In this document: one piece after another, positions 1 to 64,000 of the stretch
Numbering within the stretch: position 1 is the first letter of the stretch
Layout: every line of letters begins with the position of its first letter
Assembly (NCBI RefSeq): GCF_030063335.1
Contig: NZ_JASISW010000020.1
Coordinates: 1 to 64,000 of the forward strand
Reading direction: 5' to 3'
Source: Rhodococcus sp. G-MC3
GTDB lineage: Bacteria > Actinomycetota > Actinomycetes > Mycobacteriales > Mycobacteriaceae
Length of the DNA stretch: 64,000 bases
The notes under the pieces: generated by a model
Databases searched by the model: none
What the model was told of the DNA's origin: nothing
The model's input: the letters and a program-made list of their open reading frames with translations, nothing else
Made by a program: the position numbers and the translations under genes

Positions 1-144
1 TATCGGGTGGGATCAAAAACCCTTGATCCAGATTCGAAGGTCGGTAATCGCGCGCCACCACACGATTATCTCAAACCCGCACCCACCAGCACTCGAGCGA
101 AACACCCTCAATTAAGCAACAGGCTCCAGGGGACGTAATTCCAC

Positions 145-1593
145 TCACATACCGTACCCCGGCGGCATCAGAACGGACTTGAGCTCGCAGTAGGCGTCGA
201 GACCCTCCGGGCCGCTCTCTCGCCCGATTCCGGAGTTCTTGTATCCACCGAACGGTGATCCCGGGTCGAAGGCATACCAGTTGATCGCGTAGGTGCCCGT
301 ACGGATCTGCGCGGCGACCTCCAGGCCGTGCTCGATGTCGGTGGTCCACACCGAGCCGGCCAAGCCGTAATCGGAATCGTTCGCGATCTTGATGGCCTCG
401 TCCTCCGAGTCGTACGGAATGACCACGAGGACCGGGCCGAAAATCTCCTCGCGTGCAATGGTCATCGAGTTGTTCACGTCCGCGAAGATGGTGGGCTCGA
501 CGTACCAGCCCTTCTCCGGCCCGTCCGGCCTTCCGCCTCCCAGGATCACCCGGGCGCCCTCTTCGATGCCTTTGGCGATGTATCCCTCCACTCGGGTGCG
601 CTGCTTCTCCGAGATCAATGGACCGAGCTGTGTCGCGGGATCTTTCGGGTCTCCCACGGCCATCGATCCTGCTCCCGTGACCATGGCGTCGAGGATCTCG
701 TCGTAGCGCGAGCGCGGCGCCAGAATGCGAGTCTGCGCGACACACGCTTGGCCGGTGTTCATCAGGCCTGCCAGCAGAAGCATCGGCATCGTGGACGGAA
801 TGTCCATGTCCTCGAGCAGGATTGCGGCAGACTTCCCACCGAGTTCGAGAGAGCACCGTTTGAGTTGCTGCGCTGCGATGGTGCCGATCAATCGGCCGAC
901 GGCCGTGCTGCCGGTGAAGGTGACCTTGTCGACGAGAGGGTGTGAGACGAGGTATTCGCCGGTCTCGGCGCCCCCCGGCAGGACGGACAGGACGCCTTCC
1001 GGGACCCCGGCTTCGGTGAAGATGTCGGCCAGGAGGTTCGCGCCCAATGGGGTCTCCGGCGCAGGCTTGAGCAAAACCGAGCATCCCGCGAGCAGTGCGG
1101 GAGCGAGTTTGTTGACGGCGAGGAACAGGGGCACGTTCCAGGCGATCACGGCTGCGACCACGCCGACGGGTTCGCGGGTGACCGTCGTCTGCCCGAAAGC
1201 GCCGTTGCGCGTTTCTTTCCAGGGGAACGTCTCGGCGAGTCCGGCGTAGTAGTTCAGAACGGCGAGCGCGGGTGTCTGCTGAAGCATTCCGATCATGGCT
1301 CCCGGTGAGCCCATCTCGTCGGAGATCACCGCGGTCAACTCGGCGCTGCGCTTCTCGATCAGCTCCGCCGCGCGCGCGAGAACCTGTGCTCGTTCGGCCG
1401 GAGTGGATCGGGCCCACGGGCCGGAGTCGACTGCCGCGCGCGCGGCAGTCGCCGCGGCATCGATGTCGGCGGGAGCAGCGACAGGGGTTACCCCTACGCG
1501 CTCTTCGGTGGCAGGTGAGAAGACTTCCAGCGTCTCCTCGGTCGACGGAGCGGTCCAGTGCCCGCCGATGAACAGCGTGTCGAAGTCGGTCAT
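145..1593 (-). CDS. NAD-dependent aldehyde dehydrogenase (Rv0223c-like)
   Basis: Aldehyde dehydrogenase superfamily enzyme of 482 residues, the usual length, expected to oxidise an aldehyde to the carboxylic acid with NAD(P). Visible motifs are the cofactor-loop GSTAVGR, the ELGGKSA segment and the catalytic GQACVAQ with the nucleophilic cysteine near residue 284. The frame stays open far upstream into the ROK gene, but family alignment starts at MTDFDTLFIGGHW, so I chose the ATG at 1593. It lies 20 nt downstream of the ROK stop and may be the last gene of a methyltransferase-ROK-dehydrogenase operon, or have its own promoter. A KstR-like palindrome sits just before the start. From memory the M. 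tuberculosis counterpart Rv0223c belongs to the KstR regulon; the substrate is not evident from sequence. Confidence 0.93.
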   Translation of the reverse strand: MTDFDTLFIGGHWTAPSTEETLEVFSPATEERVGVTPVAAPADIDAAATAARAAVDSGPWARSTPAERAQVLARAAELIEKRSAELTAVISDEMGSPGAMIGMLQQTPALAVLNYYAGLAETFPWKETRNGAFGQTTVTREPVGVVAAVIAWNVPLFLAVNKLAPALLAGCSVLLKPAPETPLGANLLADIFTEAGVPEGVLSVLPGGAETGEYLVSHPLVDKVTFTGSTAVGRLIGTIAAQQLKRCSLELGGKSAAILLEDMDIPSTMPMLLLAGLMNTGQACVAQTRILAPRSRYDEILDAMVTGAGSMAVGDPKDPATQLGPLISEKQRTRVEGYIAKGIEEGARVILGGGRPDGPEKGWYVEPTIFADVNNSMTIAREEIFGPVLVVIPYDSEDEAIKIANDSDYGLAGSVWTTDIEHGLEVAAQIRTGTYAINWYAFDPGSPFGGYKNSGIGRESGPEGLDAYCELKSVLMPPGYGM

Positions 1594-1604
1594 GGAATCG
1601 AGAC

Positions 1605-1618
1605 TAGAACACGTTACA
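1605..1618. promoter_or_regulatory. KstR-like operator
   Basis: The 14-mer TAGAACACGTTACA fits the published KstR consensus TnnAACnnGTTnnA at every fixed position. It lies 11 nt upstream of the aldehyde dehydrogenase start and overlaps the 3' end of the ROK gene. KstR is the TetR-type repressor of sterol catabolism in mycobacteria and rhodococci. One 14-mer match is modest evidence, strengthened by the remembered KstR dependence of the orthologue. Confidence 0.55.
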
Positions 1619-2573
1619 GAAATTGGGAAGGTGCCTTCTGCCCCCGTGAGTGTTCGGTGACAGAGGAACGTGCCTGAACGCGCACGGGCGGCGTAGCCGC
1701 AAGTACGGCCGCACCCGTCAGCGTCCCGACGGCACCGAGGGTGGCCGGCACGATCCGGAGCCCGTCCAGGAATTTCAGCCGAGCATGCAATGCAGCCGAC
1801 TCCTGGATCGGGTCCCACAGCGGAGGCCCTGCTTGAGCGAAACCTCCGCCGATGACGACGAGGTTCACGTCCACCAGCGCTGCGGCCGAAGCGATTGCCT
1901 GGCCAAGCGCGACCCCCGCTCGCTGGAGTGTGGTGATCGCGACGACGTCTCCGTCGGCCGCGGATTGCGCCAGTTCGGCCCCGGTGGAACCCGTCCAGCC
2001 CTGTTCCCGCGCCCACCGAACGGCAGAAGGGCCGCTCGAGACGGTCTCCACGCACCCGAGCCCTCCGCACGTGCAGGGCGTCGTCGATCCCGGCACGACG
2101 ATGTGGCCGATATGGCCTGCGTTGCCACTGCGGCCGTGCACGATCTGGGCGCCGAGTACCAGACCGCCGCCGATGCCGGTGGACACGACGAGACTCAGTA
2201 CATCGTCGACGCCTTGGGCGGCACCGAACTTGTGCTCACCGAGGGCCGCGCATCCACCGTCCATTGCCAAAGAGATCGTTGCATCCGGAAACTGATGCTG
2301 TATGGATTCGGTGAGATCGAAGCCGTTCTTCCATTCCGGAATGTTGATCGGGGCCACCGCGCCCTTGGTGGTGTCGACCGGGCCCGCGCATGCGACGCCG
2401 ATCCTGTCGATGTCGGTGCCGACGGACACTGCGTCGAGCAGTTCCGAGCATGCCTTCCAGATGTCGGCCACCGGCGTCGGGACGGTCAGTGGTTCCCCTG
2501 GCCTTCCGTCTTCGCCGACGACGGCCGCGGTCATCTTGGTTCCCCCGATATCCAGTGCCAGCGCAGTCATCAT
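1614..2573 (-). CDS. ROK-family sugar kinase (glucokinase-like)
   Basis: ROK-family protein of 319 residues without an N-terminal DNA-binding domain, so a sugar kinase rather than a repressor. It shows the N-terminal phosphate motif LDIGGTK, the STGIGGG loop, and the ROK zinc motif beginning HIGHIVV followed by CTCGGLGCVE. It would phosphorylate glucose, N-acetylmannosamine or a related sugar with ATP; the specificity is not readable. Two ATG codons stand at the start; the first overlaps the upstream methyltransferase stop as ATGA, indicating translational coupling. The M. tuberculosis order I remember has no ROK gene between the aldehyde dehydrogenase and the methyltransferase, so this looks like a lineage-specific insertion. 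The extreme C-terminus is encoded across a GC-rich motif that recurs near 50.08 kb. Confidence 0.88.
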   Translation of the reverse strand: MMTALALDIGGTKMTAAVVGEDGRPGEPLTVPTPVADIWKACSELLDAVSVGTDIDRIGVACAGPVDTTKGAVAPINIPEWKNGFDLTESIQHQFPDATISLAMDGGCAALGEHKFGAAQGVDDVLSLVVSTGIGGGLVLGAQIVHGRSGNAGHIGHIVVPGSTTPCTCGGLGCVETVSSGPSAVRWAREQGWTGSTGAELAQSAADGDVVAITTLQRAGVALGQAIASAAALVDVNLVVIGGGFAQAGPPLWDPIQESAALHARLKFLDGLRIVPATLGAVGTLTGAAVLAATPPVRVQARSSVTEHSRGQKAPSQFL

Positions 2574-3394
2574 TCCAACGTACTGGCTGCCCGAACTCCG
2601 TTTGCCCGAAAGACGAGGACGAGGTTGCTCGCGAACACTTCACGGACAATCGGAACTTGGATGATCCACCACGCCCAGCGGGGGTGGTAGCGGGGAAATG
2701 CGGCAAGCAGTGATCCATTGGGAGTTGTTCGCGCCCAACGTAATCCGTCACCGGCGCCGACGTCGAACAGTGACTCACCGAACCGGTTCTTGGGTTCGTG
2801 GCCGTGTGTGCGGCGGTATCGGCGAGCGGCGTATTCGCCGCCGAGGTAGTGCCACGGTCTGGTCTCGTGGCCACCGAACGGGCCCCACCACAGCGTGTAC
2901 GAGAGCACCATCATTCCGCCGGGCTTGGTGACCCGCAGCATCTCCTCGGCCATGTTCCACGGCTGCCGGACGTGCTCGGCGACATTCGAGGAGAAGCAGA
3001 TGTCGACACTGTCGTCGCGGAAGGGCAACGACATCCCGGATCCACGGACGCTGCCGTGAACAGTCAATCCGGCGGCGTGCATCTCGGAGGCGTCGGGTTC
3101 GACGGGTACGTATCTCGCTCCACTGTCGTGGAAGACCTCGGCGAAGTAGCCTGGACCGCCGCCGACGTCGAGCACGACGCGATCGCGTAAGGGGTCTCCC
3201 GTCATGCCCTCGAACAGGTCGCCGATCAACTCGACGGAGTCACGGGCGAGTGCGCCGTAAAAGATGTCGGGTGCGGTCTGCTCGTGGCCGAAGTCGCGCA
3301 GAAGGCTCACGGATCGACGCAGCGTTGCGCGCCGCGCGAACAGTTGTGTGACGGCATGCGTCGGCGCCGAACGACCCCCCTTTGCACTGCGCAC
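2570..3394 (-). CDS. Class I SAM-dependent methyltransferase (Rv0224c-like)
   Basis: SAM-dependent methyltransferase of about 274 residues from a GTG start. Motif I reads VLDVGGGPGYF, followed by an acidic strand-2 end (VEPDASE), DICFSSNVAEHV after strand 4 and LRVTKPGGMMVLSY near motif III, all typical of the Methyltransf_11 type. The acceptor is unknown; the surrounding envelope genes suggest a lipid or glycan. It ends in a 4-nt overlap with the ROK kinase start. It is divergent from the GT4 gene across about 100 bp that contains a fragment of the ACCGAATG repeat. The first 20 or so residues are basic and poorly conserved in appearance, so a later start is possible. Confidence 0.85.
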   Translation of the reverse strand: MRSAKGGRSAPTHAVTQLFARRATLRRSVSLLRDFGHEQTAPDIFYGALARDSVELIGDLFEGMTGDPLRDRVVLDVGGGPGYFAEVFHDSGARYVPVEPDASEMHAAGLTVHGSVRGSGMSLPFRDDSVDICFSSNVAEHVRQPWNMAEEMLRVTKPGGMMVLSYTLWWGPFGGHETRPWHYLGGEYAARRYRRTHGHEPKNRFGESLFDVGAGDGLRWARTTPNGSLLAAFPRYHPRWAWWIIQVPIVREVFASNLVLVFRANGVRAASTLE

Positions 3395-3491
3395 GAGGAA
3401 GAAGACTAGGCGAGGGTGCCATGTCGGACCTTTGTGGGTCCGGGTGAACCGTTAGGGTGGTCTTCCAGTTCGTGTTGAAATGACACACATA

Positions 3492-3513
3492 CCGAATGCC
3501 ACATGACCGAATG
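3492..3513. repeat. Fragment of the CCGAATG palindromic repeat family
   Basis: Two copies of CCGAATG lie 15 bp apart, matching the core of the 30-bp repeats at 43.45-43.62 kb and 17.22-17.29 kb. The fragment overlaps the first possible start codons of the glycosyltransferase gene, which makes those starts doubtful. Confidence 0.4.
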
Positions 3514-4749
3514 CCGCGATGGGGGGTCGGAAGCTTGCGCGAGGTGCTGTTGCTCTGCTGGCGCGATACCGGCCACCCTCAGGGTGGTGGGAGTGAGCGC
3601 TATCTGGAGCAGGTCGGTGCGGGTCTGGCTGCTCAGGGTATGAAGGTGACGTTGCGGACGGCGTGGTACCCCGGGGCTGCCAAGGAAGAGATGGTCGACG
3701 GCATCCGGATCAGTCGCGCCGGCGGCCGGTTGAGCGTGTATCCGCGGGCTCTCGCCGCGATCGTTGCAGGCCGGCTCGGTTTCGGATCCTTGCGCGGCAT
3801 TCGCCCCGATGCGGTCGTCGACACCCAGAACGGCATTCCTTTCTTCTCCAGGGTTGTCACCGGAGCCCCCGTGACGCTGTTGGTTCACCATTGCCACCGT
3901 GAGCAGTGGCCGGTCGCCGGGCCGCTGATGGCCAAGCTCGGATGGTGGCTCGAGAGTGCCGTCTCTCCCCGAGTTCATCGTCGAAACCAATATTTGACGG
4001 TATCGCTGCCGTCGGCGGACGAGTTGGTGGCACTCGGCGTGGATCGAGAGCGTGTAGCGGTGGTGCGCAACGGCGCAGATCCGATCCCCGAGTCGACTCC
4101 GGTCGACACCAGAACTCCCCATGCGTCGTTGTCGGTGTTGTCGAGGTTGGTTCCGCACAAGCAGATCGAGGACGCCCTCTCCGCCGTCGCTGCGCTGCGG
4201 TTCCGGATTCCCGGCCTGCACCTGGACATCATCGGGGGCGGCTGGTGGGAGGAGAACCTGCGCGAGCGGGTCGCCGCCTTGGGCCTCGACAGTGCCGTGA
4301 CGTTCCACGGGCATGTCGAGGAAGCCCGCAAGCACGAATTGCTCGGCCGATCGTGGGTGCACGTCATGCCCTCACGCAAGGAAGGCTGGGGTCTCGCGGT
4401 CATCGAGGCGGCGCAGCACGGCGTCCCGACCGTCGGCTATCGCAGTTCCAAGGGTCTGACCGACTCGGTCATCGACGGGGTGACGGGCGTGCTCGTCGGC
4501 TCCGAGGGCGCCGAGCGCGACGTCCAGGCGTTGACGGATGCCGTCGGCGAGCTTCTTCTCGACGACTACATGCGCGCTGAGCTGGGCGAGAAGGCTCGTG
4601 TCCGCTCGCGAGAGTTCTCGTGGGAGCAAACCTCCCACGGGGTGCGGAGTGTGCTGGCCGCGTCGGTGGCGGGCACACACATATCGGGGCTCGTGTCAGG
4701 GCCCGTTTCTGCGAGATCGCATCGCCCAGCCGAGCCCGCTCATCAGTAA
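3496..4749 (+). CDS. GT4-type glycosyltransferase (Rv0225-like)
   Basis: Retaining GT-B glycosyltransferase of the GT4 family, up to 417 residues. The N-terminal domain opens with EVLLLCWRD and a GGGSERYLEQV segment, which binds acceptor and phosphate in this family. The C-terminal domain carries SRLVPHKQIEDALSAVA and the EX7E-type signature PSRKEGWGLAVIEA for nucleotide-sugar binding. It would add a sugar to an envelope lipid or glycan on the cytoplasmic side. Start choice is uncertain: ATG 3496 and ATG 3511 lie in repeat-derived sequence, whereas TTG 3535 follows a run of six G about 8 nt upstream and gives LREVLLLC, which looks like the family N-terminus. The 3' end overlaps the convergent membrane gene by 54 bp. 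Confidence 0.88.
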   Translation: MPHDRMPRWGVGSLREVLLLCWRDTGHPQGGGSERYLEQVGAGLAAQGMKVTLRTAWYPGAAKEEMVDGIRISRAGGRLSVYPRALAAIVAGRLGFGSLRGIRPDAVVDTQNGIPFFSRVVTGAPVTLLVHHCHREQWPVAGPLMAKLGWWLESAVSPRVHRRNQYLTVSLPSADELVALGVDRERVAVVRNGADPIPESTPVDTRTPHASLSVLSRLVPHKQIEDALSAVAALRFRIPGLHLDIIGGGWWEENLRERVAALGLDSAVTFHGHVEEARKHELLGRSWVHVMPSRKEGWGLAVIEAAQHGVPTVGYRSSKGLTDSVIDGVTGVLVGSEGAERDVQALTDAVGELLLDDYMRAELGEKARVRSREFSWEQTSHGVRSVLAASVAGTHISGLVSGPVSARSHRPAEPAHQ

Positions 4750-6363
4750 GACCAGCCAGGCGGCGTGCGCGGCGACAACCACTCGCTTGTCCTGCGTGCT
4801 CGGCGTAGCACCGGGGATCTCGTAGAGAGCCAGCTCGTCGTCTTCGTAGGTGACCGTCAGCGGATCGAGGGTCTGCGCCGACATCCCCATCTCTCCCGGT
4901 GTGTTCTTTTCGACCAGGACCCAGCCGACGCCGAGATCGCTCAGTCGCTCTGCGCTTTCACCGTCGAGAAGGACTGTTTCGACGTCCTCGGCACGCGTCC
5001 CTTCGCCGTGTACCGATCCGCCGGCCACGAGCAGCTCGCCGGTCTGCAGTACGTCGAGGGGCAACATCCGCGGCGCCGGATCGAGGACAGGCGCCTTGCC
5101 GCTGTACGGGAAGATGCGGAACATGCCTGCCGGCATGACGGCAACGTCGCCTTCCTTGCCGTCGAGCTCGGCGGCAACGGACTCCCACGACGACGGGTAC
5201 TCGACGGGTTTCAGCTGGTTCCCCACGCCCCACACGAGGTCGGGGAGCGCGATGAGGACAGCAGCGATGGCCACCGCAGCAGGAACCCATCGGTTCCGAA
5301 GCCTCGTGCCGGCCCACGCGACGCCCGCGACCGCCGCCAGTGCATAGAACGGCATCGCCAGCGCCACCCACTTCTGGGCGTCGCGCAGCAGTCCGGCGCC
5401 CGGCACATCGGTCGCAGCCCATTCGCCGAGGTGCAGACCCGGCCCGGTTGCTCCGAGCGCGGGGGCGAGGACTGCGAACACGGCCGTCGCGGCCAGCGCC
5501 ACGATCACGGGATTTCTTCGACGACGCCACAGCGGAACAATGCCCAGCGCGACCACCGCGAGCAGCAGGACGGTGCCCATGACCGCGAACACAGATGTAC
5601 GCGAGGTCGGGACTGCATCGGAGTTCCAGATCCCGCCGAGGCCGGCGAGGCTCCCCAGAGTGCCGAGTCCCGGTTCGGCGCGGGCCGCGAAGGCGGTGAC
5701 GCCTGCCGGATCGGTTCCGCTCGTGCCTCCGCCGGACATCGCCGTCGCAACGAGCCACGGGAGCGAAGCGACCAGGAACAGTCCAAGCGTGAGCGGCGCC
5801 TTTTTCCGCCCTGCGCAGACGAACGCCGTGACAGCGGCCAGAATCGCCCCCGTCGGAGTAAGCCCGGCGACCGTGAGGCAGACCGCAAGCCATCCCCATC
5901 GACCGGTGCGGCGAAGCGAGAGCGCAGCGAGGACGGTCCACGGGAGCGCGGCGTATCCGACGAGCAGACTCCAGTGCCCCTGCACCAGGCGCTCGGCGAC
6001 GTACGGATTCCAGATCGCCACCGTCGACGCAACGAGCAGTGCAGGCGTCCCTGCGGTAGGCAGAAGTGCCTGAGACATCTTCGCCGCACCCCAGCCCGCA
6101 AGCCCCAACGCCAGTAGCAGAATCGACTTCACGACGATGCCGCCGTCGACGACCGTGGACAGCGCTGCCATCACTGCGTCCTGCGGAACCGCACGAGCTG
6201 CGGCATCGGTGGTGCCCCACGCGGAATCGGTGAAATAGGAACGCGGAGTGCTCACGGCATCGCGCAGCAAAAGATAGCCAGGGCCGAGAAGAGGGCCGAG
6301 TACCGAGGCGGAGAGCACCAGACTGTACAGCGGTGGCGCCAACCCGGACCTCGACCACGCCAT
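4696..6363 (-). CDS. Polytopic membrane protein (Rv0226c-like)
   Basis: Integral membrane protein of 555 residues with roughly ten or more hydrophobic segments, beginning LAPPLYSLVLSASVLG, and a shorter soluble stretch near the C-terminus before a last helix. The ATG at 6363 (MAWSRSG) is preferred because the longer frame would run into the flippase gene. It lies in the same neighbourhood as M. tuberculosis Rv0226c, a conserved membrane protein of similar size with no assigned reaction that I can recall. The topology resembles GT-C glycosyltransferases, but I cannot identify a catalytic motif. It shares a 25-bp divergent intergenic region with the flippase and overlaps the glycosyltransferase gene tail to tail. 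Confidence 0.85.
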   Translation of the reverse strand: MAWSRSGLAPPLYSLVLSASVLGPLLGPGYLLLRDAVSTPRSYFTDSAWGTTDAAARAVPQDAVMAALSTVVDGGIVVKSILLLALGLAGWGAAKMSQALLPTAGTPALLVASTVAIWNPYVAERLVQGHWSLLVGYAALPWTVLAALSLRRTGRWGWLAVCLTVAGLTPTGAILAAVTAFVCAGRKKAPLTLGLFLVASLPWLVATAMSGGGTSGTDPAGVTAFAARAEPGLGTLGSLAGLGGIWNSDAVPTSRTSVFAVMGTVLLLAVVALGIVPLWRRRRNPVIVALAATAVFAVLAPALGATGPGLHLGEWAATDVPGAGLLRDAQKWVALAMPFYALAAVAGVAWAGTRLRNRWVPAAVAIAAVLIALPDLVWGVGNQLKPVEYPSSWESVAAELDGKEGDVAVMPAGMFRIFPYSGKAPVLDPAPRMLPLDVLQTGELLVAGGSVHGEGTRAEDVETVLLDGESAERLSDLGVGWVLVEKNTPGEMGMSAQTLDPLTVTYEDDELALYEIPGATPSTQDKRVVVAAHAAWLVLLMSGLGWAMRSRRNGP

Positions 6364-6388
6364 GATCGGCACCCTATACCGTGGGCGC

Positions 6389-7606
6389 ATGCCTACACGC
6401 GCCGTCGCCACGTCCGCGGTGGCGGGCATGACGATGGTGACGATCGGGTCGATGACGGCCAACGCCCTGTCGTATCTTCTGCAACTTCCTGCGAGCCGGA
6501 TGTTGGGAGTCGAGGGCTACGGCGAATTCGCCTCACTCCTCGCCGCTCAGCTGGTGTTGGCCGTGTCAGCGCTGGCGTTGCAGTCCGTAGTTGCACGTGA
6601 GGTGGTGCACGGCCGCAGCCGGGAGTCGTTGCGCGCGCTCGGGTATCGGTGCGCCGCGGTGGTCGCAATGCTTGCCGTGCTGCTTGCCCCGGTAGTGGCA
6701 TTCGCGCTCGACACGACTGTCCTGGCGGCGACGTCAGCCCTCGTCGTCGCACCTCTGCTGGTACTTCTCGCCGCTGAACAGGGGTTGCTGCAGGGGTCGG
6801 GACAGTTCGGCCGGTTGAGCGTCGTCCTGGCCTCCGCGGGTATCGGCAAGGTGGTCCCGGCGGTGCTCGCCTTGCTGTTGGGTGCAGGCCCCGGTGTAAC
6901 GCTGGCAGCGAGTGCGCTCGGTACGGGAATTGTCGCAGTGGCCGCGCGCCTCCTGGATCGCCGCGTCACCGATTCGGCGAGTGACGGTAGCGCCGGCTCG
7001 GTAGGGGTGCGGTTCGGAGTCGGTACCGTGCTTCGGGCGTCCCAGGTGCAGTTGGCGCTCATCGCACTGTCCTCGGTGGACCTGATGCTGGCTCGCGTGC
7101 AACTGAGCAGCGAGGCCGCAGGGCTGTACGCGTTGGGCGCTGTCGCGACCAAGGCGGCGTTCTGGCTCCCGCAGGCCGTCGGCGTCGTGCTGTACCCGCG
7201 GATGGCCAATCCGGCGCACTCGGCCAAGGCGCTGCGATCCGCAATGGCCGTCGTGGGCGGAATCGGCGTCGTCCTCGTCCTCGGCTCGGTGTTGGCGGCA
7301 TCGCTGATTCCTGTTGTGATCGGCGACGACTACAGCGCTGTGCAGAGCTACATCTGGATCTTCGCGCTGCAGGGTGCGTGCTTGGCTCTGCTTCAGAGCG
7401 TGTTGCTGTGGGCGATCGCCGGTGAGCGGACACGTCTGGCGCTTCTTGCGTGGTTCGGCTTGGCCGTCGAAGTGGTGCTGCTCGTGTTTCTCGCATCGAC
7501 GTTGGCGCAGTTCGTCGTGGTCGCAGCATCCGTTGCCGCGGCAACCACCGTGGTGGTGAGCGTGGCAGCGCTCAGCAGAAACAACTGGCTCAGCAGAGGT
7601 AACTGA
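6389..7606 (+). CDS. Oligosaccharide flippase-like membrane protein
   Basis: Membrane protein of 405 residues with the pattern of the MATE/Wzx flippase superfamily: about 12 hydrophobic helices, an N-terminal SYLLQLPASRMLGVEGYGEF segment typical of polysaccharide exporters, and a central variable region. It should move a lipid-linked oligosaccharide or related glycolipid across the membrane. ATG 6389 is chosen over ATG 6362 because the earlier one lies inside the divergent gene's start. A weak -10-like TATACC at 6375-6380 ends only 8 nt before this ATG, so the transcript may be leaderless or nearly so. A strong bidirectional hairpin follows the stop. I do not recall a flippase at this place in M. 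tuberculosis. Confidence 0.87.
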   Translation: MPTRAVATSAVAGMTMVTIGSMTANALSYLLQLPASRMLGVEGYGEFASLLAAQLVLAVSALALQSVVAREVVHGRSRESLRALGYRCAAVVAMLAVLLAPVVAFALDTTVLAATSALVVAPLLVLLAAEQGLLQGSGQFGRLSVVLASAGIGKVVPAVLALLLGAGPGVTLAASALGTGIVAVAARLLDRRVTDSASDGSAGSVGVRFGVGTVLRASQVQLALIALSSVDLMLARVQLSSEAAGLYALGAVATKAAFWLPQAVGVVLYPRMANPAHSAKALRSAMAVVGGIGVVLVLGSVLAASLIPVVIGDDYSAVQSYIWIFALQGACLALLQSVLLWAIAGERTRLALLAWFGLAVEVVLLVFLASTLAQFVVVAASVAAATTVVVSVAALSRNNWLSRGN

Positions 7607-7655
7607 TCGCCCCAGGCGCGGCCCTCAGTGCACTGAGCGATCTGGATGAGGCGGA

Positions 7656-7697
7656 AACACGAAAGGCGCGGCCCGTGTGGGCCGCGCCTTTCGTGTT
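7656..7697. terminator. Bidirectional hairpin terminator
   Basis: A perfect 18-bp inverted repeat (7656-7673 and 7680-7697) with a 6-nt loop lies between the convergent flippase and DUF3068 genes. The outer stem is AACACGAAAG/CTTTCGTGTT, so both strands carry a short A/T-rich flank as expected for a shared intrinsic terminator. Confidence 0.85.
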
Positions 7698-7724
7698 CTG
7701 CACATCTCGTGTTTTGCGCAGGTC

Positions 7725-8867
7725 TTACTCTTTGGAGAGGTTGGTCCTCGGGATGACTTCGGTCTGATCCGTTGTCCAGTCGCGATTACGTGGCTCGGTC
7801 GGTGCTGTGGCCGCGCCGCCGCCGGTGCCGCGAGGTCCGCCGGTGTCACGAGGTCCGCCGGCATGCACCGGACGTGTAGTGCCGCCGCGCAGTCCGAGGA
7901 TGATTCCGGCGATCAAAGCGATGACGCCGAGGATGCCTGCGATGATCGGGATGGTGCGTCCGAACAGCGACAGCTTGTCCTGACCGTCCTTCGCCTGCTG
8001 AAGCTGGTACTCGACGGTGTTCTCGTCGAACGTGATCGGTGCGTTCAGTACATCGACCTCGGCAGTTCCTGCTGTGCGCGAGTAGTACTGGTGGATCTGC
8101 TCTTCACCCTTGACGACGACGCCGGTCTCAGGTTCCACCCACACCGCGCGAGAGTTCTCGTAGAAGCGAGTCATCGTGACGGGGGCTTCGCCGCCCGCGA
8201 CGCCCCACGTGGACGCGGGGAGAGTGACCTTGTTGGTCGGCAGGTTCACGACGCCGGAGAGGTCGACCGGGCCGACGGTCTGCTCGTACTTGTAGACCTT
8301 CGTGCCGTTGATCTCGGTCTCTTCGACGAAATCGATGTCTTTCGTGGCCCGAGCGTTGATATCGAAGTAGGGGTACGACTTCTGCTCAGCGTTGAACGGG
8401 AACTTGTACTGCAAACCGGTGTGCGCAACTTCCTCAGCCGGCTTGTCGCCCTGAATCTGAATGGTGCCGACCGGGTTCTCCACGGGCATCGAGGTGACGC
8501 GGTCGATGGTGACGCGGTCGACGCTGGCAGTGAGCAAGCCGGTATCTCCCTGCTTGTCGCTGCGGCGCAACGTCTGACCGGCCTGAAGCGTCATCTCGTC
8601 GGAATTCGACGGATCCTCGACCGTGACGAAACGCTGCGACACGAGGTTGACGTTCTTGTCGACGACGGCTTTGCCTGCGGCAAGCGATGCAGCGTTGAGC
8701 ACGCTGCCGGTGCCGTCGGAGACGGTTGTGACCTCGAGGTCCAGTGGGGTCTTCTCGAGGCGGGAGACCGTATACGTCGGAATGAGGATGGCCGCTACCA
8801 GTAGGAATGCGCCTAAACCAACGAGTGCGAGGGCAAGTATCCGACTCGGCCCTGAGCGCTCCGCCAT
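7725..8867 (-). CDS. DUF3068 membrane-anchored protein (Rv0227c-like)
   Basis: Protein of 380 residues with an N-terminal transmembrane helix (about residues 10-30), a large extracytoplasmic domain of the DUF3068 type, a second helix at about 308-330 (IPIIAGILGVIALIAGIILG) and a short Gly/Thr/Arg-rich cytoplasmic tail. DUF3068 proteins are restricted to mycolata; some annotations call them PorA-family proteins. The function is not settled, but an envelope role is likely from its position beside the acyltransferase and AftD. An AGGAGAT-like Shine-Dalgarno precedes the ATG at 8867. It is divergent from the acyltransferase and ends at the shared terminator. Confidence 0.88.
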   Translation of the reverse strand: MAERSGPSRILALALVGLGAFLLVAAILIPTYTVSRLEKTPLDLEVTTVSDGTGSVLNAASLAAGKAVVDKNVNLVSQRFVTVEDPSNSDEMTLQAGQTLRRSDKQGDTGLLTASVDRVTIDRVTSMPVENPVGTIQIQGDKPAEEVAHTGLQYKFPFNAEQKSYPYFDINARATKDIDFVEETEINGTKVYKYEQTVGPVDLSGVVNLPTNKVTLPASTWGVAGGEAPVTMTRFYENSRAVWVEPETGVVVKGEEQIHQYYSRTAGTAEVDVLNAPITFDENTVEYQLQQAKDGQDKLSLFGRTIPIIAGILGVIALIAGIILGLRGGTTRPVHAGGPRDTGGPRGTGGGAATAPTEPRNRDWTTDQTEVIPRTNLSKE

Positions 8868-9030
8868 GTGAGAATCTCCTTAGTCGTGTTCTCGGCGTGC
8901 CGCTGCTTCCACCCCCGTCAGATGAGCGCTGGGTAACGCATCATCTGGAGTGTCCGATTGGTATCGCCACGTCGCAGGTGACAGTAACAGTGATCACCCT
9001 CCGCAGTCGCGGGCACGCCCGACGATGGTC

Positions 9031-9070
9031 GAGTTTCATGATCGGTATGCGAGTTTCATGATCGGTGTGC
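9031..9070. repeat. 20-bp direct repeat upstream of the acyltransferase
   Basis: Two adjacent 20-bp units, GAGTTTCATGATCGGTATGC and the same with one change (A to G at position 17), end 49 bp before the acyltransferase start. No gene covers them. They could be a tandem operator or a recent duplication. Confidence 0.7.
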
Positions 9071-9119
9071 GGGAGCGACGGGCCTCGGCGTAGCCCCGAG
9101 ATGCTTCACTGGTGGTGAG

Positions 9120-10253
9120 ATGAACACACCGACCGAATCGCTGCCACGTGCTGTCGTACCCCTTCACGGGTTCATCCCGTCGCTCGAGGGGATGCGCGCA
9201 TTCGCGGCCATCGGCATCATCGTCACGCACGTTGCGTTTCAGACGGGCGCGGCGAGTTCACCGGTGGTGGGGCGCATCTGGGGACGTTTCGATCTGACCG
9301 TTGCCATTTTCTTTGCGCTGTCAGGATTCCTGCTGTGGCGCCCGCATGCTGCGCAGGCCAGAGGCCAGGGCAGTGCGCAACCAATTCTGAAGTATCTGTT
9401 CTCGCGTGCTGTTCGTATTCTTCCCGCGTACTGGGTCGTCGTGACGTTGGTGCTGATGTTCCTGCCGAACACCGGCGGCGGCTGGCGGGTGTGGGCGGCG
9501 AATCTGTCGTTGACGCAGGTATTCGTGCCGTTGACGTTGACCGAGGGCATGACTCAGATGTGGAGCCTGTCGGTCGAGGTGTCGTTCTATCTGCTGCTGC
9601 CCCTGGCCGGTCTGCTGATGGTGGGATTGCGCGGGGAGGCCGCCCGCTATCGGGTACCGGTGCTGACTTTCGTTGCCGTGGTGACACTGAGTTGGGCGTT
9701 CATCCCGGTCTCGACCCCGGAGGCAATCCATCACGACAACTGGCTACCCGGTTACTTCCCGTGGTTCGCGGCCGGAATGTTGCTGGCGGAGTATTCGACC
9801 CGCCAGCAGACATGGCTGCATCGACTGGCTGCGCACCGGTTAATCGTCGCTGCAATCGCGTTCTCGGCTTTCGTATTGTCGGCCACGCCGCTTGCAGGCC
9901 CTCAGGGGTTGGTGAGGCCGGAGCCCTGGCAGTTCGAGGCGAAGATCGTGCTCGGTGCGGTCCTGGCGATGGCGTTGCTCGCACCTCTTGTGCTGGCCGA
10001 CCGGCAAAGGCGGCACTCTGTGTTGGAGCACCCGGTCACGCTGGCGCTCGGTCGCTGGTCGTACGGAATCTTCATTTGGCACCTCGTGATCCTGGCAATG
10101 GTGTTCCCGGTCTTCGGCGTCATCCCGTTCACGGGGCATTTCGTGCTGGTACTGAGCGTTACTCTGGCGCTGTCGATCCCCGTGGCTGCGGCGAGCTATG
10201 CACTCGTCGAGGAGCCTGCGCGGCGGGCAGCGCACTCACCGCGACGGCGGTGA
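9120..10253 (+). CDS. Acyltransferase 3 family membrane protein (Rv0228-like)
   Basis: Integral membrane acyltransferase of the Acyltransferase_3/OafA type, 377 residues with about ten hydrophobic helices. The N-terminal IPSLEGMRAFAAIGIIVTHV holds the family's conserved histidine (VTHV), and SGFLLWRP follows in the second helix, both diagnostic. These enzymes transfer acetyl, succinyl or other acyl groups to extracytoplasmic sugars. Next to AftD, a likely acceptor is arabinogalactan, lipoarabinomannan or trehalose lipid; this is inferred from context only. The last 95 bp overlap the 3' end of aftD on the other strand, and both frames appear intact there. No clear Shine-Dalgarno is visible before the ATG. 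Confidence 0.9.
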   Translation: MNTPTESLPRAVVPLHGFIPSLEGMRAFAAIGIIVTHVAFQTGAASSPVVGRIWGRFDLTVAIFFALSGFLLWRPHAAQARGQGSAQPILKYLFSRAVRILPAYWVVVTLVLMFLPNTGGGWRVWAANLSLTQVFVPLTLTEGMTQMWSLSVEVSFYLLLPLAGLLMVGLRGEAARYRVPVLTFVAVVTLSWAFIPVSTPEAIHHDNWLPGYFPWFAAGMLLAEYSTRQQTWLHRLAAHRLIVAAIAFSAFVLSATPLAGPQGLVRPEPWQFEAKIVLGAVLAMALLAPLVLADRQRRHSVLEHPVTLALGRWSYGIFIWHLVILAMVFPVFGVIPFTGHFVLVLSVTLALSIPVAAASYALVEEPARRAAHSPRRR

Positions 10254-13200
10254 GAGCCACCAGCGCCGCCAACTGAATCAGGTAGGAGTGCCCCACGTAT
10301 CCATCGGAAGCGCGCCACGGGCCCTTGGAGAGCAGGGCCATCGCAAGCAGAGTCCCGACGCCTGCTGTTGCTGCGAGCGCTCGGGCGGCAACGTCAGGTC
10401 CGTAGCGTCGGGCGGTCACGACGGCAGCGAGTGTGATCACTGCCGCCACCGCGGCACCTGCGATTCCCGCGATAACAGTGGTCGCAGCGATCAGGGCAAT
10501 CCAGCCGAAGACAGTGCTGCGCCAAGGACGCGGCGCGGGGTCCTCGGAGGTACGGCTTCGTCGGAAGGCGAAGAACGTCAACGGAATCAGCAGGAACAAC
10601 CCGCCGAAAATTCCCAGTCGATACCAGGTGTCGGTGGGGAAGTCGAGAGCAACCGAGGTGATCCCGGCGGGCACAATCCAGCCCTGCTGCCATCCGTTGA
10701 CCGTGACGGCTTTCAGCTTCGAGCCGTCGGGCGTAGTGGCTCGCCAACCGACATTGTTGCTCTCCGGTACGACGAGCAACTGCTCGGTGTTCTTGCCGCG
10801 CAGCGTGATCTCACGATGGTCCGCAGTCCACGCCGTCGTCGAAACGGCGACAGGAGCAGAGCTCGTGGGTTCCACCGCGGGAACGGGCATGGTGCGCAGT
10901 CGCATTCCGTCGACGAAGAATGCCGCGCCCGGATCAACGACGATGTCCTGCTTGCCCTCGGGCAGTGGGATTGGATTGAGTGTCGCGTTCGGAACCGGGA
11001 ACGGTCCCTCGCATATGGTGGCCTGCAGTGGCTCGCCGGAACGAAACCGATCTTCGGTGGCGGTGACCGATGCTCGGATGGTCTGTCCGGCGATGGACAT
11101 GATCGGCCCGACGTCGCAGCCGACAGTGATCAGACGATCCGTCTCCCGTGGGGTGCCGACTTCGCGGCCGCCGGACAGTACCGACACTTCGGCGAGTCCT
11201 GGTGGCTGCGGTAAGACGAACCCGAGCGAGTTCTTGTCGAGGACATCGTCCCAGTCGACGACGGACACGGTGATGCGGTCGGTGACATGAGGGGACAGGG
11301 CGATGGTTGTCGGCTTCTGAGGGTCGACCTCTCGGACCTGCGGCCCGGCACCGAGATTCACCGCCACCGACGTCGGATGTGCGGGCAGATTGCCGAGGCT
11401 CGGGGCCAGGGTGAGTCCGTCCACCAGCGTTGGTTCGGGGAGCGTGATGGTCAGTGTCGGTGAGGTTCCGGCGCGCTTCTCGATGCTCTTCTCGGGGGCA
11501 GTCCACGAGGTTCGATTGTCGCCGTCGGTTGCCGCGAACGCCGAACCCTGCAGGTCTCCGACGTCGGACGCCCCACTCGCTGTCGGTCGACCCTGCTGAG
11601 AAACAAAGGCTTCGAGCTCCGGGCTCTGTCGTGTGCGCAACGTCAGCTCGGGGAGCACTGCGGTACCGACCGGCACGGACAGGGTCCGCGAAAACCGGCC
11701 CAATTCCTCGGGCGCCATGGAAAGTACACTGCTGCAACGAATTCGGTCGGTGGTGTCGAGGCATCCCGGTCGTCCGGGGAATTCCTGGCTCAGTTCCCAT
11801 CCTGTCACGTCCGCTCCTGCGGGGGTGGCAGGGAGGACGGCGCGGTGCACGATCGACACCGCCTGCGGCTGATCGCGATTCGAGTACTCGTCGACCGAGA
11901 GTTCGCTGATCCCGAACTGGCTACCCCTCGTCCCGTCGACCGTCGATTTGGCGGTGATCCGCACCCAGGAAGTCTCCCCGCCGGGAAGGGACACCGTCAG
12001 TGGATCGCCGGGCTTGTCGATGCGGGCGGCCGTGCTCCCGTTCGGAGTGGTCACTTCCAGCCATTTGACCGGATCGCCGATGGTGCCGGAGCTGGTGCGC
12101 AGATGCAGCAGTCCACCGCTGATGGGGTTGTCGAAGTCGACCTGAAGCCACTGGCCCACTGCGCTTTCGATGCCATTGCTGACCCAGCTCGTTGCAAGGT
12201 CTCCATCGACAACGGCGGCAACGCCGCTACCCGGTTTGGTTCCACCGATCTGCGTCGAATCCGATGCGGAGCTGGACGCAGATATTTTCGCGCCTTCCCA
12301 TTCCCCGTCGACGGTATCGGCGCCGTAGACCGGATAGTCAGCAGCCAGGTTCATCGATCGACGAGGTTCGTCTGCCGACCGAAGTGCCGAATTGTGGCTG
12401 TCGACCTGGCCGAAATCTGTCTCGCGGTTCATCGGAGTGTCGGTGACGGTGACAGCAGGGACCGCAATATCAGCCGCCGCAGCGTCGGACGCGAGGATCA
12501 CCGGACCCTGCGGCACCGGACCCGGTACACCGTTGCGGCGTTCCTCGTTGAGGCGTTGTACCGATTCCGGGCCGCCTTGGACGAACGGGACGCGATCGAG
12601 ATCGGTGGCGTAGGGGCCCGCCACTTCTGCAGCGCTGCCGACCGAATAGATTTCGACGGCCGGATACGGCGGACGTAGATCACCGTCGACGGTGATGCCT
12701 TCGACGGTGCCCGGCGCGATGTCTTCGCCGAACTCCGCGACCTTCTCGAGTCCCGGCGAGCCGTCGAGGGCCGCGTGGACCTGCACGGGACGGGTCGAAC
12801 GGGACGTCTCGGGGTCGAGATCGTTACGGACGACGACGTAGTGAATACCCTGTCCCAGTAGGGTATCGGCGAGTCCGGCAGAGGGCCTGCCGTCGGCGAT
12901 GAGTCGTTGGACCGAGTCCAGTGCGCGGATCGCACCGGGAGGGGTGAGCGGAACCGAGTCGCGCACTGCCCATGGCGTCGTGGCGAGAGCTTGGAGCGGC
13001 TCGTCGCGGGTGAGTCCCCACGTCTGAATCGCGAAGGGCGCGCCAGGCACAACAAGTGCACGCTTCGCGTCGGAGCCGTCGGGCGAGGTCCCCGACGCGT
13101 GGTCGGTCAGCCAGTCGGCGGCCTCGTGCCAATATGCCGGGATGTCTTCGTACGCGCCGCGAGGTGCGAGCTTGCCGGTCCAGGCGAGTGAAGTGGAAAA

Positions 13201-14496
13201 CGTCAGTGCAACGAGAACCAGTCCGGCGACAGCGACCATCTTGTCGCGTTCGGGATGCGTGATGGCCGGTCGCCATGTTCGCCCGGGAACCGACCCGGGC
13301 AGCGGAACCCTGGAGAGTAGATGAGCGATGCCGAGTACCAACGGGATACGAACCAGCGGTTCGAGCTTGTGCACGTTTCGCAGCGGCGCGCCTGCAGAGT
13401 CGAGGAAAAGCCGGACGGTATCGGCGACGGGTGATCCCAGCTCGCCGACATATCCTGCAGTCAGGCCGACGACGCCGACTAACAGGACGATCGTCAGACG
13501 TCCGCGACCGGGCATCGAGCGCATGGCGAGCCCGACGAGACCTGCAGCAGCGACAGCGCCGGTCGCGATCACGGCAGCGGGCTGTGTCACCAGAACGGCT
13601 CCCGCTACGCGCTCGGGGGAGACGAACGGTGTCCAACTGCTGGTGCCGCGCAGGATTTCGGCCAGCGAGGCCCACTGCGTCGTCGTGCCCGAGGATTCGA
13701 TGTAGTCGAGAAACGGCGGGCTGACCCGGCCCAGCAGCAGTAGTGGAACGATCCACCACAGCGTCGCGAGCACCATGAAGCCTGCCCACCAGCCGGAGAA
13801 CACGAACCATCGTCGATTCGGGCGATGACACAGCACCCAGATCACGCCGACAAGACAGGCCGCTGCCGTCGCGACGGCATTGACTGCACCCATCAGTGCG
13901 ACAGCGAGGGCCGACTGAGCGGCGAGTGTGCGGGTCCCCCAGTGGTGCGGGCGAGTGCCATCGGCGGTAGCGGGGCCGAAGGCTCGAACTATCGGAATGA
14001 GCACCCACGGCGCAAGCATCATCGGCATCGTCTCGGACGAGATGGATGCCAGCGTGGTGATCACCCGCGGCGAGAGCGCGAAAGCCGCCGCAGCGATGAT
14101 CGTCGAACTTCTGCTGCCGATGCCGAGAGCTTCGGCGAGCCGGATGATTCCCCAGAAGCCCGCGATCAGCAGGAGCGCCCACCAGATTCGCTGCGAGATC
14201 CACGGCGGAATCGACAGCACTTCACCGAGCGCGAAGAATGCCCCATGCGGGAAGAAATATCCGTAGGCCTGATTTTGCACCTGGCCGAGTGGGGCTTGCG
14301 AGGTCCATTGATGAGACGCGCGCGCCAGAAAACCCAATGGATTCTGCGTCAGGTCGTACTTGGTGTCCGCGACGATGTAACCGGGAACCTGTAGAAACGA
14401 CAGTGAGAAAGCCAGAACCGAGACGCCGAGCAACCACCTACGACCGAGTGGTTCGGAAGAGATCGAAGCAGGAGCGTCAGCGGCTGCCGTACTCAA
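10159..14496 (-). CDS. aftD: Alpha-(1->3)-arabinofuranosyltransferase AftD
   Basis: Very large membrane glycosyltransferase, 1445 residues, matching the length and layout of AftD (Rv0236c). An N-terminal GT-C core of about a dozen hydrophobic helices (roughly residues 20-430) is followed by a long periplasmic part with two F5/8 type C-like carbohydrate-binding segments (near 735-870, containing VVDGDLATSWV, and near 975-1080, containing ATDGDNRTSWT). Further helices lie at the C-terminus (about 1270-1430). AftD uses decaprenyl-phosphoryl-arabinose to add arabinofuranose to arabinogalactan and lipoarabinomannan. The frame opens with TTG (LSTAAADAP) inside the 3' end of the upstream small gene, a 20-nt overlap that suggests coupled translation. 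The 3' end overlaps the convergent acyltransferase gene. Confidence 0.95.
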   Translation of the reverse strand: MSTAAADAPASISSEPLGRRWLLGVSVLAFSLSFLQVPGYIVADTKYDLTQNPLGFLARASHQWTSQAPLGQVQNQAYGYFFPHGAFFALGEVLSIPPWISQRIWWALLLIAGFWGIIRLAEALGIGSRSSTIIAAAAFALSPRVITTLASISSETMPMMLAPWVLIPIVRAFGPATADGTRPHHWGTRTLAAQSALAVALMGAVNAVATAAACLVGVIWVLCHRPNRRWFVFSGWWAGFMVLATLWWIVPLLLLGRVSPPFLDYIESSGTTTQWASLAEILRGTSSWTPFVSPERVAGAVLVTQPAAVIATGAVAAAGLVGLAMRSMPGRGRLTIVLLVGVVGLTAGYVGELGSPVADTVRLFLDSAGAPLRNVHKLEPLVRIPLVLGIAHLLSRVPLPGSVPGRTWRPAITHPERDKMVAVAGLVLVALTFSTSLAWTGKLAPRGAYEDIPAYWHEAADWLTDHASGTSPDGSDAKRALVVPGAPFAIQTWGLTRDEPLQALATTPWAVRDSVPLTPPGAIRALDSVQRLIADGRPSAGLADTLLGQGIHYVVVRNDLDPETSRSTRPVQVHAALDGSPGLEKVAEFGEDIAPGTVEGITVDGDLRPPYPAVEIYSVGSAAEVAGPYATDLDRVPFVQGGPESVQRLNEERRNGVPGPVPQGPVILASDAAAADIAVPAVTVTDTPMNRETDFGQVDSHNSALRSADEPRRSMNLAADYPVYGADTVDGEWEGAKISASSSASDSTQIGGTKPGSGVAAVVDGDLATSWVSNGIESAVGQWLQVDFDNPISGGLLHLRTSSGTIGDPVKWLEVTTPNGSTAARIDKPGDPLTVSLPGGETSWVRITAKSTVDGTRGSQFGISELSVDEYSNRDQPQAVSIVHRAVLPATPAGADVTGWELSQEFPGRPGCLDTTDRIRCSSVLSMAPEELGRFSRTLSVPVGTAVLPELTLRTRQSPELEAFVSQQGRPTASGASDVGDLQGSAFAATDGDNRTSWTAPEKSIEKRAGTSPTLTITLPEPTLVDGLTLAPSLGNLPAHPTSVAVNLGAGPQVREVDPQKPTTIALSPHVTDRITVSVVDWDDVLDKNSLGFVLPQPPGLAEVSVLSGGREVGTPRETDRLITVGCDVGPIMSIAGQTIRASVTATEDRFRSGEPLQATICEGPFPVPNATLNPIPLPEGKQDIVVDPGAAFFVDGMRLRTMPVPAVEPTSSAPVAVSTTAWTADHREITLRGKNTEQLLVVPESNNVGWRATTPDGSKLKAVTVNGWQQGWIVPAGITSVALDFPTDTWYRLGIFGGLFLLIPLTFFAFRRSRTSEDPAPRPWRSTVFGWIALIAATTVIAGIAGAAVAAVITLAAVVTARRYGPDVAARALAATAGVGTLLAMALLSKGPWRASDGYVGHSYLIQLAALVALTAVAVSALPAAQAPRRVHSSPQPRGSTAPE

Positions 14497-14647
14497 CCTG
14501 GTTCAGCAGCGAGGAATCGGCGTTGCCCGAGCGGTCGATGTCGGGACGAGTATTGTCCGACGCCGCAGCGGTGACTCCGAACACGACTCCAGCGCCGAGC
14601 ACCGCGCCGACAACCGCAGCAATTACTCCCGGGACAGCGAACTTCAT
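14477..14647 (-). CDS. Small DUF2613-type membrane protein
   Basis: Short gene of 56 residues starting MKFAVPGVIAAVVG, with one Gly/Ala-rich hydrophobic helix (about residues 5-27) and a polar C-terminus ending LLNQVEYGSR. It corresponds in position and type to the small protein Rv0236A beside aftD in mycobacteria, a DUF2613 member of unknown function. The stop lies 20 nt inside aftD, so the two genes are probably co-translated. It may be a helper subunit of AftD, but that is inferred from conserved adjacency only. Confidence 0.8.
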   Translation of the reverse strand: MKFAVPGVIAAVVGAVLGAGVVFGVTAAASDNTRPDIDRSGNADSSLLNQVEYGSR

Positions 14648-14752
14648 CTCGGTTCTCCACTTTCGTCGACAGCTACCAGTGCGACGGCCACATTCCCCCG
14701 CGCGCGGCTCACGCTATCACCCGGGCGGCGCGATGCCCCGAGGCACGCGCAC

Positions 14753-15220
14753 CTACTTGCCGGGAGGAACGATGAGCACCGGCCGGTGACTGTGGCGGAG
14801 CACATGGTCGGCTACCGAACTTTGGAGGAGAGAACGAAGCCCGGTAGTGCCGCGGGTTCCGGTCACGATGATGTCTACGTCGAGGTCGTCGGCCTTCTCG
14901 ACGATGGCACTCCAGATTGCGGTGGTGCATTCGGCGCAGTGGCCTTCGACGACGAGACCGGCTTCTTCCGCGAGCCGCACGCCCTCGAGATTGGTCACCT
15001 TGGCGTCGGTGAGGGCTACGTCCTCGGCGGCGTCGTCGGGAACCCATTCGGGTTGCATGACGCCCGACAGCCCGGACATACGTGCGGCTTGGCGCACCAT
15101 GGGTTCCCAGGCGGTGACCACTATCGCCCTCGACGTCGTCAGGAATCTTCCGGCGTATTCGATTGCGCGTTTGGCGTTGTCCGAACCGTCGTAGGCGATG
15201 AGAATCAGATCTGCAGGCAT
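14753..15220 (-). CDS. Universal stress protein (UspA family)
   Basis: Single-domain UspA-family protein of 155 residues. It begins LILIAYDGSDNAKRAIEYA, the usual first strand with the conserved Asp, and ends with the ATP-binding GTRGTTGLRSLLQSSVADHV (G2xG9xGS/T-like) and HRPVLIVPP. The family binds ATP and is induced under stress and non-growth. I chose MPADLIL at 15220 because an AGGAAGGA Shine-Dalgarno stands 7-8 nt before it; an upstream ATG at 15253 has no such site. It is divergent from the GH3 lipoprotein gene and followed by about 105 bp without a gene before the DUF2613 start. Confidence 0.93.
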   Translation of the reverse strand: MPADLILIAYDGSDNAKRAIEYAGRFLTTSRAIVVTAWEPMVRQAARMSGLSGVMQPEWVPDDAAEDVALTDAKVTNLEGVRLAEEAGLVVEGHCAECTTAIWSAIVEKADDLDVDIIVTGTRGTTGLRSLLQSSVADHVLRHSHRPVLIVPPGK

Positions 15221-15324
15221 CTGTGTGTCCTTCCTGATGTCGCTTTTGTCCAAGGTTATCGCGTGAGGGCCGCGATTCGGGGATGGATCGCGTGCATATG
15301 CGTGGCTCGGCTACGGTCGGTTCC

Positions 15325-16497
15325 ATGTTGAAGTTCCGCTCGCCTGTATCTGTCGTCGCGTTGGTCGTGGGAGTCGGTTTCGTGGCCGGTTGCAGTGGGA
15401 GCGGTACCGAATCGACGACGGCCGCCCCGGCGCCGGTCGCGGAAACGACCACCAAGCCGACGACGACGGCGGTGGCACCTCCTCCTGCTCCGGTGGATGC
15501 GTGCGCCACGTTCGTCGGGACGCTGAGCGAGCGGCAGCGTCTCGCGCAGCTACTCACCGTCGGCGTGGCCGGGACGGCCGATGCTGTCGACATCATGGCG
15601 CGCGAGCAGGTGGGTGGCATCTTCGTCGGCAGCTGGACGGACACCTCGACGCTCGGTGAGAAGGAAGTGCCGCAGATTGCCGGCGCCGCCGCAGTGCCGC
15701 CGATGGTGACGATCGACGAGGAGGGCGGCCGTGTCTCCCGCGTCGAGGATCTCCTCGGTTCCGATCCGTCGGCGCGCGAGACGGCATCGACGATGTCGGT
15801 CGACGAGACCTACCAGATGGCATTGGAGCGCGGCCGCGGATTGAAGGGTCTTGGTGTGACCGTCGACTTCGCCCCTGTCGTCGACGTGAGCAGCCAGCCC
15901 GACGATTCGGTGATCGGCGATCGGTCCTACTCCGACGACCCTGCGGAAGTTGTCGAGTACGCGGGCGCCTACGCCCAGGGGCTGCGCGACGCCGGGATCC
16001 AACCCGTCATCAAGCATTTCCCCGGCCACGGTGCCGGTTCGGGCGATTCGCACACCGGTGCTGTGACAACACCTCCGCTGGACCAGCTGATGCAGTCCGA
16101 TCTGGTTCCGTTCGCTCAGTTGTCGCAGACCGGGGTCGGCGTCATGGTCGGACATCTCGACGTGCCGGGGCTCACGCAGCCGGGCGAACCCGCCAGCATC
16201 AGCCCTGCTGCGATGTCGCTGCTGCGCGAAGGTGTCGGCTACGGCGCAGCACCCTTCACCGGGCCGATCTTCACCGACGACCTGAGCGGAATGGCAGCGA
16301 TCACCGATCGACTGGGGATCGTCGTTGCCGTCGAGGCAGCATTGGTTGCCGGAGCCGACGTCGCGCTCTGGTTGACGACGGACGACGTCCCTCAGGTTCT
16401 CGACAATCTGGAGGAGGCAGTAGCCTCGGGACGGTTGCCGGCTGAGCAGGTCGACCGCTCCGCAGCAACGGTCGCGCGCTTCAAGGGCGCGTGCTGA
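15325..16497 (+). CDS. lpqI: GH3 beta-N-acetylhexosaminidase lipoprotein (LpqI/NagZ)
   Basis: Secreted GH3 enzyme of 390 residues corresponding to LpqI (Rv0237). An N-terminal signal ends in the lipobox VAGC (about residues 20-23), so it should be a lipoprotein, followed by a Ser/Thr/Pro linker. The catalytic domain carries the NagZ signature KHFPGHGAGSGDSHT with the His/Asp pair, and FTDDLSGMAAI with the nucleophile aspartate. It removes N-acetylglucosamine from muropeptides during peptidoglycan recycling. ATG 15325 (MLKFRSP) gives a normal signal peptide; earlier starts would add an unnatural N-terminus. It lies just upstream of the TetR gene on the same strand, but the operator between them suggests separate promoters. 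Confidence 0.93.
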   Translation: MLKFRSPVSVVALVVGVGFVAGCSGSGTESTTAAPAPVAETTTKPTTTAVAPPPAPVDACATFVGTLSERQRLAQLLTVGVAGTADAVDIMAREQVGGIFVGSWTDTSTLGEKEVPQIAGAAAVPPMVTIDEEGGRVSRVEDLLGSDPSARETASTMSVDETYQMALERGRGLKGLGVTVDFAPVVDVSSQPDDSVIGDRSYSDDPAEVVEYAGAYAQGLRDAGIQPVIKHFPGHGAGSGDSHTGAVTTPPLDQLMQSDLVPFAQLSQTGVGVMVGHLDVPGLTQPGEPASISPAAMSLLREGVGYGAAPFTGPIFTDDLSGMAAITDRLGIVVAVEAALVAGADVALWLTTDDVPQVLDNLEEAVASGRLPAEQVDRSAATVARFKGAC

Positions 16498-16521
16498 ATG
16501 ACCGACACGTGACGCATGCCT

Positions 16522-16539
16522 CCTTACTAGGGAGTAAGG
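16522..16539. promoter_or_regulatory. TetR operator palindrome (autoregulatory)
   Basis: A perfect inverted repeat CCTTACT-AGGG-AGTAAGG sits 60 bp upstream of the TetR start. The same CTTACT-N4-AGTAAG form occurs between fabG4 and fadA2. Position and symmetry fit a TetR dimer site. Confidence 0.8.
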
Positions 16540-16599
16540 TCATTTGTTCGGCTCGTTCGTGTTCGACGAGTTTGTGTTCGACACTGTTCGGGAGGACTC

Positions 16600-17205
16600 A
16601 TGGCTGGCGGTACCAAGCGACTGCCCCGGGCCGTGCGGGAGCAGCAGATGCTCGACGCAGCGGTCGATGTCTTCTCCGACAACGGGTTTCATGAAACGTC
16701 GATGGATGCGATCGCCAAGAAGGCGGCCATCTCGAAGCCGATGCTCTATCTGTATTACGGCTCCAAGGACGAGCTGTTCGCGGCGTGTATCCATCGTGAA
16801 GGCGTGAAGTTCGTCGAGGCCCTGACTCCGGCTGCGGATCCCAATTTGACCCCGCGTGAGCAGCTACGAAGCGCGCTCCTCGGATTTCTGGGGTTCGTGG
16901 GGGAACACCGCAAGTCCTGGATGGTGCTGTACCGGCAGGCAATCGGACAGACGGCGTTTGCATCGCAGGTGCAGAGCAGTCGTGATCGGCTCATCGAGCT
17001 GACCGCCGGGTTGCTGGAAATGAGCACCAAGGATCCCGATGCTGGTCAGAACTTCGGGCTGATGGCCGTTGCCCTCGTCGGCGCGGGTGAAGCTGTTGCG
17101 GACAGAGTTGCAGGCGGGGAGATCGAGGTCGACGTGGCAGCGGATCTGCTCGAGAACCTTGCGTGGCGTGGTCTGGCGGGAAAGAAGACTGCGCAGACGT
17201 TGTAG
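16600..17205 (+). CDS. TetR family transcriptional regulator (Rv0238-like)
   Basis: TetR repressor of 201 residues. The N-terminal helix-turn-helix runs over about residues 12-58 (AVDVFSDNGFHETSMDAIAK, then SKPMLYLYYGSKDELF), followed by a C-terminal ligand-binding domain with no recognisable ligand signature. A GGAGGA Shine-Dalgarno precedes the ATG. Orthologue Rv0238 lies in the same place between lpqI and htdX/fabG4 in mycobacteria. The matching palindromes upstream of this gene, in the fabG4-fadA2 region and more weakly upstream of fadE5 make it the likely controller of these fatty-acid genes, probably sensing an acyl-CoA. The ligand is inferred, not seen. Confidence 0.92.
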   Translation: MAGGTKRLPRAVREQQMLDAAVDVFSDNGFHETSMDAIAKKAAISKPMLYLYYGSKDELFAACIHREGVKFVEALTPAADPNLTPREQLRSALLGFLGFVGEHRKSWMVLYRQAIGQTAFASQVQSSRDRLIELTAGLLEMSTKDPDAGQNFGLMAVALVGAGEAVADRVAGGEIEVDVAADLLENLAWRGLAGKKTAQTL

Positions 17206-17216
17206 CTTTGGAGACC

Positions 17217-17292
17217 GAATGAGGCATTCGCTCACAGTTGGGACCGAAGGCGTCATTCGGTCACTCGAAGTGACCACATGACGCCTTCGGTC
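17217..17292. repeat. CCGAATG palindromic repeat forming a nested hairpin
   Basis: One repeat unit (GAATGAGGCATTCG at 17217) is followed 29 bp later by a second that folds into a nested palindrome: 15-bp perfect outer arms (17242-17256 and 17278-17292) around GGTCACT-CGA-AGTGACC. It lies between the convergent TetR and htdX genes, so it could also act as a terminator, though it lacks a T tract. The same unit forms the tandem array at 43.45 kb. Confidence 0.8.
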
Positions 17293-17304
17293 CGCAAAAC
17301 CGAG

Positions 17305-18162
17305 CTACCGCAAGGTCCCGGTGAGGTGCGGGTACCCCTTCTTCGGGTTCTTGAGGGACAGGTCCCATCCATCACCGACGGCCTCGGCGTACACGTTGAC
17401 CGTTGCGGGAAGGATGATCGGCTTGCCGAACCGAACGGTGTAGGTGACCTTGTCCGGGATTCGACCTTCGACGATCTGCAGTACCGCTGCCGCGCTCCAC
17501 ATTCCGTGAGCGATGGTCTTCGGGAATCCGAAGGCCTTGGCGCCGAGCGAAGATACGTGGATCGGGTTCCGGTCGCCCGAGATCGACGCGTACCGGCTGA
17601 TCGTCTTCTGATCGACCCGGAGTGTGCGCGTCGGGGGCGGCGGAACCTGATCGGCGGGCGGTGTCTCCCGCGGACCACCGGACAGCGATGTCTTCTGCAG
17701 GCTGAGGAAGGTGGAGGTCTGCTTCCACACCAGTTCACGCCCGACGCTCACTTCGCTGATCACGTCGACCAACAGTCCCTTGCGGTGTTCCCGGAGGTTC
17801 TCCGCGTGGACTCGTATGTCCAAGGGCTCGGAGGACGAGATACTCCGCTGCTGTTCGATGACGTTCTCGGCGTGCACGGATCCGATTGCCGCGAACGGAA
17901 AGTCCTTCGAGACCATCAGTTTCATCACCGTCGGGAACACGAGCGTGAACGGGTACGTCACCGGCAATGTGTCGCCGAAACGCAATCCCGTTGCACGGCA
18001 ATATCCCGCGAGATTGTCCGGGTCGACGCGCACGCCGCGCAGTTCGTAGACCGTAGTCGGCACGGACGAAGACTTCGAGGTGAGGAACGGCACCGCGCCG
18101 AGCGCAGCCGCTGCATAGATCTCCGACGTCTTGGGCTGCTCCGTGAGCTGTACAACGGTCAT
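17305..18162 (-). CDS. htdX: MaoC-type (3R)-hydroxyacyl dehydratase HtdX
   Basis: Double hot-dog protein of 285 residues resembling HtdX (Rv0241c). The C-terminal MaoC domain shows [19 protein letters not shown] and [12 protein letters not shown], with the catalytic Asp and His of R-specific hydratases; the N-terminal half is a degenerate hot-dog. It would dehydrate (3R)-hydroxyacyl-CoA/ACP to the trans-2-enoyl ester in fatty-acid elongation. The start MTVVQLTEQ at 18162 overlaps the fabG4 stop by 4 nt (ATGA), so the pair is translationally coupled, reductase first and dehydratase second. Longer starts would read into fabG4. It ends before the palindromic repeat shared with the TetR gene. Confidence 0.92.
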
Positions 18163-19505
18163 GCGCCGAGGAGGCTCTGTCCGCACACGCGGACGATCTG
18201 ACCGGTGACAGCGTTGGATGCGGGGCTCGCGAAGTAGGAGACCAGCTCGGCGACGTCGACGGTCTGGCCACCCTGCAGGAGTGAGCTCATGCGTCGGCCT
18301 GCCTCGCGGGTGGCGAACGGAATCGCGGCTGTCATGGCGGTTTCGATGAATCCCGGTGCGACTGCGTTGATCGTGATATTGCTCTTCGCGAGAACCGGTG
18401 CCGATGCCTGCACCAGGCCGATGACGCCTGCTTTGGAGGTGCCGTAGTTGGTCTGGCCGCGGTTGCCTGCGATGCCTGCGATGGAAGACACGTCGACGAC
18501 GCGGCCGCCTTCTTTCAGAGCACCTGTCTTCACCAGATGGTCGGTGATGCGCTGCGGGGCCGCGAGGTTGACGCCGATCACCGAGTTCCAGCGGCTTTCG
18601 TCCATGTTGGCGAGGGTCTTGTCGCGGGTTATGCCGGCGTTGTGGACGATGATGTCCGCGCCGCCGTGACGCTCGAGCAGGTGCTTGGACAGAACCTCGC
18701 CCGCGTCCTCGGCGGTGACGTCGAGGGCGAGTGAGGTGCCGCCGACCTTGTTCGCGGTCTGTGAGAGTGCTTCTCCGGCAGCGGGAATGTCCGCGGCGAT
18801 GACGACCGCGCCGTCACGGGCGAGAACTTCGGCGATGGTGGCTCCGATGCCGCGGGCAGCACCGGTGACGACGGCTACCTTGCCGGCGAGAGGCTTGTCC
18901 CAGGATGCGGGTGCCTCGGAGTCGGCGTCGCCGACGGCGATGACCTGGCCGTCGACGAAAGCGGACTTGGCCGAGAGCAGGAATCTCAGGGTGGACTCGA
19001 GGCCGGAGAGGCCGGTGGAGGCGTTGGGTGAGACATAGACGAGCTGCGCCGTCGCGCCTCGCTTGACCTCTTTGCCGACGCTGCGGGTGAATCCTTCGAG
19101 GGCGCGCTGAGCGATGTGCTCGTCGACGCTGGAGGTCTCGTTCGGCGTGGTTCCGATGACGACGACGCGCGCCGACGGTGCAAGATTTCGGATGACCGGT
19201 TGGAAGAACTGGAACAGCTGCTCGAGCTCGGCGACGGTGCCGATGCCGGTGGCGTCGAACACCAGGGCGCCGTACTTGTCGTCGTGCGCCTGCGCCTGGG
19301 GGTAATCGGCCAGGAGTGCGCGCAGCGGTTCGACGAGGCGACCGTTTCCGCCGATGAGGACGGGGCCGGCCAGCGGTGGTTCGCCTGCCTTGTAGCGGCG
19401 CAGCTTCTCGGGCTGCGGCAGACCGGCCTGCTTGGCGATGAAAGCTCCCGGCGCTGATGCCAGGAACGTCGAATAGAGGTCTGGGGCTCCCTTGGTGGCT
19501 GCCAC
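18159..19505 (-). CDS. fabG4: 3-oxoacyl-ACP/CoA reductase FabG4 (high-molecular-weight)
   Basis: Reductase of 448 residues, the length of the two-domain FabG4 (Rv0242c) rather than the roughly 250-residue FabG. The N-terminal flavodoxin-like domain (about 1-200) lacks a cofactor site. The C-terminal SDR domain has VTGAARGIG for the nicotinamide cofactor and the Ser-Tyr-Lys catalytic set in VSSIAGIAG and YGTSK. FabG4 is NADH dependent and reduces 3-oxoacyl-CoA. I chose GTG 19505 ([11 protein letters not shown]) because it matches the family start and has GAAAGG 7 nt upstream; ATG 19520 is the alternative. It is divergent from fadA2 across a region holding the TetR palindrome. Confidence 0.94.
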
Positions 19506-19614
19506 TGTTCTGCCTTTCATGAGGCGCCTACAGCACCCCGTGCGCGTTCGGTTACGGCGGAGCGTAACTGGGCACGCACGGGCGCAAAGCGCGCGACCGG
19601 GTGTCGACAACCAA

Positions 19615-19630
19615 CTTACTCGCCAGTAAG
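19615..19630. promoter_or_regulatory. TetR operator palindrome between fabG4 and fadA2
   Basis: CTTACT-CGCC-AGTAAG, a perfect 6-4-6 inverted repeat in the 185-bp divergent region, positioned to control both directions. It has the same arms as the site upstream of the TetR gene. Confidence 0.8.
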
Positions 19631-19690
19631 ATGAAACTCCACCAGGGCCATTCTCCACAATGTTGGAGACCACGATGTTGGGAGACGTCA

Positions 19691-20989
19691 GTGACAAGCA
19701 GGCAGCTACGACCGGTCGCAATCGTCGGTGGCAACCGCATCCCGTTCGCGCGCTCGGACAAGAAGTACGCACTGGCGTCCAACCAGGACATGCTCACCGC
19801 CACCATCGATGGGCTGGTCAGCCGGTACGGCCTGCAAGGTGAGCACCTCGGTCTGGTCGTTGCCGGTGCCGTGCTCAAGCACAGCCGCGACTTCAACCTC
19901 ACCCGCGAGACCGTTCTCGGCAGCGCGCTGAGCCCGTACACCCCGGCCTACGACATCCAGCAGGCCTGCGGCACCGGCCTTCAGTCGATCATTGCTGTCG
20001 GCGACGCCATCGCATCGGGCCGCATCGATGCTGGTATCGGCGGCGGCGTCGACACCACGTCCGACGCTCCGATCGGTGTCAACGACGAACTGCGCGAGTT
20101 CCTGCTCTCGCTCAACCGCGCGAAGTCGACGACGGACCGCCTCAAGCTGCTCGGCAATGTTCGTCCGTCGATGCTCGGTATCGAGATTCCCCGTAACGGC
20201 GAGCCCCGCACCGGTCTGTCGATGGGTGACCATGCCGCCATCACGGCCAAGGAGTTCGGCGTCCGCCGCGAGGACCAGGACGAATTGGCCGCCGCGAGCC
20301 ACAAGAACATGGCTGCCGCTTACGACCGCGGTTTCTTCGACGACCTGGTGACGCCGTTCCTCGGCCTCACGCGCGACGACAATCTGCGGCCGGGATCGAC
20401 GGTCGAGAAGCTGTCGACGCTCAAGCCTGTGTTCGGCACCAAGCTGGGCGACGCCACCATGACGGCCGGCAACTCGACGCCTCTGACCGACGGTGCATCG
20501 GCTGCGCTGTTGTCCACCGACGAGTGGGCCTCCGAGCGCAACCTGCCGGTTCTCGCGCACCTCGTCGACTCGGAGACCGCCGCCGTCGACTACATCCACG
20601 GCAACTCCTCGTTCAAGGACGGACTGTTGATGGCTCCGACCTATGCCATTCCGCGTCTGCTCGCTCGCAATGGGCTTACGCTGCAAGACTTCGATTACTA
20701 CGAGATCCACGAGGCGTTCGCATCCGTCGTGCTCGCGACGCTGCAGGCATTCGAGAGCGACGAGTACTGCAAGGAGAGGCTCGGCCTCGACGGCGCGCTG
20801 GGATCGATCGATCGCAGCAAGCTCAACGTCAACGGATCCTCGCTCGCCGCAGGACATCCGTTCGCTGCGACCGGCGGACGCATCGTCGCCTCGCTCGCCA
20901 AGATGCTCGCCGAGAAGGGATCGGGCCGCGGCCTGATCTCCATCTGTGCGGCCGGTGGCCAGGGCGTCACTGCAATCATCGAGCGCTGA
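19691..20989 (+). CDS. fadA2: Acetyl-CoA acetyltransferase FadA2 (thiolase)
   Basis: Thiolase of 432 residues corresponding to FadA2 (Rv0243). The nucleophilic cysteine is in QQACGTGLQ, the active-site His in [12 protein letters not shown] and the second cysteine in SICAAGGQG. It interconverts 3-ketoacyl-CoA plus CoA with acyl-CoA and acetyl-CoA. The frame is open upstream, but GTG 19691 ([14 protein letters not shown]) fits the family N-terminus and has GGGAGA about 5 nt before it. It stands divergent to fabG4-htdX, so a thiolase, a ketoreductase and a dehydratase share one control region. With FadE5 these make a complete set for acyl-chain turnover or elongation in the reverse direction. 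Confidence 0.94.
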
Positions 20990-21040
20990 ACCACCCGAAC
21001 CACGAGCGCTTCGTGAGAAGCGGCTCGAAACTGGGGGCAT

Positions 21041-21088
21041 ACGGTCGGCGGATCCGTCAAACGAGGGGTTTACGGATCTGCCGACCGT
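21041..21088. terminator. Bidirectional hairpin terminator
   Basis: 17-bp arms (21041-21057 and 21072-21088, one mismatch) with a 14-nt loop lie between convergent fadA2 and the ABC substrate-binding gene. The outer stem is ACGGTCGGC/GCCGACCGT. No long T tract is present. Confidence 0.7.
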
Positions 21089-21126
21089 GCAGCTTTGTAG
21101 TGTTCGATTCGAGTGGTGGGGTCCCT

Positions 21127-22446
21127 CTATTCCGGAATTCCGCTCGCAGGCGGCGTCGATTCCTCTCCCGTGTATTCCTCTACGGCCGAGTCGCCGATAT
21201 CGGTCTGCAGCACCGGCGTCAGGTACTCAGGCTTACCGTTCTCGATCTGGAAGACGCTGGCTCCGGAGATTCCGAGGTGGCTGGTGTCGGAGTAGCGGAA
21301 CGGCGCCAATTGTGGTCCGGCGAAGTCCATTCCGCCGTCCGCGATAGCAGTGACGATGCCTTCACGCGTGGGATTCTCGCCTGCGGCCTGTAGGGCTTGA
21401 ACGAACGCGTAGGCCTGACTCATTCCATAGATTCTGTAGTTGGTGAGTGGTTCGCCGGTCCCGTTCTGGGCCCATACTTTCTGCCACAGCTGCGTCCATG
21501 CGTTGTCCGGCGAGTCGGCGCCGGGAATGTACTCGAGCGAGATCATTCCTTCCAGCGACTGCGCCCCGTCGGTGACAGCGCCCTGGGAGAACCGTCCGAG
21601 TAGCGATCCGACGAGGTCGACGTCGGATCCGATGGAGCTGTAGAACCATTCGGGCTTGTAGTTGAGACGCATCGACGTCAGCTGGCTCAGTGCGGTGTAC
21701 GAGGGCACGTTGAACCCGAGCACCAGGTCCGCTCCTGCGCCCTGAAGTGCAGCGATCTGCGGTGCGACGTCGGTGTTACCGGAGGTGTAGCGCACCACTT
21801 CGACGATCTGGTCGTCGAGATATTGGCGTACGGCTTCTTCGCTGTCCCGGCCGAGGTCGTCGTCCTGAAGGAACAGGCCAACCTTGGCGTCGGGACGATT
21901 CTTCGTCACCCAGTCGCCGATGATTTTTCCTTCGACCTGATAGTCGGGCTGCCATCCGAAGGTGTTGGGGTACTTGTCCGGATCGTTGCCCCACATAGTG
22001 GCCCCGGACGAGACGAAGAGGTCGGGTACACCTTCTTCGTTGAGGAAATCGATGACGGCGCTGTGGGTTGCGGTGCCGAGCCCGCCGACGACGGCGAACA
22101 CCTCGTCCTGGAGAACGAGTTCGTTGACGACCTGGGTCGTGGTCGTCGGGTCGTAGGAATCATCGCGTACGAGGTAGTCGATCTTTCGGCCGTTGATCCC
22201 GCCTGCGGCGTTGACGTAGTCGAAGTACGCCTGTGCGCCGGTGGGGATCTCGCTGTATCCGGGGGCTGCGACGCCCGTCAGCGGGAAGTGCGCGCCGATC
22301 TTCACCGAGGAGTCGGTGATGCCGACGGTCGATCCTTCCGTCGACTCGGTCGCCTCGTCACGGCCGCCTGCCCCGCAGGAGGCCACCAGTGCGACCGCGG
22401 CTGCCAGGGCAGTGATTCTGAGCGCCGGTGATCCGAACCTTGTCAT
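21127..22446 (-). CDS. Liv-type ABC transporter substrate-binding lipoprotein
   Basis: Periplasmic-binding-protein-like lipoprotein of 439 residues of the branched-chain amino acid/amide type (Peripla_BP_6). The signal peptide ends with the lipobox LVASC at about residues 21-25. The mature part starts with VGITDSSVKIGAHFPLTG, a typical Liv-receptor opening, and continues with AYFDYVNAAGGINGRKIDYL. It would capture a small ligand outside the membrane and deliver it to the two permeases encoded just upstream. The ATG at 22446 overlaps the permease stop by 4 nt. Family members bind amino acids, urea, amides or aromatic acids; the ligand here cannot be named. It is last in a five-gene operon. Confidence 0.93.
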   Translation of the reverse strand: MTRFGSPALRITALAAAVALVASCGAGGRDEATESTEGSTVGITDSSVKIGAHFPLTGVAAPGYSEIPTGAQAYFDYVNAAGGINGRKIDYLVRDDSYDPTTTTQVVNELVLQDEVFAVVGGLGTATHSAVIDFLNEEGVPDLFVSSGATMWGNDPDKYPNTFGWQPDYQVEGKIIGDWVTKNRPDAKVGLFLQDDDLGRDSEEAVRQYLDDQIVEVVRYTSGNTDVAPQIAALQGAGADLVLGFNVPSYTALSQLTSMRLNYKPEWFYSSIGSDVDLVGSLLGRFSQGAVTDGAQSLEGMISLEYIPGADSPDNAWTQLWQKVWAQNGTGEPLTNYRIYGMSQAYAFVQALQAAGENPTREGIVTAIADGGMDFAGPQLAPFRYSDTSHLGISGASVFQIENGKPEYLTPVLQTDIGDSAVEEYTGEESTPPASGIPE

Positions 22447-23528
22447 TTTTCCCCTTTTCTTGTGATGCGCCATGTGGAAAAAGTGCCGACCAATCCCGAC
22501 GGAGCGAACAGGATGACCAGAACCGTGAAAATTCCGGTGACGAGTGGTGCAAGCTCGGCCGACTGCAGGCTTGTCAGTCCTGCGTCGAGGCCGAGGTTGG
22601 TGACGATCGGCGGAATGTATGTCAGCAGCGCTGCGCCGATGAGAGCTCCTGTCAGCGAGCCCAATCCGCCGATCACTACCGCCGAGAGCAGCGTCAGTGA
22701 CAGCGTCAGTGTGAAACCGCTCGGCGCTGCGATTCTGGCGGCCATGGCCAGGACGGCCCCGGCCGCGCCGGCACATGCAGCGCTGACCACGAAGGCGAGG
22801 ATCCGGGCGCGTGCCAGATCGATACCGGCCAACTCCGCGGCGATCTCGTCATCGCGCACGGCGCGCCATTGCCTGCCTGTTCGGCTCGATGACACACCGG
22901 CCAGTAGAAAGAAGACCAGTATCAGCAGTATCCAACTCGTGTACGACACGAATTTCGTTGTGCTGAAGTCATTTCCGGTGATGAAATACATGATGTCGTC
23001 GAGAATGGGCGGCACAGTCGGTGCGGGTACGACGAGTCCCTGCTCGCCGCCGAGGTAGTCGGAGAAGTACAGCGCGAGACCCGGCACGGCGACGGCCAAC
23101 GCGAGTGTGGCGCCGGCGAGGTAGGGTCCGCGCAATCGAGCTGCCGCGACTCCGACGATGATGCCGACGATGCTGGTGGTGATCACCGCGGCCAGGATGG
23201 TCAGCGGCACAATCCATCCGGCATTCTGTGAGCGCAATATCAGCGCTGCTGTATAGGCGCCGACTGCCATGAAGGCTCCGTGACCGAGAGAGAGCTGCCC
23301 GTTGATGCCGGTGAGGATTGTCAATCCGCCCGCGGCGATGGCGAGGTAAGCCACCGAGGTCAACTGGCTCTGACGGAACGTGCCAACACTTTCGAGAACC
23401 AGAATCACGACAACGAGTCCGATGAGGGCGCCGAGGAGATGGCGCCGTACGGGTGTTCGTGTCAGCCTCGATATCGACGACGGCTTGGGCGTGGGAGCGG
23501 CGGGTCGATCGGTGACGGATGCGCTCAT
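22443..23528 (-). CDS. Liv-type ABC permease (LivM)
   Basis: Inner-membrane permease of 361 residues with about nine hydrophobic helices. It carries the LivM-type segments INGQLSLGHGAFMAVGAYTA and GRQWRAVRDDEIAAELAGID, the latter being the cytoplasmic loop that contacts the ATPases. The start MSASVTDRP at 23528 follows the LivH stop by one base (TGACATG), and the stop overlaps the binding-protein start, so translation is coupled across the operon. It forms the translocation pore with the LivH-type subunit. Confidence 0.93.
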   Translation of the reverse strand: MSASVTDRPAAPTPKPSSISRLTRTPVRRHLLGALIGLVVVILVLESVGTFRQSQLTSVAYLAIAAGGLTILTGINGQLSLGHGAFMAVGAYTAALILRSQNAGWIVPLTILAAVITTSIVGIIVGVAAARLRGPYLAGATLALAVAVPGLALYFSDYLGGEQGLVVPAPTVPPILDDIMYFITGNDFSTTKFVSYTSWILLILVFFLLAGVSSSRTGRQWRAVRDDEIAAELAGIDLARARILAFVVSAACAGAAGAVLAMAARIAAPSGFTLTLSLTLLSAVVIGGLGSLTGALIGAALLTYIPPIVTNLGLDAGLTSLQSAELAPLVTGIFTVLVILFAPSGLVGTFSTWRITRKGEK

Positions 23529-23529
23529 G

Positions 23530-24408
23530 TCAGACCTTCCTCGCCACGGCGGCGGCGAACAATCCACTGGGTTTGGACAGCAACACCACGATGAGAATGA
23601 GGAGTGCAGCGAACGAGACGAGGTCCTGGCCGAGGTATCCGCTGACGAAGCTGAGACCGATACCCATCATCAGACCCCCCACGACTGCTCCACCCGGTGA
23701 ATCGAGACCACCGAGAACTGCTGCGACGAAACCGAACACGACGATCGAGTCCATGTAACCTGGATGCACCAGCGAGCCGCCGGCAATCAAAATGCCGGCG
23801 AGAGATCCGACTGCGGCGGCCAACGCCCATCCGAGAGTCAGCATGCGCCCGACCCGTACCCCGAGCAGTTTGGCAACCTCCGGCTCGAACGCGCTTGCGC
23901 GCATCTTCAATCCGAGATCGGTGAACCGGAACAGCAGTACCAACAGGCCGAGCACGACGAGAACGGCCACCACTTTGAACACGTCGTAGCCGGTGAGTGC
24001 GATGTTCAAGTCGCCGATCGTCTGCCCGGTCAGACCGAAAGGGGCAGGGAAGGATCGGAATTGACTTCCGAAGATGATCGCCGCCAGCGCATGGATGACG
24101 ATGAACAGCCCGAGCGTGAGGATCACCGGATTGATGTGCGAGGAACTGTCGACGAATCGAACGACGAGCCGTTCGATGACAGCGCCCAGGACAAGGCCGC
24201 TGACCAAAGCTGCAGCAAAGCCGATCCAGTAGGAGTAGCCGGCGTCGATGACCACGAGTGCGATGTACGTGGTGATCATCGCCATCGGTGCCTGGGCGAA
24301 GTTGACGATGCGGGTGGAGCGCCAGATGAGAACGAGGGCGAGCGCGAAGGCTGCATAGATCATGCCGGTCGTCACGCCGTTGAGAAGGATGGTGAGCAAT
24401 TGCTGCAC
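23530..24408 (-). CDS. Liv-type ABC permease (LivH)
   Basis: Permease of 292 residues with about eight helices; the N-terminus QQLLTILLNGVTTGMIYAAF and the STRIVNFAQAP segment are typical of LivH. GTG start at 24408 with AAGGAAG about 10 nt upstream. It pairs with the LivM-type subunit. A 26-nt gap separates it from the upstream ATPase gene. Confidence 0.93.
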   Translation of the reverse strand: MQQLLTILLNGVTTGMIYAAFALALVLIWRSTRIVNFAQAPMAMITTYIALVVIDAGYSYWIGFAAALVSGLVLGAVIERLVVRFVDSSSHINPVILTLGLFIVIHALAAIIFGSQFRSFPAPFGLTGQTIGDLNIALTGYDVFKVVAVLVVLGLLVLLFRFTDLGLKMRASAFEPEVAKLLGVRVGRMLTLGWALAAAVGSLAGILIAGGSLVHPGYMDSIVVFGFVAAVLGGLDSPGGAVVGGLMMGIGLSFVSGYLGQDLVSFAALLILIVVLLSKPSGLFAAAVARKV

Positions 24409-24434
24409 GTGAATCGGCTTCCTTTCTGCTCTTG

Positions 24435-25157
24435 TCAGAATCCGAGGTAGGCGTGTCGGAGGGCGTCGTCGTCGGCGAGGGTCTCGGCGGGGCCTTCCAC
24501 GGCGACCTTTCCGAGGTCGAGAACGACTGCGTGTTCGGCGATGGACAGGGCGCTTCGGGCATTCTGTTCGACGAGTACGACAGTCATGGACTCGGTTTCG
24601 ACCAAACCGCGCAGGGTGTCGAATATCTGCGCGACCACTTTCGGTGCCAGGCCGAGCGAAGGTTCGTCCAACAGGAGTACCGACGGCGTCGCCATGAGTG
24701 CGCGTCCGATGACGAGCATTTGACGTTCTCCTCCGGAGAGGGTGTGCGCCGAGGATGCGCGTCGTCCGTTCAGTGGCGGGAACATGTCGTAGATCCGGTC
24801 GAGCGTGACGGCGTCGTGACCCCGGTGGCGGCCGAGTGAGCCCAGCCGCAGGTTCTCCTCGACGGTCAGTTCGGCGATGACACCGCGTCCCTCGGGCACG
24901 TGTGAAAGCCCGTGGCGCGACATTCGATCAGGTGGTACTCCGACCAGTTCTCGGCCGCCGAGCATGATGCTTCCGGAGGAAGGGCGCAGTAGACCGGAGA
25001 TTGCGCGGAGCAGCGTCGTCTTGCCTGCTCCGTTGGCTCCCAGTACGGCGGTGACTGCGCCTGCTCCGATGTGCATCGACACTGCGTCGAGTGCTGTGAC
25101 CGGCCCGTAGCGAACAGTGAGGTCTCGAATCTCCAGCTGCGCCGTATCAATTGTCAT
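24435..25157 (-). CDS. Liv-type ABC ATP-binding protein (LivF)
   Basis: ABC ATPase of 240 residues with Walker A GANGAGKTT, signature LSGGERQ, Walker B VLLLDEPSLGLAP and a LivF-like end (VVLDLGKVAVEG, HAYLGF). It energises uptake together with LivG. The ATG at 25157 lies 11 nt inside the LivG gene end, so the two are co-translated. Confidence 0.94.
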   Translation of the reverse strand: MTIDTAQLEIRDLTVRYGPVTALDAVSMHIGAGAVTAVLGANGAGKTTLLRAISGLLRPSSGSIMLGGRELVGVPPDRMSRHGLSHVPEGRGVIAELTVEENLRLGSLGRHRGHDAVTLDRIYDMFPPLNGRRASSAHTLSGGERQMLVIGRALMATPSVLLLDEPSLGLAPKVVAQIFDTLRGLVETESMTVVLVEQNARSALSIAEHAVVLDLGKVAVEGPAETLADDDALRHAYLGF

Positions 25158-25938
25158 GTGTTACTTCGTTTCCCAGGTAAGCGGCCAGAACTGCGGGGTT
25201 CTCGCGAATTTCGGCGGGTGCGCCTTGCGCGATGACCTTGCCGAAGTCCAGCACCACGATTCGGTCGCACACACTCATGACGAGGTCCATGTGGTGTTCG
25301 ACGAGCATCACCGAAGCAGGTTTCAGTGAACGAATGAGGTCCGCGAGTTCGTCCATCTCGTCCGAGGACAGACCGGATGCAGGTTCGTCGAGCAGGATCA
25401 GGGACGGCTCGCTCACGAGGGCGCGAGCGAGCGCGACTCGCTTGCGCACCGCGTAGGGCAGGGAAGGTGGATACCGGTGGGCACAGTCGTCGATGCGCAA
25501 TTCTTGCAATGTCGACATCGCCCGCGCTCGGACCGCTGCGTCATCCGCGGAACTACTCGGCAGTCCCAGCAGACCGGCGAAAAAGCCCGAGCGTGCGGTT
25601 CGGTCTGCGCCGACCATCACGTTGTCCAGGACGGTCATCCGGTCGAACAGTCCCAGGCCCTGCAGGGTCCGGCTCATGCCGAGGCGCGGCAGATGGTCGG
25701 GTTTCAACCGATCCAGCGACGTGCCGTTCCTGGTGATGGTGCCTTCCTGCGGATGAACCAGCCCGCACGCGACGTTGAACAAAGTTGTCTTTCCTGCCCC
25801 GTTCGGCCCGATAACGCCGAGGACTTCCCCGGCGCGCACGTCGAGACCGACATCCGAGAGCGCGATTATCCCGCCGAAGGAGACGTCGATCGCGGTCATG
25901 CCGAAAACCGTTGACGAGGCTTCTGTCGTTGTTGCCAA
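25147..25938 (-). CDS. Liv-type ABC ATP-binding protein (LivG)
   Basis: ABC ATPase of about 263 residues, first gene of the importer operon. It has Walker A GPNGAGKTT, a Walker B ILLDEPASGL and the LivG-type VEHHMDLVMSVCDRIVVLDF. The signature motif reads LPYAVRKRVALARAL in place of the usual LSYGQQR form, a visible deviation in the position that contacts ATP across the dimer. The frame is open further upstream; I prefer TTG 25938 because GAGGTGG stands about 6 nt before it and the protein then begins near the first conserved strand (FGMTAIDVSFGGI). ATG at FGMTAI is another option. It is divergent from the PucR-type regulator. Confidence 0.9.
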   Translation of the reverse strand: MATTTEASSTVFGMTAIDVSFGGIIALSDVGLDVRAGEVLGVIGPNGAGKTTLFNVACGLVHPQEGTITRNGTSLDRLKPDHLPRLGMSRTLQGLGLFDRMTVLDNVMVGADRTARSGFFAGLLGLPSSSADDAAVRARAMSTLQELRIDDCAHRYPPSLPYAVRKRVALARALVSEPSLILLDEPASGLSSDEMDELADLIRSLKPASVMLVEHHMDLVMSVCDRIVVLDFGKVIAQGAPAEIRENPAVLAAYLGNEVTHDN

Positions 25939-26087
25939 AGTGACCCACCTCACGTTCTGTGTGCGTTCACTATGGTTGCTCCGCACAACACGCGATATGG
26001 ACGCAGTGCACAAGATATTTGGGTCGCGGGATACCAGGACCAGTCAAATCACCCACAAAAGTGGGCGAAGTGCGCAAAGCTGGGCGA

Positions 26088-27332
26088 GTGAGTGGGCCTG
26101 AGGTGAGCGCGCGTCGAGCCGATCGGCAGACCATCCAACAGGCGTGGGCGACACTGCTGTGCCGCGCCGATGCGATCGCAGACTCCATCACCCTCGCATT
26201 GATCGAGCAGGAGCCTGCCTATCTGGCGTCGTCCGCCCCCGATATCGCAGCCGAGATCAGGCGCAGCACCCGCGACCACATCCGTCAGGGCCTGCGTACG
26301 TTGGCCGGTGCCCCTGCGGCGACGGATTCCACGCATGAGGTGTGGCGCCGCACGGGCCGTGAGCGTGCACGCCAGGGAATCCCGATGGAACTGGTCCTCA
26401 AGGCCTACACCCTCGGCAGCCGAACGCTGTGGGAAGAGCTGATCCGCGAACGTGAACGGCACCGAACGGTGATCGACGAGCGGCTTCTTCTCGTTGCGGG
26501 TCAGCAACTCTGGCGTGCTCTCGACGCGCAGTACGAGACGCTCGTCGATGCCTATCGGCGAGAGAGCGCCCGAATGCAACAGCGTGATCTCGCGAATGTG
26601 CTGGCAGTTCTGGACGGCCTGCGATCGGGACGCGGCGGCGATCCCGCCTTCGAGGGCGAGGTGCGATCCACCCTCGGACTGTCAGCATCGCAGGACATCG
26701 GTTGTGTCGTCGGAATCGTCGACGATCAGGGGAAGCCGCCGCTACCGGCTCCCGAGGATGCGCTCGATCAGATCGGTGCTCTCTCGCACTGGAACATTCG
26801 CGACGGCTACCAGTTCGGCTTGGTGGCACTGACCTCCGCGACGTGGCACGCCGTCGTCGACGCCCTGACGCCGCGAGCCGCGGGCAAGGTGGGCGTCGCG
26901 CATTCTCCCGATGGCGTGTCCTCTTTCGCGGCAGCGTATCGGCTGGCGTCACTCACCGCGGAGACCTTTCCCGACGGGTGTGTCGGGGTGGCATTGGCGA
27001 CGGACCGACTGCCTCGCGTCATCATGGCTGCTGACGATCGATCGTCGGATCTGCTTGTCCATCACGCGCTGGGGTCGATGTGGACGCACCCGGAACCGCA
27101 GAGAAATACGCTGCTGAGCACGCTTGCTCACGTGCTGGCCAGTGATGGTTCCCCGACCAACGCAGCCAAGGTTCTCTACTGTCACCGCAATACCGTGATC
27201 TATCGGATCCGTCAGATCGAGGACCTCACCGGCCGGAGTCTCACTGATCCTCGAGATCGGCTTTTGCTGACCTTGGCCCTGGTCAAGACCGGCCATTGGG
27301 AGAAGGCCGTCGGCACCGATTCATTCGGCTGA
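26088..27332 (+). CDS. PucR-type transcriptional regulator
   Basis: Regulator of about 414 residues. The C-terminal PucR helix-turn-helix (NAAKVLYCHRNTVIYRIRQI, about residues 358-390) follows a diverged GGDEF-like CdaR middle domain, and the N-terminal third resembles the sensor domain of RsbRD/PucR regulators (STRDHIRQGLRTLAG). It is divergent from the Liv operon by about 150 bp and is the likely controller of that importer, activating or repressing it in response to the imported compound. The GTG at 26088 is the most plausible start; GTG 26103 is also possible. A strong intrinsic terminator follows 63 bp after the stop. Confidence 0.88.
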   Translation: MSGPEVSARRADRQTIQQAWATLLCRADAIADSITLALIEQEPAYLASSAPDIAAEIRRSTRDHIRQGLRTLAGAPAATDSTHEVWRRTGRERARQGIPMELVLKAYTLGSRTLWEELIRERERHRTVIDERLLLVAGQQLWRALDAQYETLVDAYRRESARMQQRDLANVLAVLDGLRSGRGGDPAFEGEVRSTLGLSASQDIGCVVGIVDDQGKPPLPAPEDALDQIGALSHWNIRDGYQFGLVALTSATWHAVVDALTPRAAGKVGVAHSPDGVSSFAAAYRLASLTAETFPDGCVGVALATDRLPRVIMAADDRSSDLLVHHALGSMWTHPEPQRNTLLSTLAHVLASDGSPTNAAKVLYCHRNTVIYRIRQIEDLTGRSLTDPRDRLLLTLALVKTGHWEKAVGTDSFG

Positions 27333-27394
27333 ATGAATTCGCGCGACTTCCAACGACCGGTTGTAACGCATCACAATTGTCGGCGATAGTCGTA

Positions 27395-27454
27395 GTGGCT
27401 CCACACTGCTGCCCGACCCCCGACCCGGCAGCAGTGTGGAGCCACCTTTGTTTT
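27395..27454 (+). terminator. Intrinsic terminator after the PucR gene
   Basis: A perfect 19-bp stem (27395-27413 and 27427-27445) with a 13-nt loop is followed by CTTTGTTTT, a T-rich tract on the plus strand. Confidence 0.9.
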
Positions 27455-27556
27455 CGTCGCAGCTCGGGTCTGGAGTCGGTATCCGGCACAGTCTTTGCGT
27501 AAGCTCGGCCCGAAAGTGATGCAGAAGGAATGTCGGGGGTTGGGGAGGGCTGGAAC

Positions 27557-29827
27557 GTGAGCGTCGGTGGAGACGGCATAGGTAAGCACGAGAAGGAGCC
27601 GGATCCGCCGGAAGGCGTCACTTCGTCCACCGAGGATTCCGTCACCGAGCATGTTGCGCCGTACGAGGCGGTCACCGAGGTCATGCGTGCGATCGATCCG
27701 AACGGGCCGCCTCCGGGCGAGCACACAGACATTGTCGCTGGTCCGGACTCCGATGGCCACGGCGTAGATGCTGACGGCGTGGATGTTGCTGACGGCGTGG
27801 ATGTTGCTGACGGTGAAGTCCCGGCGGACGAGCCTGCTGTCGAGGATTCGGTCGGCGGCGACGTTGCTGCCGAAGAACCGAGTCCCGACGGGAATGCCAT
27901 TGCCTCAGCTCCCGGACATGTCGAGCCCGAAGGTGGCGAGCCTGCCGCACGGGACGCAGGCGAATCGGTGGTCGACCCAACGGCGCCGACCGTCGCGATG
28001 CAGGCTGTGCCGCTCGGCCCCGCTGCGGTACCGCCGTCTGTTGGTGCCGAATCTGGCGAGCAGCCTCCGGCTGTGTCGTCACAACCTCCGGCTGTGTCGT
28101 CGAGGATGAAGATTGCAGTGCTCGCGGGCGCTGCGGTGGCGATCCTCGGTGTTTTCTATGCAGCCGACATGCTGTCCTCCAGTGGTTCGGTTCCGCGAGG
28201 CGTCACTGTCGCCGGCATTGCGGTCGGAGGCCTGAGCCACGACGACGCCGAGGCACGGCTGCGGTCGGAGCTCGGCCTTCGCTTCGAGCAGTCGGTGGAA
28301 GTCGATGCAGGCGAGCAAAAACTCGAGCTCGTTCCTGCTGCAGCGGGTCTCGGTGTGGATTGGACGACAACACTGGACCGGGCGGGGACCCAACCGATCA
28401 ATCCGTTCAGTCGAATCGCATCGTTCTTCTCCGACTCCGAGATCGGCGTGCAGTCGACGGTCGACGAAGCGGCTCTCGATAGGAGTGTCGAATCCCTACG
28501 CGCGCAGACGGATCGACAGCCGTCGGAGGGGGATGTCGTCTTCGAGGGCGCGCGTCCGGTGGGCGTGACGCCTACTCCGGGCCAGACGATGGACGTCGCC
28601 GGTGCGCGTACCGAGATCGAGTCGAATTGGGCTTTCGGCGCCGTCGATGTGCCCGTCGAGACCGTCGATGTCACCGTCCATCAGGACGAAGTGGATCGTG
28701 TGCTGGCCGAGGTCGCGTCTCCTGCAGTGGCCTCGCCCGTGGTGTTCACCGGTCGCAGCGGCGCCGACGCGGCGCTGACGCCCGAGAACATCGCGGGGAT
28801 CATGTCCTTCGAACCCGAGCGCGACGGTGCGCTCGCAACTCGGATCGATACTGCCGCTGCCACAGGGATTCTCGCGCCGCAACTCGCCTCGACCGAGATT
28901 CCACCGAAGGATGCATCGTTTGCACTGGGCGGTGGAGCTCCGAAGGTGGTGCCCGGTGTTGTCGGTGAGTTGGTTCAATGGCCCCGGACGCTGGAGCAAC
29001 TGCCGACGTTGCTCGCCTCCGCCGACGTCAGGACGATGGAGGCCGTCTACGACCAGGTTCAGCCTGCGCTGACCACCGAAGGCGCGCAGGCGCTCGGCGT
29101 CGAGGAAGTGATCGGCGAATATACAACGGGTGGTTTCGAATACGCGTCCGGTGTCAACATCGGGCTCACCGCGGACATCGTGAACGGTGCGCTCGTGAAG
29201 CCGGGAGAAACATTCTCGCTCAACGACTACACCGGGCCTCGTGGCACAGCTCAAGGCTTCGTGGAGTCGGGAATCATCGACAACGGTCGGCCCGATCGGG
29301 CGGTGGGCGGAGGCATCAGCCAATTCGCGACGACCCTCTACAACGCCTCCTACTTCGGCGGCATGGACGACGCCGGGCACACCGAGCACAGTTACTACAT
29401 CAGCCGGTACCCGGAAGCGCGTGAGGCGACGGTCTTCGAGGGCGCGATCGACTTGAAGTTCACCAATCCCGCCAAGACTGGCGTGGTGATCGAATCGTTC
29501 GCTACGAGTTCCGATGTGACGGTTCGGCTCTGGGGCACCAAGACGGTTGACGTCGAGTCCTCCACCGGCGCCAGAACCAACCCGACGAGTCCCAACACCA
29601 TCACGCTCCCCGCGGGGGCAGGGTGTATCGCATCGGGCGGAGGACCTGGCTTCACCGCCAGTAACACCCGGGTGATCACGGACATCGCTTCGGGCAACGA
29701 GGTGTCCCGAAACACCCGAACAGTCAAGTACGACCCGATTCCGATCGTCAAATGCGAGTCGCCCGAGCCGGCACCCAAGCCTGCCGACGACGCACCGGGC
29801 GCTGACCCGCCTGCTGGGGGAGAGTAG
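27557..29827 (+). CDS. VanW family membrane-anchored protein
   Basis: Protein of about 756 residues in three parts. The first 180 residues are acidic and low complexity, including a short repeat DGVDVADGVDVADGE. One transmembrane helix follows at about 184-205 (KIAVLAGAAVAILGVFYAAD). The exported part contains two putative peptidoglycan-binding segments of the type found with VanW and then the VanW domain (about 520-650, with PGETFSLNDYTG and VGGGISQFATTLYNA). A Pro-rich tail ends the protein. VanW domains occur in vancomycin-resistance clusters and in many actinobacterial wall proteins, but their activity is unknown. GTG 27557 is preferred because GGGGAGGG lies 7 nt upstream; ATG 27530 is the alternative. 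Confidence 0.88.
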   Translation: MSVGGDGIGKHEKEPDPPEGVTSSTEDSVTEHVAPYEAVTEVMRAIDPNGPPPGEHTDIVAGPDSDGHGVDADGVDVADGVDVADGEVPADEPAVEDSVGGDVAAEEPSPDGNAIASAPGHVEPEGGEPAARDAGESVVDPTAPTVAMQAVPLGPAAVPPSVGAESGEQPPAVSSQPPAVSSRMKIAVLAGAAVAILGVFYAADMLSSSGSVPRGVTVAGIAVGGLSHDDAEARLRSELGLRFEQSVEVDAGEQKLELVPAAAGLGVDWTTTLDRAGTQPINPFSRIASFFSDSEIGVQSTVDEAALDRSVESLRAQTDRQPSEGDVVFEGARPVGVTPTPGQTMDVAGARTEIESNWAFGAVDVPVETVDVTVHQDEVDRVLAEVASPAVASPVVFTGRSGADAALTPENIAGIMSFEPERDGALATRIDTAAATGILAPQLASTEIPPKDASFALGGGAPKVVPGVVGELVQWPRTLEQLPTLLASADVRTMEAVYDQVQPALTTEGAQALGVEEVIGEYTTGGFEYASGVNIGLTADIVNGALVKPGETFSLNDYTGPRGTAQGFVESGIIDNGRPDRAVGGGISQFATTLYNASYFGGMDDAGHTEHSYYISRYPEAREATVFEGAIDLKFTNPAKTGVVIESFATSSDVTVRLWGTKTVDVESSTGARTNPTSPNTITLPAGAGCIASGGGPGFTASNTRVITDIASGNEVSRNTRTVKYDPIPIVKCESPEPAPKPADDAPGADPPAGGE

Positions 29828-29982
29828 TCACGATCTTCGTGATTCTGAACCTGGACCGATCGGTGTCGGAAGTGTTGGCTGGTTGGAGCAAGAAATACTC
29901 TGATCGAAGGCAGGCACATCATTCCGGCACCAGGGCTGTACTCGATCGGTACCACTTTCGCCGTGGACACTCGTATCGTTGA

Positions 29983-30537
<555 letters not shown>

Positions 30538-30568
30538 GAGGGACCGTTGTGGCTGGCACGTGAAGGCG

Positions 30569-30609
30569 AACGACGACGGCCGCACCCGATGGGTGCGGCC
30601 GTCGTCGTT
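30569..30609. terminator. Bidirectional hairpin terminator
   Basis: A perfect 19-bp inverted repeat (30569-30587 and 30591-30609) with a 3-nt loop separates the convergent flavin reductase and fadE5 genes; the outer stem is AACGACGACGG/CCGTCGTCGTT. Confidence 0.85.
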
Positions 30610-30621
30610 ACCGAAGCAGAA

Positions 30622-32457
30622 TCAGAATGCTGCTTCGTCGAGCTCCATGACGTCGAGATCGACGCCTGCCAGGATGTGGCGCGTTGCAGTGAGCTCGGGC
30701 AGCACGTTCTTGGCGAAGAACGACGCCACAGCGACCTTGCCTTCGTAGAACGACTTGTCCTTGCCCTGCGCGCCGTTGTCGAGTGCCTTGATGGCGATTT
30801 CGGACTGACGCAGCAGCAGCCAACCGATGAGCAGGTCGCCGAATCCCATGAGGAAACGCACGGATGCCAGACCGATCTTGTACAGCTCGGTCGGCTGCTC
30901 CTGCGCCGCCATGAGCTGCTGGGTCATCGTGGTGACGATGGCCTGCACGTCTTCGAGTGCCGTCGCGAGCAATGCACGCTCAGCCTTGAGGCGTCCGTTG
31001 CCTGCCTCGCTGTCGATGAACGACTTGATCTGTCCTGCAACGTGAGCAAGTGCAACACCACGGTCGCGAGCGATCTTGCGGAAGAAGAAGTCCTGCGCCT
31101 GAATGGCGGTGGTGCCCTCGTACAGCGAGTCGATCTTGGAGTCGCGGATGTACTGCTCGATGGGGTAGTCCTGCAGGAAGCCGGACCCGCCGAGCGTCTG
31201 CAGCGATTCTGCGAGCTGACGGTACGCGATCTCGGAACCGACACCCTTGACGATCGGAAGCAGCAGGTCGTTGACGCGGTAGGCGATGTCCTCGTCGGCG
31301 TCGGAGACCTGCTTTGCGGTAATCGCGTTCTGATGAGCAGCGGTGAACAGGTACACCGCGCGCAGGCCCTCGGCGTAAGCCTTCTGAGTCATGAGGCTGC
31401 GGCGCACGTCGGGGTGGTGCGTGATGGTGACGCGGGGTGCGGCCTTGTCGGTCATCTGCGTCAGATCGGCGCCCTGGACGCGTTCCTTGGCGTACGCGAG
31501 AGCGTTGAGGTAGCCGGTGGACAGTGTGGCGATTGCTTTGGTGCCGACCATCATTCGAGCGTGTTCGATGACGTCGAACATCTGCGCGATGCCCTTGTGG
31601 ACCTCGCCGACGAGCCAGCCCTGTGCCGGAACATCGTGGCCGCCGAAGGTGAGCTCACATGTGGTCGACGCCTTCAGGCCCATCTTGTGCTCGACGCCGG
31701 TGACGAACACGCCGTTGCGTTCGCCGAGTTCACCGGTCTTGAAGTCGAAGTGGGTGTCGGGGACGTAGAACAGGCTCAGGCCCTTGGTTCCCGGTCCGGC
31801 GCCCTCCGGGCGCGCGAGTACGAGATGCATGGTGTTCTCGAACAGGTCGTCCGAGACCGCTGAGGTGATGAAGCGCTTGACGCCTTCGATGTGCCAGGAG
31901 CCATCCTCCTGCTTGATCGCCTTCGTGCGTCCCGCGCCGACGTCGGATCCGGCGTCGGGCTCGGTGAGAACCATGGTGGCGCCCCACTGGCGCTCGACGA
32001 TGACCTTGGCCCATTCCTTCTGCTCGTCGGTGCCGTTGTGGAATAGCACGTTGGCAAAACCCGGGCCGGCCGAATACAGGAACGCTGCTGGGTTGGCTCC
32101 GAGGAGAAGCTCGTTGAGTGCCCAACCGAGAGTCCGCGGGGCAGGGATGCCGCCGACCTCTTCATCGAGGCCGACACGCCACCATTCACCGTCGTAGAGC
32201 GCCTTGAACGACTTCTTGAAGGCGTCGTTCAGCTTGACGGTGTGGTTTTCGGGGTCGAATACCGGCGGGTTACGGTCCGAATCGGCGAACGATTCGGCCA
32301 GCGGGCCTTCGGCCAGGCGTACCACCTCGCGCAGCATGTCTCGGGCCGTCTCTGCGTCCAAGTCGCCGAACTTGTCACCCGAAAGGGACTCTTCGAGCCC
32401 GAACAGCTCGAAGAGGTTGAACTCGAGATCCCGAAGGTTGCTCTTGTAATGGCCCAT
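30622..32457 (-). CDS. fadE5: Acyl-CoA dehydrogenase FadE5
   Basis: Acyl-CoA dehydrogenase of 611 residues, longer than the usual 380-400 and equal in length to the FadE5 (Rv0244c) type with extra N- and C-terminal domains. It has the substrate/FAD segments [19 protein letters not shown] and [11 protein letters not shown], the arginine-containing [10 protein letters not shown], and [12 protein letters not shown], placing the catalytic base at Glu447. It oxidises acyl-CoA to trans-2-enoyl-CoA with [22 protein letters not shown] is the conserved start, at 32457. Two weaker copies of the TetR palindrome lie upstream, tying it to the fabG4/fadA2 set. Confidence 0.95.
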
Positions 32458-32517
32458 TGCTCGTTCGCTCTCCAGTCGGTGTGGTGCGGTCTCAAAAAAA
32501 GTACCGCCCAAGTTCTA

Positions 32518-32593
32518 GCTACTCGTCGGTAACATAGCGCTATATTACTCCCGATCTTTCCCGGTGCCAAGGCCGGACTTACTGGCGAGTAGC
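32518..32593. promoter_or_regulatory. Two degenerate TetR-type palindromes upstream of fadE5
   Basis: GCTACT-CGTC-GGTAAC (32518-32533) and CTTACT-GGCG-AGTAGC (32578-32593) keep the 4-nt spacer and the TACT core of the operator; the second has one perfect arm. The first is 60 bp before the fadE5 start, the same distance as in the TetR gene itself; the second lies in the 3' end of the upstream methyltransferase gene. Confidence 0.55.
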
Positions 32594-33168
32594 AACGCGT
32601 CGATGGCGGTACCGCTGTCGGTGGTTCGGTGGCGATTCTCGCAGAGGTGTACGACGGCTTCGCTCCCGACATCTACTGCCAAATCCTCTGGCGCATAAAA
32701 TATTTCGGGATCCTGCGGGCCTCCCACTCCGTCGTCGATGTTCATCGAATGATGGCCCAGAATCATGAGGATTCCATCAGGTTTCAATGCTCTGATCGCG
32801 TTCCGGATTACTTTCAGGCGTTGCTGATGGGGCAAATGTAGATACAGAACGAGAACCAAGTCATATTCGGGTTCCGGTGTCACCGATGTCACGTCCGCAA
32901 GTACCCACGTGAGCCGTTCGCGAACAGATTTCGGTGACGATCGAGCAATGCGATGCCCCTTGGTCAGCCCGACGGCCGAAAAGTCGACGGCCGTCACTTC
33001 CCAGCCACGGGTGGCGAGCCAGAGTGCGTTCCGGCCCTCGCCGCACGCGAGATCGAGAGCGCGACCACGCGGACGCGACGTCGCGATTTCCACGAGAGTC
33101 GGATTCGGCGGAGCGCCGTAGACGAGGTCCTTGGCCGAGTACTTTGCATCCCACGCGGCGGCATCCAT
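32545..33168 (-). CDS. Class I SAM-dependent methyltransferase (TehB-like)
   Basis: Small methyltransferase of 207 residues. Motif I is ALDLACGEGRNALWLA, the post-I acidic strand is VTAVDFSAVGL, and DLVLVLYLHLPHQQRL matches the motif of the tellurite-resistance/thiopurine-type enzymes. The N-terminus WDAKYSAKDLVYGAPPNPTL is typical of that group. Its acceptor may be a small molecule such as an oxyanion or thiol, which the sequence does not settle. It is upstream of fadE5 on the same strand and its end covers one possible operator. No strong Shine-Dalgarno is visible. Confidence 0.88.
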   Translation of the reverse strand: MDAAAWDAKYSAKDLVYGAPPNPTLVEIATSRPRGRALDLACGEGRNALWLATRGWEVTAVDFSAVGLTKGHRIARSSPKSVRERLTWVLADVTSVTPEPEYDLVLVLYLHLPHQQRLKVIRNAIRALKPDGILMILGHHSMNIDDGVGGPQDPEIFYAPEDLAVDVGSEAVVHLCENRHRTTDSGTAIDALLLASKSGLGTGKDRE

Positions 33169-33237
33169 GTGAGCGATGATGCCGCGTCGCGGCCCGCGCG
33201 CGCGAAGGAGGTGCCCGCTACTGCCGCGGGAGGCAAG

Positions 33238-34332
33238 TCAGAGCGTCGCGCGCAACAGAAGGACGTTGTAGTTCTGGTGGACGGTCGCAAGGAAGTACAG
33301 GTCCCGTCCCGACGACCAGGGATGGATGTACGGTGCGTACGCGCTCGGTATCTGGCGGGTGTCGACCAGCACCTCGGGTGCGCTCCACGGGCCCACCGGC
33401 GACGGCGAGCGACGCATCACGATGGAGTCGAACGGATCCGTGGTGAGCATGAGGTATTGACCGAAGTACTGGTTGTACGCAACGGATAGTTCCCCGACAC
33501 CGTCGACGATCGGCGCAGCGACGTTCGGGTCGTTCCTGATCCACTCGTGGCCGTTCCAGTACTCGTACTCGGCGAGGTTGAGAATGTCCTTCTCGGGGAC
33601 CCGCGAGACGTGGCCGAAGTTGTTGCGACCTGCCGGTGTTCCGTACTCGTAGACGAAGCCGCCGACCTTCAGGAACGCGTTCTGTTGGAAGTTGCGGTTC
33701 CCGTCTGCGCTCGGACGTTGCGTCTGGGGTGCGGGTGCCCAGCTCTCGCCGTTGTCACCCGACACCGCCAGCCCCGAGTAGTTGGTTTCCCACTTGCCCG
33801 CAGCGCCCCAGTTGTTCACCGACATCAGGCTCATGAACTGGTTGGGTCCGATTCCGACGCCTGCCGTCGGAATCCTGCTGATCTCGACAAATGGGATCTT
33901 GGGGCTCGGGACGACCTCTTTGGACTGACCGATCGGGTCTCTGACGATGCTGTCGAAGTTCATGCCGTCGGCAAGGTTGGTGTCTCGGCTGCGAACGATT
34001 GCGTTGCTCCTCCACGACCAGAGGCTGCCCTGCAGCAGGTTGGGGAAGCCGAGTCCGGCGGTGTCTCCGAAGGCCGTGAGGATCTCGCCGTTGCCGTTGT
34101 CCCACATGATGCCCAGATCGGTGCCGAGCATGTTGTAGGTCTCGGTCCTGTTCGGACTTCCCATTCCCGTGGCCTGGGCAACGGCGACGGTGCGGCCGCC
34201 GAGTTGTGGAATTCCGAAGACGCCGTTGAGTCCGGGGATGGGGTTGACGGCATTCGGGTTTGCCGCGGCGGGACCGGCCACCACCAATGACGTGGCAAGA
34301 ACAGCAATGAACACCGATGTCGAACGTTTCAC
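33238..34332 (-). CDS. Secreted DUF4185 protein
   Basis: Exported protein of about 364 residues with a classical signal peptide (VKRSTSVFIAVLATSLVVAGPAAANP, cleavage after about residue 24, given here by its ends VKRST and PAAANP). The mature part resembles the DUF4185 beta-propeller-like family: repeated segments such as GTDLGIMWDNG, LTAFGDTAGLG and APEVLVDTRQIPS recall glycoside hydrolase propellers. The activity is unknown. GTG 34332 places the basic n-region at the very start; ATG 34380 would add 16 residues. It is divergent from the MarR gene by about 150 bp. Confidence 0.83.
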   Translation of the reverse strand: MKRSTSVFIAVLATSLVVAGPAAANPNAVNPIPGLNGVFGIPQLGGRTVAVAQATGMGSPNRTETYNMLGTDLGIMWDNGNGEILTAFGDTAGLGFPNLLQGSLWSWRSNAIVRSRDTNLADGMNFDSIVRDPIGQSKEVVPSPKIPFVEISRIPTAGVGIGPNQFMSLMSVNNWGAAGKWETNYSGLAVSGDNGESWAPAPQTQRPSADGNRNFQQNAFLKVGGFVYEYGTPAGRNNFGHVSRVPEKDILNLAEYEYWNGHEWIRNDPNVAAPIVDGVGELSVAYNQYFGQYLMLTTDPFDSIVMRRSPSPVGPWSAPEVLVDTRQIPSAYAPYIHPWSSGRDLYFLATVHQNYNVLLLRATL

Positions 34333-34480
34333 GAAGCCCCATGACTTTCCGGACGTGCGGTCTCGAACCGCCGGAATCATAGCCCACGCGTGCTGTTTGG
34401 AGGGTATTTCAACGGCCTTGAGTTTTGTTCTGGAGTGGGCGGCGTCCAGCGTTGATTTTCTGGGGCGCTAATCTGGTCTC

Positions 34481-34915
34481 GTGAGCGCAGAATCGGACAC
34501 GTACCTGGCCAGGGACCTGTCGGTCTCGGCGATGCGCTTGAATCGCAGGCTCAGACTGCGTCACGTCAACGACCGGATTCCCGTCGCGCAGTTGTCGATT
34601 CTGACCACGATTTTTCGTGAGGGCTCGCTTACCGCCGGTGAGTTGGCAGTGCGGGAGCGCATCAAACCACCGTCGATCTCTCGGTCGTCACACGCTTTGG
34701 TGGAGATGGGCTTGCTGAAGCGGGTTCCGCACGCCACCGATCGTCGTCAGGTGGTGTTGACACTCACCGACGAGGGTCGACGTGTTGCCGGTGAGGACGT
34801 GGCCGCACGTGAAAAGGTCTTGGCCGACCAACTGGGTTTCCTGACTCCGCAGCAGCGCACCACGCTTGCCGAGGCGTCGAACATCTTGATCGGGATCGTC
34901 GAACGGGTCCAGTGA
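34481..34915 (+). CDS. MarR family transcriptional regulator
   Basis: Winged-helix MarR protein of 144 residues from a GTG start. The DNA-binding part is visible as LTAGELAVRERIKPPSISRS followed by the wing KRVPHATDRRQVVLTLTDEG. It is divergent from the DUF4185 gene, and the next gene downstream is a small membrane protein on the other strand. MarR dimers usually control adjacent genes in response to phenolic ligands; the target here is not known. Confidence 0.92.
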   Translation: MSAESDTYLARDLSVSAMRLNRRLRLRHVNDRIPVAQLSILTTIFREGSLTAGELAVRERIKPPSISRSSHALVEMGLLKRVPHATDRRQVVLTLTDEGRRVAGEDVAAREKVLADQLGFLTPQQRTTLAEASNILIGIVERVQ

Positions 34916-34922
34916 ACCGTTG

Positions 34923-35081
34923 TCAGTCGTGCTGAACGGCTTCGTCGAGTTCGCTGGAGTCCCAGTTCAGCGTGGATCCCAGTTCTTCGCGGTCGGCACG
35001 CCTGGACACACGACCCAGTACGACGGCCACCATCAGTGCCACCGCCAGCCAGATCGCCGCGCCTATCAGTACCCCGCTCAC
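34923..35081 (-). CDS. Small single-helix membrane protein
   Basis: Open frame of 52 codons from GTG 35081 encoding one strong hydrophobic helix (about residues 3-23, VLIGAAIWLAVALMVAVVLG), a basic stop-transfer RVSRRADR and an acidic C-terminus with LNWDSSELDEAV. The positive-inside pattern is protein-like, and the stop lies 7 nt from the convergent MarR stop. I do not recognise the family. The main alternative is non-coding sequence, but the hydrophobic/basic/acidic order argues for a real gene. Confidence 0.55.
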   Translation of the reverse strand: MSGVLIGAAIWLAVALMVAVVLGRVSRRADREELGSTLNWDSSELDEAVQHD

Positions 35082-35337
35082 ACGTTGTTTCTAGCACCTG
35101 GTTCTGTGAAAAAGCGGAGAAAGCGACTAATGGATTGTTGCAATACGGTCCTGGAGCGATAACCGATTGGAAACGAACCATATGTGTCGTCCCCGATTGG
35201 ACTCGGCTACGAATGCGACAAGGGACTCGCTGACCTCGGTGAACCGGGTGATGACACCGTCGATGATGAGCTGTAGCCGGTAGTCCGTCGGCTTCGAAGC
35301 CTGGTGCCGGTTCTGACCTGTCAAGAACAAAGCACCT

Positions 35338-35754
35338 TCATCGGCTTCCCTCGACGAAGGTCGCGACGAGGCGGAGGACTTCTGCGACATCCTCGGGCCC
35401 GCCGATGGCGACGACTTTGAGCGCGGACGATGCTTCGTCGTAGGCAGTGTCTATTTTGAGGCGCCTGGCGCCGGGACTTCGGCCCATCGCCGACGCGGAC
35501 AGGAACGTCGCGAGTCGAGATGCCGCAGGTGGATCGATGTGTGCGACGTCGACGATGCTGGTGACATCGATTTTTATCGTGTCGGCGGGAGCTTCGCCGC
35601 CGGTCAGGGCTTTGAGTCCCTCGGGGGTGATGCGATATTGCTTGCCGATGCGGACTGCGGGTAGCCGCCCGTCCTGGATGTAGTTGCGGACAGTGCGGAC
35701 ATGCAACCCGAGCAGTTCGGCGACCTGCTCGGCGGTATAGAAGTCATTCCCCAT
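35338..35754 (-). CDS. Excisionase-type helix-turn-helix DNA-binding protein
   Basis: Protein of 138 residues with an N-terminal MerR/excisionase-like HTH_17 domain (FYTAEQVAELLGLHVRTVRN then DGRLPAVRIGKQYRI, residues about 4-45) and an uncharacterised C-terminal half with KIDVTSIVDVAHIDP. Such proteins are chromosomal regulators as often as phage excisionases; no integrase is present here. ATG 35754 is the family start. The roughly 250 bp downstream are less GC rich and contain only a weak open frame. Confidence 0.85.
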   Translation of the reverse strand: MGNDFYTAEQVAELLGLHVRTVRNYIQDGRLPAVRIGKQYRITPEGLKALTGGEAPADTIKIDVTSIVDVAHIDPPAASRLATFLSASAMGRSPGARRLKIDTAYDEASSALKVVAIGGPEDVAEVLRLVATFVEGSR

Positions 35755-35815
35755 AGTTCCCCAAATTACTTTGTTCAGGGCCCAATTGCTTTGTTCAGAG
35801 AGTCGTGCGGAGCCT

Positions 35816-36328
35816 TCAGCGTCCCGTGACGCCGTCGATACTCTCGCGGAGCAGATCTGCATGACCGTTGTGGCGCGAATATTCACCGATGACATGGACG
35901 TACACCATGCGCAGCGACATGGGCTCCCCGCGCCAGAGGAACTCGAGGTCCAGCGGAAGCGTGCGAACGGCGTCGCGGCACAACTCCCATTCGGAGCGCA
36001 GTTGATCTACCTCGTCCGCCGCTCGCGCGGGATCGAGATCCTCGAAATCCGTCGGGTCGCCGGGGCCGCCGTACAGGTTCGGTACATCTTCGCCAGCCGA
36101 CCGGATACGAAACCAGATGCGCTCCACTTTCGCGGCATGTCGGACAAGTCCCTGTAGTGACAGCCGGGACGGCGGAAGCGCACGGCCGGACAGTTGCTCG
36201 GCCGTCAAGCCGGCGCAGATGTTGAGCAGGGAGTGCCGTTGAGCCTCCAGATACGGGATCAGAATGTCGCGATCGCTGCCGGTCATGGGGCCGTCCGGCA
36301 CATCGACAGCCGGTGATGTCCACGTCAT
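35816..36328 (-). CDS. DinB/mycothiol-dependent transferase-like protein
   Basis: Four-helix-bundle protein of 170 residues of the DinB superfamily (DUF664 type). Key metal-ligand positions are visible as LVRHAAKVERIWF (His in helix 2) and VHVIGEYSRHNGHADLLRE (two His near the C-terminus). Mycolata use such proteins as mycothiol S-transferases. ATG 36328 (MTWTSPAV) is chosen on length. A 38-bp gap separates it from the DUF2064 gene stop, on the same strand, so it may be the distal gene of the mtnP operon. Confidence 0.88.
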   Translation of the reverse strand: MTWTSPAVDVPDGPMTGSDRDILIPYLEAQRHSLLNICAGLTAEQLSGRALPPSRLSLQGLVRHAAKVERIWFRIRSAGEDVPNLYGGPGDPTDFEDLDPARAADEVDQLRSEWELCRDAVRTLPLDLEFLWRGEPMSLRMVYVHVIGEYSRHNGHADLLRESIDGVTGR

Positions 36329-36366
36329 GGACCCATCATGAACCACGCTTGTCTGCAGGTCCATGC

Positions 36367-37029
36367 TCACGAACCCGAGGACGCGCTCCGCAGCGCAGCA
36401 ACCCGGAAACGACTCTGTGGCGCGCACAGTTGGGCCACCGCGTTCATGTCGTCCTCATGGTCGACGTCACGCAGTACGGGAAGTGATGCCACTCGTGCTC
36501 CCAGCGCGTGTAACGCCGCCAGGGTGTTGGCGCCCGTATCCGGGTGCGACATCGGCACATCGAGCAACCCCTGCGCCAGCGCGGGGTCGGGAATGCCGAG
36601 TGCCCACCACCCGCCGTCCTCGGCCATGCCGAGGACGGATCGGCCCGGCTCGGTCAGCAACCGAGCGGACGAGTTCAGCAGGGCCGCGCTGACCTGCGGT
36701 GTATCCATACCGATCTGAAAGACCGGATTGCCCGCGGCATCCTCGTGCGCGTGGACCAATCTCTCGGCGAAGCCGTCGCCGCGTTGTCTCACGACCGTAT
36801 ACGAGGCCAGGACCGACTCCAGTTCGCCGCGGCGACTTGCCAGTTCGAGATCGCCGGTCAGCGCAACGACACGGATCTCGAAGTCGGCGGCGATCACAGC
36901 GTCGAGGGTGTCGAGCAGTGCGGCCGCGGCGATATCGGCGGCGGCGGCGTCACCGAGGGTCTTGGCCAGACGTGTCTTGGCGAGTCCAGGGACAGGCGCC
37001 TTCGCGACGACGAGTGCGGTGACCTTCAC
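36367..37029 (-). CDS. DUF2064 / TIGR04282-type glycosyltransferase-like protein (Rv0540-like)
   Basis: Nucleotidyl/glycosyltransferase-fold protein of 220 residues. It opens with ALVVAKAPVPGLAKTRLA, the nucleotide-binding start of the DUF2064 family, and has IGMDTPQVS and LGMAEDGGWWALG as the following conserved blocks. The GTG start overlaps the GT2 gene stop (GTGA), so the two are co-translated. The family often accompanies GT2 enzymes; its reaction is not established. The order matches Rv0539-Rv0540. Confidence 0.88.
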   Translation of the reverse strand: MKVTALVVAKAPVPGLAKTRLAKTLGDAAAADIAAAALLDTLDAVIAADFEIRVVALTGDLELASRRGELESVLASYTVVRQRGDGFAERLVHAHEDAAGNPVFQIGMDTPQVSAALLNSSARLLTEPGRSVLGMAEDGGWWALGIPDPALAQGLLDVPMSHPDTGANTLAALHALGARVASLPVLRDVDHEDDMNAVAQLCAPQSRFRVAALRSASSGS

Positions 37030-37664
37030 GAGAGGACCTTCCAGAAGTCGCGGACAGCAACGATGGTGCCTTTGACCGAGCCCGAAACCTTGGATGTTCC
37101 CGCAGTTCGGGGGCTGTAGGTGACCGGCAATTCGACGACGGTCCACCCGGCCTCGGAGGCGAGGACCAGCAGTTGCAACGGGTAGCCGGAGCGGCGGTCG
37201 GTGACGTCGAGGTCCAGAAGTGCCTGTCGGCGCACCGCCCGCACTGCACCCAGATCATGCACCGGCAACTTGTATTTCGTGCGCAGGCGCAGGGAGAGAA
37301 TTGCATTACCCAGGCGTGCGTGGAGCGGTGAGTTACCGGAACCTCGGCGGCCAACCGCGAGATCTGCATTGTCGAGTGCGGCGACCAGCGGGGGCAGATC
37401 CTGCGGGTCCATGGATCCGTCGCCGTCGAGCACACAGAGTATCTCGGTGCCGGCGGCGAGAACTCCGGCGTGGACGGCAGACCCGTAACCGGGCACGGTC
37501 TCTCCAATGACCGTGGCACCATGGTCTTTCGCGACCTGGGCAGTCATGTCGGTCGAGTTGTTGTCGACGACGATCACTCGGTATCCGTCGGGTATTCGAG
37601 CCAGTACGCCGGGAAGTGACCCCGCCTCGTTCATGCAGGGAATGATCACCGTCACCTCAGACAC
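37026..37664 (-). CDS. GT2 glycosyltransferase (dolichyl-phosphate sugar synthase-like, Rv0539-like)
   Basis: Inverting GT-A glycosyltransferase of 212 residues, GT2 family. It shows VTVIIPCMNEAGSLPGVLAR, the VVDNNSTDMT segment and the metal-binding CVLDGDGSMDP. There is no C-terminal membrane helix, so it is probably a peripheral enzyme making a polyprenyl-phosphate sugar. The GTG at 37664 overlaps the epimerase end by 8 nt. It forms an operon with the epimerase upstream and the DUF2064 protein downstream. Confidence 0.9.
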   Translation of the reverse strand: MSEVTVIIPCMNEAGSLPGVLARIPDGYRVIVVDNNSTDMTAQVAKDHGATVIGETVPGYGSAVHAGVLAAGTEILCVLDGDGSMDPQDLPPLVAALDNADLAVGRRGSGNSPLHARLGNAILSLRLRTKYKLPVHDLGAVRAVRRQALLDLDVTDRRSGYPLQLLVLASEAGWTVVELPVTYSPRTAGTSKVSGSVKGTIVAVRDFWKVLS

Positions 37665-38718
37665 GCGGCGCACCCGTGCCTTCGGCGTCGCGCAGAGGTG
37701 CCGTCGCGAACTCGCGTAGTCCGTCCGACGGCGAGATCGACGCGGTGAACCCGATCTTGGTCCGCGCGAGTTCTGGGCTCGCGACGATATGCCGTACATC
37801 GCCGGAGCGGTACCTGCCCGTGATCTCCGGATCCGGCCCGCTGCAGGCATCGGACAGGACGCCCGCGACCTCGCCGATGGTGATCGGCTGTCCCGAGGAC
37901 ACATTCAGTGCGGTGAATCCGGGGAGCGCGGCATCGATGGAGAGAACGTTCGCGGCAGCGACGTCGCTGACATGGACGAAATCTCGTGCTTGGTTTCCGT
38001 CTTCGTACACCTGGGGCGCTTTCCCGGCTTCGAGTGAGGACCGGAACATCGCTGCCACACCCGAGTACGGGGTGTTCCGTGGCATGTGTGGGCCGTACAC
38101 GTTGTGGTAACGCAGCGCGGTCACCGAGCCGCCGGTAGCGAGAGACCATGCGAGGGCGTAGTTCTCCTGAGCAAGTTTGCTGGCCGCATACGTGCTGCGC
38201 GGCTGCAATCTCGAATCCTCTTCCACGAGCGCCCAATCGAGGATCTCGCCCGTGACCGGGTCGGTGTTGTCGAAAATGCCGGTGTCCAGCGAAGTTCGTG
38301 GTCCGGGAATCACGATGTCGCCGGCCGAGTTGCGGTACTTGCCCTCGCCGTAGACCACCATCGACGATGCCAGCACCAACCGCGTGCATCCTGCTACGGC
38401 CATGGCGGCGAGCAGTACCGCGGTGCCGTAGTCGTTGTGACTCGCGTAAGCAGGGGCATCGGCCGAGTCGACACCTGCACCGACGACAGCAGCCTGATGA
38501 CAGACGACGTCGACGCCCTTCAACAACTCCACAAGCGATTCGTGGTCGCGAACATCGGCACGCGATATGCCGCCGACTTGGCCGGAGGAGCCATGGGCAG
38601 AGGTGCCATGGGCAGAGGCGAGCATCGCGTCGACGGCCACGACGTCGTAACCCTCCAACGCGGACATGATGTGTCCGCCGATGAATCCGGCTGCGCCGGT
38701 GAGAAGTACGCGGGTCAT
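37657..38718 (-). CDS. NAD-dependent sugar epimerase/dehydratase (GalE3-like, Rv0536-like)
   Basis: Extended SDR of 353 residues with the Rossmann start VLLTGAAGFIGGHI, a catalytic STYAASKLAQE (Tyr-x3-Lys) and RYHNVYGPHMPRNTPYSG in the nucleotide-sugar domain. It should epimerise or dehydrate a UDP- or GDP-sugar for the next glycosyltransferase. The ATG overlaps the mtnP stop as ATGA. A Ser/Gly/His-rich insert (ASAHGTSAHGSSGQ) follows the second strand, an unusual local duplication. Confidence 0.92.
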   Translation of the reverse strand: MTRVLLTGAAGFIGGHIMSALEGYDVVAVDAMLASAHGTSAHGSSGQVGGISRADVRDHESLVELLKGVDVVCHQAAVVGAGVDSADAPAYASHNDYGTAVLLAAMAVAGCTRLVLASSMVVYGEGKYRNSAGDIVIPGPRTSLDTGIFDNTDPVTGEILDWALVEEDSRLQPRSTYAASKLAQENYALAWSLATGGSVTALRYHNVYGPHMPRNTPYSGVAAMFRSSLEAGKAPQVYEDGNQARDFVHVSDVAAANVLSIDAALPGFTALNVSSGQPITIGEVAGVLSDACSGPDPEITGRYRSGDVRHIVASPELARTKIGFTASISPSDGLREFATAPLRDAEGTGAPRV

Positions 38719-39506
38719 GGTAGCCCGATCGGAAGGTCGACACCCGCATGGACGTTGCACGATTCGCACGGACCCATCAGCGCGGACCCGATCGCCCCTC
38801 GCACCAGTGTCTTGAGCGGTTCGATGTTCTTCTTGAATTCTGCGAACACATCGATGGCTCGAACGCCCTGTCCTGCTTCGATTCCGGCGTCGAGATCGGT
38901 GACCAAAGCAATCGGGGTGTAACAGAGTTCGAGTTCGCGAGCCAGCACTGCCTCGGGATGGCCGGTCATGTTCACCAGCGTCCAGCCCTGTCGGGCGAAC
39001 CACTGACTCTCGGCCCGGGTGGAGAATCGGGGGCCTTCGACCACGACCATCGTTCCGCCGTCGACGACGCCGTCCTGAACAGCGGCGGTGCGCAGATCCG
39101 CGCAGTAAGGATCGGCGAACTCGACGTGAACGCCGCCCTTGTCGAAATACGTCTGCGCGCGGCCACTCGTGCGGTCCACCAGTTGGTCGGGCACGACGAT
39201 GGTTCCCGGTCCGAATTCCGGGACCAGGCTACCGACGGCACACGGCGCAAACACGCGCTGCACGCCGAGCATTCGCAGAGCCCACATGTTCGCCCGGTAC
39301 GGCAACGTGTGCGGCGCGTACTCGTGGTTCGCCCCGTGCCTCGGCAGGAATGCGACAGACCTGCCGCCGACATCGCCGATGGTGATGGGCCCGCTCGTCG
39401 AGCCGTACGGAGTCTCCACTTCGACCGTGTCCGCGTCGTCGCCGAAGAACGAATAGAAGCCGCTGCCGCCGATCACGGCAATATCGGCTCGGTGATGCGT
39501 TGTCAT
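38715..39506 (-). CDS. mtnP: S-methyl-5'-thioadenosine phosphorylase
   Basis: PNP/MTAP family enzyme of 263 residues (Rv0535 counterpart). It shows AVIGGSGFYSFF, the phosphate-binding LPRHGANHEYAPH, and VEGPRFSTRAES with the MTAP-typical NMTGHPEAVLARE. It phosphorolyses methylthioadenosine to adenine and methylthioribose-1-phosphate, starting methionine salvage. The first gene of a four-gene operon overlapping end to end with sugar-nucleotide and glycosyltransferase genes. It faces the membrane protein gene across 109 bp. Confidence 0.94.
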   Translation of the reverse strand: MTTHHRADIAVIGGSGFYSFFGDDADTVEVETPYGSTSGPITIGDVGGRSVAFLPRHGANHEYAPHTLPYRANMWALRMLGVQRVFAPCAVGSLVPEFGPGTIVVPDQLVDRTSGRAQTYFDKGGVHVEFADPYCADLRTAAVQDGVVDGGTMVVVEGPRFSTRAESQWFARQGWTLVNMTGHPEAVLARELELCYTPIALVTDLDAGIEAGQGVRAIDVFAEFKKNIEPLKTLVRGAIGSALMGPCESCNVHAGVDLPIGLP

Positions 39507-39615
39507 GGTTCCATCCTCTTGCTCTGGTCATTGCGCAGGCTCCACTCTCGCCCACTGAGTGATTCCGCGGTCTTCACTCTTCTATGCTGAGTGTGAGTAG
39601 AACGCACAACGTTAG

Positions 39616-40941
39616 GTGAACGCTATCCGGTACTGGAGAGAAGCCGTTGCAGCTGTGCTTGCTGTAGCGCTCGTGGCGGTGGCGTTTGTAGTCCCGTACA
39701 TGGGAAACGAACTGATCACCCCGATCATCGACCGCACTCCGCAGCAGGTGCGCGATTTTGCGGACGCGGCACCGCTTTTCGGGTTTCGTGAGATCCACTT
39801 CGGCTGGGGCACACCGTTCGCGATACTGATCGCGGTCGCCGGGGTTCTGTGGGGTCCCGAGGTTGCGCGTCGATTGTCCTGGCGTCGGTTGCTGCTGGCG
39901 ACGTGGGCGACGTCGGGTGCGTGGACGATGTCGTTGGCGATGATCGACGGTTGGAACCGTGGATTCGTCTCCAAGCTGGCCTCCACCGACGAATACCTGC
40001 ACGAGGTTCCCGGGATCACGGACATCCCGTCGACGTTGCGAGGTTTTTCCGATCGCATCCTCGATTTCCAGGCCGACTCGTGGACGACTCACGTATCCGG
40101 ACACCCGCCAGGGGCGCTGCTGACGTTCGTGTGGCTGGATCGGCTCGGATTGAGCGGCGGTGCGTGGGCCGCGGCGCTGTGCGTGTTCGTCGGGACCAGC
40201 GCAGCCGTCGCCGTCATCGTGGCTGTGCGCGCCCTGGGCGACGAGACGATGGCGCGTCGGGCAGCGCCGTTCGCCGCGTTGGCACCGGCAGCGATCTGGC
40301 TGGCCGTATCGGCGGACGCCTTCTACACCGGCGTGGTGGGGTGGGGCGTCGCTCTCCTGGCGATCTCGACGAAGAAACATCGGTGGCCTGCGTCGATCGC
40401 AGCGGGAGTGTTGCTGGGGTTCGGGATCTACCTCAATTACGGACTGGTGTTGATGGGGCTGCCTGCCCTGGCCGTCCTCATCGCGGCACGGACGGTGTGG
40501 CCGCTCGTCGGTGCCGTCGTGGGCGCGCTCGTCGTCGCGGCGATCTTTACCGCCTACGGCTTCTGGTGGTTCGACGGTTACGAGTTGGTCCAGGAGCGTT
40601 ACTACCAGGGCATCGCAATGGATCGGCCGTTCGAGTACTGGGGATGGGCCAACATCGCGGCACTGTTCTGCGCACTGGGTGTCGCTGTGCCCGCGGCGTT
40701 CCCTCGCATCTTCACACGGGTGCAGCCGATCAACTTGCTGGTGATCGCCGGGCTCGCGGCCGTGGTCATGGCGGACCTCAGTCAGCTGAGCAAGGCGGAG
40801 ACCGAAAGGATCTGGTTGCCGTTCGCGCTGTGGATGTTGCTCGCACCTGCTGTGTTGCCGCGGCGGACGCACAAGTTCTGGCTTGCGCTGCAGGTGCTCG
40901 CGGCGCTCGCGATCAATCATCTGCTATTCACCAACTGGTAA
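39616..40941 (+). CDS. Polytopic membrane protein (Rv0541c-like)
   Basis: Integral membrane protein of 441 residues with roughly ten hydrophobic helices and one larger extracytoplasmic loop (STDEYLHEVPGITDIP, then SGHPPGALLTF). The first loop and the conserved HPPG resemble GT-C type membrane glycosyltransferases, but no catalytic residue is certain. The position opposite the mtnP-epimerase-GT2-DUF2064 operon matches Rv0541c. GTG start at 39616; a TATGCT -10-like box lies at 39582-39587. A likely user of the polyprenyl-phosphate sugar made by the neighbouring GT2, by context only. Confidence 0.85.
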   Translation: MNAIRYWREAVAAVLAVALVAVAFVVPYMGNELITPIIDRTPQQVRDFADAAPLFGFREIHFGWGTPFAILIAVAGVLWGPEVARRLSWRRLLLATWATSGAWTMSLAMIDGWNRGFVSKLASTDEYLHEVPGITDIPSTLRGFSDRILDFQADSWTTHVSGHPPGALLTFVWLDRLGLSGGAWAAALCVFVGTSAAVAVIVAVRALGDETMARRAAPFAALAPAAIWLAVSADAFYTGVVGWGVALLAISTKKHRWPASIAAGVLLGFGIYLNYGLVLMGLPALAVLIAARTVWPLVGAVVGALVVAAIFTAYGFWWFDGYELVQERYYQGIAMDRPFEYWGWANIAALFCALGVAVPAAFPRIFTRVQPINLLVIAGLAAVVMADLSQLSKAETERIWLPFALWMLLAPAVLPRRTHKFWLALQVLAALAINHLLFTNW

Positions 40942-40983
40942 GTGCGGCTTCGCCCCCCGTGCGCGGAAAAGCACGCTCCGTCG

Positions 40984-41649
40984 TCACTGTTCACGCACGG
41001 GGGCGGAGCGCATGTACGCGAAATAGCGGCCGTGGATGGGCGCGATGTCGACGACGGTCAACCCTGCGGCCCGCGCGAGCCCTGCTGTCGCGGTGGCGCT
41101 CACACTCGCCCACGCGAACCAGTCGCCGACAGTCGTATCGGTCTCCCAGCGCACGGTTTGTGCCTGCACCTTGTCCGATCCCGGCGAGTCGACTTCGGCG
41201 ATCACCGCTCCATCGGGACGAATCAATTCTGCCGCCCGGCGCAACAGACGCACCGGATCCCCGCCGATGCCGATGTTGCCGTCAGCCAGCAGAACGCACT
41301 CCCATTCACCGGCATTCGGCAGCGGGTCGAAAAGGTCTCGAAGTACTGCGTGCCCACCGCGGTTGAGCGTCAGGTCGACGGCTTCACGCGAGGTGTCGAC
41401 TCCGAGGGCCGAAATGCCGCGTCGGGCGAGTCCTTCGGTGAGTCGACCGGGCCCGCACCCCAGGTCGAGCGTTGGCCCCGAGCATTGACTGATCATTCGG
41501 CTATCGGCGTCACGATCTTCGGTGCTCGACGCCTCGCCACCCATCCAGCGGGCTGTGGGTAGAGGATCGCGCGTTCCGTCGGATCGGCCGATCCAACAGG
41601 GAAGGCCGGTTGATGCCCGGCGAAACAGCTCGTCAGCCGTCACGGTCAC
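40984..41649 (-). CDS. Class I SAM-dependent methyltransferase
   Basis: Methyltransferase of 221 residues. Motif I reads TLDLGCGPGRLTEGLA, post-I ALGVDTSREAV, and CVLLADGNIGIGGDP stands in the motif II region. The acceptor is unknown. Its GTG start overlaps the upstream membrane protein stop (GTGA), so it works with that protein. Its end shares an imperfect GC-rich inverted repeat with the convergent membrane gene. Confidence 0.88.
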   Translation of the reverse strand: MTVTADELFRRASTGLPCWIGRSDGTRDPLPTARWMGGEASSTEDRDADSRMISQCSGPTLDLGCGPGRLTEGLARRGISALGVDTSREAVDLTLNRGGHAVLRDLFDPLPNAGEWECVLLADGNIGIGGDPVRLLRRAAELIRPDGAVIAEVDSPGSDKVQAQTVRWETDTTVGDWFAWASVSATATAGLARAAGLTVVDIAPIHGRYFAYMRSAPVREQ

Positions 41650-42197
41650 ATTGATCTCCTGTGGTTCGTGGAAGACTCAGCGCCCGAACCGACGGAGAGC
41701 GCAAGGCGGAGCGCATATGCGAGTGCGCTGACGCCGAAGAAGCATGCGATGAGAGCCAGCCAGCGGCCGAGATACGGATCCTGCGTCAATCCAGTTGCAC
41801 TGGTGAAGCTTTCCGAGCCCTGCGCGATGATCCCGGGGAAGAAAACGACGAATGTCAGCGCGGTGCCCATCAACGGGATCCGAATGTAGTTGAGCGGCGA
41901 CACCGTCCACGCAATCCGGGGTGAACGTCCGCGGAGCGCGTTCATGCCCGACGTCAGGGATCGGTCGGCGAGCGAGTACAGGGGAAAGAGAACCAGATCA
42001 TGGGCGACGACGGCGCCGGCGAACCAGACTGCGATGGACTGCCACCAGACATTGCGGTTCCAGAAGGTTTCGATGCCGGCCACGTACACGACATATCCCA
42101 CGAGGGCCGCGGCGAAACACATGGCAAGCAAGTGCAGGGGATGCGCGCCGTAGAAACGGGTGAAGAGGAGGCGGGTTCGCTGAACTGTGTGCATCAT
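41646..42197 (-). CDS. Membrane protein of unknown function
   Basis: Membrane protein of 183 residues with about four hydrophobic helices (LLAMCFAAALVGYVVYVAG, SIAVWFAGAVVAHDLVLFPL, GTALTFVVFFPGIIAQ and LALIACFFGVSALAYALRL). I chose the first of two ATG codons at 42197 with AGGAG 7 nt upstream; the open frame extends further. I do not recognise the family. The downstream methyltransferase is translationally coupled, so the pair may act on a membrane component. Confidence 0.75.
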   Translation of the reverse strand: MMHTVQRTRLLFTRFYGAHPLHLLAMCFAAALVGYVVYVAGIETFWNRNVWWQSIAVWFAGAVVAHDLVLFPLYSLADRSLTSGMNALRGRSPRIAWTVSPLNYIRIPLMGTALTFVVFFPGIIAQGSESFTSATGLTQDPYLGRWLALIACFFGVSALAYALRLALSVGSGAESSTNHRRSM

Positions 42198-42359
42198 CGC
42201 GCACTCCTGTGCTCGGACTCGTTTTGGTGCGAACCTGTCCTGGCGTGAGTGGAGAAGCTGGCTGGACGAGGGGAAGACACTCGACAAGGCAACGAAACGG
42301 GGAGGTTCGGGATAGTTCCGGTGGTTGGTGGATCAAGGGGCCGGGCGCAACGCAACCGA

Positions 42360-42395
42360 CCGCGCGAGGCCACCTCGGAAGGTGACCCCGCGCGG
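42360..42395 (-). terminator. Hairpin after the lipoprotein gene
   Basis: Nested inverted repeats CCGCGCG (42360-42366) / CGCGCGG (42389-42395) and CACCT / AGGTG lie 31 bp beyond the lipoprotein stop. It is GC rich with no T tract, so it is a weaker terminator call. Confidence 0.45.
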
Positions 42396-42425
42396 ACGAC
42401 TGCGTTCATCACACAGCTGCGATCA

Positions 42426-43115
42426 TCAAGCAGTGGCGACGGTGATGGTCGCAACACCTACGAGTAGGCCGGGGGTGACAGCGTCAGTCTTGAACGTGTC
42501 GTTCAGCAGGCCAGCGGCGGTCTCCGAGATCTTGACCTGGGTTCCCTGCAGGATGGCCGTGCTGTTCGGGCCGGTTGCCAGCGGGTTCAGGGTGCGGCCG
42601 TCGAGGTCGAAGAGAACTGCGTCTTCGGCGGCGACGGCGCCGTTGACGGTGACCGTTCCGGTGAGTACCGAGGTGCCGGGATCGATGTCGAAGTCGGTCA
42701 ACTCGACGACGGTCTCACCTGCGGTAAGGGACAGACCGCTTCCGTTGTGCATGATTTCACCCTGGACGTAAGGGTCGACCGTGCCGGGCTCCCAGTACTT
42801 GACGTTGCCGCCGGTGATCGGGAAGCTGATGGAACCGTCTGCGAGAGTAGCGGTTCCGACGACGCCGGGGGTGAGGCCGAGGGTGGTCAGCGCGCCGGTG
42901 AATCCGGGATCGAGGGCAACAGCGGTGCTTACGCCCTTGCTGAGATCGGCGACCTCGGCGGCAGGCTCCGGCATCGATTCTGTTGTCTCGGCCGCTGCTG
43001 CCGAAGTGGTGCTGCTTTCGGTGCTGGACGAGTCGTCGCTGGAGCATGCGGCGAGAGGAACGAGTGTCATCGCACCAATTGCGGTGGCGGCCATAACTTT
43101 ACGGATAGAGATCAT
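42426..43115 (-). CDS. Secreted lipoprotein of unknown function
   Basis: Lipoprotein of 229 residues. The signal peptide ends with the lipobox LAAC at about residues 21-24, followed by a Ser/Thr-rich linker. The domain contains repeated beta-like segments (GSISFPITGGNVKYW, GETVVELTDFDIDPG, VLTGTVTVNG) without cysteines, suggesting a beta-sandwich. I do not recognise a named family; a cell-surface role is all that can be inferred. The gene stands alone, with GAAAGG about 10 nt before the ATG and a long non-coding region upstream. Confidence 0.82.
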   Translation of the reverse strand: MISIRKVMAATAIGAMTLVPLAACSSDDSSSTESSTTSAAAAETTESMPEPAAEVADLSKGVSTAVALDPGFTGALTTLGLTPGVVGTATLADGSISFPITGGNVKYWEPGTVDPYVQGEIMHNGSGLSLTAGETVVELTDFDIDPGTSVLTGTVTVNGAVAAEDAVLFDLDGRTLNPLATGPNSTAILQGTQVKISETAAGLLNDTFKTDAVTPGLLVGVATITVATA

Positions 43116-44187
43116 GTCGGATCTACCTTTCGTTGCTCATGTCTTGAGCGTTGATGGTGATTCGCCACCAGTCCGGTTCCGGATGGGTCCGATCCTGGAC
43201 TGTTCGGCGGGGGGCGAATCTTTCGGCGTGAAACGCATGCAATTTCCCGTCGTCCCCCGAGGTTGTGGAGGAAATCGCATTGGTAGACAAAGAGTCTCAC
43301 GCTGCGAGGTCGACCGGTGAGCATTTTGGCAAAGGTAGTAGGCCCGTGATCGGTCCGAGACCGTTCGGTGACAGTGCTGTTACCTTTGGTGTTCGGGCGG
43401 CCCTTAACCGGACATCCGGTTTTGTTCGTGGGTATCGGCTATTCGGGACCGAATGCCCCATGTGGTCACTCCGGGTGACCGAAGGGGGCATTCGCCCACT
43501 TCGGGCGGCAGAATGAGGCATTCACCCACTCTGAGTGCCTGAATGAGTCATTCACTCACTAGCAGTGACCGAATGAGGCATTCGGTACGCCCCAAGCGAC
43601 CGAATGAGACATTCGGTAGGGACCCGGGCACGAAAAGTTGGCCCAGGCGCGGCGGCCTCTGTGGCGCGGCGCGATCGAGGATGTCGATCCCGGCGCCGAG
43701 AGTCGTCCGCCGTCGAATCGGGCTCGAGTCAAGGTTTAGCCACCTGCGGATAGATTCCTCGTCGGCCGAGCAATCCTCGGTCGGCCATGTCGCGTTTGGC
43801 GACGAAAGCCATTGTGATACTGCAGGAGCAGACCGAAAACCGGTCTGGAGGGTCTTTCATTTTGACGACGGGCGACCGCGACACAACTGACTCCACAGGG
43901 TGTTTCCACTGCGATTCTTCCGGCAGCGGGCACGATGTACGGATCTGCTTGCAGATGCGCTGGCGCCCGTGGTTCTGGTCTGTATCGACACCGGTGCGAT
44001 GGAGGCACTCGACCTGGTGCAGAACGTAGGTGCGCTTGCCGGACACCGGCGTTCTCACACTGCGCGGGTAGGACGACGCGGGCTGCCCGCTGACTTCGGC
44101 TAGGCGTCGTTACCCTGGTGCACGCAATGCCCGCGTGCCGTGGGTGGCGCAGGGGAGATACGACGTACTTGACCAGGAGAGTGCCGA
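43116..44187. other. Long intergenic region without a convincing gene
   Basis: About 1.07 kb lies between the lipoprotein and the sulfurtransferase. It holds the 30-bp tandem array and, at about 43.73-44.10 kb, several short open frames on both strands. None has a good start, domain or codon pattern. One plus-strand frame near 43.90-44.10 kb contains LADALAPVVLVCIDTG and could be a decayed gene fragment. Confidence 0.6.
43451..43620. repeat. 30-bp tandem palindromic repeat array
   Basis: Six units start with GAATG or GAAGG at 43451, 43481, 43511, 43541, 43571 and 43602, a period of 30 bp (31 for the last). The shared core is GAATGAGGCATTC, itself close to a palindrome, followed by CACT-N3/4-AGTG in several units. 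Adjacent units can pair: CGAATGCCCC with GGGGCATTCG around GGTCAC/GTGACC. There are no spacers, so this is a tandem repeat and not CRISPR. Confidence 0.85.
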
Positions 44188-45015
44188 ATGACCGTCACAC
44201 GGACCGTTGCCGATCTGAAGTCCGCCCTGGGCAGCCTGGTTCCCCCTGTTCTCCTCGACGTCCGCTGGGCGCTGGGAGACTCCGAGGGGCACCAGCATTA
44301 CCTCGATGCGCACATTCCCGGTGCGGTGTTCGTCGACCTCGACACCGAACTCGCCGAGCACGGCGCTCCCGGGCTGGGGCGCCACCCGTTGCCGTCGATC
44401 GAGAACCTGCAAGCAGCAGCGCATCGGTGGGGCATCACCGCTGGAGTACCCGTTGTGGTCTACGACAACACCGGCAACCTGGCCGCCGCGCGGGCGTGGT
44501 GGCTGCTGAAGTGGGCGGGCATCGAGCAGGTCGCGCTGCTCGACGGCGGACTGAATGCATGGACCGAGGCGGGGTACGACACCGCTTCGGGCGAGGAAAC
44601 CGCAACCGCTGCCGGGGACATCGAACTCAGCGCAGGTCATCTTCCTACTCTGACAGCGGATGAGGCTGCAGCGCTGGCTGATTCCGGCACTCTACTCGAT
44701 GCCCGTGCGGCCGAACGGTACTCGGGTGAGACCGAGCCGGTGGACCCGAAAGCGGGACACATCCCGGGGTCCGTCAGTGCGCCTACGGCGCAGAACATCG
44801 ACGAGAAAGGAAAGTTCCTGTCTGCCGAAGTATTGAAGGAGCGATTCGGCGATGTGGGTGCGGTGGGCGTCTACTGCGGTTCGGGTGTGACGGCGGCGCA
44901 CCAGGTTGCGGCGTTGGCGATCGCCGGTATCGACGCAGCACTGTTCCCCGGCTCGTGGTCGCAGTGGTCCAACGATCCGTCTCGTCCGGTGGCGACAGGT
45001 ACCTCGCCCCGATGA
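44188..45015 (+). CDS. Sulfurtransferase (3-mercaptopyruvate/thiosulfate type)
   Basis: Two-domain rhodanese of 275 residues. The N-terminal, inactive domain covers about 1-145; the C-terminal one holds LLDARAAERYSGETEP and the active-site loop YCGSGVTAAHQ with the catalytic cysteine. The CGSGVT loop is the 3-mercaptopyruvate sulfurtransferase form, against the CRxGxx loop of thiosulfate enzymes. It would move sulfur to cyanide or a thiol acceptor. It is convergent with the GMC oxidoreductase gene. Confidence 0.93.
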   Translation: MTVTRTVADLKSALGSLVPPVLLDVRWALGDSEGHQHYLDAHIPGAVFVDLDTELAEHGAPGLGRHPLPSIENLQAAAHRWGITAGVPVVVYDNTGNLAAARAWWLLKWAGIEQVALLDGGLNAWTEAGYDTASGEETATAAGDIELSAGHLPTLTADEAAALADSGTLLDARAAERYSGETEPVDPKAGHIPGSVSAPTAQNIDEKGKFLSAEVLKERFGDVGAVGVYCGSGVTAAHQVAALAIAGIDAALFPGSWSQWSNDPSRPVATGTSPR

Positions 45016-45160
45016 CGGTGTTCGCCGAAGAGTTGGACGCGACTTCCGGTATCGGGCCTTCTTCGACCCCGAAATGCTTGCGGCACAGACCATCGACCGT
45101 TCCGGGCGGGAACCGGAGGGCGCGCCTGCCGATGGCCGACGCGCTCCCCGGCAAGGCAAT

Positions 45161-46738
45161 CTAGCGCTTCTGAAGAATCAGATCCGCCGCTTTCTCACCG
45201 ATGAGCACGCTCGGCGCGTGGGTGTGCCCGCGAATAATGGTCGGCATGATCGACGCGTCGGCCACCCGTAGGTTGTCGACGCCTCGTACCCGGAGGTCAG
45301 GAGCGACGACGCTGGTGGCATCGTTGCCCATGCGGCAGGTGCTGACCGGGTGGTACAGCGTGTGCGCGTTTCGTTCGAGCGCTTCGGTGAGAAGGTCGTC
45401 GGGGTTGCCGCGCGGTCGAACAATGTCCCCGAGGTGACCCTTCAAAGCGGGCTGCTGGGCGATCTCGGTGCAGACCCGTAGACCTTCGATCATCGCCGCT
45501 CGGTCGATACCGCCCGGATCGCTGAGGTAACGCGGTTCGATAATCGGCTTGGCCAACGGATCGGCGGACTTCAGGCTGATCTCGCCGCGACTTCTGGGTC
45601 GGAGTAACACCGACCCGATGACGGCTGCGTGTGCATCGGGAGCGATGAGTCCCTCGTCGAAGAACGGTGCGGGAGCGTAGATGAGCTCGAGATCGGGGTA
45701 GTCGAGTGTGTCGTTGCTCTTGATGAATCCGTACGCCTCCGCGACGTTCGAGGTGAGCATTCCGCGTCGACGGGCGAGGTAGTTGATCAGTTCGGGGATC
45801 TTCTCGGCGAAGAAGAGCGAGTCGTTCTCGACGCTCCAGCCGATCAGTGCCGACAAGTGGTCGGTCAAGTTCTTGCCGACCTCGGGGGAGTGATGCTGCA
45901 CGTCGATTCCGTGCGACGCCAGCTGCGTGCTGTCTCCGATTCCTGAAACCATGAGAAGTTGAGGCGAATTGATTGCGCCGCCGGCGAGGACGACTTCCCG
46001 TGCAGCACGGACGGTGTGCGTCGAACCGTCCTTGACGTACTCGACTCCCACGGCCGCGGAACCCTCGAAGACGATCCGGACTGCCTGTGACTCGGTCAGT
46101 ACGGTCAAGTTCGCACGTTTTCTGATGGGCTTCAGATATGCGTCCGCTGTACTCCAACGCGCACCACGTTTCTGGTTCACCATTGTCTGCGAAAAACCCT
46201 TGGGTTCAGCAAGGTTCGCGGTCTCGACTGGGTAACCGGCTTCGCGGACGGCGTCCAGGAACGCAGAGGTGAGCGCCCTCGGGCTCCGCTGATGGGAGAC
46301 CACCAGCGGACCCGCTGTGCCGGCGTCGAGAGCTGTCGTCCCCTCGATGCTTTCGATCTTGCGAAAGTACGGGACGATATTCTCGAACGACCACGACGAA
46401 TCGGACAGTGATGCCCATTCGTCGTAGTCGGCAGCGAAACCGCGGACCCACATCATCGCGTTCATCGACGAGGACCCGCCGAGCATCTTGCCGCGAGGCC
46501 AAAAGATGCTGCGGCCCTTCAGCTCCGGCTGAGGTTCGGAGTCGTAGTTCCAGTCCACTTCGCTGCGGAAGAGTTTGGAGAACGCGGCAGGGATGTGCGC
46601 GAACTTGTTCTTGTCCGCCGGACCCGCTTCGAGTAGTACGACGGTGTTGCGTGGGTCCGCGCTGAGACGGTTGGCAAGGACAGCGCCAGACGAGCCGGCG
46701 CCGACGACGACATAGTCAGCGATCGATGTTTGCGACAT
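45161..46738 (-). CDS. GMC family FAD oxidoreductase
   Basis: Glucose-methanol-choline oxidoreductase of 525 residues. The FAD-binding DYVVVGAGSSGAVLANRLS opens the protein and GKMLGGSSSMNAMMWVRG is the first GMC signature; the second is AGGAINSPQLLMVSGIG. The catalytic pair lies in LYHPVSTCRMG (His) and GHTHAPSVLIGEKAA, where His stands at the position usually held by Asn (GNTNAP) in choline-type members, giving a His-His pair as in glucose oxidase. It oxidises an alcohol to an aldehyde. It follows the aldehyde dehydrogenase gene by 4 nt, so the two are co-transcribed. The alcohol cannot be named. Confidence 0.93.
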   Translation of the reverse strand: MSQTSIADYVVVGAGSSGAVLANRLSADPRNTVVLLEAGPADKNKFAHIPAAFSKLFRSEVDWNYDSEPQPELKGRSIFWPRGKMLGGSSSMNAMMWVRGFAADYDEWASLSDSSWSFENIVPYFRKIESIEGTTALDAGTAGPLVVSHQRSPRALTSAFLDAVREAGYPVETANLAEPKGFSQTMVNQKRGARWSTADAYLKPIRKRANLTVLTESQAVRIVFEGSAAVGVEYVKDGSTHTVRAAREVVLAGGAINSPQLLMVSGIGDSTQLASHGIDVQHHSPEVGKNLTDHLSALIGWSVENDSLFFAEKIPELINYLARRRGMLTSNVAEAYGFIKSNDTLDYPDLELIYAPAPFFDEGLIAPDAHAAVIGSVLLRPRSRGEISLKSADPLAKPIIEPRYLSDPGGIDRAAMIEGLRVCTEIAQQPALKGHLGDIVRPRGNPDDLLTEALERNAHTLYHPVSTCRMGNDATSVVAPDLRVRGVDNLRVADASIMPTIIRGHTHAPSVLIGEKAADLILQKR

Positions 46739-46742
46739 CGGA

Positions 46743-48488
46743 TCATCCTCGCAGTGCAGAGGCGAAAATGGCAGGAAGTTTGAACCATGAAGGATTTCCG
46801 GCGAAAGCCGTCAGCAGTCGTCCCGTGGTCGCAGCAGTCTTGTTGGTGACGAACCACGGCGGCTTCGGCGAGATCGACAGCTCGCCTTTGACGAGCGAGC
46901 GCGGTGACGGTCGGAACGGTCCTCTCACCACCGTGCGTTCGGCACCGTCGATGAGCAGTGCGTTGTGGACGATTCCGATGCCACTCTGGACATCGTCGAC
47001 AGTGTGGCCGGGGAACGCGCCCCAGGTGGCGGCGGGACTGAGGAATCCGAGGCCGGTCCAGGCATTGATCGCCACGGTTCCGTAGCGCAGGTCGGCGACG
47101 AGATCGTCGAACGTCGAACCAAGCGAGCGGAGGGATCCGGGGTGCGCGACGATGTTGACTCCGAGCGTTCCGACGAACGTGTCGTTGACCGTGTCCACCG
47201 CTCGGCGAAGGAATTGTTCCCCCGTGTAGGGAAGTTCGACGATTCCCAACACCGGTGCGAAGTACTCGGTGTTCAGCAGCGCGGTCTCGTCACCGGGGTC
47301 TATGTCTTCGATGAGGACGCGGCCACCGCCCACCTTGCTCGCCTTCGGATAGCTGCGGAGCGCGGCCTCGACGCGGGTGTCGCTGCCCGGGTAGTAGGCA
47401 CGGCGGGTGGGTGCGGCGGCAAGCGCGGCCTTCACGGCAGCGACGAACTCGTCGCGTTGCTTCCATTCCGAGGACACAACGAGGACCTGCGAGGCGACAC
47501 AATTGTAGCCGCCGTTGTGAAGGCGTTGTGTGGCAACGTGTTCGGCTTGGAACTCGATGTCGGCGCGGCTCCAGTCGCCGGGCACCACGATGGTGGGCGA
47601 TACTCCGCCGAGCTCACTCGTCATCGGCTTGCGCAGGATCGGATCGTTCGCGGCCTTCCGTTCGGCCCCACCCTCTCCCGGTCCGAACACGATGGTGTCG
47701 TGGGTGAGTGCGCTTCCGGTCATGTGCACATGGTCGACGAGGTGATGCCCGGTCAGGTAGGTGCCGGTCTCGGCGCCGCCGGTGAACACGCGGACAGCCC
47801 CGATGGTGATGAGCGGCTCGAGCACCTTCCTCAGTACCGGCAGCATCGGATCGGTGATCGGATTGAGCTTGAGCGCGACGACGCGGTTGTTGGCGATCAA
47901 CTCGTACAGGGTGTCGAGCGGCGCGATCGACATGATGTTGCCTGCGCCGAGGACGACGCCGATCCCGCCCGTCTTTCTCGGGGACAGCTGAGCGAGGCCC
48001 GCTGTGCGTTTTGCCGTCGCCTCGTCGATGCCGGGTTTCAGCCACACCTGAGCGCTGAACCCGCTGAGCAGCAGGTGATCGAAGATTCCGTGGGGGAGAA
48101 CCTGAACTGTGGTTCTACCGCCGGGAGCGTGGCCGAAGTGGGCGTCGTCGAGCGGTCCGGCGCCTGCCTGAAGTCGGTTGAGGGTCTCCGCGAGAACATT
48201 GAGGCCGCCGGCGAAAGCGTACGGGCCGGAGATCCACTCTTCCCCGACGAGTGGTGACTTCGGGTCGAGCCCTTTGATCGACGACGCGGCGTCGACCCAC
48301 TCATCGGCATGCGTCACCGTCAGGTCTCGGACGCGTTCGATCAACGCACGGCGATCGCCGACGGTGATCTGCGCCCATGTCTTCTCGCCGGCTTTCAGCT
48401 CGGCCAGCGCAGAATCGACGGCTGTGCGAGCAGCGGCGTCGGTGGTGTCGGCTACGTGCAGGTGCTGGGATGCGATGTGCTCGGTCAA
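46743..48488 (-). CDS. Divergent aldehyde dehydrogenase family protein
   Basis: Aldehyde dehydrogenase fold of 581 residues, about 90 longer than usual, with an extended N- and C-terminus. ELGGVSPTIV, TGSALTHDTIVFG and the cysteine segment HNGGYNCVASQVLV are recognisable; the usual GQxC becomes YNC, and NIMSIAPLDTLYEL stands where the usual PWNxP motif lies. It should convert the aldehyde produced by the GMC enzyme, or perhaps an acyl-CoA derivative, with NAD. TTG start at 48488 with GGGG upstream; the start is not certain. A PucR regulator is divergent across 182 bp that include a TGTGCGG palindrome. Confidence 0.85.
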   Translation of the reverse strand: MTEHIASQHLHVADTTDAAARTAVDSALAELKAGEKTWAQITVGDRRALIERVRDLTVTHADEWVDAASSIKGLDPKSPLVGEEWISGPYAFAGGLNVLAETLNRLQAGAGPLDDAHFGHAPGGRTTVQVLPHGIFDHLLLSGFSAQVWLKPGIDEATAKRTAGLAQLSPRKTGGIGVVLGAGNIMSIAPLDTLYELIANNRVVALKLNPITDPMLPVLRKVLEPLITIGAVRVFTGGAETGTYLTGHHLVDHVHMTGSALTHDTIVFGPGEGGAERKAANDPILRKPMTSELGGVSPTIVVPGDWSRADIEFQAEHVATQRLHNGGYNCVASQVLVVSSEWKQRDEFVAAVKAALAAAPTRRAYYPGSDTRVEAALRSYPKASKVGGGRVLIEDIDPGDETALLNTEYFAPVLGIVELPYTGEQFLRRAVDTVNDTFVGTLGVNIVAHPGSLRSLGSTFDDLVADLRYGTVAINAWTGLGFLSPAATWGAFPGHTVDDVQSGIGIVHNALLIDGAERTVVRGPFRPSPRSLVKGELSISPKPPWFVTNKTAATTGRLLTAFAGNPSWFKLPAIFASALRG

Positions 48489-48610
48489 CTCGGCTTCGCC
48501 CCTTCATGTAGATCGGCGACTTCCTGTAAATCAGTGTCGTGTGCTGTGATTGTCGTCCCGCAACCGGTGTCGACGCCATGGGCCGGTGCTGTGGATGTGA
48601 TGTCGCGTCT

Positions 48611-48624
48611 TGTGCGGCCGCACA
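48611..48624. promoter_or_regulatory. Palindrome in the aldehyde dehydrogenase-PucR divergent region
   Basis: TGTGCGGCCGCACA is a perfect 14-bp palindrome 47 bp before the PucR start. A related split pair, TGTGCG and CGCACA 16 bp apart, occurs between livG and the other PucR gene (25960-25987). Possible PucR operator. Confidence 0.4.
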
Positions 48625-48670
48625 CTGCAGACTGTGGCGTGAGCAACATGCAGGGGTTTAGTCTCGTGGG

Positions 48671-49843
48671 ATGGTGACGACCACTCCAGCTACCGCAACC
48701 AGTGCTTTCGAGCTGGCCGCTCCTCTATTGGACGAAGTGCCTGCACTCGGGGAGGAATTGGTTCGCCGCATACTGTCGGCCGAACACGACTATCTGGAAT
48801 CGACCCGGCTCAGCCCCGAGCAGTTGCACGACGCCTGCACCTCGAATCTCGCCGAGATGATCGCCGATCTTGCCGGCGTTCGTCCCATTCGGCTCGACGC
48901 CGCCAGGGAAGCGGGCCGGCTGAAAGCCGAGCAGGGTGTGCCGCTCGCGGCGCTCCTGCATGCGTTTCGGTTGGGTGGCCGACTTGTGTGGGAAGCGCTG
49001 GTGGAGCGTGCCGAGCGGGATGCGACTCATGCATTGCTCGAGATGGCGGCACAGGTGTGGGCGCTGGTCGACGTCTCGTCCGATGCGGCAGCCGAGGCAT
49101 ACCGGATAGGGGTCGATGCTCGCGCCGCTCATGACACCGATGCGCGGAGGCGGTTGGTTCGGGCGCTGTTCGCAGATCATGACTCGAATCCCGGTGCCGT
49201 GGCCGACGCACTGCGTACCTTTCGAATCCCCGATCGAGGGAGCTTCGTCGTCGTATCCGCAGACACGCGGTGCGGGGATATGGCAACCCCCGGGGTCGAT
49301 TCGGTATGGGACGGCGCGGTCGACGGCGTGTTCGGATTGCTCTTCGCGCAATCCGCGTCTTCGTTGTCCGTCGCCCTCGACGGTATCGCTGCCGAACGCG
49401 ACAACATCGGCGTCAGCGCGATGTTCTCGGCGGCGTCGGGCACGCCGGCGGCCGTCGAGCAGGCCCGTATGGCGCGTGTATGTGCGAGTGTCGACGATGC
49501 AGCCCTCACCCGTTACGAGAACGTGCCCGTTCCTGTGCTCATCGCGCGAAGCCCCGGTGCGAGCACTATTGCTGCCCAGCAGATCCTGGGTCCGATCCTC
49601 GACCTACCGGAGGAGGAGCGCGGCAGTCTTCTCGGCACGTTGGATGCGTGGTTCCGAGCGAAGGGGTCTACAAGCGAGGCCGCGGCGGCGCTGCACTATC
49701 ACCGCAATACCGTGCTGCATCGGCTCCGGAGAATCGGTGAGCTCACCGGCCGCGACTTTCTCGATCCCGCGGCGGCGTCGGAATTGTTCGTCGGACTTCG
49801 TGCGTATCAATTGGGCAAGGTCGGGGTACCCCTGTCGGCATGA
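48671..49843 (+). CDS. PucR-type transcriptional regulator
   Basis: Regulator of 390 residues with the same layout as the regulator beside the Liv operon: an RsbRD-like N-terminal helical part (LAALLHAFRLGGRLVWEAL), a degenerate CdaR/GGDEF-like middle and a C-terminal PucR HTH (AAALHYHRNTVLHRLRRI, about 335-370). It is divergent from the aldehyde dehydrogenase-GMC pair and probably controls it. Its stop overlaps the next ATG by 4 nt (ATGA). Confidence 0.9.
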   Translation: MVTTTPATATSAFELAAPLLDEVPALGEELVRRILSAEHDYLESTRLSPEQLHDACTSNLAEMIADLAGVRPIRLDAAREAGRLKAEQGVPLAALLHAFRLGGRLVWEALVERAERDATHALLEMAAQVWALVDVSSDAAAEAYRIGVDARAAHDTDARRRLVRALFADHDSNPGAVADALRTFRIPDRGSFVVVSADTRCGDMATPGVDSVWDGAVDGVFGLLFAQSASSLSVALDGIAAERDNIGVSAMFSAASGTPAAVEQARMARVCASVDDAALTRYENVPVPVLIARSPGASTIAAQQILGPILDLPEEERGSLLGTLDAWFRAKGSTSEAAAALHYHRNTVLHRLRRIGELTGRDFLDPAAASELFVGLRAYQLGKVGVPLSA

Positions 49844-50058
49844 CGCATCGACAAGGCACAACAGTGAAGTGGAACTGGGGTCAGGGCACCGGCGAGGGCA
49901 AGATCGTCGAGGTGCACACCGAGAAGGTGACGCGAACGATCTCGGGCAGTGAGATCACCCGGAACGGTACGAAGGACACGCCCGCGTATCTCATCGAGCA
50001 AGAGGGCGGCCAGAAGGTTCTGAAGTTGGACAGCGAGGTCGAACCCGTGAGTGGTTAG
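49840..50058 (+). CDS. DUF2945 / HVA1-type Tudor-like small protein
   Basis: Protein of 72 residues with the DUF2945 pattern: TTVKWNWGQGTGEGKIVEVH, a basic ITRNGTKDTPAYLI stretch and GGQKVLKLDSEV near the end. Homologues are common, single small beta-barrels (hypervirulence-associated Tudor family) with no defined biochemical role. The start overlaps the PucR stop, so it is translated from the same message. Confidence 0.87.
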   Translation: MTHRQGTTVKWNWGQGTGEGKIVEVHTEKVTRTISGSEITRNGTKDTPAYLIEQEGGQKVLKLDSEVEPVSG

Positions 50059-50103
50059 TGCCCCTCCGACGTAACTGAACGCGCACGGGCAGCGCAGCTG
50101 CAC

Positions 50104-51057
50104 TCAATGGCTGGCCATGACGACATCGAGTATTCCCGCGCCCAACGGGACGGGGCCGCACGGTGGGCGGATGCTCGCCGATGGATCGAGTGCACCGAGC
50201 ACCAGACCGATGGTGGTCGGATCGTAGGTGAACGTGAAGTGTGCGACGTTGTCCATCGGGCAGACATCCTGGACGACGATATTGTGCGCACCTGGGTCGC
50301 GCAGCAGCGCATTGGTGTACGGCTGAATGGTTTCATCGACGTTCGTTGCGATGCTGGTGTATTCGACGTCGGGGACGGTGTCGCCGCCCGAATTCAGGTC
50401 CGCCAAGAACGTCGAGCCCTGCATGAGTTGGACCAATGCCGGTCCGAACTCGTGTGACACCGCGCTGGTGGCGACCGGAACGGCTTGCACTGCCGGGGAG
50501 AAGCCGTACGCGTTGCCACCGTACGTCGGGGACGCGATGCCGATCCACTTGTCCACCACCGCTGCCCCATCCAACCGGTTGGTGTAGTAGCGGGTCACTG
50601 CAGCGCCCTGCGAGTACCCCACCAGGTCGACGGCGCCTGCTCCGGTGGTCGCCAGAACCGAGTCGACGAAATCGCGCAGCTCGGCGGCGCTGTCACGAAT
50701 ATCGTTGTACCCGTAGCTCGTTCCGTCCGGTGACAGTCCGTAGTCCAGCGCGTACGCACAGTAGCCTGCTGCGGCCAGGACCGGTGACAATCCTGCCCAG
50801 TCCGCGTATGCCGATGCATCGGTGCCGTGCACGAGGACCGCCGGATTCGGGTGATCTTCCGACGGAACGCACCCGGGATCGTTGACACCAGGTGGTGTGG
50901 CGGCTGGATTGGCCTTCGAGTATCGGATCGCATCACCGTGGCTGGTTTGGCCAGGTCCCGGAACATCGGGAACGACGGGTGCTGCCAGAGCCAGGGGCAA
51001 TCCGATGAAAGAGGAAAGGCACACTGCGGCGAGGACGAGCGGCAATCGGATCTTCAC
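50104..51057 (-). CDS. Secreted lipase/alpha-beta hydrolase
   Basis: Exported alpha/beta hydrolase of 317 residues with a signal peptide (ends ALAAPVV, about residue 26). VLVHGTDASAYADW is the oxyanion-hole strand, VGYSQGAA holds the nucleophilic serine, and the later GGDTVPDVEYTSI and NVAHFTFTYDP supply candidate Asp and His. The layout is that of the lipase class 2 / EstB-type secreted esterases of actinomycetes. Six cysteines may form disulfides. It should hydrolyse lipid esters outside the cell. It is divergent to nothing nearby; the upstream 140 bp before the GH16 gene end show no gene. Confidence 0.88.
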   Translation of the reverse strand: MKIRLPLVLAAVCLSSFIGLPLALAAPVVPDVPGPGQTSHGDAIRYSKANPAATPPGVNDPGCVPSEDHPNPAVLVHGTDASAYADWAGLSPVLAAAGYCAYALDYGLSPDGTSYGYNDIRDSAAELRDFVDSVLATTGAGAVDLVGYSQGAAVTRYYTNRLDGAAVVDKWIGIASPTYGGNAYGFSPAVQAVPVATSAVSHEFGPALVQLMQGSTFLADLNSGGDTVPDVEYTSIATNVDETIQPYTNALLRDPGAHNIVVQDVCPMDNVAHFTFTYDPTTIGLVLGALDPSASIRPPCGPVPLGAGILDVVMASH

Positions 51058-51196
51058 GCGGCACCTCTGATACTCGAGTTGGTGATCCGATATCAGAATA
51101 GGCGTTCCGCTGTGGAATATCCCAGTTTAACCAAGAAGAAGTAGTGATCAATCACAGATGCAAGCGCTCCCCGACGTTCGCTTGCCTCTTCTGTGT

Positions 51197-52183
51197 CTAC
51201 GAGATACGCGAAGCTTTGACCCAGTCGACACTCATGGTCTGCGGAAATGGCGTCGACGACGGCACTTTTCCTACCCAATTGTTGCCGACGGCGATATTGA
51301 ACAGCACGTAGTGAGGCCAGGCGCCAGAGAATGCGGTCCAGTTCCCACCCTTGGCCTCGTAATCGGCCTTGGTGACGGTGTACCGAGAAACGCCATCGAC
51401 AAACCAAGTGATGCGGTCGGCCAGCCAGTCGATTCGGTAGTTGTGGAAGCCGTCCGAGAGTGGACTCATGCCGCTACCGGTTTTTACATCGGTACTCGAA
51501 TTGTTCATTGCTGGTCCGTGCAAATTGAAGGACGGTCCGTTTGTTCCTGGAATTTCCACGGCATCAATTTCGCCTTGGCTGGGCCAACTGTATTCATTGC
51601 CCGGTTGTAAACCTAATAACCAGAATGCTGGTAGCAATCCAGCCGCCCTGGGCATCTTGATGGATGCTTCGATGCGAACGGGCGGGGCTACGGATTGTTT
51701 TCCGAAGCTTACGACTCGGGCGCTCGTGATGTTGTCGGGCGCCGCCTTGCCGTCGGGAGCATTTTCTCTCCGCGCTGTAATCTGCAGGGCTCCTCCAGCA
51801 ACCGTGGCGTTGCTCTGACTGTTGGTGTAATACTGCTGCTCGCCGGAAGATGCTCCCCACCTGCCGGTTTGGAAGCCCCACTTGCCTGGGTCGACTGCGC
51901 CGGTGCCGTTGAACTGGTCCTCCCAGAGCAGCGCGGCAGGTGCTGGCTGCGTGCTGGCCAGTGTTGTGGTGGTCGGCGCCGCGGTGGTGGTGATCGGCGG
52001 CTGGGTCGTCGTGGGCGGCTTGGTGGGCGGCTTTGTTGCATACGTGAAAGTTGGATACGTGAACTTCGGGACTGTCGGGTACGTGAACGAAGGGACAGTG
52101 GGTCGCGGTAGTGGCGGATTGTATGGATATGTATAAGGCGCCGCCAGCACTATCGGGGCCAAGGCGAGGGCAAACCATTTCAT
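51197..52183 (-). CDS. Secreted GH16 beta-glucanase
   Basis: Glycoside hydrolase family 16 enzyme of 328 residues. A short signal peptide (ALALAPIVLAAP) leads to a Pro/Thr/Tyr-rich linker of about 70 residues (TYPTVPKFTYPTF and KPPTKPPTTT patterns) and the catalytic jelly roll. The GH16 active-site motif is present as WPSQGEIDAVEIPG, i.e. the ExDxxE arrangement with nucleophile and acid/base glutamates. It would cut beta-1,3- or beta-1,3-1,4-glucans. The linker could tether it to the wall. The gene and its upstream flank are clearly richer in A/T than neighbours, and it lies beside tRNA-Gly, which suggests acquisition. A GH16 protein also lies near dcd in M. tuberculosis (Rv0315). Confidence 0.93.
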   Translation of the reverse strand: MKWFALALAPIVLAAPYTYPYNPPLPRPTVPSFTYPTVPKFTYPTFTYATKPPTKPPTTTQPPITTTAAPTTTTLASTQPAPAALLWEDQFNGTGAVDPGKWGFQTGRWGASSGEQQYYTNSQSNATVAGGALQITARRENAPDGKAAPDNITSARVVSFGKQSVAPPVRIEASIKMPRAAGLLPAFWLLGLQPGNEYSWPSQGEIDAVEIPGTNGPSFNLHGPAMNNSSTDVKTGSGMSPLSDGFHNYRIDWLADRITWFVDGVSRYTVTKADYEAKGGNWTAFSGAWPHYVLFNIAVGNNWVGKVPSSTPFPQTMSVDWVKASRIS

Positions 52184-52391
52184 GATTTCTGTCCTGTCAT
52201 GTCAATTGTTGGGGGAAACAAATGCACGAGGAGAGGTTTAGCACATGATTAGCGGAGTTCAGGTTATGAATGTTGAAGACAAATAATTCTGCGTCTTGTC
52301 CTGGGATTCGGACAGATATTTACGGTCAGAATTGTTAATTTGCCGGTCGTCAACCATGTTTTGGTTTGTTTCGGACCGTCCAACGAGGGAG

Positions 52392-52462
52392 AGCCGGTGA
52401 CGGGAATCGAACCCGCCTCTCAACCTTGGGAAGGTCGCATTCTACCAATGAACTACACCGGC
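52392..52462 (-). tRNA. tRNA-Gly (anticodon CCC)
   Basis: A 71-nt cloverleaf on the minus strand: acceptor GCCGGTG/CACCGGC pairs perfectly, D stem GTTC, anticodon stem CGACC/GGTTG with loop TTCCCAA (anticodon CCC), T loop TTCGATT and discriminator U. CCA is not encoded. It reads GGG glycine codons. Confidence 0.95.
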
Positions 52463-52600
52463 GCAGCCGACCCGCGAACGGAACGGCGCTGGATCACTCT
52501 AGCAGTCGATCGGGTGGTCGGCGGCTTCGCCGCCTGTGAGCGAAAATACCTACCAGGGTGTGTATTCGCACTCACGTGCGGCGAAGCCGCACCGGCGGGT

Positions 52601-52613
52601 TAATCTTCCGCTG
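52601..52613 (+). promoter_or_regulatory. -10 box for a leaderless dcd transcript
   Basis: TAATCT (52601-52606) fits the actinobacterial TANNNT -10 form and ends 6 nt before the GTG start of dcd, so transcription probably begins at the start codon. No Shine-Dalgarno is present. Confidence 0.6.
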
Positions 52614-53191
52614 TGCTGCTTTCCGACCGCGATATCCGTGCAGAAGTGTCCACCGGCAACCTGGGAATCGACCCGTTCGACGCCTCGATGGTTCAGCCCT
52701 CGAGTGTCGACGTGCGTCTCGACAAACTGTTTCGGGTGTTCAACAACACTCGGTACACTCACATCGATCCTTCCAAGCAGCAGGACGAGCTGACGACGCT
52801 CGTCGAGCCTGCGGAGGGTGAACCGTTCGTTCTGCACCCCGGCGAGTTCGTGCTCGGGTCGACGCTCGAGCTGACGACGCTTCCCGATTACCTGGCCGGT
52901 CGTCTGGAAGGCAAGAGTTCGCTGGGGCGCCTCGGGCTACTGACGCACTCCACCGCTGGGTTCATCGATCCCGGTTTCAGCGGTCACATCACGCTCGAGT
53001 TGTCCAATGTGGCGAACCTGCCGATCACGCTGTGGCCAGGGATGAAGATCGGGCAGCTGTGTCTGTTCAGGCTTTCCAGCCCGTCCGAGCATCCGTACGG
53101 CAGTGCCGCGGTCGGTTCGAAATATCAGGGGCAGCGGGGCCCGACGCCGTCGAAGGCGTACCTGAATTTCGTCCGGTCTCCGCTCGACTGA
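52613..53191 (+). CDS. dcd: dCTP deaminase
   Basis: dCTP deaminase of 192 residues (M. tuberculosis Rv0321 is about 190). [20 protein letters not shown] starts the protein, the substrate-binding [12 protein letters not shown] follows, and [20 protein letters not shown] carries the catalytic region with the Glu. In mycobacteria this enzyme is bifunctional, turning dCTP directly into dUMP. GTG start; the transcript is probably leaderless. It lies after tRNA-Gly as in M. tuberculosis. Confidence 0.95.
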
Positions 53192-53300
53192 CTGGTCTTT
53201 CGGTCTGTTTCAAGCCTTTTCGCTGAGCGCATGTTTGGTTTTGTAGTTACACTGAACACTTGCCGACGTGGGTTGGGGCTTACCGGAGCGAGGTCTTCTT

Positions 53301-54770
53301 GTGTCAGCCGTACTCGGCGCATCACTCGGTGTGGGCGGAATACGTGCAGTATCACTCGATCTGTCCGTTGACCCACCCCTGAGCACCGATTCCTCTGCGC
53401 GCATCCCTGATTCCGCGGACGATCCGTGGGGTTCGGTGACATCGGCCGTTCACCGGCTTGCTCGTGAGCAGAATGCGGAGTCCGGCCCCCCTGTTCTGGC
53501 TCTTCGCGACAAGAATCCCATCGAGTCGTATGGAGTCGAGCGGTCCGACGGTCTGGTCCTTGTCTCCGACCTCGGTGCGCAGATCGGAGCGCTCCAGGAA
53601 GCCGGCGACATCACATGCGAGCAGACTGTCGCCCTGTTCGACGTGGGCGCAGGTGGGGTAACCATGTCCATCGTCGACGTCGGCACGGGGAGCGTGCATT
53701 CCTCCAGGCGCAGTACGGTGCTGTCCGGCGACGGGTGTGATGCTGCGTTGTCGACGTTCCTGCTGGAGAACCACGGTCTGCGACCCAGGCTCGACCACGA
53801 TGAACTCGACCACGATGCACTCGATCTGATGGTCGAGAGGGTCTGTTCGGCGAAGGAAACGTTGTCCTCGCTCACCGCCGTCGACATTCACGGCCCGTTT
53901 CACACCGGCAATGTCGTCCTGCATCGATCCGAGCTCGACGCTCTGATTCGTGACGCCGTGTTCGACGCAGTGACCATGGCCGCCGCGATGATCGACGCAG
54001 CGCCCCGCGTCGACGCGCTGTACGCGGTCGGCGGCGGCGCAAACATGCAGATCGTCCGCCAATCGCTGCTCGACGCCCTGACCGTGCCCGTCTTCGTGCC
54101 GCACGAGCCGGAAATGTTGGCTACGCGCGGAGCAGCTGGAATGGCTCGTCGGTATGCGGCGACCGAGGCAGTCGGCACCGCGGCCGGGCGCCCACGGCAC
54201 AGCGACACGTCGTCGAGGCGTCTCACGCGTCTGCGGAGTTCTCGCTATCTTGGTGGTGCCGTCGCGATACTGGTTGCGGGTGGGGTCGCGTTGTCCCTCG
54301 CAGCTGCATCGAGCAGGCAGGACGACCCCGAGGTCGAGTACACACAGGTCATCACCTCGTCTCCGGTGATGCCGTCGGCGTCGGGAGGGGAGATGTCGGT
54401 GCCGCCGGTCGAATCGGAGGATGTCGGGGCCGCCGAGACCACCACCACGATCTCGGACGCGACCACCGAACGAACGAAAATCGCGCGAACCACCCCTCCA
54501 GAGGGGCTTGCCGATACCGGTCGCCGGCGGACAACCACCGTTATGGATCCGTCGCCAACCACGGTCACGGAGGCGTCGCCGACCACGGTCACGGAGGCGT
54601 CGCCGACCACGGTCACGGAGGCGTCGCCGACCACCGTTACGGCGCCGTCGCCGACCACCGTTACGGTGGCGCCCCCGGCACCACCGACGAGCACGAAGGT
54701 CAGCACTGCGACATCGCCGACACGCACGACGTCGCCCGCACCGACTACCCGTAGACCTCGACAGCAGTAG
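53301..54770 (+). CDS. Membrane-anchored Hsp70/actin-fold-like protein
   Basis: Protein of about 489 residues with a degenerate Hsp70 ATPase domain: phosphate-1-like LGASLGVGGIRAVSLD at the start, phosphate-2-like LFDVGAGGVTMSIVDV (about 115-130) and adenosine-like YAVGGGANMQIVRQSLLDAL (about 240-260). No substrate-binding domain follows. Instead there is one transmembrane helix (about 315-336, GGAVAILVAGGVALSLAAA) and a 150-residue Thr/Pro-rich tail with five 8-residue repeats SPTTVTEA, predicted outside the cell. Such Hsp70-like proteins occur in mycolata without a known job. GTG 53301 is preferred (GAGG 7 nt upstream). First of a cluster with two relatives downstream. Confidence 0.85.
   Translation: MSAVLGASLGVGGIRAVSLDLSVDPPLSTDSSARIPDSADDPWGSVTSAVHRLAREQNAESGPPVLALRDKNPIESYGVERSDGLVLVSDLGAQIGALQEAGDITCEQTVALFDVGAGGVTMSIVDVGTGSVHSSRRSTVLSGDGCDAALSTFLLENHGLRPRLDHDELDHDALDLMVERVCSAKETLSSLTAVDIHGPFHTGNVVLHRSELDALIRDAVFDAVTMAAAMIDAAPRVDALYAVGGGANMQIVRQSLLDALTVPVFVPHEPEMLATRGAAGMARRYAATEAVGTAAGRPRHSDTSSRRLTRLRSSRYLGGAVAILVAGGVALSLAAASSRQDDPEVEYTQVITSSPVMPSASGGEMSVPPVESEDVGAAETTTTISDATTERTKIARTTPPEGLADTGRRRTTTVMDPSPTTVTEASPTTVTEASPTTVTEASPTTVTAPSPTTVTVAPPAPPTSTKVSTATSPTRTTSPAPTTRRPRQQ
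54552..54671 (+). repeat. Five 24-bp in-frame tandem repeats
   Basis: Units start at 54552, 54576, 54600, 54624 and 54648, each encoding SPTTVTEA or a variant; the first three are nearly identical at the DNA level. They lie in the tail of the Hsp70-like gene and should vary in number between strains. Confidence 0.9.
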
Positions 54771-54817
54771 ATATCAACACCAGTGATTTATTCACCTGGT
54801 TCCGGCAGACTCGCCTC

Positions 54818-56266
54818 ATGGATTCGATACAGACCGAGCGCGAGGACAAATTCGACGTGGACGCAGGTTTCGTCCTGCCTCCACTGGAACAGGTGACCTC
54901 CGAGGGCGGCTCGGCGCAGACGTCGGAAGTGCAGCTGATCAGTAGTTACTACGACACCGACGATCTCGATCTACTTCGCCGCGGTATCACCGTCCGCAGG
55001 CGACGCGGCGACGCGGATACTGGCTGGCACGCGAAGGTCCCGGCGGAGAAAGCGCGTACCGAGATTCGACTCCCGCTCGGCCAGGGAGACGACGAATCGG
55101 TGCCCGACGAGTTGGCGAGCCTTCTTCGGGGAGCGTCCCTCGGTAAGCCGTTGAGCCAGGTCGCGACTCTGGTCTCGTTGCGCACGGTGCATGTGCTGAC
55201 CGATTCCGATGGTGGTGTGGTTGCCGAGCTCGCCGACGACTCTGTCAGCGTCGACCTGGCAGGAACGGACGGGCATGCATGGCGCGAGCTGGAAGTCGAG
55301 CTCGGACCTTCGGGTTCGGAAGGGGATCTCAAGCGCGTCGGCAAGGTGCTGAAGGCAGCAGGGGCGACGCGCGGGGTGCACCCGTCGAAACTTCACCGCG
55401 CACTTCGATCCGATGAAGTTCCGGCCCACACGGGCGCACTCGGGACCGTCGCCGATTACCTGCAGCAGCAGAGTCAGGCCGTGTTCGCCGGTGATGTGTA
55501 TTTGCGCCGCGGACTCGATTCGATCCATTCCACCCGCGTCGCTATTCGCCGCTACCGAAGCGCCCTTCGTGTGTTCGCGGACTTGTTCGACGAGGCAAGG
55601 GCAACTGGGTTGGACGCCGAACTGTCATGGTACGCAAGCATTCTCGGTGAAGTGAGGGACCGTCAGGTCCAGCGTGCCAGATTCGCAGAGGTGGTACACG
55701 AGCTCCCCGACCACCTCGTGCTCGGCCCCGTTGCTGCCCGTATCGAGAACGATCTCCTTGCCGAGCAGATCCGGTTCCGTGCGGTCGTCGCCGCGGAACT
55801 GGACGGCGACCGCTACCGGGCTCTGCTGGCCGAAATGGCGGCCTGGTCACGCGAGCTACCTGCCTCCGAGGGAGCGACGAAGATCGGCGAGGACGATCTC
55901 GACCGCATGGCGCGCAAGGCTGGGAAGAAGGCAGGCAAGCGCGTCGCCGCGGCAATCGACGGAGGCAACGACGAAGCGTTGCACCGGGCGCGCAAAGCAG
56001 CGAAACGGGCGCGGTATGCCGCGGAACTGGTCAAACCCATTGTTGGCAAGAAAGAGGCGAAGCTGCGGATTGCTCGGTACAAGGGCATCCAGGAGATTCT
56101 CGGTGAGCATCAGGATTCGGTGGTGGCAGCGCACACACTGCTCTTGCTGGGCATGAAGGCCGGCATCGCGGGCGCCGAGAACGGCTTCACCTTCGGGTTG
56201 ATGTACGCCCGGGAAATGCAGGCCTCTGTTGCCGCGCGAGACGAAATATCCAGATACACACTCTGA
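54818..56266 (+). CDS. CYTH-CHAD domain protein
   Basis: Protein of 482 residues joining an N-terminal CYTH domain (about 1-195, with EREDKFDVD, the ELEVELG strand and conserved RRRRGD) to a C-terminal CHAD helical domain (about 205-480, with HSTRVAIRRYRSALRVF and HRARKAAKRARYAAELV supplying conserved His/Lys/Arg). CYTH proteins cut triphosphates or polyphosphate and CHAD domains bind polyphosphate, so a polyphosphate-related role is likely. The gene is on the same strand as the Hsp70-like gene with a 47-bp gap, in a cluster with the Hsp70-like proteins. Confidence 0.92.
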   Translation: MDSIQTEREDKFDVDAGFVLPPLEQVTSEGGSAQTSEVQLISSYYDTDDLDLLRRGITVRRRRGDADTGWHAKVPAEKARTEIRLPLGQGDDESVPDELASLLRGASLGKPLSQVATLVSLRTVHVLTDSDGGVVAELADDSVSVDLAGTDGHAWRELEVELGPSGSEGDLKRVGKVLKAAGATRGVHPSKLHRALRSDEVPAHTGALGTVADYLQQQSQAVFAGDVYLRRGLDSIHSTRVAIRRYRSALRVFADLFDEARATGLDAELSWYASILGEVRDRQVQRARFAEVVHELPDHLVLGPVAARIENDLLAEQIRFRAVVAAELDGDRYRALLAEMAAWSRELPASEGATKIGEDDLDRMARKAGKKAGKRVAAAIDGGNDEALHRARKAAKRARYAAELVKPIVGKKEAKLRIARYKGIQEILGEHQDSVVAAHTLLLLGMKAGIAGAENGFTFGLMYAREMQASVAARDEISRYTL

Positions 56267-56371
56267 ATGCGCGGGTAGCGCGGGATGCGGGTAATCTGAC
56301 CGCCGAACAATCCGACTGATCGCCCGCACTCCGCGCCGAATTCGGATGTCCGACGTCAGGGGTGTCCAAGC

Positions 56372-57262
56372 ATGCGGGTAGCTGTGGGCGTACACGTCAG
56401 TACAAACAACGTCACGGCGTCGCTCGTGGACACGACACTGCCGGAGTTGGGGCCGATCGCGAGCAGAACCGTCGCTGTCGCAACGACGCCCGGTGGGATC
56501 GGCGGCGCCGTCGCCACCGCGCTCGGATTCATGCGAGTGCAGGCGTTGCAGAATGGTCTGCACGTCGTCGGGGCTGCAGTGGTGTGCGAGAACGCGCTGC
56601 AGCGGGAGATCGTCGCGGATACCCTCGCGGAGTCCGAAGCGACGCCCGTGGTGGACATCTTCGACGACCGTCTGTCCGACGTCCACGCCCCGGATGTGAG
56701 TGCGGCACTTCTCGTCGGTCAGACGGAAGTGGTGGCAGCACCGGCGCCGATTCGCGCGGAGCACCGCGGAATCTGGCCTGTTGCTGCGGTGGGCGCGTGT
56801 GTGCTTGCCGCGCTCGGTGGCGTCACGGCATGGGCGATGACGGCAGAGACGGTACCCACGTCCGAGAAACCTCCCTCGGTCGAGATAACCGTTCCGACGA
56901 CGATGCCTGGATCGTCCTCGCCGGTGCGTACATCGATCGCCGTGACTCCGGGGGAGCCGGCGCCCGAGTACCTCGATCCGGAGTTGGTGCCTGACGTCGG
57001 GCAGGTCGTGGTGGAGCCGTCCGTGCCGGAAATCGCCTCGCCCGCCGAGTCGACGCAGGCGGAAAGATTGCGGCCTCCCGCCAGACCAAGCAGGTCGACG
57101 CCGCCGCCGACCCGGACTGCCGAGCCCTCCCCCAGTGACGGAGGCAATGGCGGTGGGTCGGTTCCGAGCGAACCGGAAACGCCGACATCGACGACGTCCA
57201 CACCATCCGCCACCAGCACCACCGAGACGCCTCCCGCCGCTCCGGTGGACCCCGTCGGGTAG
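56372..57262 (+). CDS. Membrane-anchored partial Hsp70-like protein with Pro-rich tail
   Basis: Protein of 296 residues. The first 120 residues resemble only the first lobe of the Hsp70/actin fold (AVGVHVSTNNVTASLVD as a diverged phosphate-1 segment, VVGAAVVCENALQREIV); the phosphate-2 and adenosine motifs are missing, so ATP binding is doubtful. A helix at about 134-156 (WPVAAVGACVLAALGGVTAW) and a 140-residue tail rich in Pro, Ser and Thr follow. The design is the same as the neighbour at 53.3 kb. AGGGG lies 9 nt before the ATG. It may be a nonenzymatic partner. Confidence 0.8.
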   Translation: MRVAVGVHVSTNNVTASLVDTTLPELGPIASRTVAVATTPGGIGGAVATALGFMRVQALQNGLHVVGAAVVCENALQREIVADTLAESEATPVVDIFDDRLSDVHAPDVSAALLVGQTEVVAAPAPIRAEHRGIWPVAAVGACVLAALGGVTAWAMTAETVPTSEKPPSVEITVPTTMPGSSSPVRTSIAVTPGEPAPEYLDPELVPDVGQVVVEPSVPEIASPAESTQAERLRPPARPSRSTPPPTRTAEPSPSDGGNGGGSVPSEPETPTSTTSTPSATSTTETPPAAPVDPVG

Positions 57263-57644
57263 AGCGTAGTTCTGCCCCAGCCCCACTCGAGCGCACGTGC
57301 GTGGGCGCCGAGGGTAGGCGTTCGGCGATAGTGACCGCAGGGCCGAGCGGCCTCGCCGACTCCAGTTCGAGGCCGTCGTGCTTACGGCACAATTCCTTTG
57401 TGTGACACACATGTGAATTATTCTGGACCAGTCACTTTCCGTCGAACATCGGTGGCCGATAGAGGGGCTGTCGGGCTACCATCGGTTTATGAATTCCCGC
57501 GACGATCAGGTCGGGTCCACACCCGTTCATTCGTCGTTCATGTGTTGTATGCGCTGTTCGTAACTCGAGCTTCGTTCTCATGGCACATCTCGAAGTGGTT
57601 GTTACCGAGTCAGATTCGCATCTCATGGAATGTAGGTAAACTCG
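57263..57644. other. Non-coding stretch with a 13-bp palindrome
   Basis: No gene is convincing here. TGTGTGACACACA (57399-57411) is a perfect 13-bp palindrome of operator type. Further on, a 24-codon frame from ATG 57488 has no special features. Confidence 0.5.
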
Positions 57645-57908
57645 ATGAACGATTCTCGGACCAGTATCGACTGGGCAGTCGGAGTTCTCATTGCATTACG
57701 GGGTTATTCCCCGGAACAAGCATTCGAAGAATTGGTCGCGCACAGTTACAATTTCGACGTCAGTTTGCTGCAGTCGGCACGTTCGTTGGTGGCTGTGGCT
57801 CGCGAAGTCGCAGCGGAGTCCTTGCCGGTCACCTCGACCGAGCGTGAGTGGGGCGGACTGCTTGCCGATCGTCGCCCGGTGGACGACGGCATCGAGAACG
57901 TCGCCTGA
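57645..57908 (+). CDS. ANTAR-like small protein
   Basis: Protein of 87 residues whose first 55 resemble the three-helix ANTAR domain: IDWAVGVLIALRGYSPEQAF then EELVAHSYNFDVSLLQSARS. ANTAR domains bind paired RNA hairpins and cause antitermination, usually as the C-terminal part of a signalling protein; here it stands almost alone with a polar tail. The key Ala and Gly positions are kept. Target RNA is unknown; the hairpins just downstream (58028-58046) are candidates to examine. It could regulate the third Hsp70-like gene. Confidence 0.7.
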   Translation: MNDSRTSIDWAVGVLIALRGYSPEQAFEELVAHSYNFDVSLLQSARSLVAVAREVAAESLPVTSTEREWGGLLADRRPVDDGIENVA

Positions 57909-58213
57909 TCCACAGCCCGCCCCTCGGGATCGGCACTTCTGGGCCCTGTCTGCTTGGCCGCGCGTGTGCACGCCACTGAGTTCTTCGGCCGTGGTTCAAA
58001 TCTTTCCGGCGCAAGTTTCAACTTCTTCGGCGCATCGAATGCGCCGCATCGATTCCCTCCCTTTCGGAGTCGCTCCGTCGGAAGAGTTGAACTCGCCGAT
58101 TCGGCGCAAAACAAACCAGTTCCCTGATCAAAAGGACTTAATGCTACCCACGGACGGATTTCGCGGCTAACATCGAACACGTCGGAACGCGAGCGCTGGA
58201 AGTCGGGGAAGCC
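57909..58213. other. Intergenic region with a hairpin
   Basis: No gene seen. CGGCGCAT-CGA-ATGCGCCG (58028-58046) forms a tight hairpin, and TTCTTCGGC occurs twice around it. A possible -10 box, TAACAT, lies at about 58170 before the third Hsp70-like gene. Confidence 0.5.
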
Positions 58214-59176
58214 ATGAGAACGGTGCTGGGAGTGTCTGTCGGCTCTACAACGGCCCGGGCCACAGCCCTCGACGCCGCTGACGATTCGGTGTGTTCGGCC
58301 AGCGTTGCGCGTCCGTTCGAGTCCTCGGGTCATGTGTCGGCAGCTTTGGAGCTGCTGGACTCGATGGCCGTCGCGCACCAGGTGGAGCCTGCCGACTCGA
58401 TACTGGCAGTGCCTGACAATCCTGCTGGGCGGTCGCAGACCTCTGCGTATTCGATGCACCAGGCGGATCGGTTCATGGTGGTGTCCGAGCTCGGTGCCCA
58501 GCTGCGATTTCTGCGCGGAACCGGGCAGCTGGAGGGGCTCCGGACGGTTGCTGTGTGCGATGTGGGTGCCTCGGGAACCACGGTGTCCGTCGCTGATCCG
58601 AAGATCGGGAATGTGTTCTGGTCCGTGCGGACCACCGGCTTCGGCGGAAACATGTGCGACGAGGCCGTGCGTAATTACCTTCTCGCCACATACGGTGCCG
58701 ACGAGTTGGTGTCGAGTGCAACCCTGGACGGACTGGTCGTAGCCATCAGGTATGCACGCGAACAGTTGTCCAGTCTCCGCGTCGCCGAGATTCCCGGACC
58801 GTTCATCGGCGGTCCAGTCCGGTTGTGGCGCAGCACTTTCGAAGACATCGTCGATCGCGGCGTTCGATTCATCGAGGACTGGATAGCGAGCGCCATCGTC
58901 GAAGCGCCGAAAGCGGTCAATGCGCTCGTCCTAGTCGGGGGCTGCGCTCATATCCCTACACTTCGGCGGGTGCTCCGACGCGATTTACGACTGCCGGTGC
59001 TGGTTCCAGCAATGCCGGACTCCCTGACCTCACACGGTGCGGCACTTCTTGCATCCGACGCCATGAGGCGGCGATCCAGTCGTCCGCTCGTTGCCGTCGG
59101 GACCATCGCGGCTCCCGCTCAGGCGGCGTTCGCGTCGGCCGGTTACGACGCGATTCCGCGGCACCGGACGGCATGA
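58214..59176 (+). CDS. Soluble Hsp70/actin-fold-like protein
   Basis: Protein of 320 residues forming only an Hsp70-like ATPase domain. Phosphate-1 is VLGVSVGSTTARATALD, phosphate-2 AVCDVGASGTTVSVADP (about 117-133) and the adenosine segment LVLVGGCAHIPTLRRVLRRD (about 236-255). It matches the domain in the protein at 53.3 kb over most of its length (VVSELGAQLRFLRGTGQLEG against LVSDLGAQIGALQEAGDITC) but has no membrane helix or tail. Substrate-binding and lid domains of true DnaK are absent. GGGGAAG lies just upstream of the ATG. Confidence 0.85.
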   Translation: MRTVLGVSVGSTTARATALDAADDSVCSASVARPFESSGHVSAALELLDSMAVAHQVEPADSILAVPDNPAGRSQTSAYSMHQADRFMVVSELGAQLRFLRGTGQLEGLRTVAVCDVGASGTTVSVADPKIGNVFWSVRTTGFGGNMCDEAVRNYLLATYGADELVSSATLDGLVVAIRYAREQLSSLRVAEIPGPFIGGPVRLWRSTFEDIVDRGVRFIEDWIASAIVEAPKAVNALVLVGGCAHIPTLRRVLRRDLRLPVLVPAMPDSLTSHGAALLASDAMRRRSSRPLVAVGTIAAPAQAAFASAGYDAIPRHRTA

Positions 59177-59278
59177 AGTATGTGCGCGTCAACGAGCTCT
59201 CCAGTCGGCGGCTATGACGTGCCACAAGCCGCATCCCCCACGTGTACTGGCACCGCTCCGACCGGTAGGTTGCCACGA

Positions 59279-60334
59279 ATGAGTGAGAATGTGGCAGTCA
59301 CCGAGACGTTCGACCCAGCGGAGCATGTCCGTGCAATGGTGGGTCGTCATTACCGCACCGACGACTACTACGAAGTGGGTCGCGAGAAGGTCCGCGAATA
59401 TTCACGGGCAGTACAAGACTTCAATCCTGTGCACTGGGAAGGCGACGCCGCCAAGGCGTTGGGCTACGGCGGTGTGATCGCACCGCTCACGTTCATGTCG
59501 CTGGTGGGTACGCTCGCGCAGCGCAGATTGCTGCAGAAGATCGCGGTCGGGTTCGACCTCAGCCAGATGCTGCAGACCGATCAGGTGCTCGAGTTTCATC
59601 AGCCGATCGTCGCTGGCGATCACTTGTACTGCGATGTCTCCTTGGACTCCTACAAGGAGGTCATGGGCAAAGACATGATGGTCACCAAGAACATCGTGTC
59701 CAACCAGCGCAACGAGCTTGTTCAGACGACGTATACGACGCTCCTCATCGGCCGTGACGGCGATGTCGACAAGGGGATCGTGGACGCTGCCGAGAACCTC
59801 GTCATGCAAGGTGCGACCACTCTCGCGGCGCGGGCCAACGCGTCGGACGAGGATGAAGACGAGCAGGTCGAGCATCCGCAGCTCGTCGTCCTGGACAATC
59901 TGTCTTCGGCCACGGTGAAGTTCGACGACGCCTCTGTCGGAGATGTCCTGCCCAGTAGAACATTCCGTGTCACACGTGGCGATCTGGTCAACTATGCGGG
60001 CGTCGCCGGTGATGCGAACCCGATTCACTGGAGCGAGGAGTTCGCCAAGCTGATCGACCTCGACAACGTACTGGCACACGGCATGCTGACGATGGGCCTC
60101 GGCGGCGGTTACATCACCGAGTGGCTGGGAGATCCGGGCGCCGTCAAGGACTACACGGTGCGCTTCACCGCACCGATCCCCGTCGATTCTCACAAAGCAG
60201 CGGAAATTCAGTTCGACGGCAAGATCAAGTCGCTCGATGCCGAGAGCCGCACCGCAGTGGTTGCGCTGAACGCCACGTTCGAGGGCAAGCGGATCTTCGG
60301 TCACCGAGCGACGGCGACGGTCCAGCTGGCTTGA
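59279..60334 (+). CDS. Fused (3R)-hydroxyacyl-ACP dehydratase HadA/HadB
   Basis: Protein of 351 residues made of two hot-dog domains. The first (about 20-165) is HadA-like (YYEVGREKVREYSRAVQDFN and GYGGVIAPLTF); after an acidic linker (ASDEDEDEQVEHP) the second is MaoC/HadB-like with GDANPIHWSEEFAKLIDLDN and AHGMLTMGLGGGY giving the catalytic Asp and His. In mycobacteria these are separate subunits HadA and HadB of the FAS-II dehydratase for mycolic acid synthesis; several related genera have the fused form. ATG 59279 (MSENVAVTETF) fits. It stands alone, convergent to a glycosidase gene. Confidence 0.9.
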   Translation: MSENVAVTETFDPAEHVRAMVGRHYRTDDYYEVGREKVREYSRAVQDFNPVHWEGDAAKALGYGGVIAPLTFMSLVGTLAQRRLLQKIAVGFDLSQMLQTDQVLEFHQPIVAGDHLYCDVSLDSYKEVMGKDMMVTKNIVSNQRNELVQTTYTTLLIGRDGDVDKGIVDAAENLVMQGATTLAARANASDEDEDEQVEHPQLVVLDNLSSATVKFDDASVGDVLPSRTFRVTRGDLVNYAGVAGDANPIHWSEEFAKLIDLDNVLAHGMLTMGLGGGYITEWLGDPGAVKDYTVRFTAPIPVDSHKAAEIQFDGKIKSLDAESRTAVVALNATFEGKRIFGHRATATVQLA

Positions 60335-60347
60335 GTCGGCCTCTCGA

Positions 60348-61379
60348 TCAAGAACCCTGTACGACGGCGAACGACGGCTTCTGGCTGAAGTCGCTGCGTA
60401 GCAGTCCGTAGTTCTGCTCGGAGTCGCCCAGGTTGGTTCCGGCATCACGGAGCGAGTGCACGAACACCGGTCCGACGTACGGAAGTCGTGATGCCTGCGC
60501 CAGGCTGCTACCGATGATCGCGGCCTGGGCGTCTTCGGAGACCGCCATGGGACCGTTTCCGGTGGGCGCGCCGAGTTCGGTGACCCAGACCTTCTTGCCG
60601 CCGTCGCCGTTGGCTGCCATGGTTCCGTAGGCCTGATCGACCTGTGCCCACTGGCCGTTGGGGTCATTCTCGACGGTGAACGGATATGTATAGGGGTGCA
60701 GTGCAACCGCGTCCATGAACCCGCCGGCGCCTGCCGCGTACATCTGCTGCAGGAACGTCACCGGTGCGGTGGTCCACGTACCGGCATCGATGGTGGTTGC
60801 GAGTCCGGCACTGAGGACGCTCGCACCCGGGTCCGCGTTGTGGATCGCGGGATACGCCGCGCGCAGCAACCCGACGTACCGTGCGGCATCGACGGGTGCG
60901 AAGAAGGTCGGGATGTTCGGCTCGTTCCAGACCTCGTAGGAATCCACGCGGTCACCGAGGTGCGCTGCAGCTGCGCCGGAGAAGGCCCCATAGGTGTTGG
61001 GGTCCAGTGGAACCGCACCCGGCAGCAGCGACGGCAAGGGGGCCTGCGCCCACAACGGCGTGCCCGCGAGAACCGCGAGAACCGAGTATCCCTGCGAACG
61101 TGCAGCATTGACGATTCGATCGGTGTTGCCCCAATCGAACACACCCGGTGCGGTTTCTACCGACGCCCAGTTGACGACCACGCGTACCCAGGACGCTCCG
61201 GCGTCCCGCCCGGCACCGAGTTCGTTGTTCAGGGTTGCGTCGTCCAGCTGTAGAAACGGTGCGCCGCTGGAAAATCCGAGTCCCGACGGCGGAGCCGCCT
61301 GCGCGGTAGGTGCCGTCAGCCCCAGTGCGAGGGCGGATGCAGCGACCACGGTGATCAAGCGGACTGGTGAAAAGTTCAT
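60348..61379 (-). CDS. Secreted clan GH-A glycosidase
   Basis: Exported (beta/alpha)8 glycosidase of 343 residues with a signal peptide (ends PTAQAAPP). SYEVWNEPNIPTFF carries the acid/base glutamate and KVWVTELGAPTGN the nucleophile, the arrangement of clan GH-A (GH5/GH39-like). It may trim or release the polysaccharide made by the coupled genes upstream. The ATG overlaps the glycosyltransferase stop (ATGA), so it is translated with that operon. The precise family is not certain. Confidence 0.88.
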   Translation of the reverse strand: MNFSPVRLITVVAASALALGLTAPTAQAAPPSGLGFSSGAPFLQLDDATLNNELGAGRDAGASWVRVVVNWASVETAPGVFDWGNTDRIVNAARSQGYSVLAVLAGTPLWAQAPLPSLLPGAVPLDPNTYGAFSGAAAAHLGDRVDSYEVWNEPNIPTFFAPVDAARYVGLLRAAYPAIHNADPGASVLSAGLATTIDAGTWTTAPVTFLQQMYAAGAGGFMDAVALHPYTYPFTVENDPNGQWAQVDQAYGTMAANGDGGKKVWVTELGAPTGNGPMAVSEDAQAAIIGSSLAQASRLPYVGPVFVHSLRDAGTNLGDSEQNYGLLRSDFSQKPSFAVVQGS

Positions 61380-62506
61380 GTCGGTGATCCTGAGATTCCT
61401 GGTAGGGACGCGCTGATCAGCGAGGCGACGCTGGTGTGCGGTGCTCGTTGTTCCCAGCGCTCGGAGTTCAGTTCGTACAGCCGCTCGCCCGCTTTGACGG
61501 CGGTGTTTCGGTCCAGCAGATATCGGCGGCATTCGGCGATGAACTCCTCGGGATCGTCGAAGGTCGGGAGTTCGAAGATCGATCCGAGCGATCCGACGGC
61601 AGCAGAAGTCCCGACGACGGGTAGGCCCTTGCTCGCTGCGTCGAGAATCTTGACGCGGACTCCACCTCCGGTGGCGACCGGAGCGATGAGCGCGCGACAG
61701 GTTCCGAGAAATTCCTGAAGGTCGTCGACGAATCCGAGGTCGCGCACACCCGCGGGGTAGGTTGGATCAGGGGCGCCGTCTGCTTTGGCACCGATGATGC
61801 ACAACTCTGCGCCCTCGATTCCCGCAGAGATCTGTGGCCAGTACTCGAGTGCGATCTTGAACGCTTCCTGGTTCGGCGGCCACCCTCGGGTGCCCATGAA
61901 TACAAGCCTTTTCGCTGTTTCGGTCAGATCGAGGCGTGGCGCAGGCTCCAGGGTGAGGTCGATCCACCGCGCATCATGTACTCCGTTGTCACGGTACATC
62001 TCGGCTTCCTCGACGTCGTACGTTCCGACAGCGTCTGCCTTGCGGGCGACTCGAATTTCGTCGCGCAGGATGCGGGGCGACTCGATGCGGCCGATGAGTC
62101 CGCGGGTCACTTTCCAGACCTGAGATTCGGTGTTGACGGTATTGATGACGAAAGGCGACCCGTACTTTTCGGACCGAATGAACGGTTCGGCCATGTAACT
62201 GTGCTCTGCCACATACACATCCGACTCGGATCTCTCGATGGCGTCGACGAATGCATCCACGTCGTATCGGCCGTGGACGATACTGCGGATGGGGTGCAGC
62301 GACTTCAACAGCAGCGATGCGTTCACGCCTGGCTTTTCAACGCGTGTGACATCGGGATCGGGGGAGGGTGCGGTGTCCTTGGACAGGCACAGTGCTCGCA
62401 CTTCGAAAGCTTCACGCGCGAGCTGCATCATCAAACGGGACAGTGCGATATCCCCGCCGTGTTCGGTGACGGGGTCTTTGGACAACAGGAACGTTGCTCG
62501 CCTCAC
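61376..62506 (-). CDS. GT4-type glycosyltransferase
   Basis: GT-B glycosyltransferase of 376 residues from a GTG start. The N-terminal domain contains TEHGGDIALSRLMMQLA, and the C-terminal donor domain GTRGWPPNQEAFKIALEYWP and PVATGGGVRVKILDAASKG, close to the GT4 (Glyco_trans_1_4) signature. It should lengthen a cell-surface polysaccharide. The start overlaps the flippase stop (GTGA) and its stop overlaps the glycosidase start, so the four genes are coupled. Confidence 0.9.
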   Translation of the reverse strand: MRRATFLLSKDPVTEHGGDIALSRLMMQLAREAFEVRALCLSKDTAPSPDPDVTRVEKPGVNASLLLKSLHPIRSIVHGRYDVDAFVDAIERSESDVYVAEHSYMAEPFIRSEKYGSPFVINTVNTESQVWKVTRGLIGRIESPRILRDEIRVARKADAVGTYDVEEAEMYRDNGVHDARWIDLTLEPAPRLDLTETAKRLVFMGTRGWPPNQEAFKIALEYWPQISAGIEGAELCIIGAKADGAPDPTYPAGVRDLGFVDDLQEFLGTCRALIAPVATGGGVRVKILDAASKGLPVVGTSAAVGSLGSIFELPTFDDPEEFIAECRRYLLDRNTAVKAGERLYELNSERWEQRAPHTSVASLISASLPGISGSPT

Positions 62507-63663
62507 GAGTACACCTCTTCTTTGGCAGGCTCACGATAGAGAGCTCGGATGAACCACACGAGTAGTACGGCGTCGGTAACGACCGATGCGATCGCGGCAC
62601 CGACGGCGCCGAGGGGGAACAGGCAGAAGATCAACACCATCTTCAGCGGTGCAAGTGTGGCCGCGGCCAAGACGCGGGTGCGGTCGCGATGCTGCAGGTA
62701 GAGCACGGTGGTGAATACGTAGTTCATCACCCGCATGACGACGAAGAAGGACATCACCACGAGGGCTCCGGCGATCTCGTTCGATATAGGTGTGAAGAAC
62801 ACAGCGACGCCGGCGACGAGGACCAACGATCCGGCAGCACAGGCGAGCACGATGGTGTGTTTCAACGCAGGTCCCGCGGTAATGCTGCCGTCGGCGAGAC
62901 GCAGTTTCTCGTGGAACGTGTGGCCGAACGACTGCCCGATGAACGCGACGGCCCACGCGGTGACGGATGCGACGGAGTAGTAACCCGCGATCGTGCTGTC
63001 GGTCAGGTAGCCGAGCAGTAGTACATCGCCTTGGACATAGATGGCGTTGGCGAGGTTCTCCGAGAACAGCATCGAGATCTCGCGCCACGAGCCAGGTACG
63101 CGTGGGCGCGCAACTCTTGCCTGTACGACGGCGGCGACGGCGATGACGAAGTACGGTGCAACATAGAGCAGGCTGGCCACGAGCAATGTCGGTTCGGCGG
63201 TAGTGAACAGGGTGGTAGTGAACAGGTAGGCGGTGGCAAGGATGATGCTCGACGCCTGCCGCAGCGTGTCCATGCGCTGGGTGATATTGGGATGACCGTC
63301 GCGGAGAGCACGACTCTTGTACGCGTTGAACGTCATCTCGCCGCCGGCGACGACGAGGGCGAACCATGCGATGTAGTTGACCTCGATCAGGCACGACCCC
63401 AGCACAATCAGTACTATGCCGATCAGTGCGCGGCTTGTGCGTTCGCCCAGATAATCGTCTTCGTCGACGCGGATCGACCGAACACCGAACGGGTGATCGA
63501 GCGGCGCGGCGACGATCGCCGCGAGCGCGAACGCCATTGCGTAGTGCCCGTAGTCGGAGATTCCAAGTTGGGCGATGAGCGCGACGGTCCACAGCAGACC
63601 GATGCCGCGACCTCCGTAGGTCCACAGCGCGGCGATGCACGCCTTCATCAGGTTGGCGTTCAT
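62503..63663 (-). CDS. Polysaccharide flippase (Wzx-like)
   Basis: Membrane protein of 386 residues with about 11-12 helices, with GRGIGLLWTVALIAQLGISDYGHYAM at the N-terminus shown here by its ends GRGIGLLW and SDYGHYAM, the usual start of oligosaccharide exporters. It should carry the lipid-linked repeat unit across the membrane for the polymerising genes. ATG 63663 (MNANLMK) overlaps the upstream glycosyltransferase stop. It is unlike the flippase at 6.4 kb in detail, so the two likely move different glycans. Confidence 0.88.
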   Translation of the reverse strand: MNANLMKACIAALWTYGGRGIGLLWTVALIAQLGISDYGHYAMAFALAAIVAAPLDHPFGVRSIRVDEDDYLGERTSRALIGIVLIVLGSCLIEVNYIAWFALVVAGGEMTFNAYKSRALRDGHPNITQRMDTLRQASSIILATAYLFTTTLFTTAEPTLLVASLLYVAPYFVIAVAAVVQARVARPRVPGSWREISMLFSENLANAIYVQGDVLLLGYLTDSTIAGYYSVASVTAWAVAFIGQSFGHTFHEKLRLADGSITAGPALKHTIVLACAAGSLVLVAGVAVFFTPISNEIAGALVVMSFFVVMRVMNYVFTTVLYLQHRDRTRVLAAATLAPLKMVLIFCLFPLGAVGAAIASVVTDAVLLVWFIRALYREPAKEEVYS

Positions 63664-64000
63664 CCTCGACCGACGCCTCGAAGGGAGGCCGTCGGGTTGG
63701 TGACTCGGGCGGCTGCCAGCGAAGGGGTCACTTTCCACGCCGACAAGAAATCGTCGACGACGAGCATCGGTGTGTTGGCCGTCCGAAGCGTTTCCACTTC
63801 GCGGCGAAGCCTGGCGAGTGCGACGGTGTCCGTGACGAGAGTCGCTGCAGCATCGGCGACGTCGTCGATTCCTCCGTCGACCACCACCGCGCCGCCGTCG
63901 GACTCGGCCAGAGCGCCGTACTTCATGCAGACGATGGGTGTCTGGTAGGCAATAGCGCGCGTCACCACCGAGGATGCGGGGAAGGCGTCGCCATAGATCG
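63660..64000 (-). CDS. Glycosyltransferase, C-terminal part (cut by window end)
   Basis: The visible 113 codons begin outside the window. They read IYGDAFPASSVVTRAIAYQTP, then GALAESDGGAVVVDGGIDDVADAA, which is the nucleotide-sugar end of a GT4-like enzyme with the final helix ending RGVGRG. The open frame continues past 64000. The stop overlaps the flippase start, so it heads the polysaccharide operon seen here. Confidence 0.75.
   Translation of the reverse strand, partial: IYGDAFPASSVVTRAIAYQTPIVCMKYGALAESDGGAVVVDGGIDDVADAAATLVTDTVALARLRREVETLRTANTPMLVVDDFLSAWKVTPSLAAARVTNPTASLRGVGRG

Follow-up and report, generated by a model that had tools for sequence, protein, structure and literature searches.

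Three genes for degenerate Hsp70-type proteins, two of them with a predicted membrane helix, lie together beside dcd in the window, the 64-kb stretch of Rhodococcus DNA analysed here, and the question raised by this locus is what such proteins do and to which cellular process they belong. Five genes, designated A to E, occupy the + strand between two conserved flanks. Gene A (53301..54770) encodes an Hsp70-type nucleotide domain followed by a predicted membrane helix and a Thr/Pro-rich tail, gene B (54818..56266) a CYTH-CHAD protein, gene C (56372..57262) an isolated ASKHA domain I with a predicted membrane helix and an acidic tail, gene D (57645..57908) a stand-alone ANTAR protein of 87 residues, and gene E (58214..59176) an Hsp70-type nucleotide domain of 320 residues without a membrane helix. 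Upstream lies dcd (dCTP deaminase, 52613..53191, + strand), the conserved neighbour of gene A, and downstream a fused hadAB (mycolate dehydratase, 59279..60334, + strand; start inferred from the family match). For gene A, the GTG at 53301 matches the start in orthologues and the longest open reading frame starts at 53268. A role in anti-phage defence was rejected, as PADLOC gave no match for any of the five proteins. An Rfam search of the 64-kb window found one tRNA and an F6 sRNA only, the latter at 27392-27448 (RF01791, 60.2 bits).

The fold of E was examined by structure prediction. The model showed an Hsp70-type nucleotide-domain fold whose last 29 residues are disordered, and the best 50 structural matches listed were all Hsp70-type, with Ssz1, a solved non-hydrolysing Hsp70, at the top, tied (Z within 1) with canonical Hsp70s. 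For A, whose head covers residues 1 to about 295, the assignment is based on Pfam HSP70, which scored 36.3 bits for A and 35.8 bits for E (cut-off 20.6), both matches being confined to the latter half of the nucleotide domain. The A7 profile, searched against the sequences of solved structures, also found Hsp70s among the 60 matches listed (136 sequences, with a best E of 2.7e-18). The substrate-binding domain is absent, since E stops after the nucleotide domain and A runs into its helix and low-complexity tail. In the tree, A and E form one clade with copies from another genus (G067), with a support of 100/98. Because the tree has 14 open forks, long branches and crudely trimmed rows of L103, its use was limited to this clade and to the clade that holds the own-genome head with a YibE neighbour.

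An alignment with the DnaK of the same genome was made for twenty heads, namely eight A/E, seven paralogues from that genome and five dcd-linked heads of other genera. The result showed that the phosphate-1 Asp and the catalytic Thr of DLGGGT were each lost in all 20 heads; the phosphate-2 Asp and the adenosine GG were retained throughout, and 18 of the heads also keep the connect-1 Glu. Judged from these motifs, a nucleotide pocket may remain in the heads and binding is possible, but a DnaK-like ATP cycle is unlikely. A reading as a nucleotide-driven switch or chaperone, in which the heads cycle ATP like DnaK and thereby shift the position of the tails, is in line with the Hsp70 nucleotide-domain fold and the retained motifs. 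However, the two catalytic residues are gone throughout, the substrate-binding domain is absent and C has no domain II, so that such a switch appears improbable. It was rejected as first choice on the motif loss, which makes a non-hydrolysing scaffold the likelier role for the heads. The sequence-only reading had proposed a membrane-tethered nucleotide switch built on degenerate heads without peptide-binding domains; the degeneracy, the missing domain and the tether are supported, but the switch is not.

An actin-like cytoskeleton, or a divisome/elongasome adaptor whose heads would polymerise under the membrane as FtsA does, was also considered. The actin-type fold, the membrane tether and matches of E to MreB and PilM in Pfam/NCBIfam point in this direction, but these matches remained below the cut-off of 27 bits (PilM_2 25.5 bits, MreB_Mbl 22.2 bits; FtsA was unlisted), the best 50 structural matches were Hsp70-type without exception, and a half head such as that of C could presumably only cap a filament. 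We therefore give little credence to this explanation.

The head of C was found to be ASKHA domain I alone (residues 1 to about 122, with the order b-b-b-a-b-a-b-a), followed by a linker and the helix. Domain II is absent and with it the phosphate-2 and adenosine motifs, which had already been recognised as missing from this protein. No model in Pfam or NCBIfam matched C, its profile gave a single row (E 0.56) when compared by sequence with solved structures, and its sequence resemblance to A and E is weak (hhalign probability 6%, over the first 55 residues). A second case of the same architecture was seen in one of ten ini loci drawn, where a tethered half head shares 40% identity across 156 residues with the front half of the full head next to it. 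That all three proteins belong to the Hsp70/actin fold had been claimed at the outset, with a fold check set beforehand as the point on which the claim could fall. The check was run and the folds of E and C agree with Hsp70/actin: A and E were recognised by Pfam HSP70, E also by its model, and C as domain I.

Hydropathy analysis predicted one membrane helix in A (residues 317-335, about 54249-54305) and one in C (residues 137-155, about 56780-56836). The tail that follows is Thr/Pro-rich with a basic end in A (154 residues) and acidic and Pro/Thr/Ser-rich in C (141 residues), in accordance with the earlier description of one helix and a long tail on each protein. The charge before the A helix was +2 to +8 in 22 of 23 A rows; in the exception, L074, the highest hydropathy peak lies elsewhere and a weak helix (1.48) is found at the expected place. 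The last 60 residues of A were positive in 19 of the 23 rows, and two loci have a short A tail, of 27 and 50 residues. The tails of C were negative in 29/29 rows, with a median of -18. By the positive-inside rule, A and C would have their heads in the cytoplasm and their tails outside, the topology of C being less sure because many rows show a zero or negative charge before its helix. E is predicted to be soluble, as its highest hydropathy peak across seven rows was 1.86, a value that overlaps the weakest C helix (1.77), and in the E of the window this peak falls within a helix of the folded domain. E is thus a bare domain akin to A, as had been suggested.

The conservation of the gene set was determined in 28 distinct named Rhodococcus/Rhodococcoides loci, drawn from 97 pattern matches. 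The results showed that C and E were present in all 28 loci, A in 24, B in 22 and D in 16, always downstream of dcd, with hadAB adjoining in 22. A, C and E occurred together in 24 loci and all five genes in 16; A was absent from four loci and D from 12. Six loci consisted of dcd, A, C and E only, without B and D, which indicates from gene order that the A-C-E trio is the core and that B and D are removable add-ons. The same arrangement was found outside these genera: in G067, dcd is accompanied by two tethered heads, one full and one half, and by a full head that is free, and one further full head lies upstream of dcd. The refuting condition set at the outset, that the genes would not stay together in related genomes, was checked in this way and did not apply. 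The five genes are not one indivisible set.

These data bear directly on a polyphosphate-responsive five-gene module, in which the CYTH-CHAD protein would bind or cleave polyphosphate and the ANTAR protein would adjust RNA. In favour of such a module, B was present in 22/22 loci outside the dcd-A-C-E type and D was strongly conserved in the loci that carry it. Both are nevertheless missing from six of the 28 loci, all of which keep A-C-E, and D from 12. In six genomes of the dcd-A-C-E type (G002, G005, G015, G016, G023 and G094), one CYTH-CHAD protein each, with 35-39% identity, is located elsewhere; D-like ANTAR proteins were represented by weaker matches in G002 and G016 and were not found at E 1e-6 in G005, G015, G023 and G094. 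The module was rejected on this synteny and is regarded as very unlikely, and the earlier proposal of polyphosphate sensing is not supported.

B and D themselves are as first described. B scored 169.4 bits for Pfam CHAD and 32.6 bits for CYTH, and the ExExK motif of CYTH and both His motifs of CHAD, which we take to be the catalytic motif of the former and the binding motifs of the latter, were invariant in 23/23 copies. D scored 34.4 bits for ANTAR against a curated cut-off of 27.3. A simple scan for dual-hexaloop ANTAR RNA targets found none in the cluster or upstream of D and E in nine loci, a result of little power given that shuffled sequences average 0.08; the RNA targets of D may lie elsewhere. 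Upstream of D, a direct repeat at 57400..57418 (+ strand, 11-base period) resembles in its spacing the MtrA consensus as given in part of the published record (PMC13189361, PMC6265350). It is the one match in 64 kb with two or fewer mismatches (0.12 expected), and its core TGA-N6-TGTGAATT was invariant in nine aligned loci, the first half being variable. This candidate MtrA site is put forward as a lead only. Between the repeat and D, a short open reading frame ending in CCMRCS (57489..57563, + strand) looks like a cysteine-rich leader peptide; a similar frame was present in 5 of 17 loci checked. B and D are neighbours of the trio, and any functional link with it is putative.

To place the trio among its relatives, an E profile (A1) was searched in 151 genomes of the same bacterial family, representing 31 genera. 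At E 1e-8, matches were obtained in 101 genomes and 21 genera, a count that could include DnaK. As the DnaK of the own genome scored 38.5 bits (E 1.9e-10) with this profile, and 58.2 bits with A7, the stricter count at a best E of 1e-12 or below was used, which lies above DnaK level and comprises 97/151 genomes and 20/31 genera. Linkage was determined in 35 genomes hand-picked from the 101 with a match. Among the matches listed, 18 of the 35 genomes and 12 of 21 genera had a head no more than 10 kb from dcd, compared with 0.57 genomes expected. Fifteen of the 18 score above DnaK level; the other three (G049, G063 and G064) score below it, and their gene maps show a helix and a tail. A composite of 13 maps consists of dcd, a sugar transferase, UDP-glucose dehydrogenase (identified from its start, in 10 of the 13), a tethered head, YibE/F and an aminotransferase, the domains being checked for single proteins of two loci only (L105 and L107). 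In the own genome, on another contig, the tree neighbour of the dcd-linked heads adjoins, by eye, YibE-like and aminotransferase-like genes.

Other head paralogues (L053:5018-7094, L092 and L094) lie beside a low-molecular-weight tyrosine phosphatase, the domain of which was checked in L053, and the L094 paralogue also lies beside a Wzz-type protein. Downstream of hadAB in the window, seven of ten scanned proteins were matched, among them glycosyltransferases, two GDP-mannose-dehydratase-type proteins, a hexapeptide transferase and an acyltransferase. The glycosyltransferase and nucleotide-sugar genes at 60348-63738 of the window and in L111 likely form a surface-polysaccharide cluster.

The own genome gave at least 11 matches to the head profile, dnaK among them, and its dnaK lies about 12 kb from an ini-linked head. 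These many paralogues and the lost catalytic residues would suit decaying dnaK duplicates of little function in a stable chromosome region. But the reading frames are open, A, C and E stay together in 24 of the 28 loci and in another genus, selected motifs are kept in 20/20 heads, and helix and tail are retained over deep divergence, all of which makes decay hard to credit.

A second linkage was found with the IniR/IniB envelope-stress locus known from mycobacteria. IniB N-terminal domains were detected in 25 of the 35 genomes, 24 of them over the cut-off. Among the matches listed, 23 of these 25 genomes had a head no more than 3 kb from IniB (0.12 expected), and 22 also had an IniR-like gene within 8 kb. 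The label IniR-like is used because the own-genome copy (422 bits) and most genomes fall below the NCBIfam IniR cut-off of 750 bits, which was passed in 2 of the 35 genomes. Ten ini loci (L055 and L113-L121) out of the 23 IniB-linked genomes were drawn, and in all ten a head with a membrane helix directly precedes the IniR-like gene on the same strand, 10 bases or fewer apart or overlapping in nine (the tenth being L120). In the own genome this head is at L055:9822-11672. In the tree, the A-C-E trio is a subfamily distinct from the ini-linked heads. Two more short helix-and-tail proteins (L055:5294-7578) lie beside the own-genome IniR-like gene and gave no Pfam/NCBIfam match at E 0.01.

Chance was rejected as the cause of these linkages (18/35 against 0.57 expected for dcd and 23/25 against 0.12 for IniB). 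Gene neighbourhood does not amount to function, and some of this linkage may reflect inherited position, since in several genomes dcd, iniB and dnaK lie in one chromosome region. The association of relatives with dcd, IniB and IniR-like genes, among the matches listed, suggests from genomic context that the trio belongs to the envelope, and the early idea of a link to wall state gains from the fact that relatives sit in surface-glycan and IniB/IniR-like loci. Among the open-access listings searched, no description of the head family or its ini linkage was found, and absence there is not absence in print; the word Hsp70 does not occur in the text of the IniR paper (PMC5760070).

Taken together, these results lead us to propose, at about even confidence, that A, C and E are a membrane-linked assembly of three proteins in which non-hydrolysing Hsp70-type heads serve as transmembrane scaffold or sensor subunits. 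The full head of A and the half head of C each continue into one hydrophobic helix and a long tail of low complexity, whereas E is a full head on its own; the three genes are conserved as one unit downstream of dcd. E would bind to the A and C heads at the inner face of the membrane, and bound nucleotide, if any, would stabilise the heads instead of driving a cycle. The tails, acidic in C and with a basic end in A, could touch each other or the wall or surface glycan, and the state outside would be relayed inward through contacts between heads, so that the trio might act as a membrane scaffold or sensor for the state of the wall or surface glycan.

This scaffold or sensor reading draws on the ini-locus context and on two precedents. 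Ssz1 of the yeast ribosome-associated complex is, according to part of PMC7083937, a non-canonical Hsp70 that binds ATP without hydrolysing it and acts as a partner; the same account has it eukaryotic, ribosome-linked and in possession of part of the substrate-binding domain, which the heads described here lack. A and C, unlike Ssz1, carry a membrane helix. In that respect they resemble GspL/EpsL of type II secretion, described in part of PMC3815138 as a scaffold with a cytoplasmic actin-type domain, one membrane helix and a part outside, which self-associates and binds a cytoplasmic partner. The periplasmic region of GspL binds GspM within a secretion machine (same part of PMC3815138), whereas no such region was seen in A or C, whose tails look disordered and whose heads are Hsp70-type. 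With DnaK and other Hsp70s the heads have the nucleotide-domain fold and the adenosine motif in common.

The rest of the family probably has the same role towards different partners, the clearest case being the IniR-like regulators of envelope stress. As far as described in part of PMC5760070, IniR is a signal-transduction ATPase, passage of trehalose through the membrane is probably not required and the iniBAC sensing system is concluded to be periplasmic. In genera where IniR-like genes have a tethered, non-hydrolysing head next to them, this head fits the role of a membrane link. The same portion of PMC5760070 gives the small iniB* as the sole gene between iniR and iniBAC in M. tuberculosis, M. 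bovis and M. smegmatis, so that IniR of these mycobacteria apparently operates with no head gene in this position, and the claim is limited accordingly.

More tentatively still, and with considerable doubt, the family as a whole might be a class of one-pass receptors, present in mycolate-containing bacteria, that use dead Hsp70 heads, in some cases paired with half heads of domain I only, to relay the state of the wall or its glycans across the membrane, with an IniR-like partner where present and, in A-C-E, in a stand-alone form through the soluble head. In the ten loci drawn, the head with a membrane helix that directly precedes the IniR-like gene may be the missing link in iniBAC sensing, a question that becomes testable in the genera that have this head. 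If the proposal is true, Hsp70 heads, even half heads, have been reused as transmembrane scaffolds.
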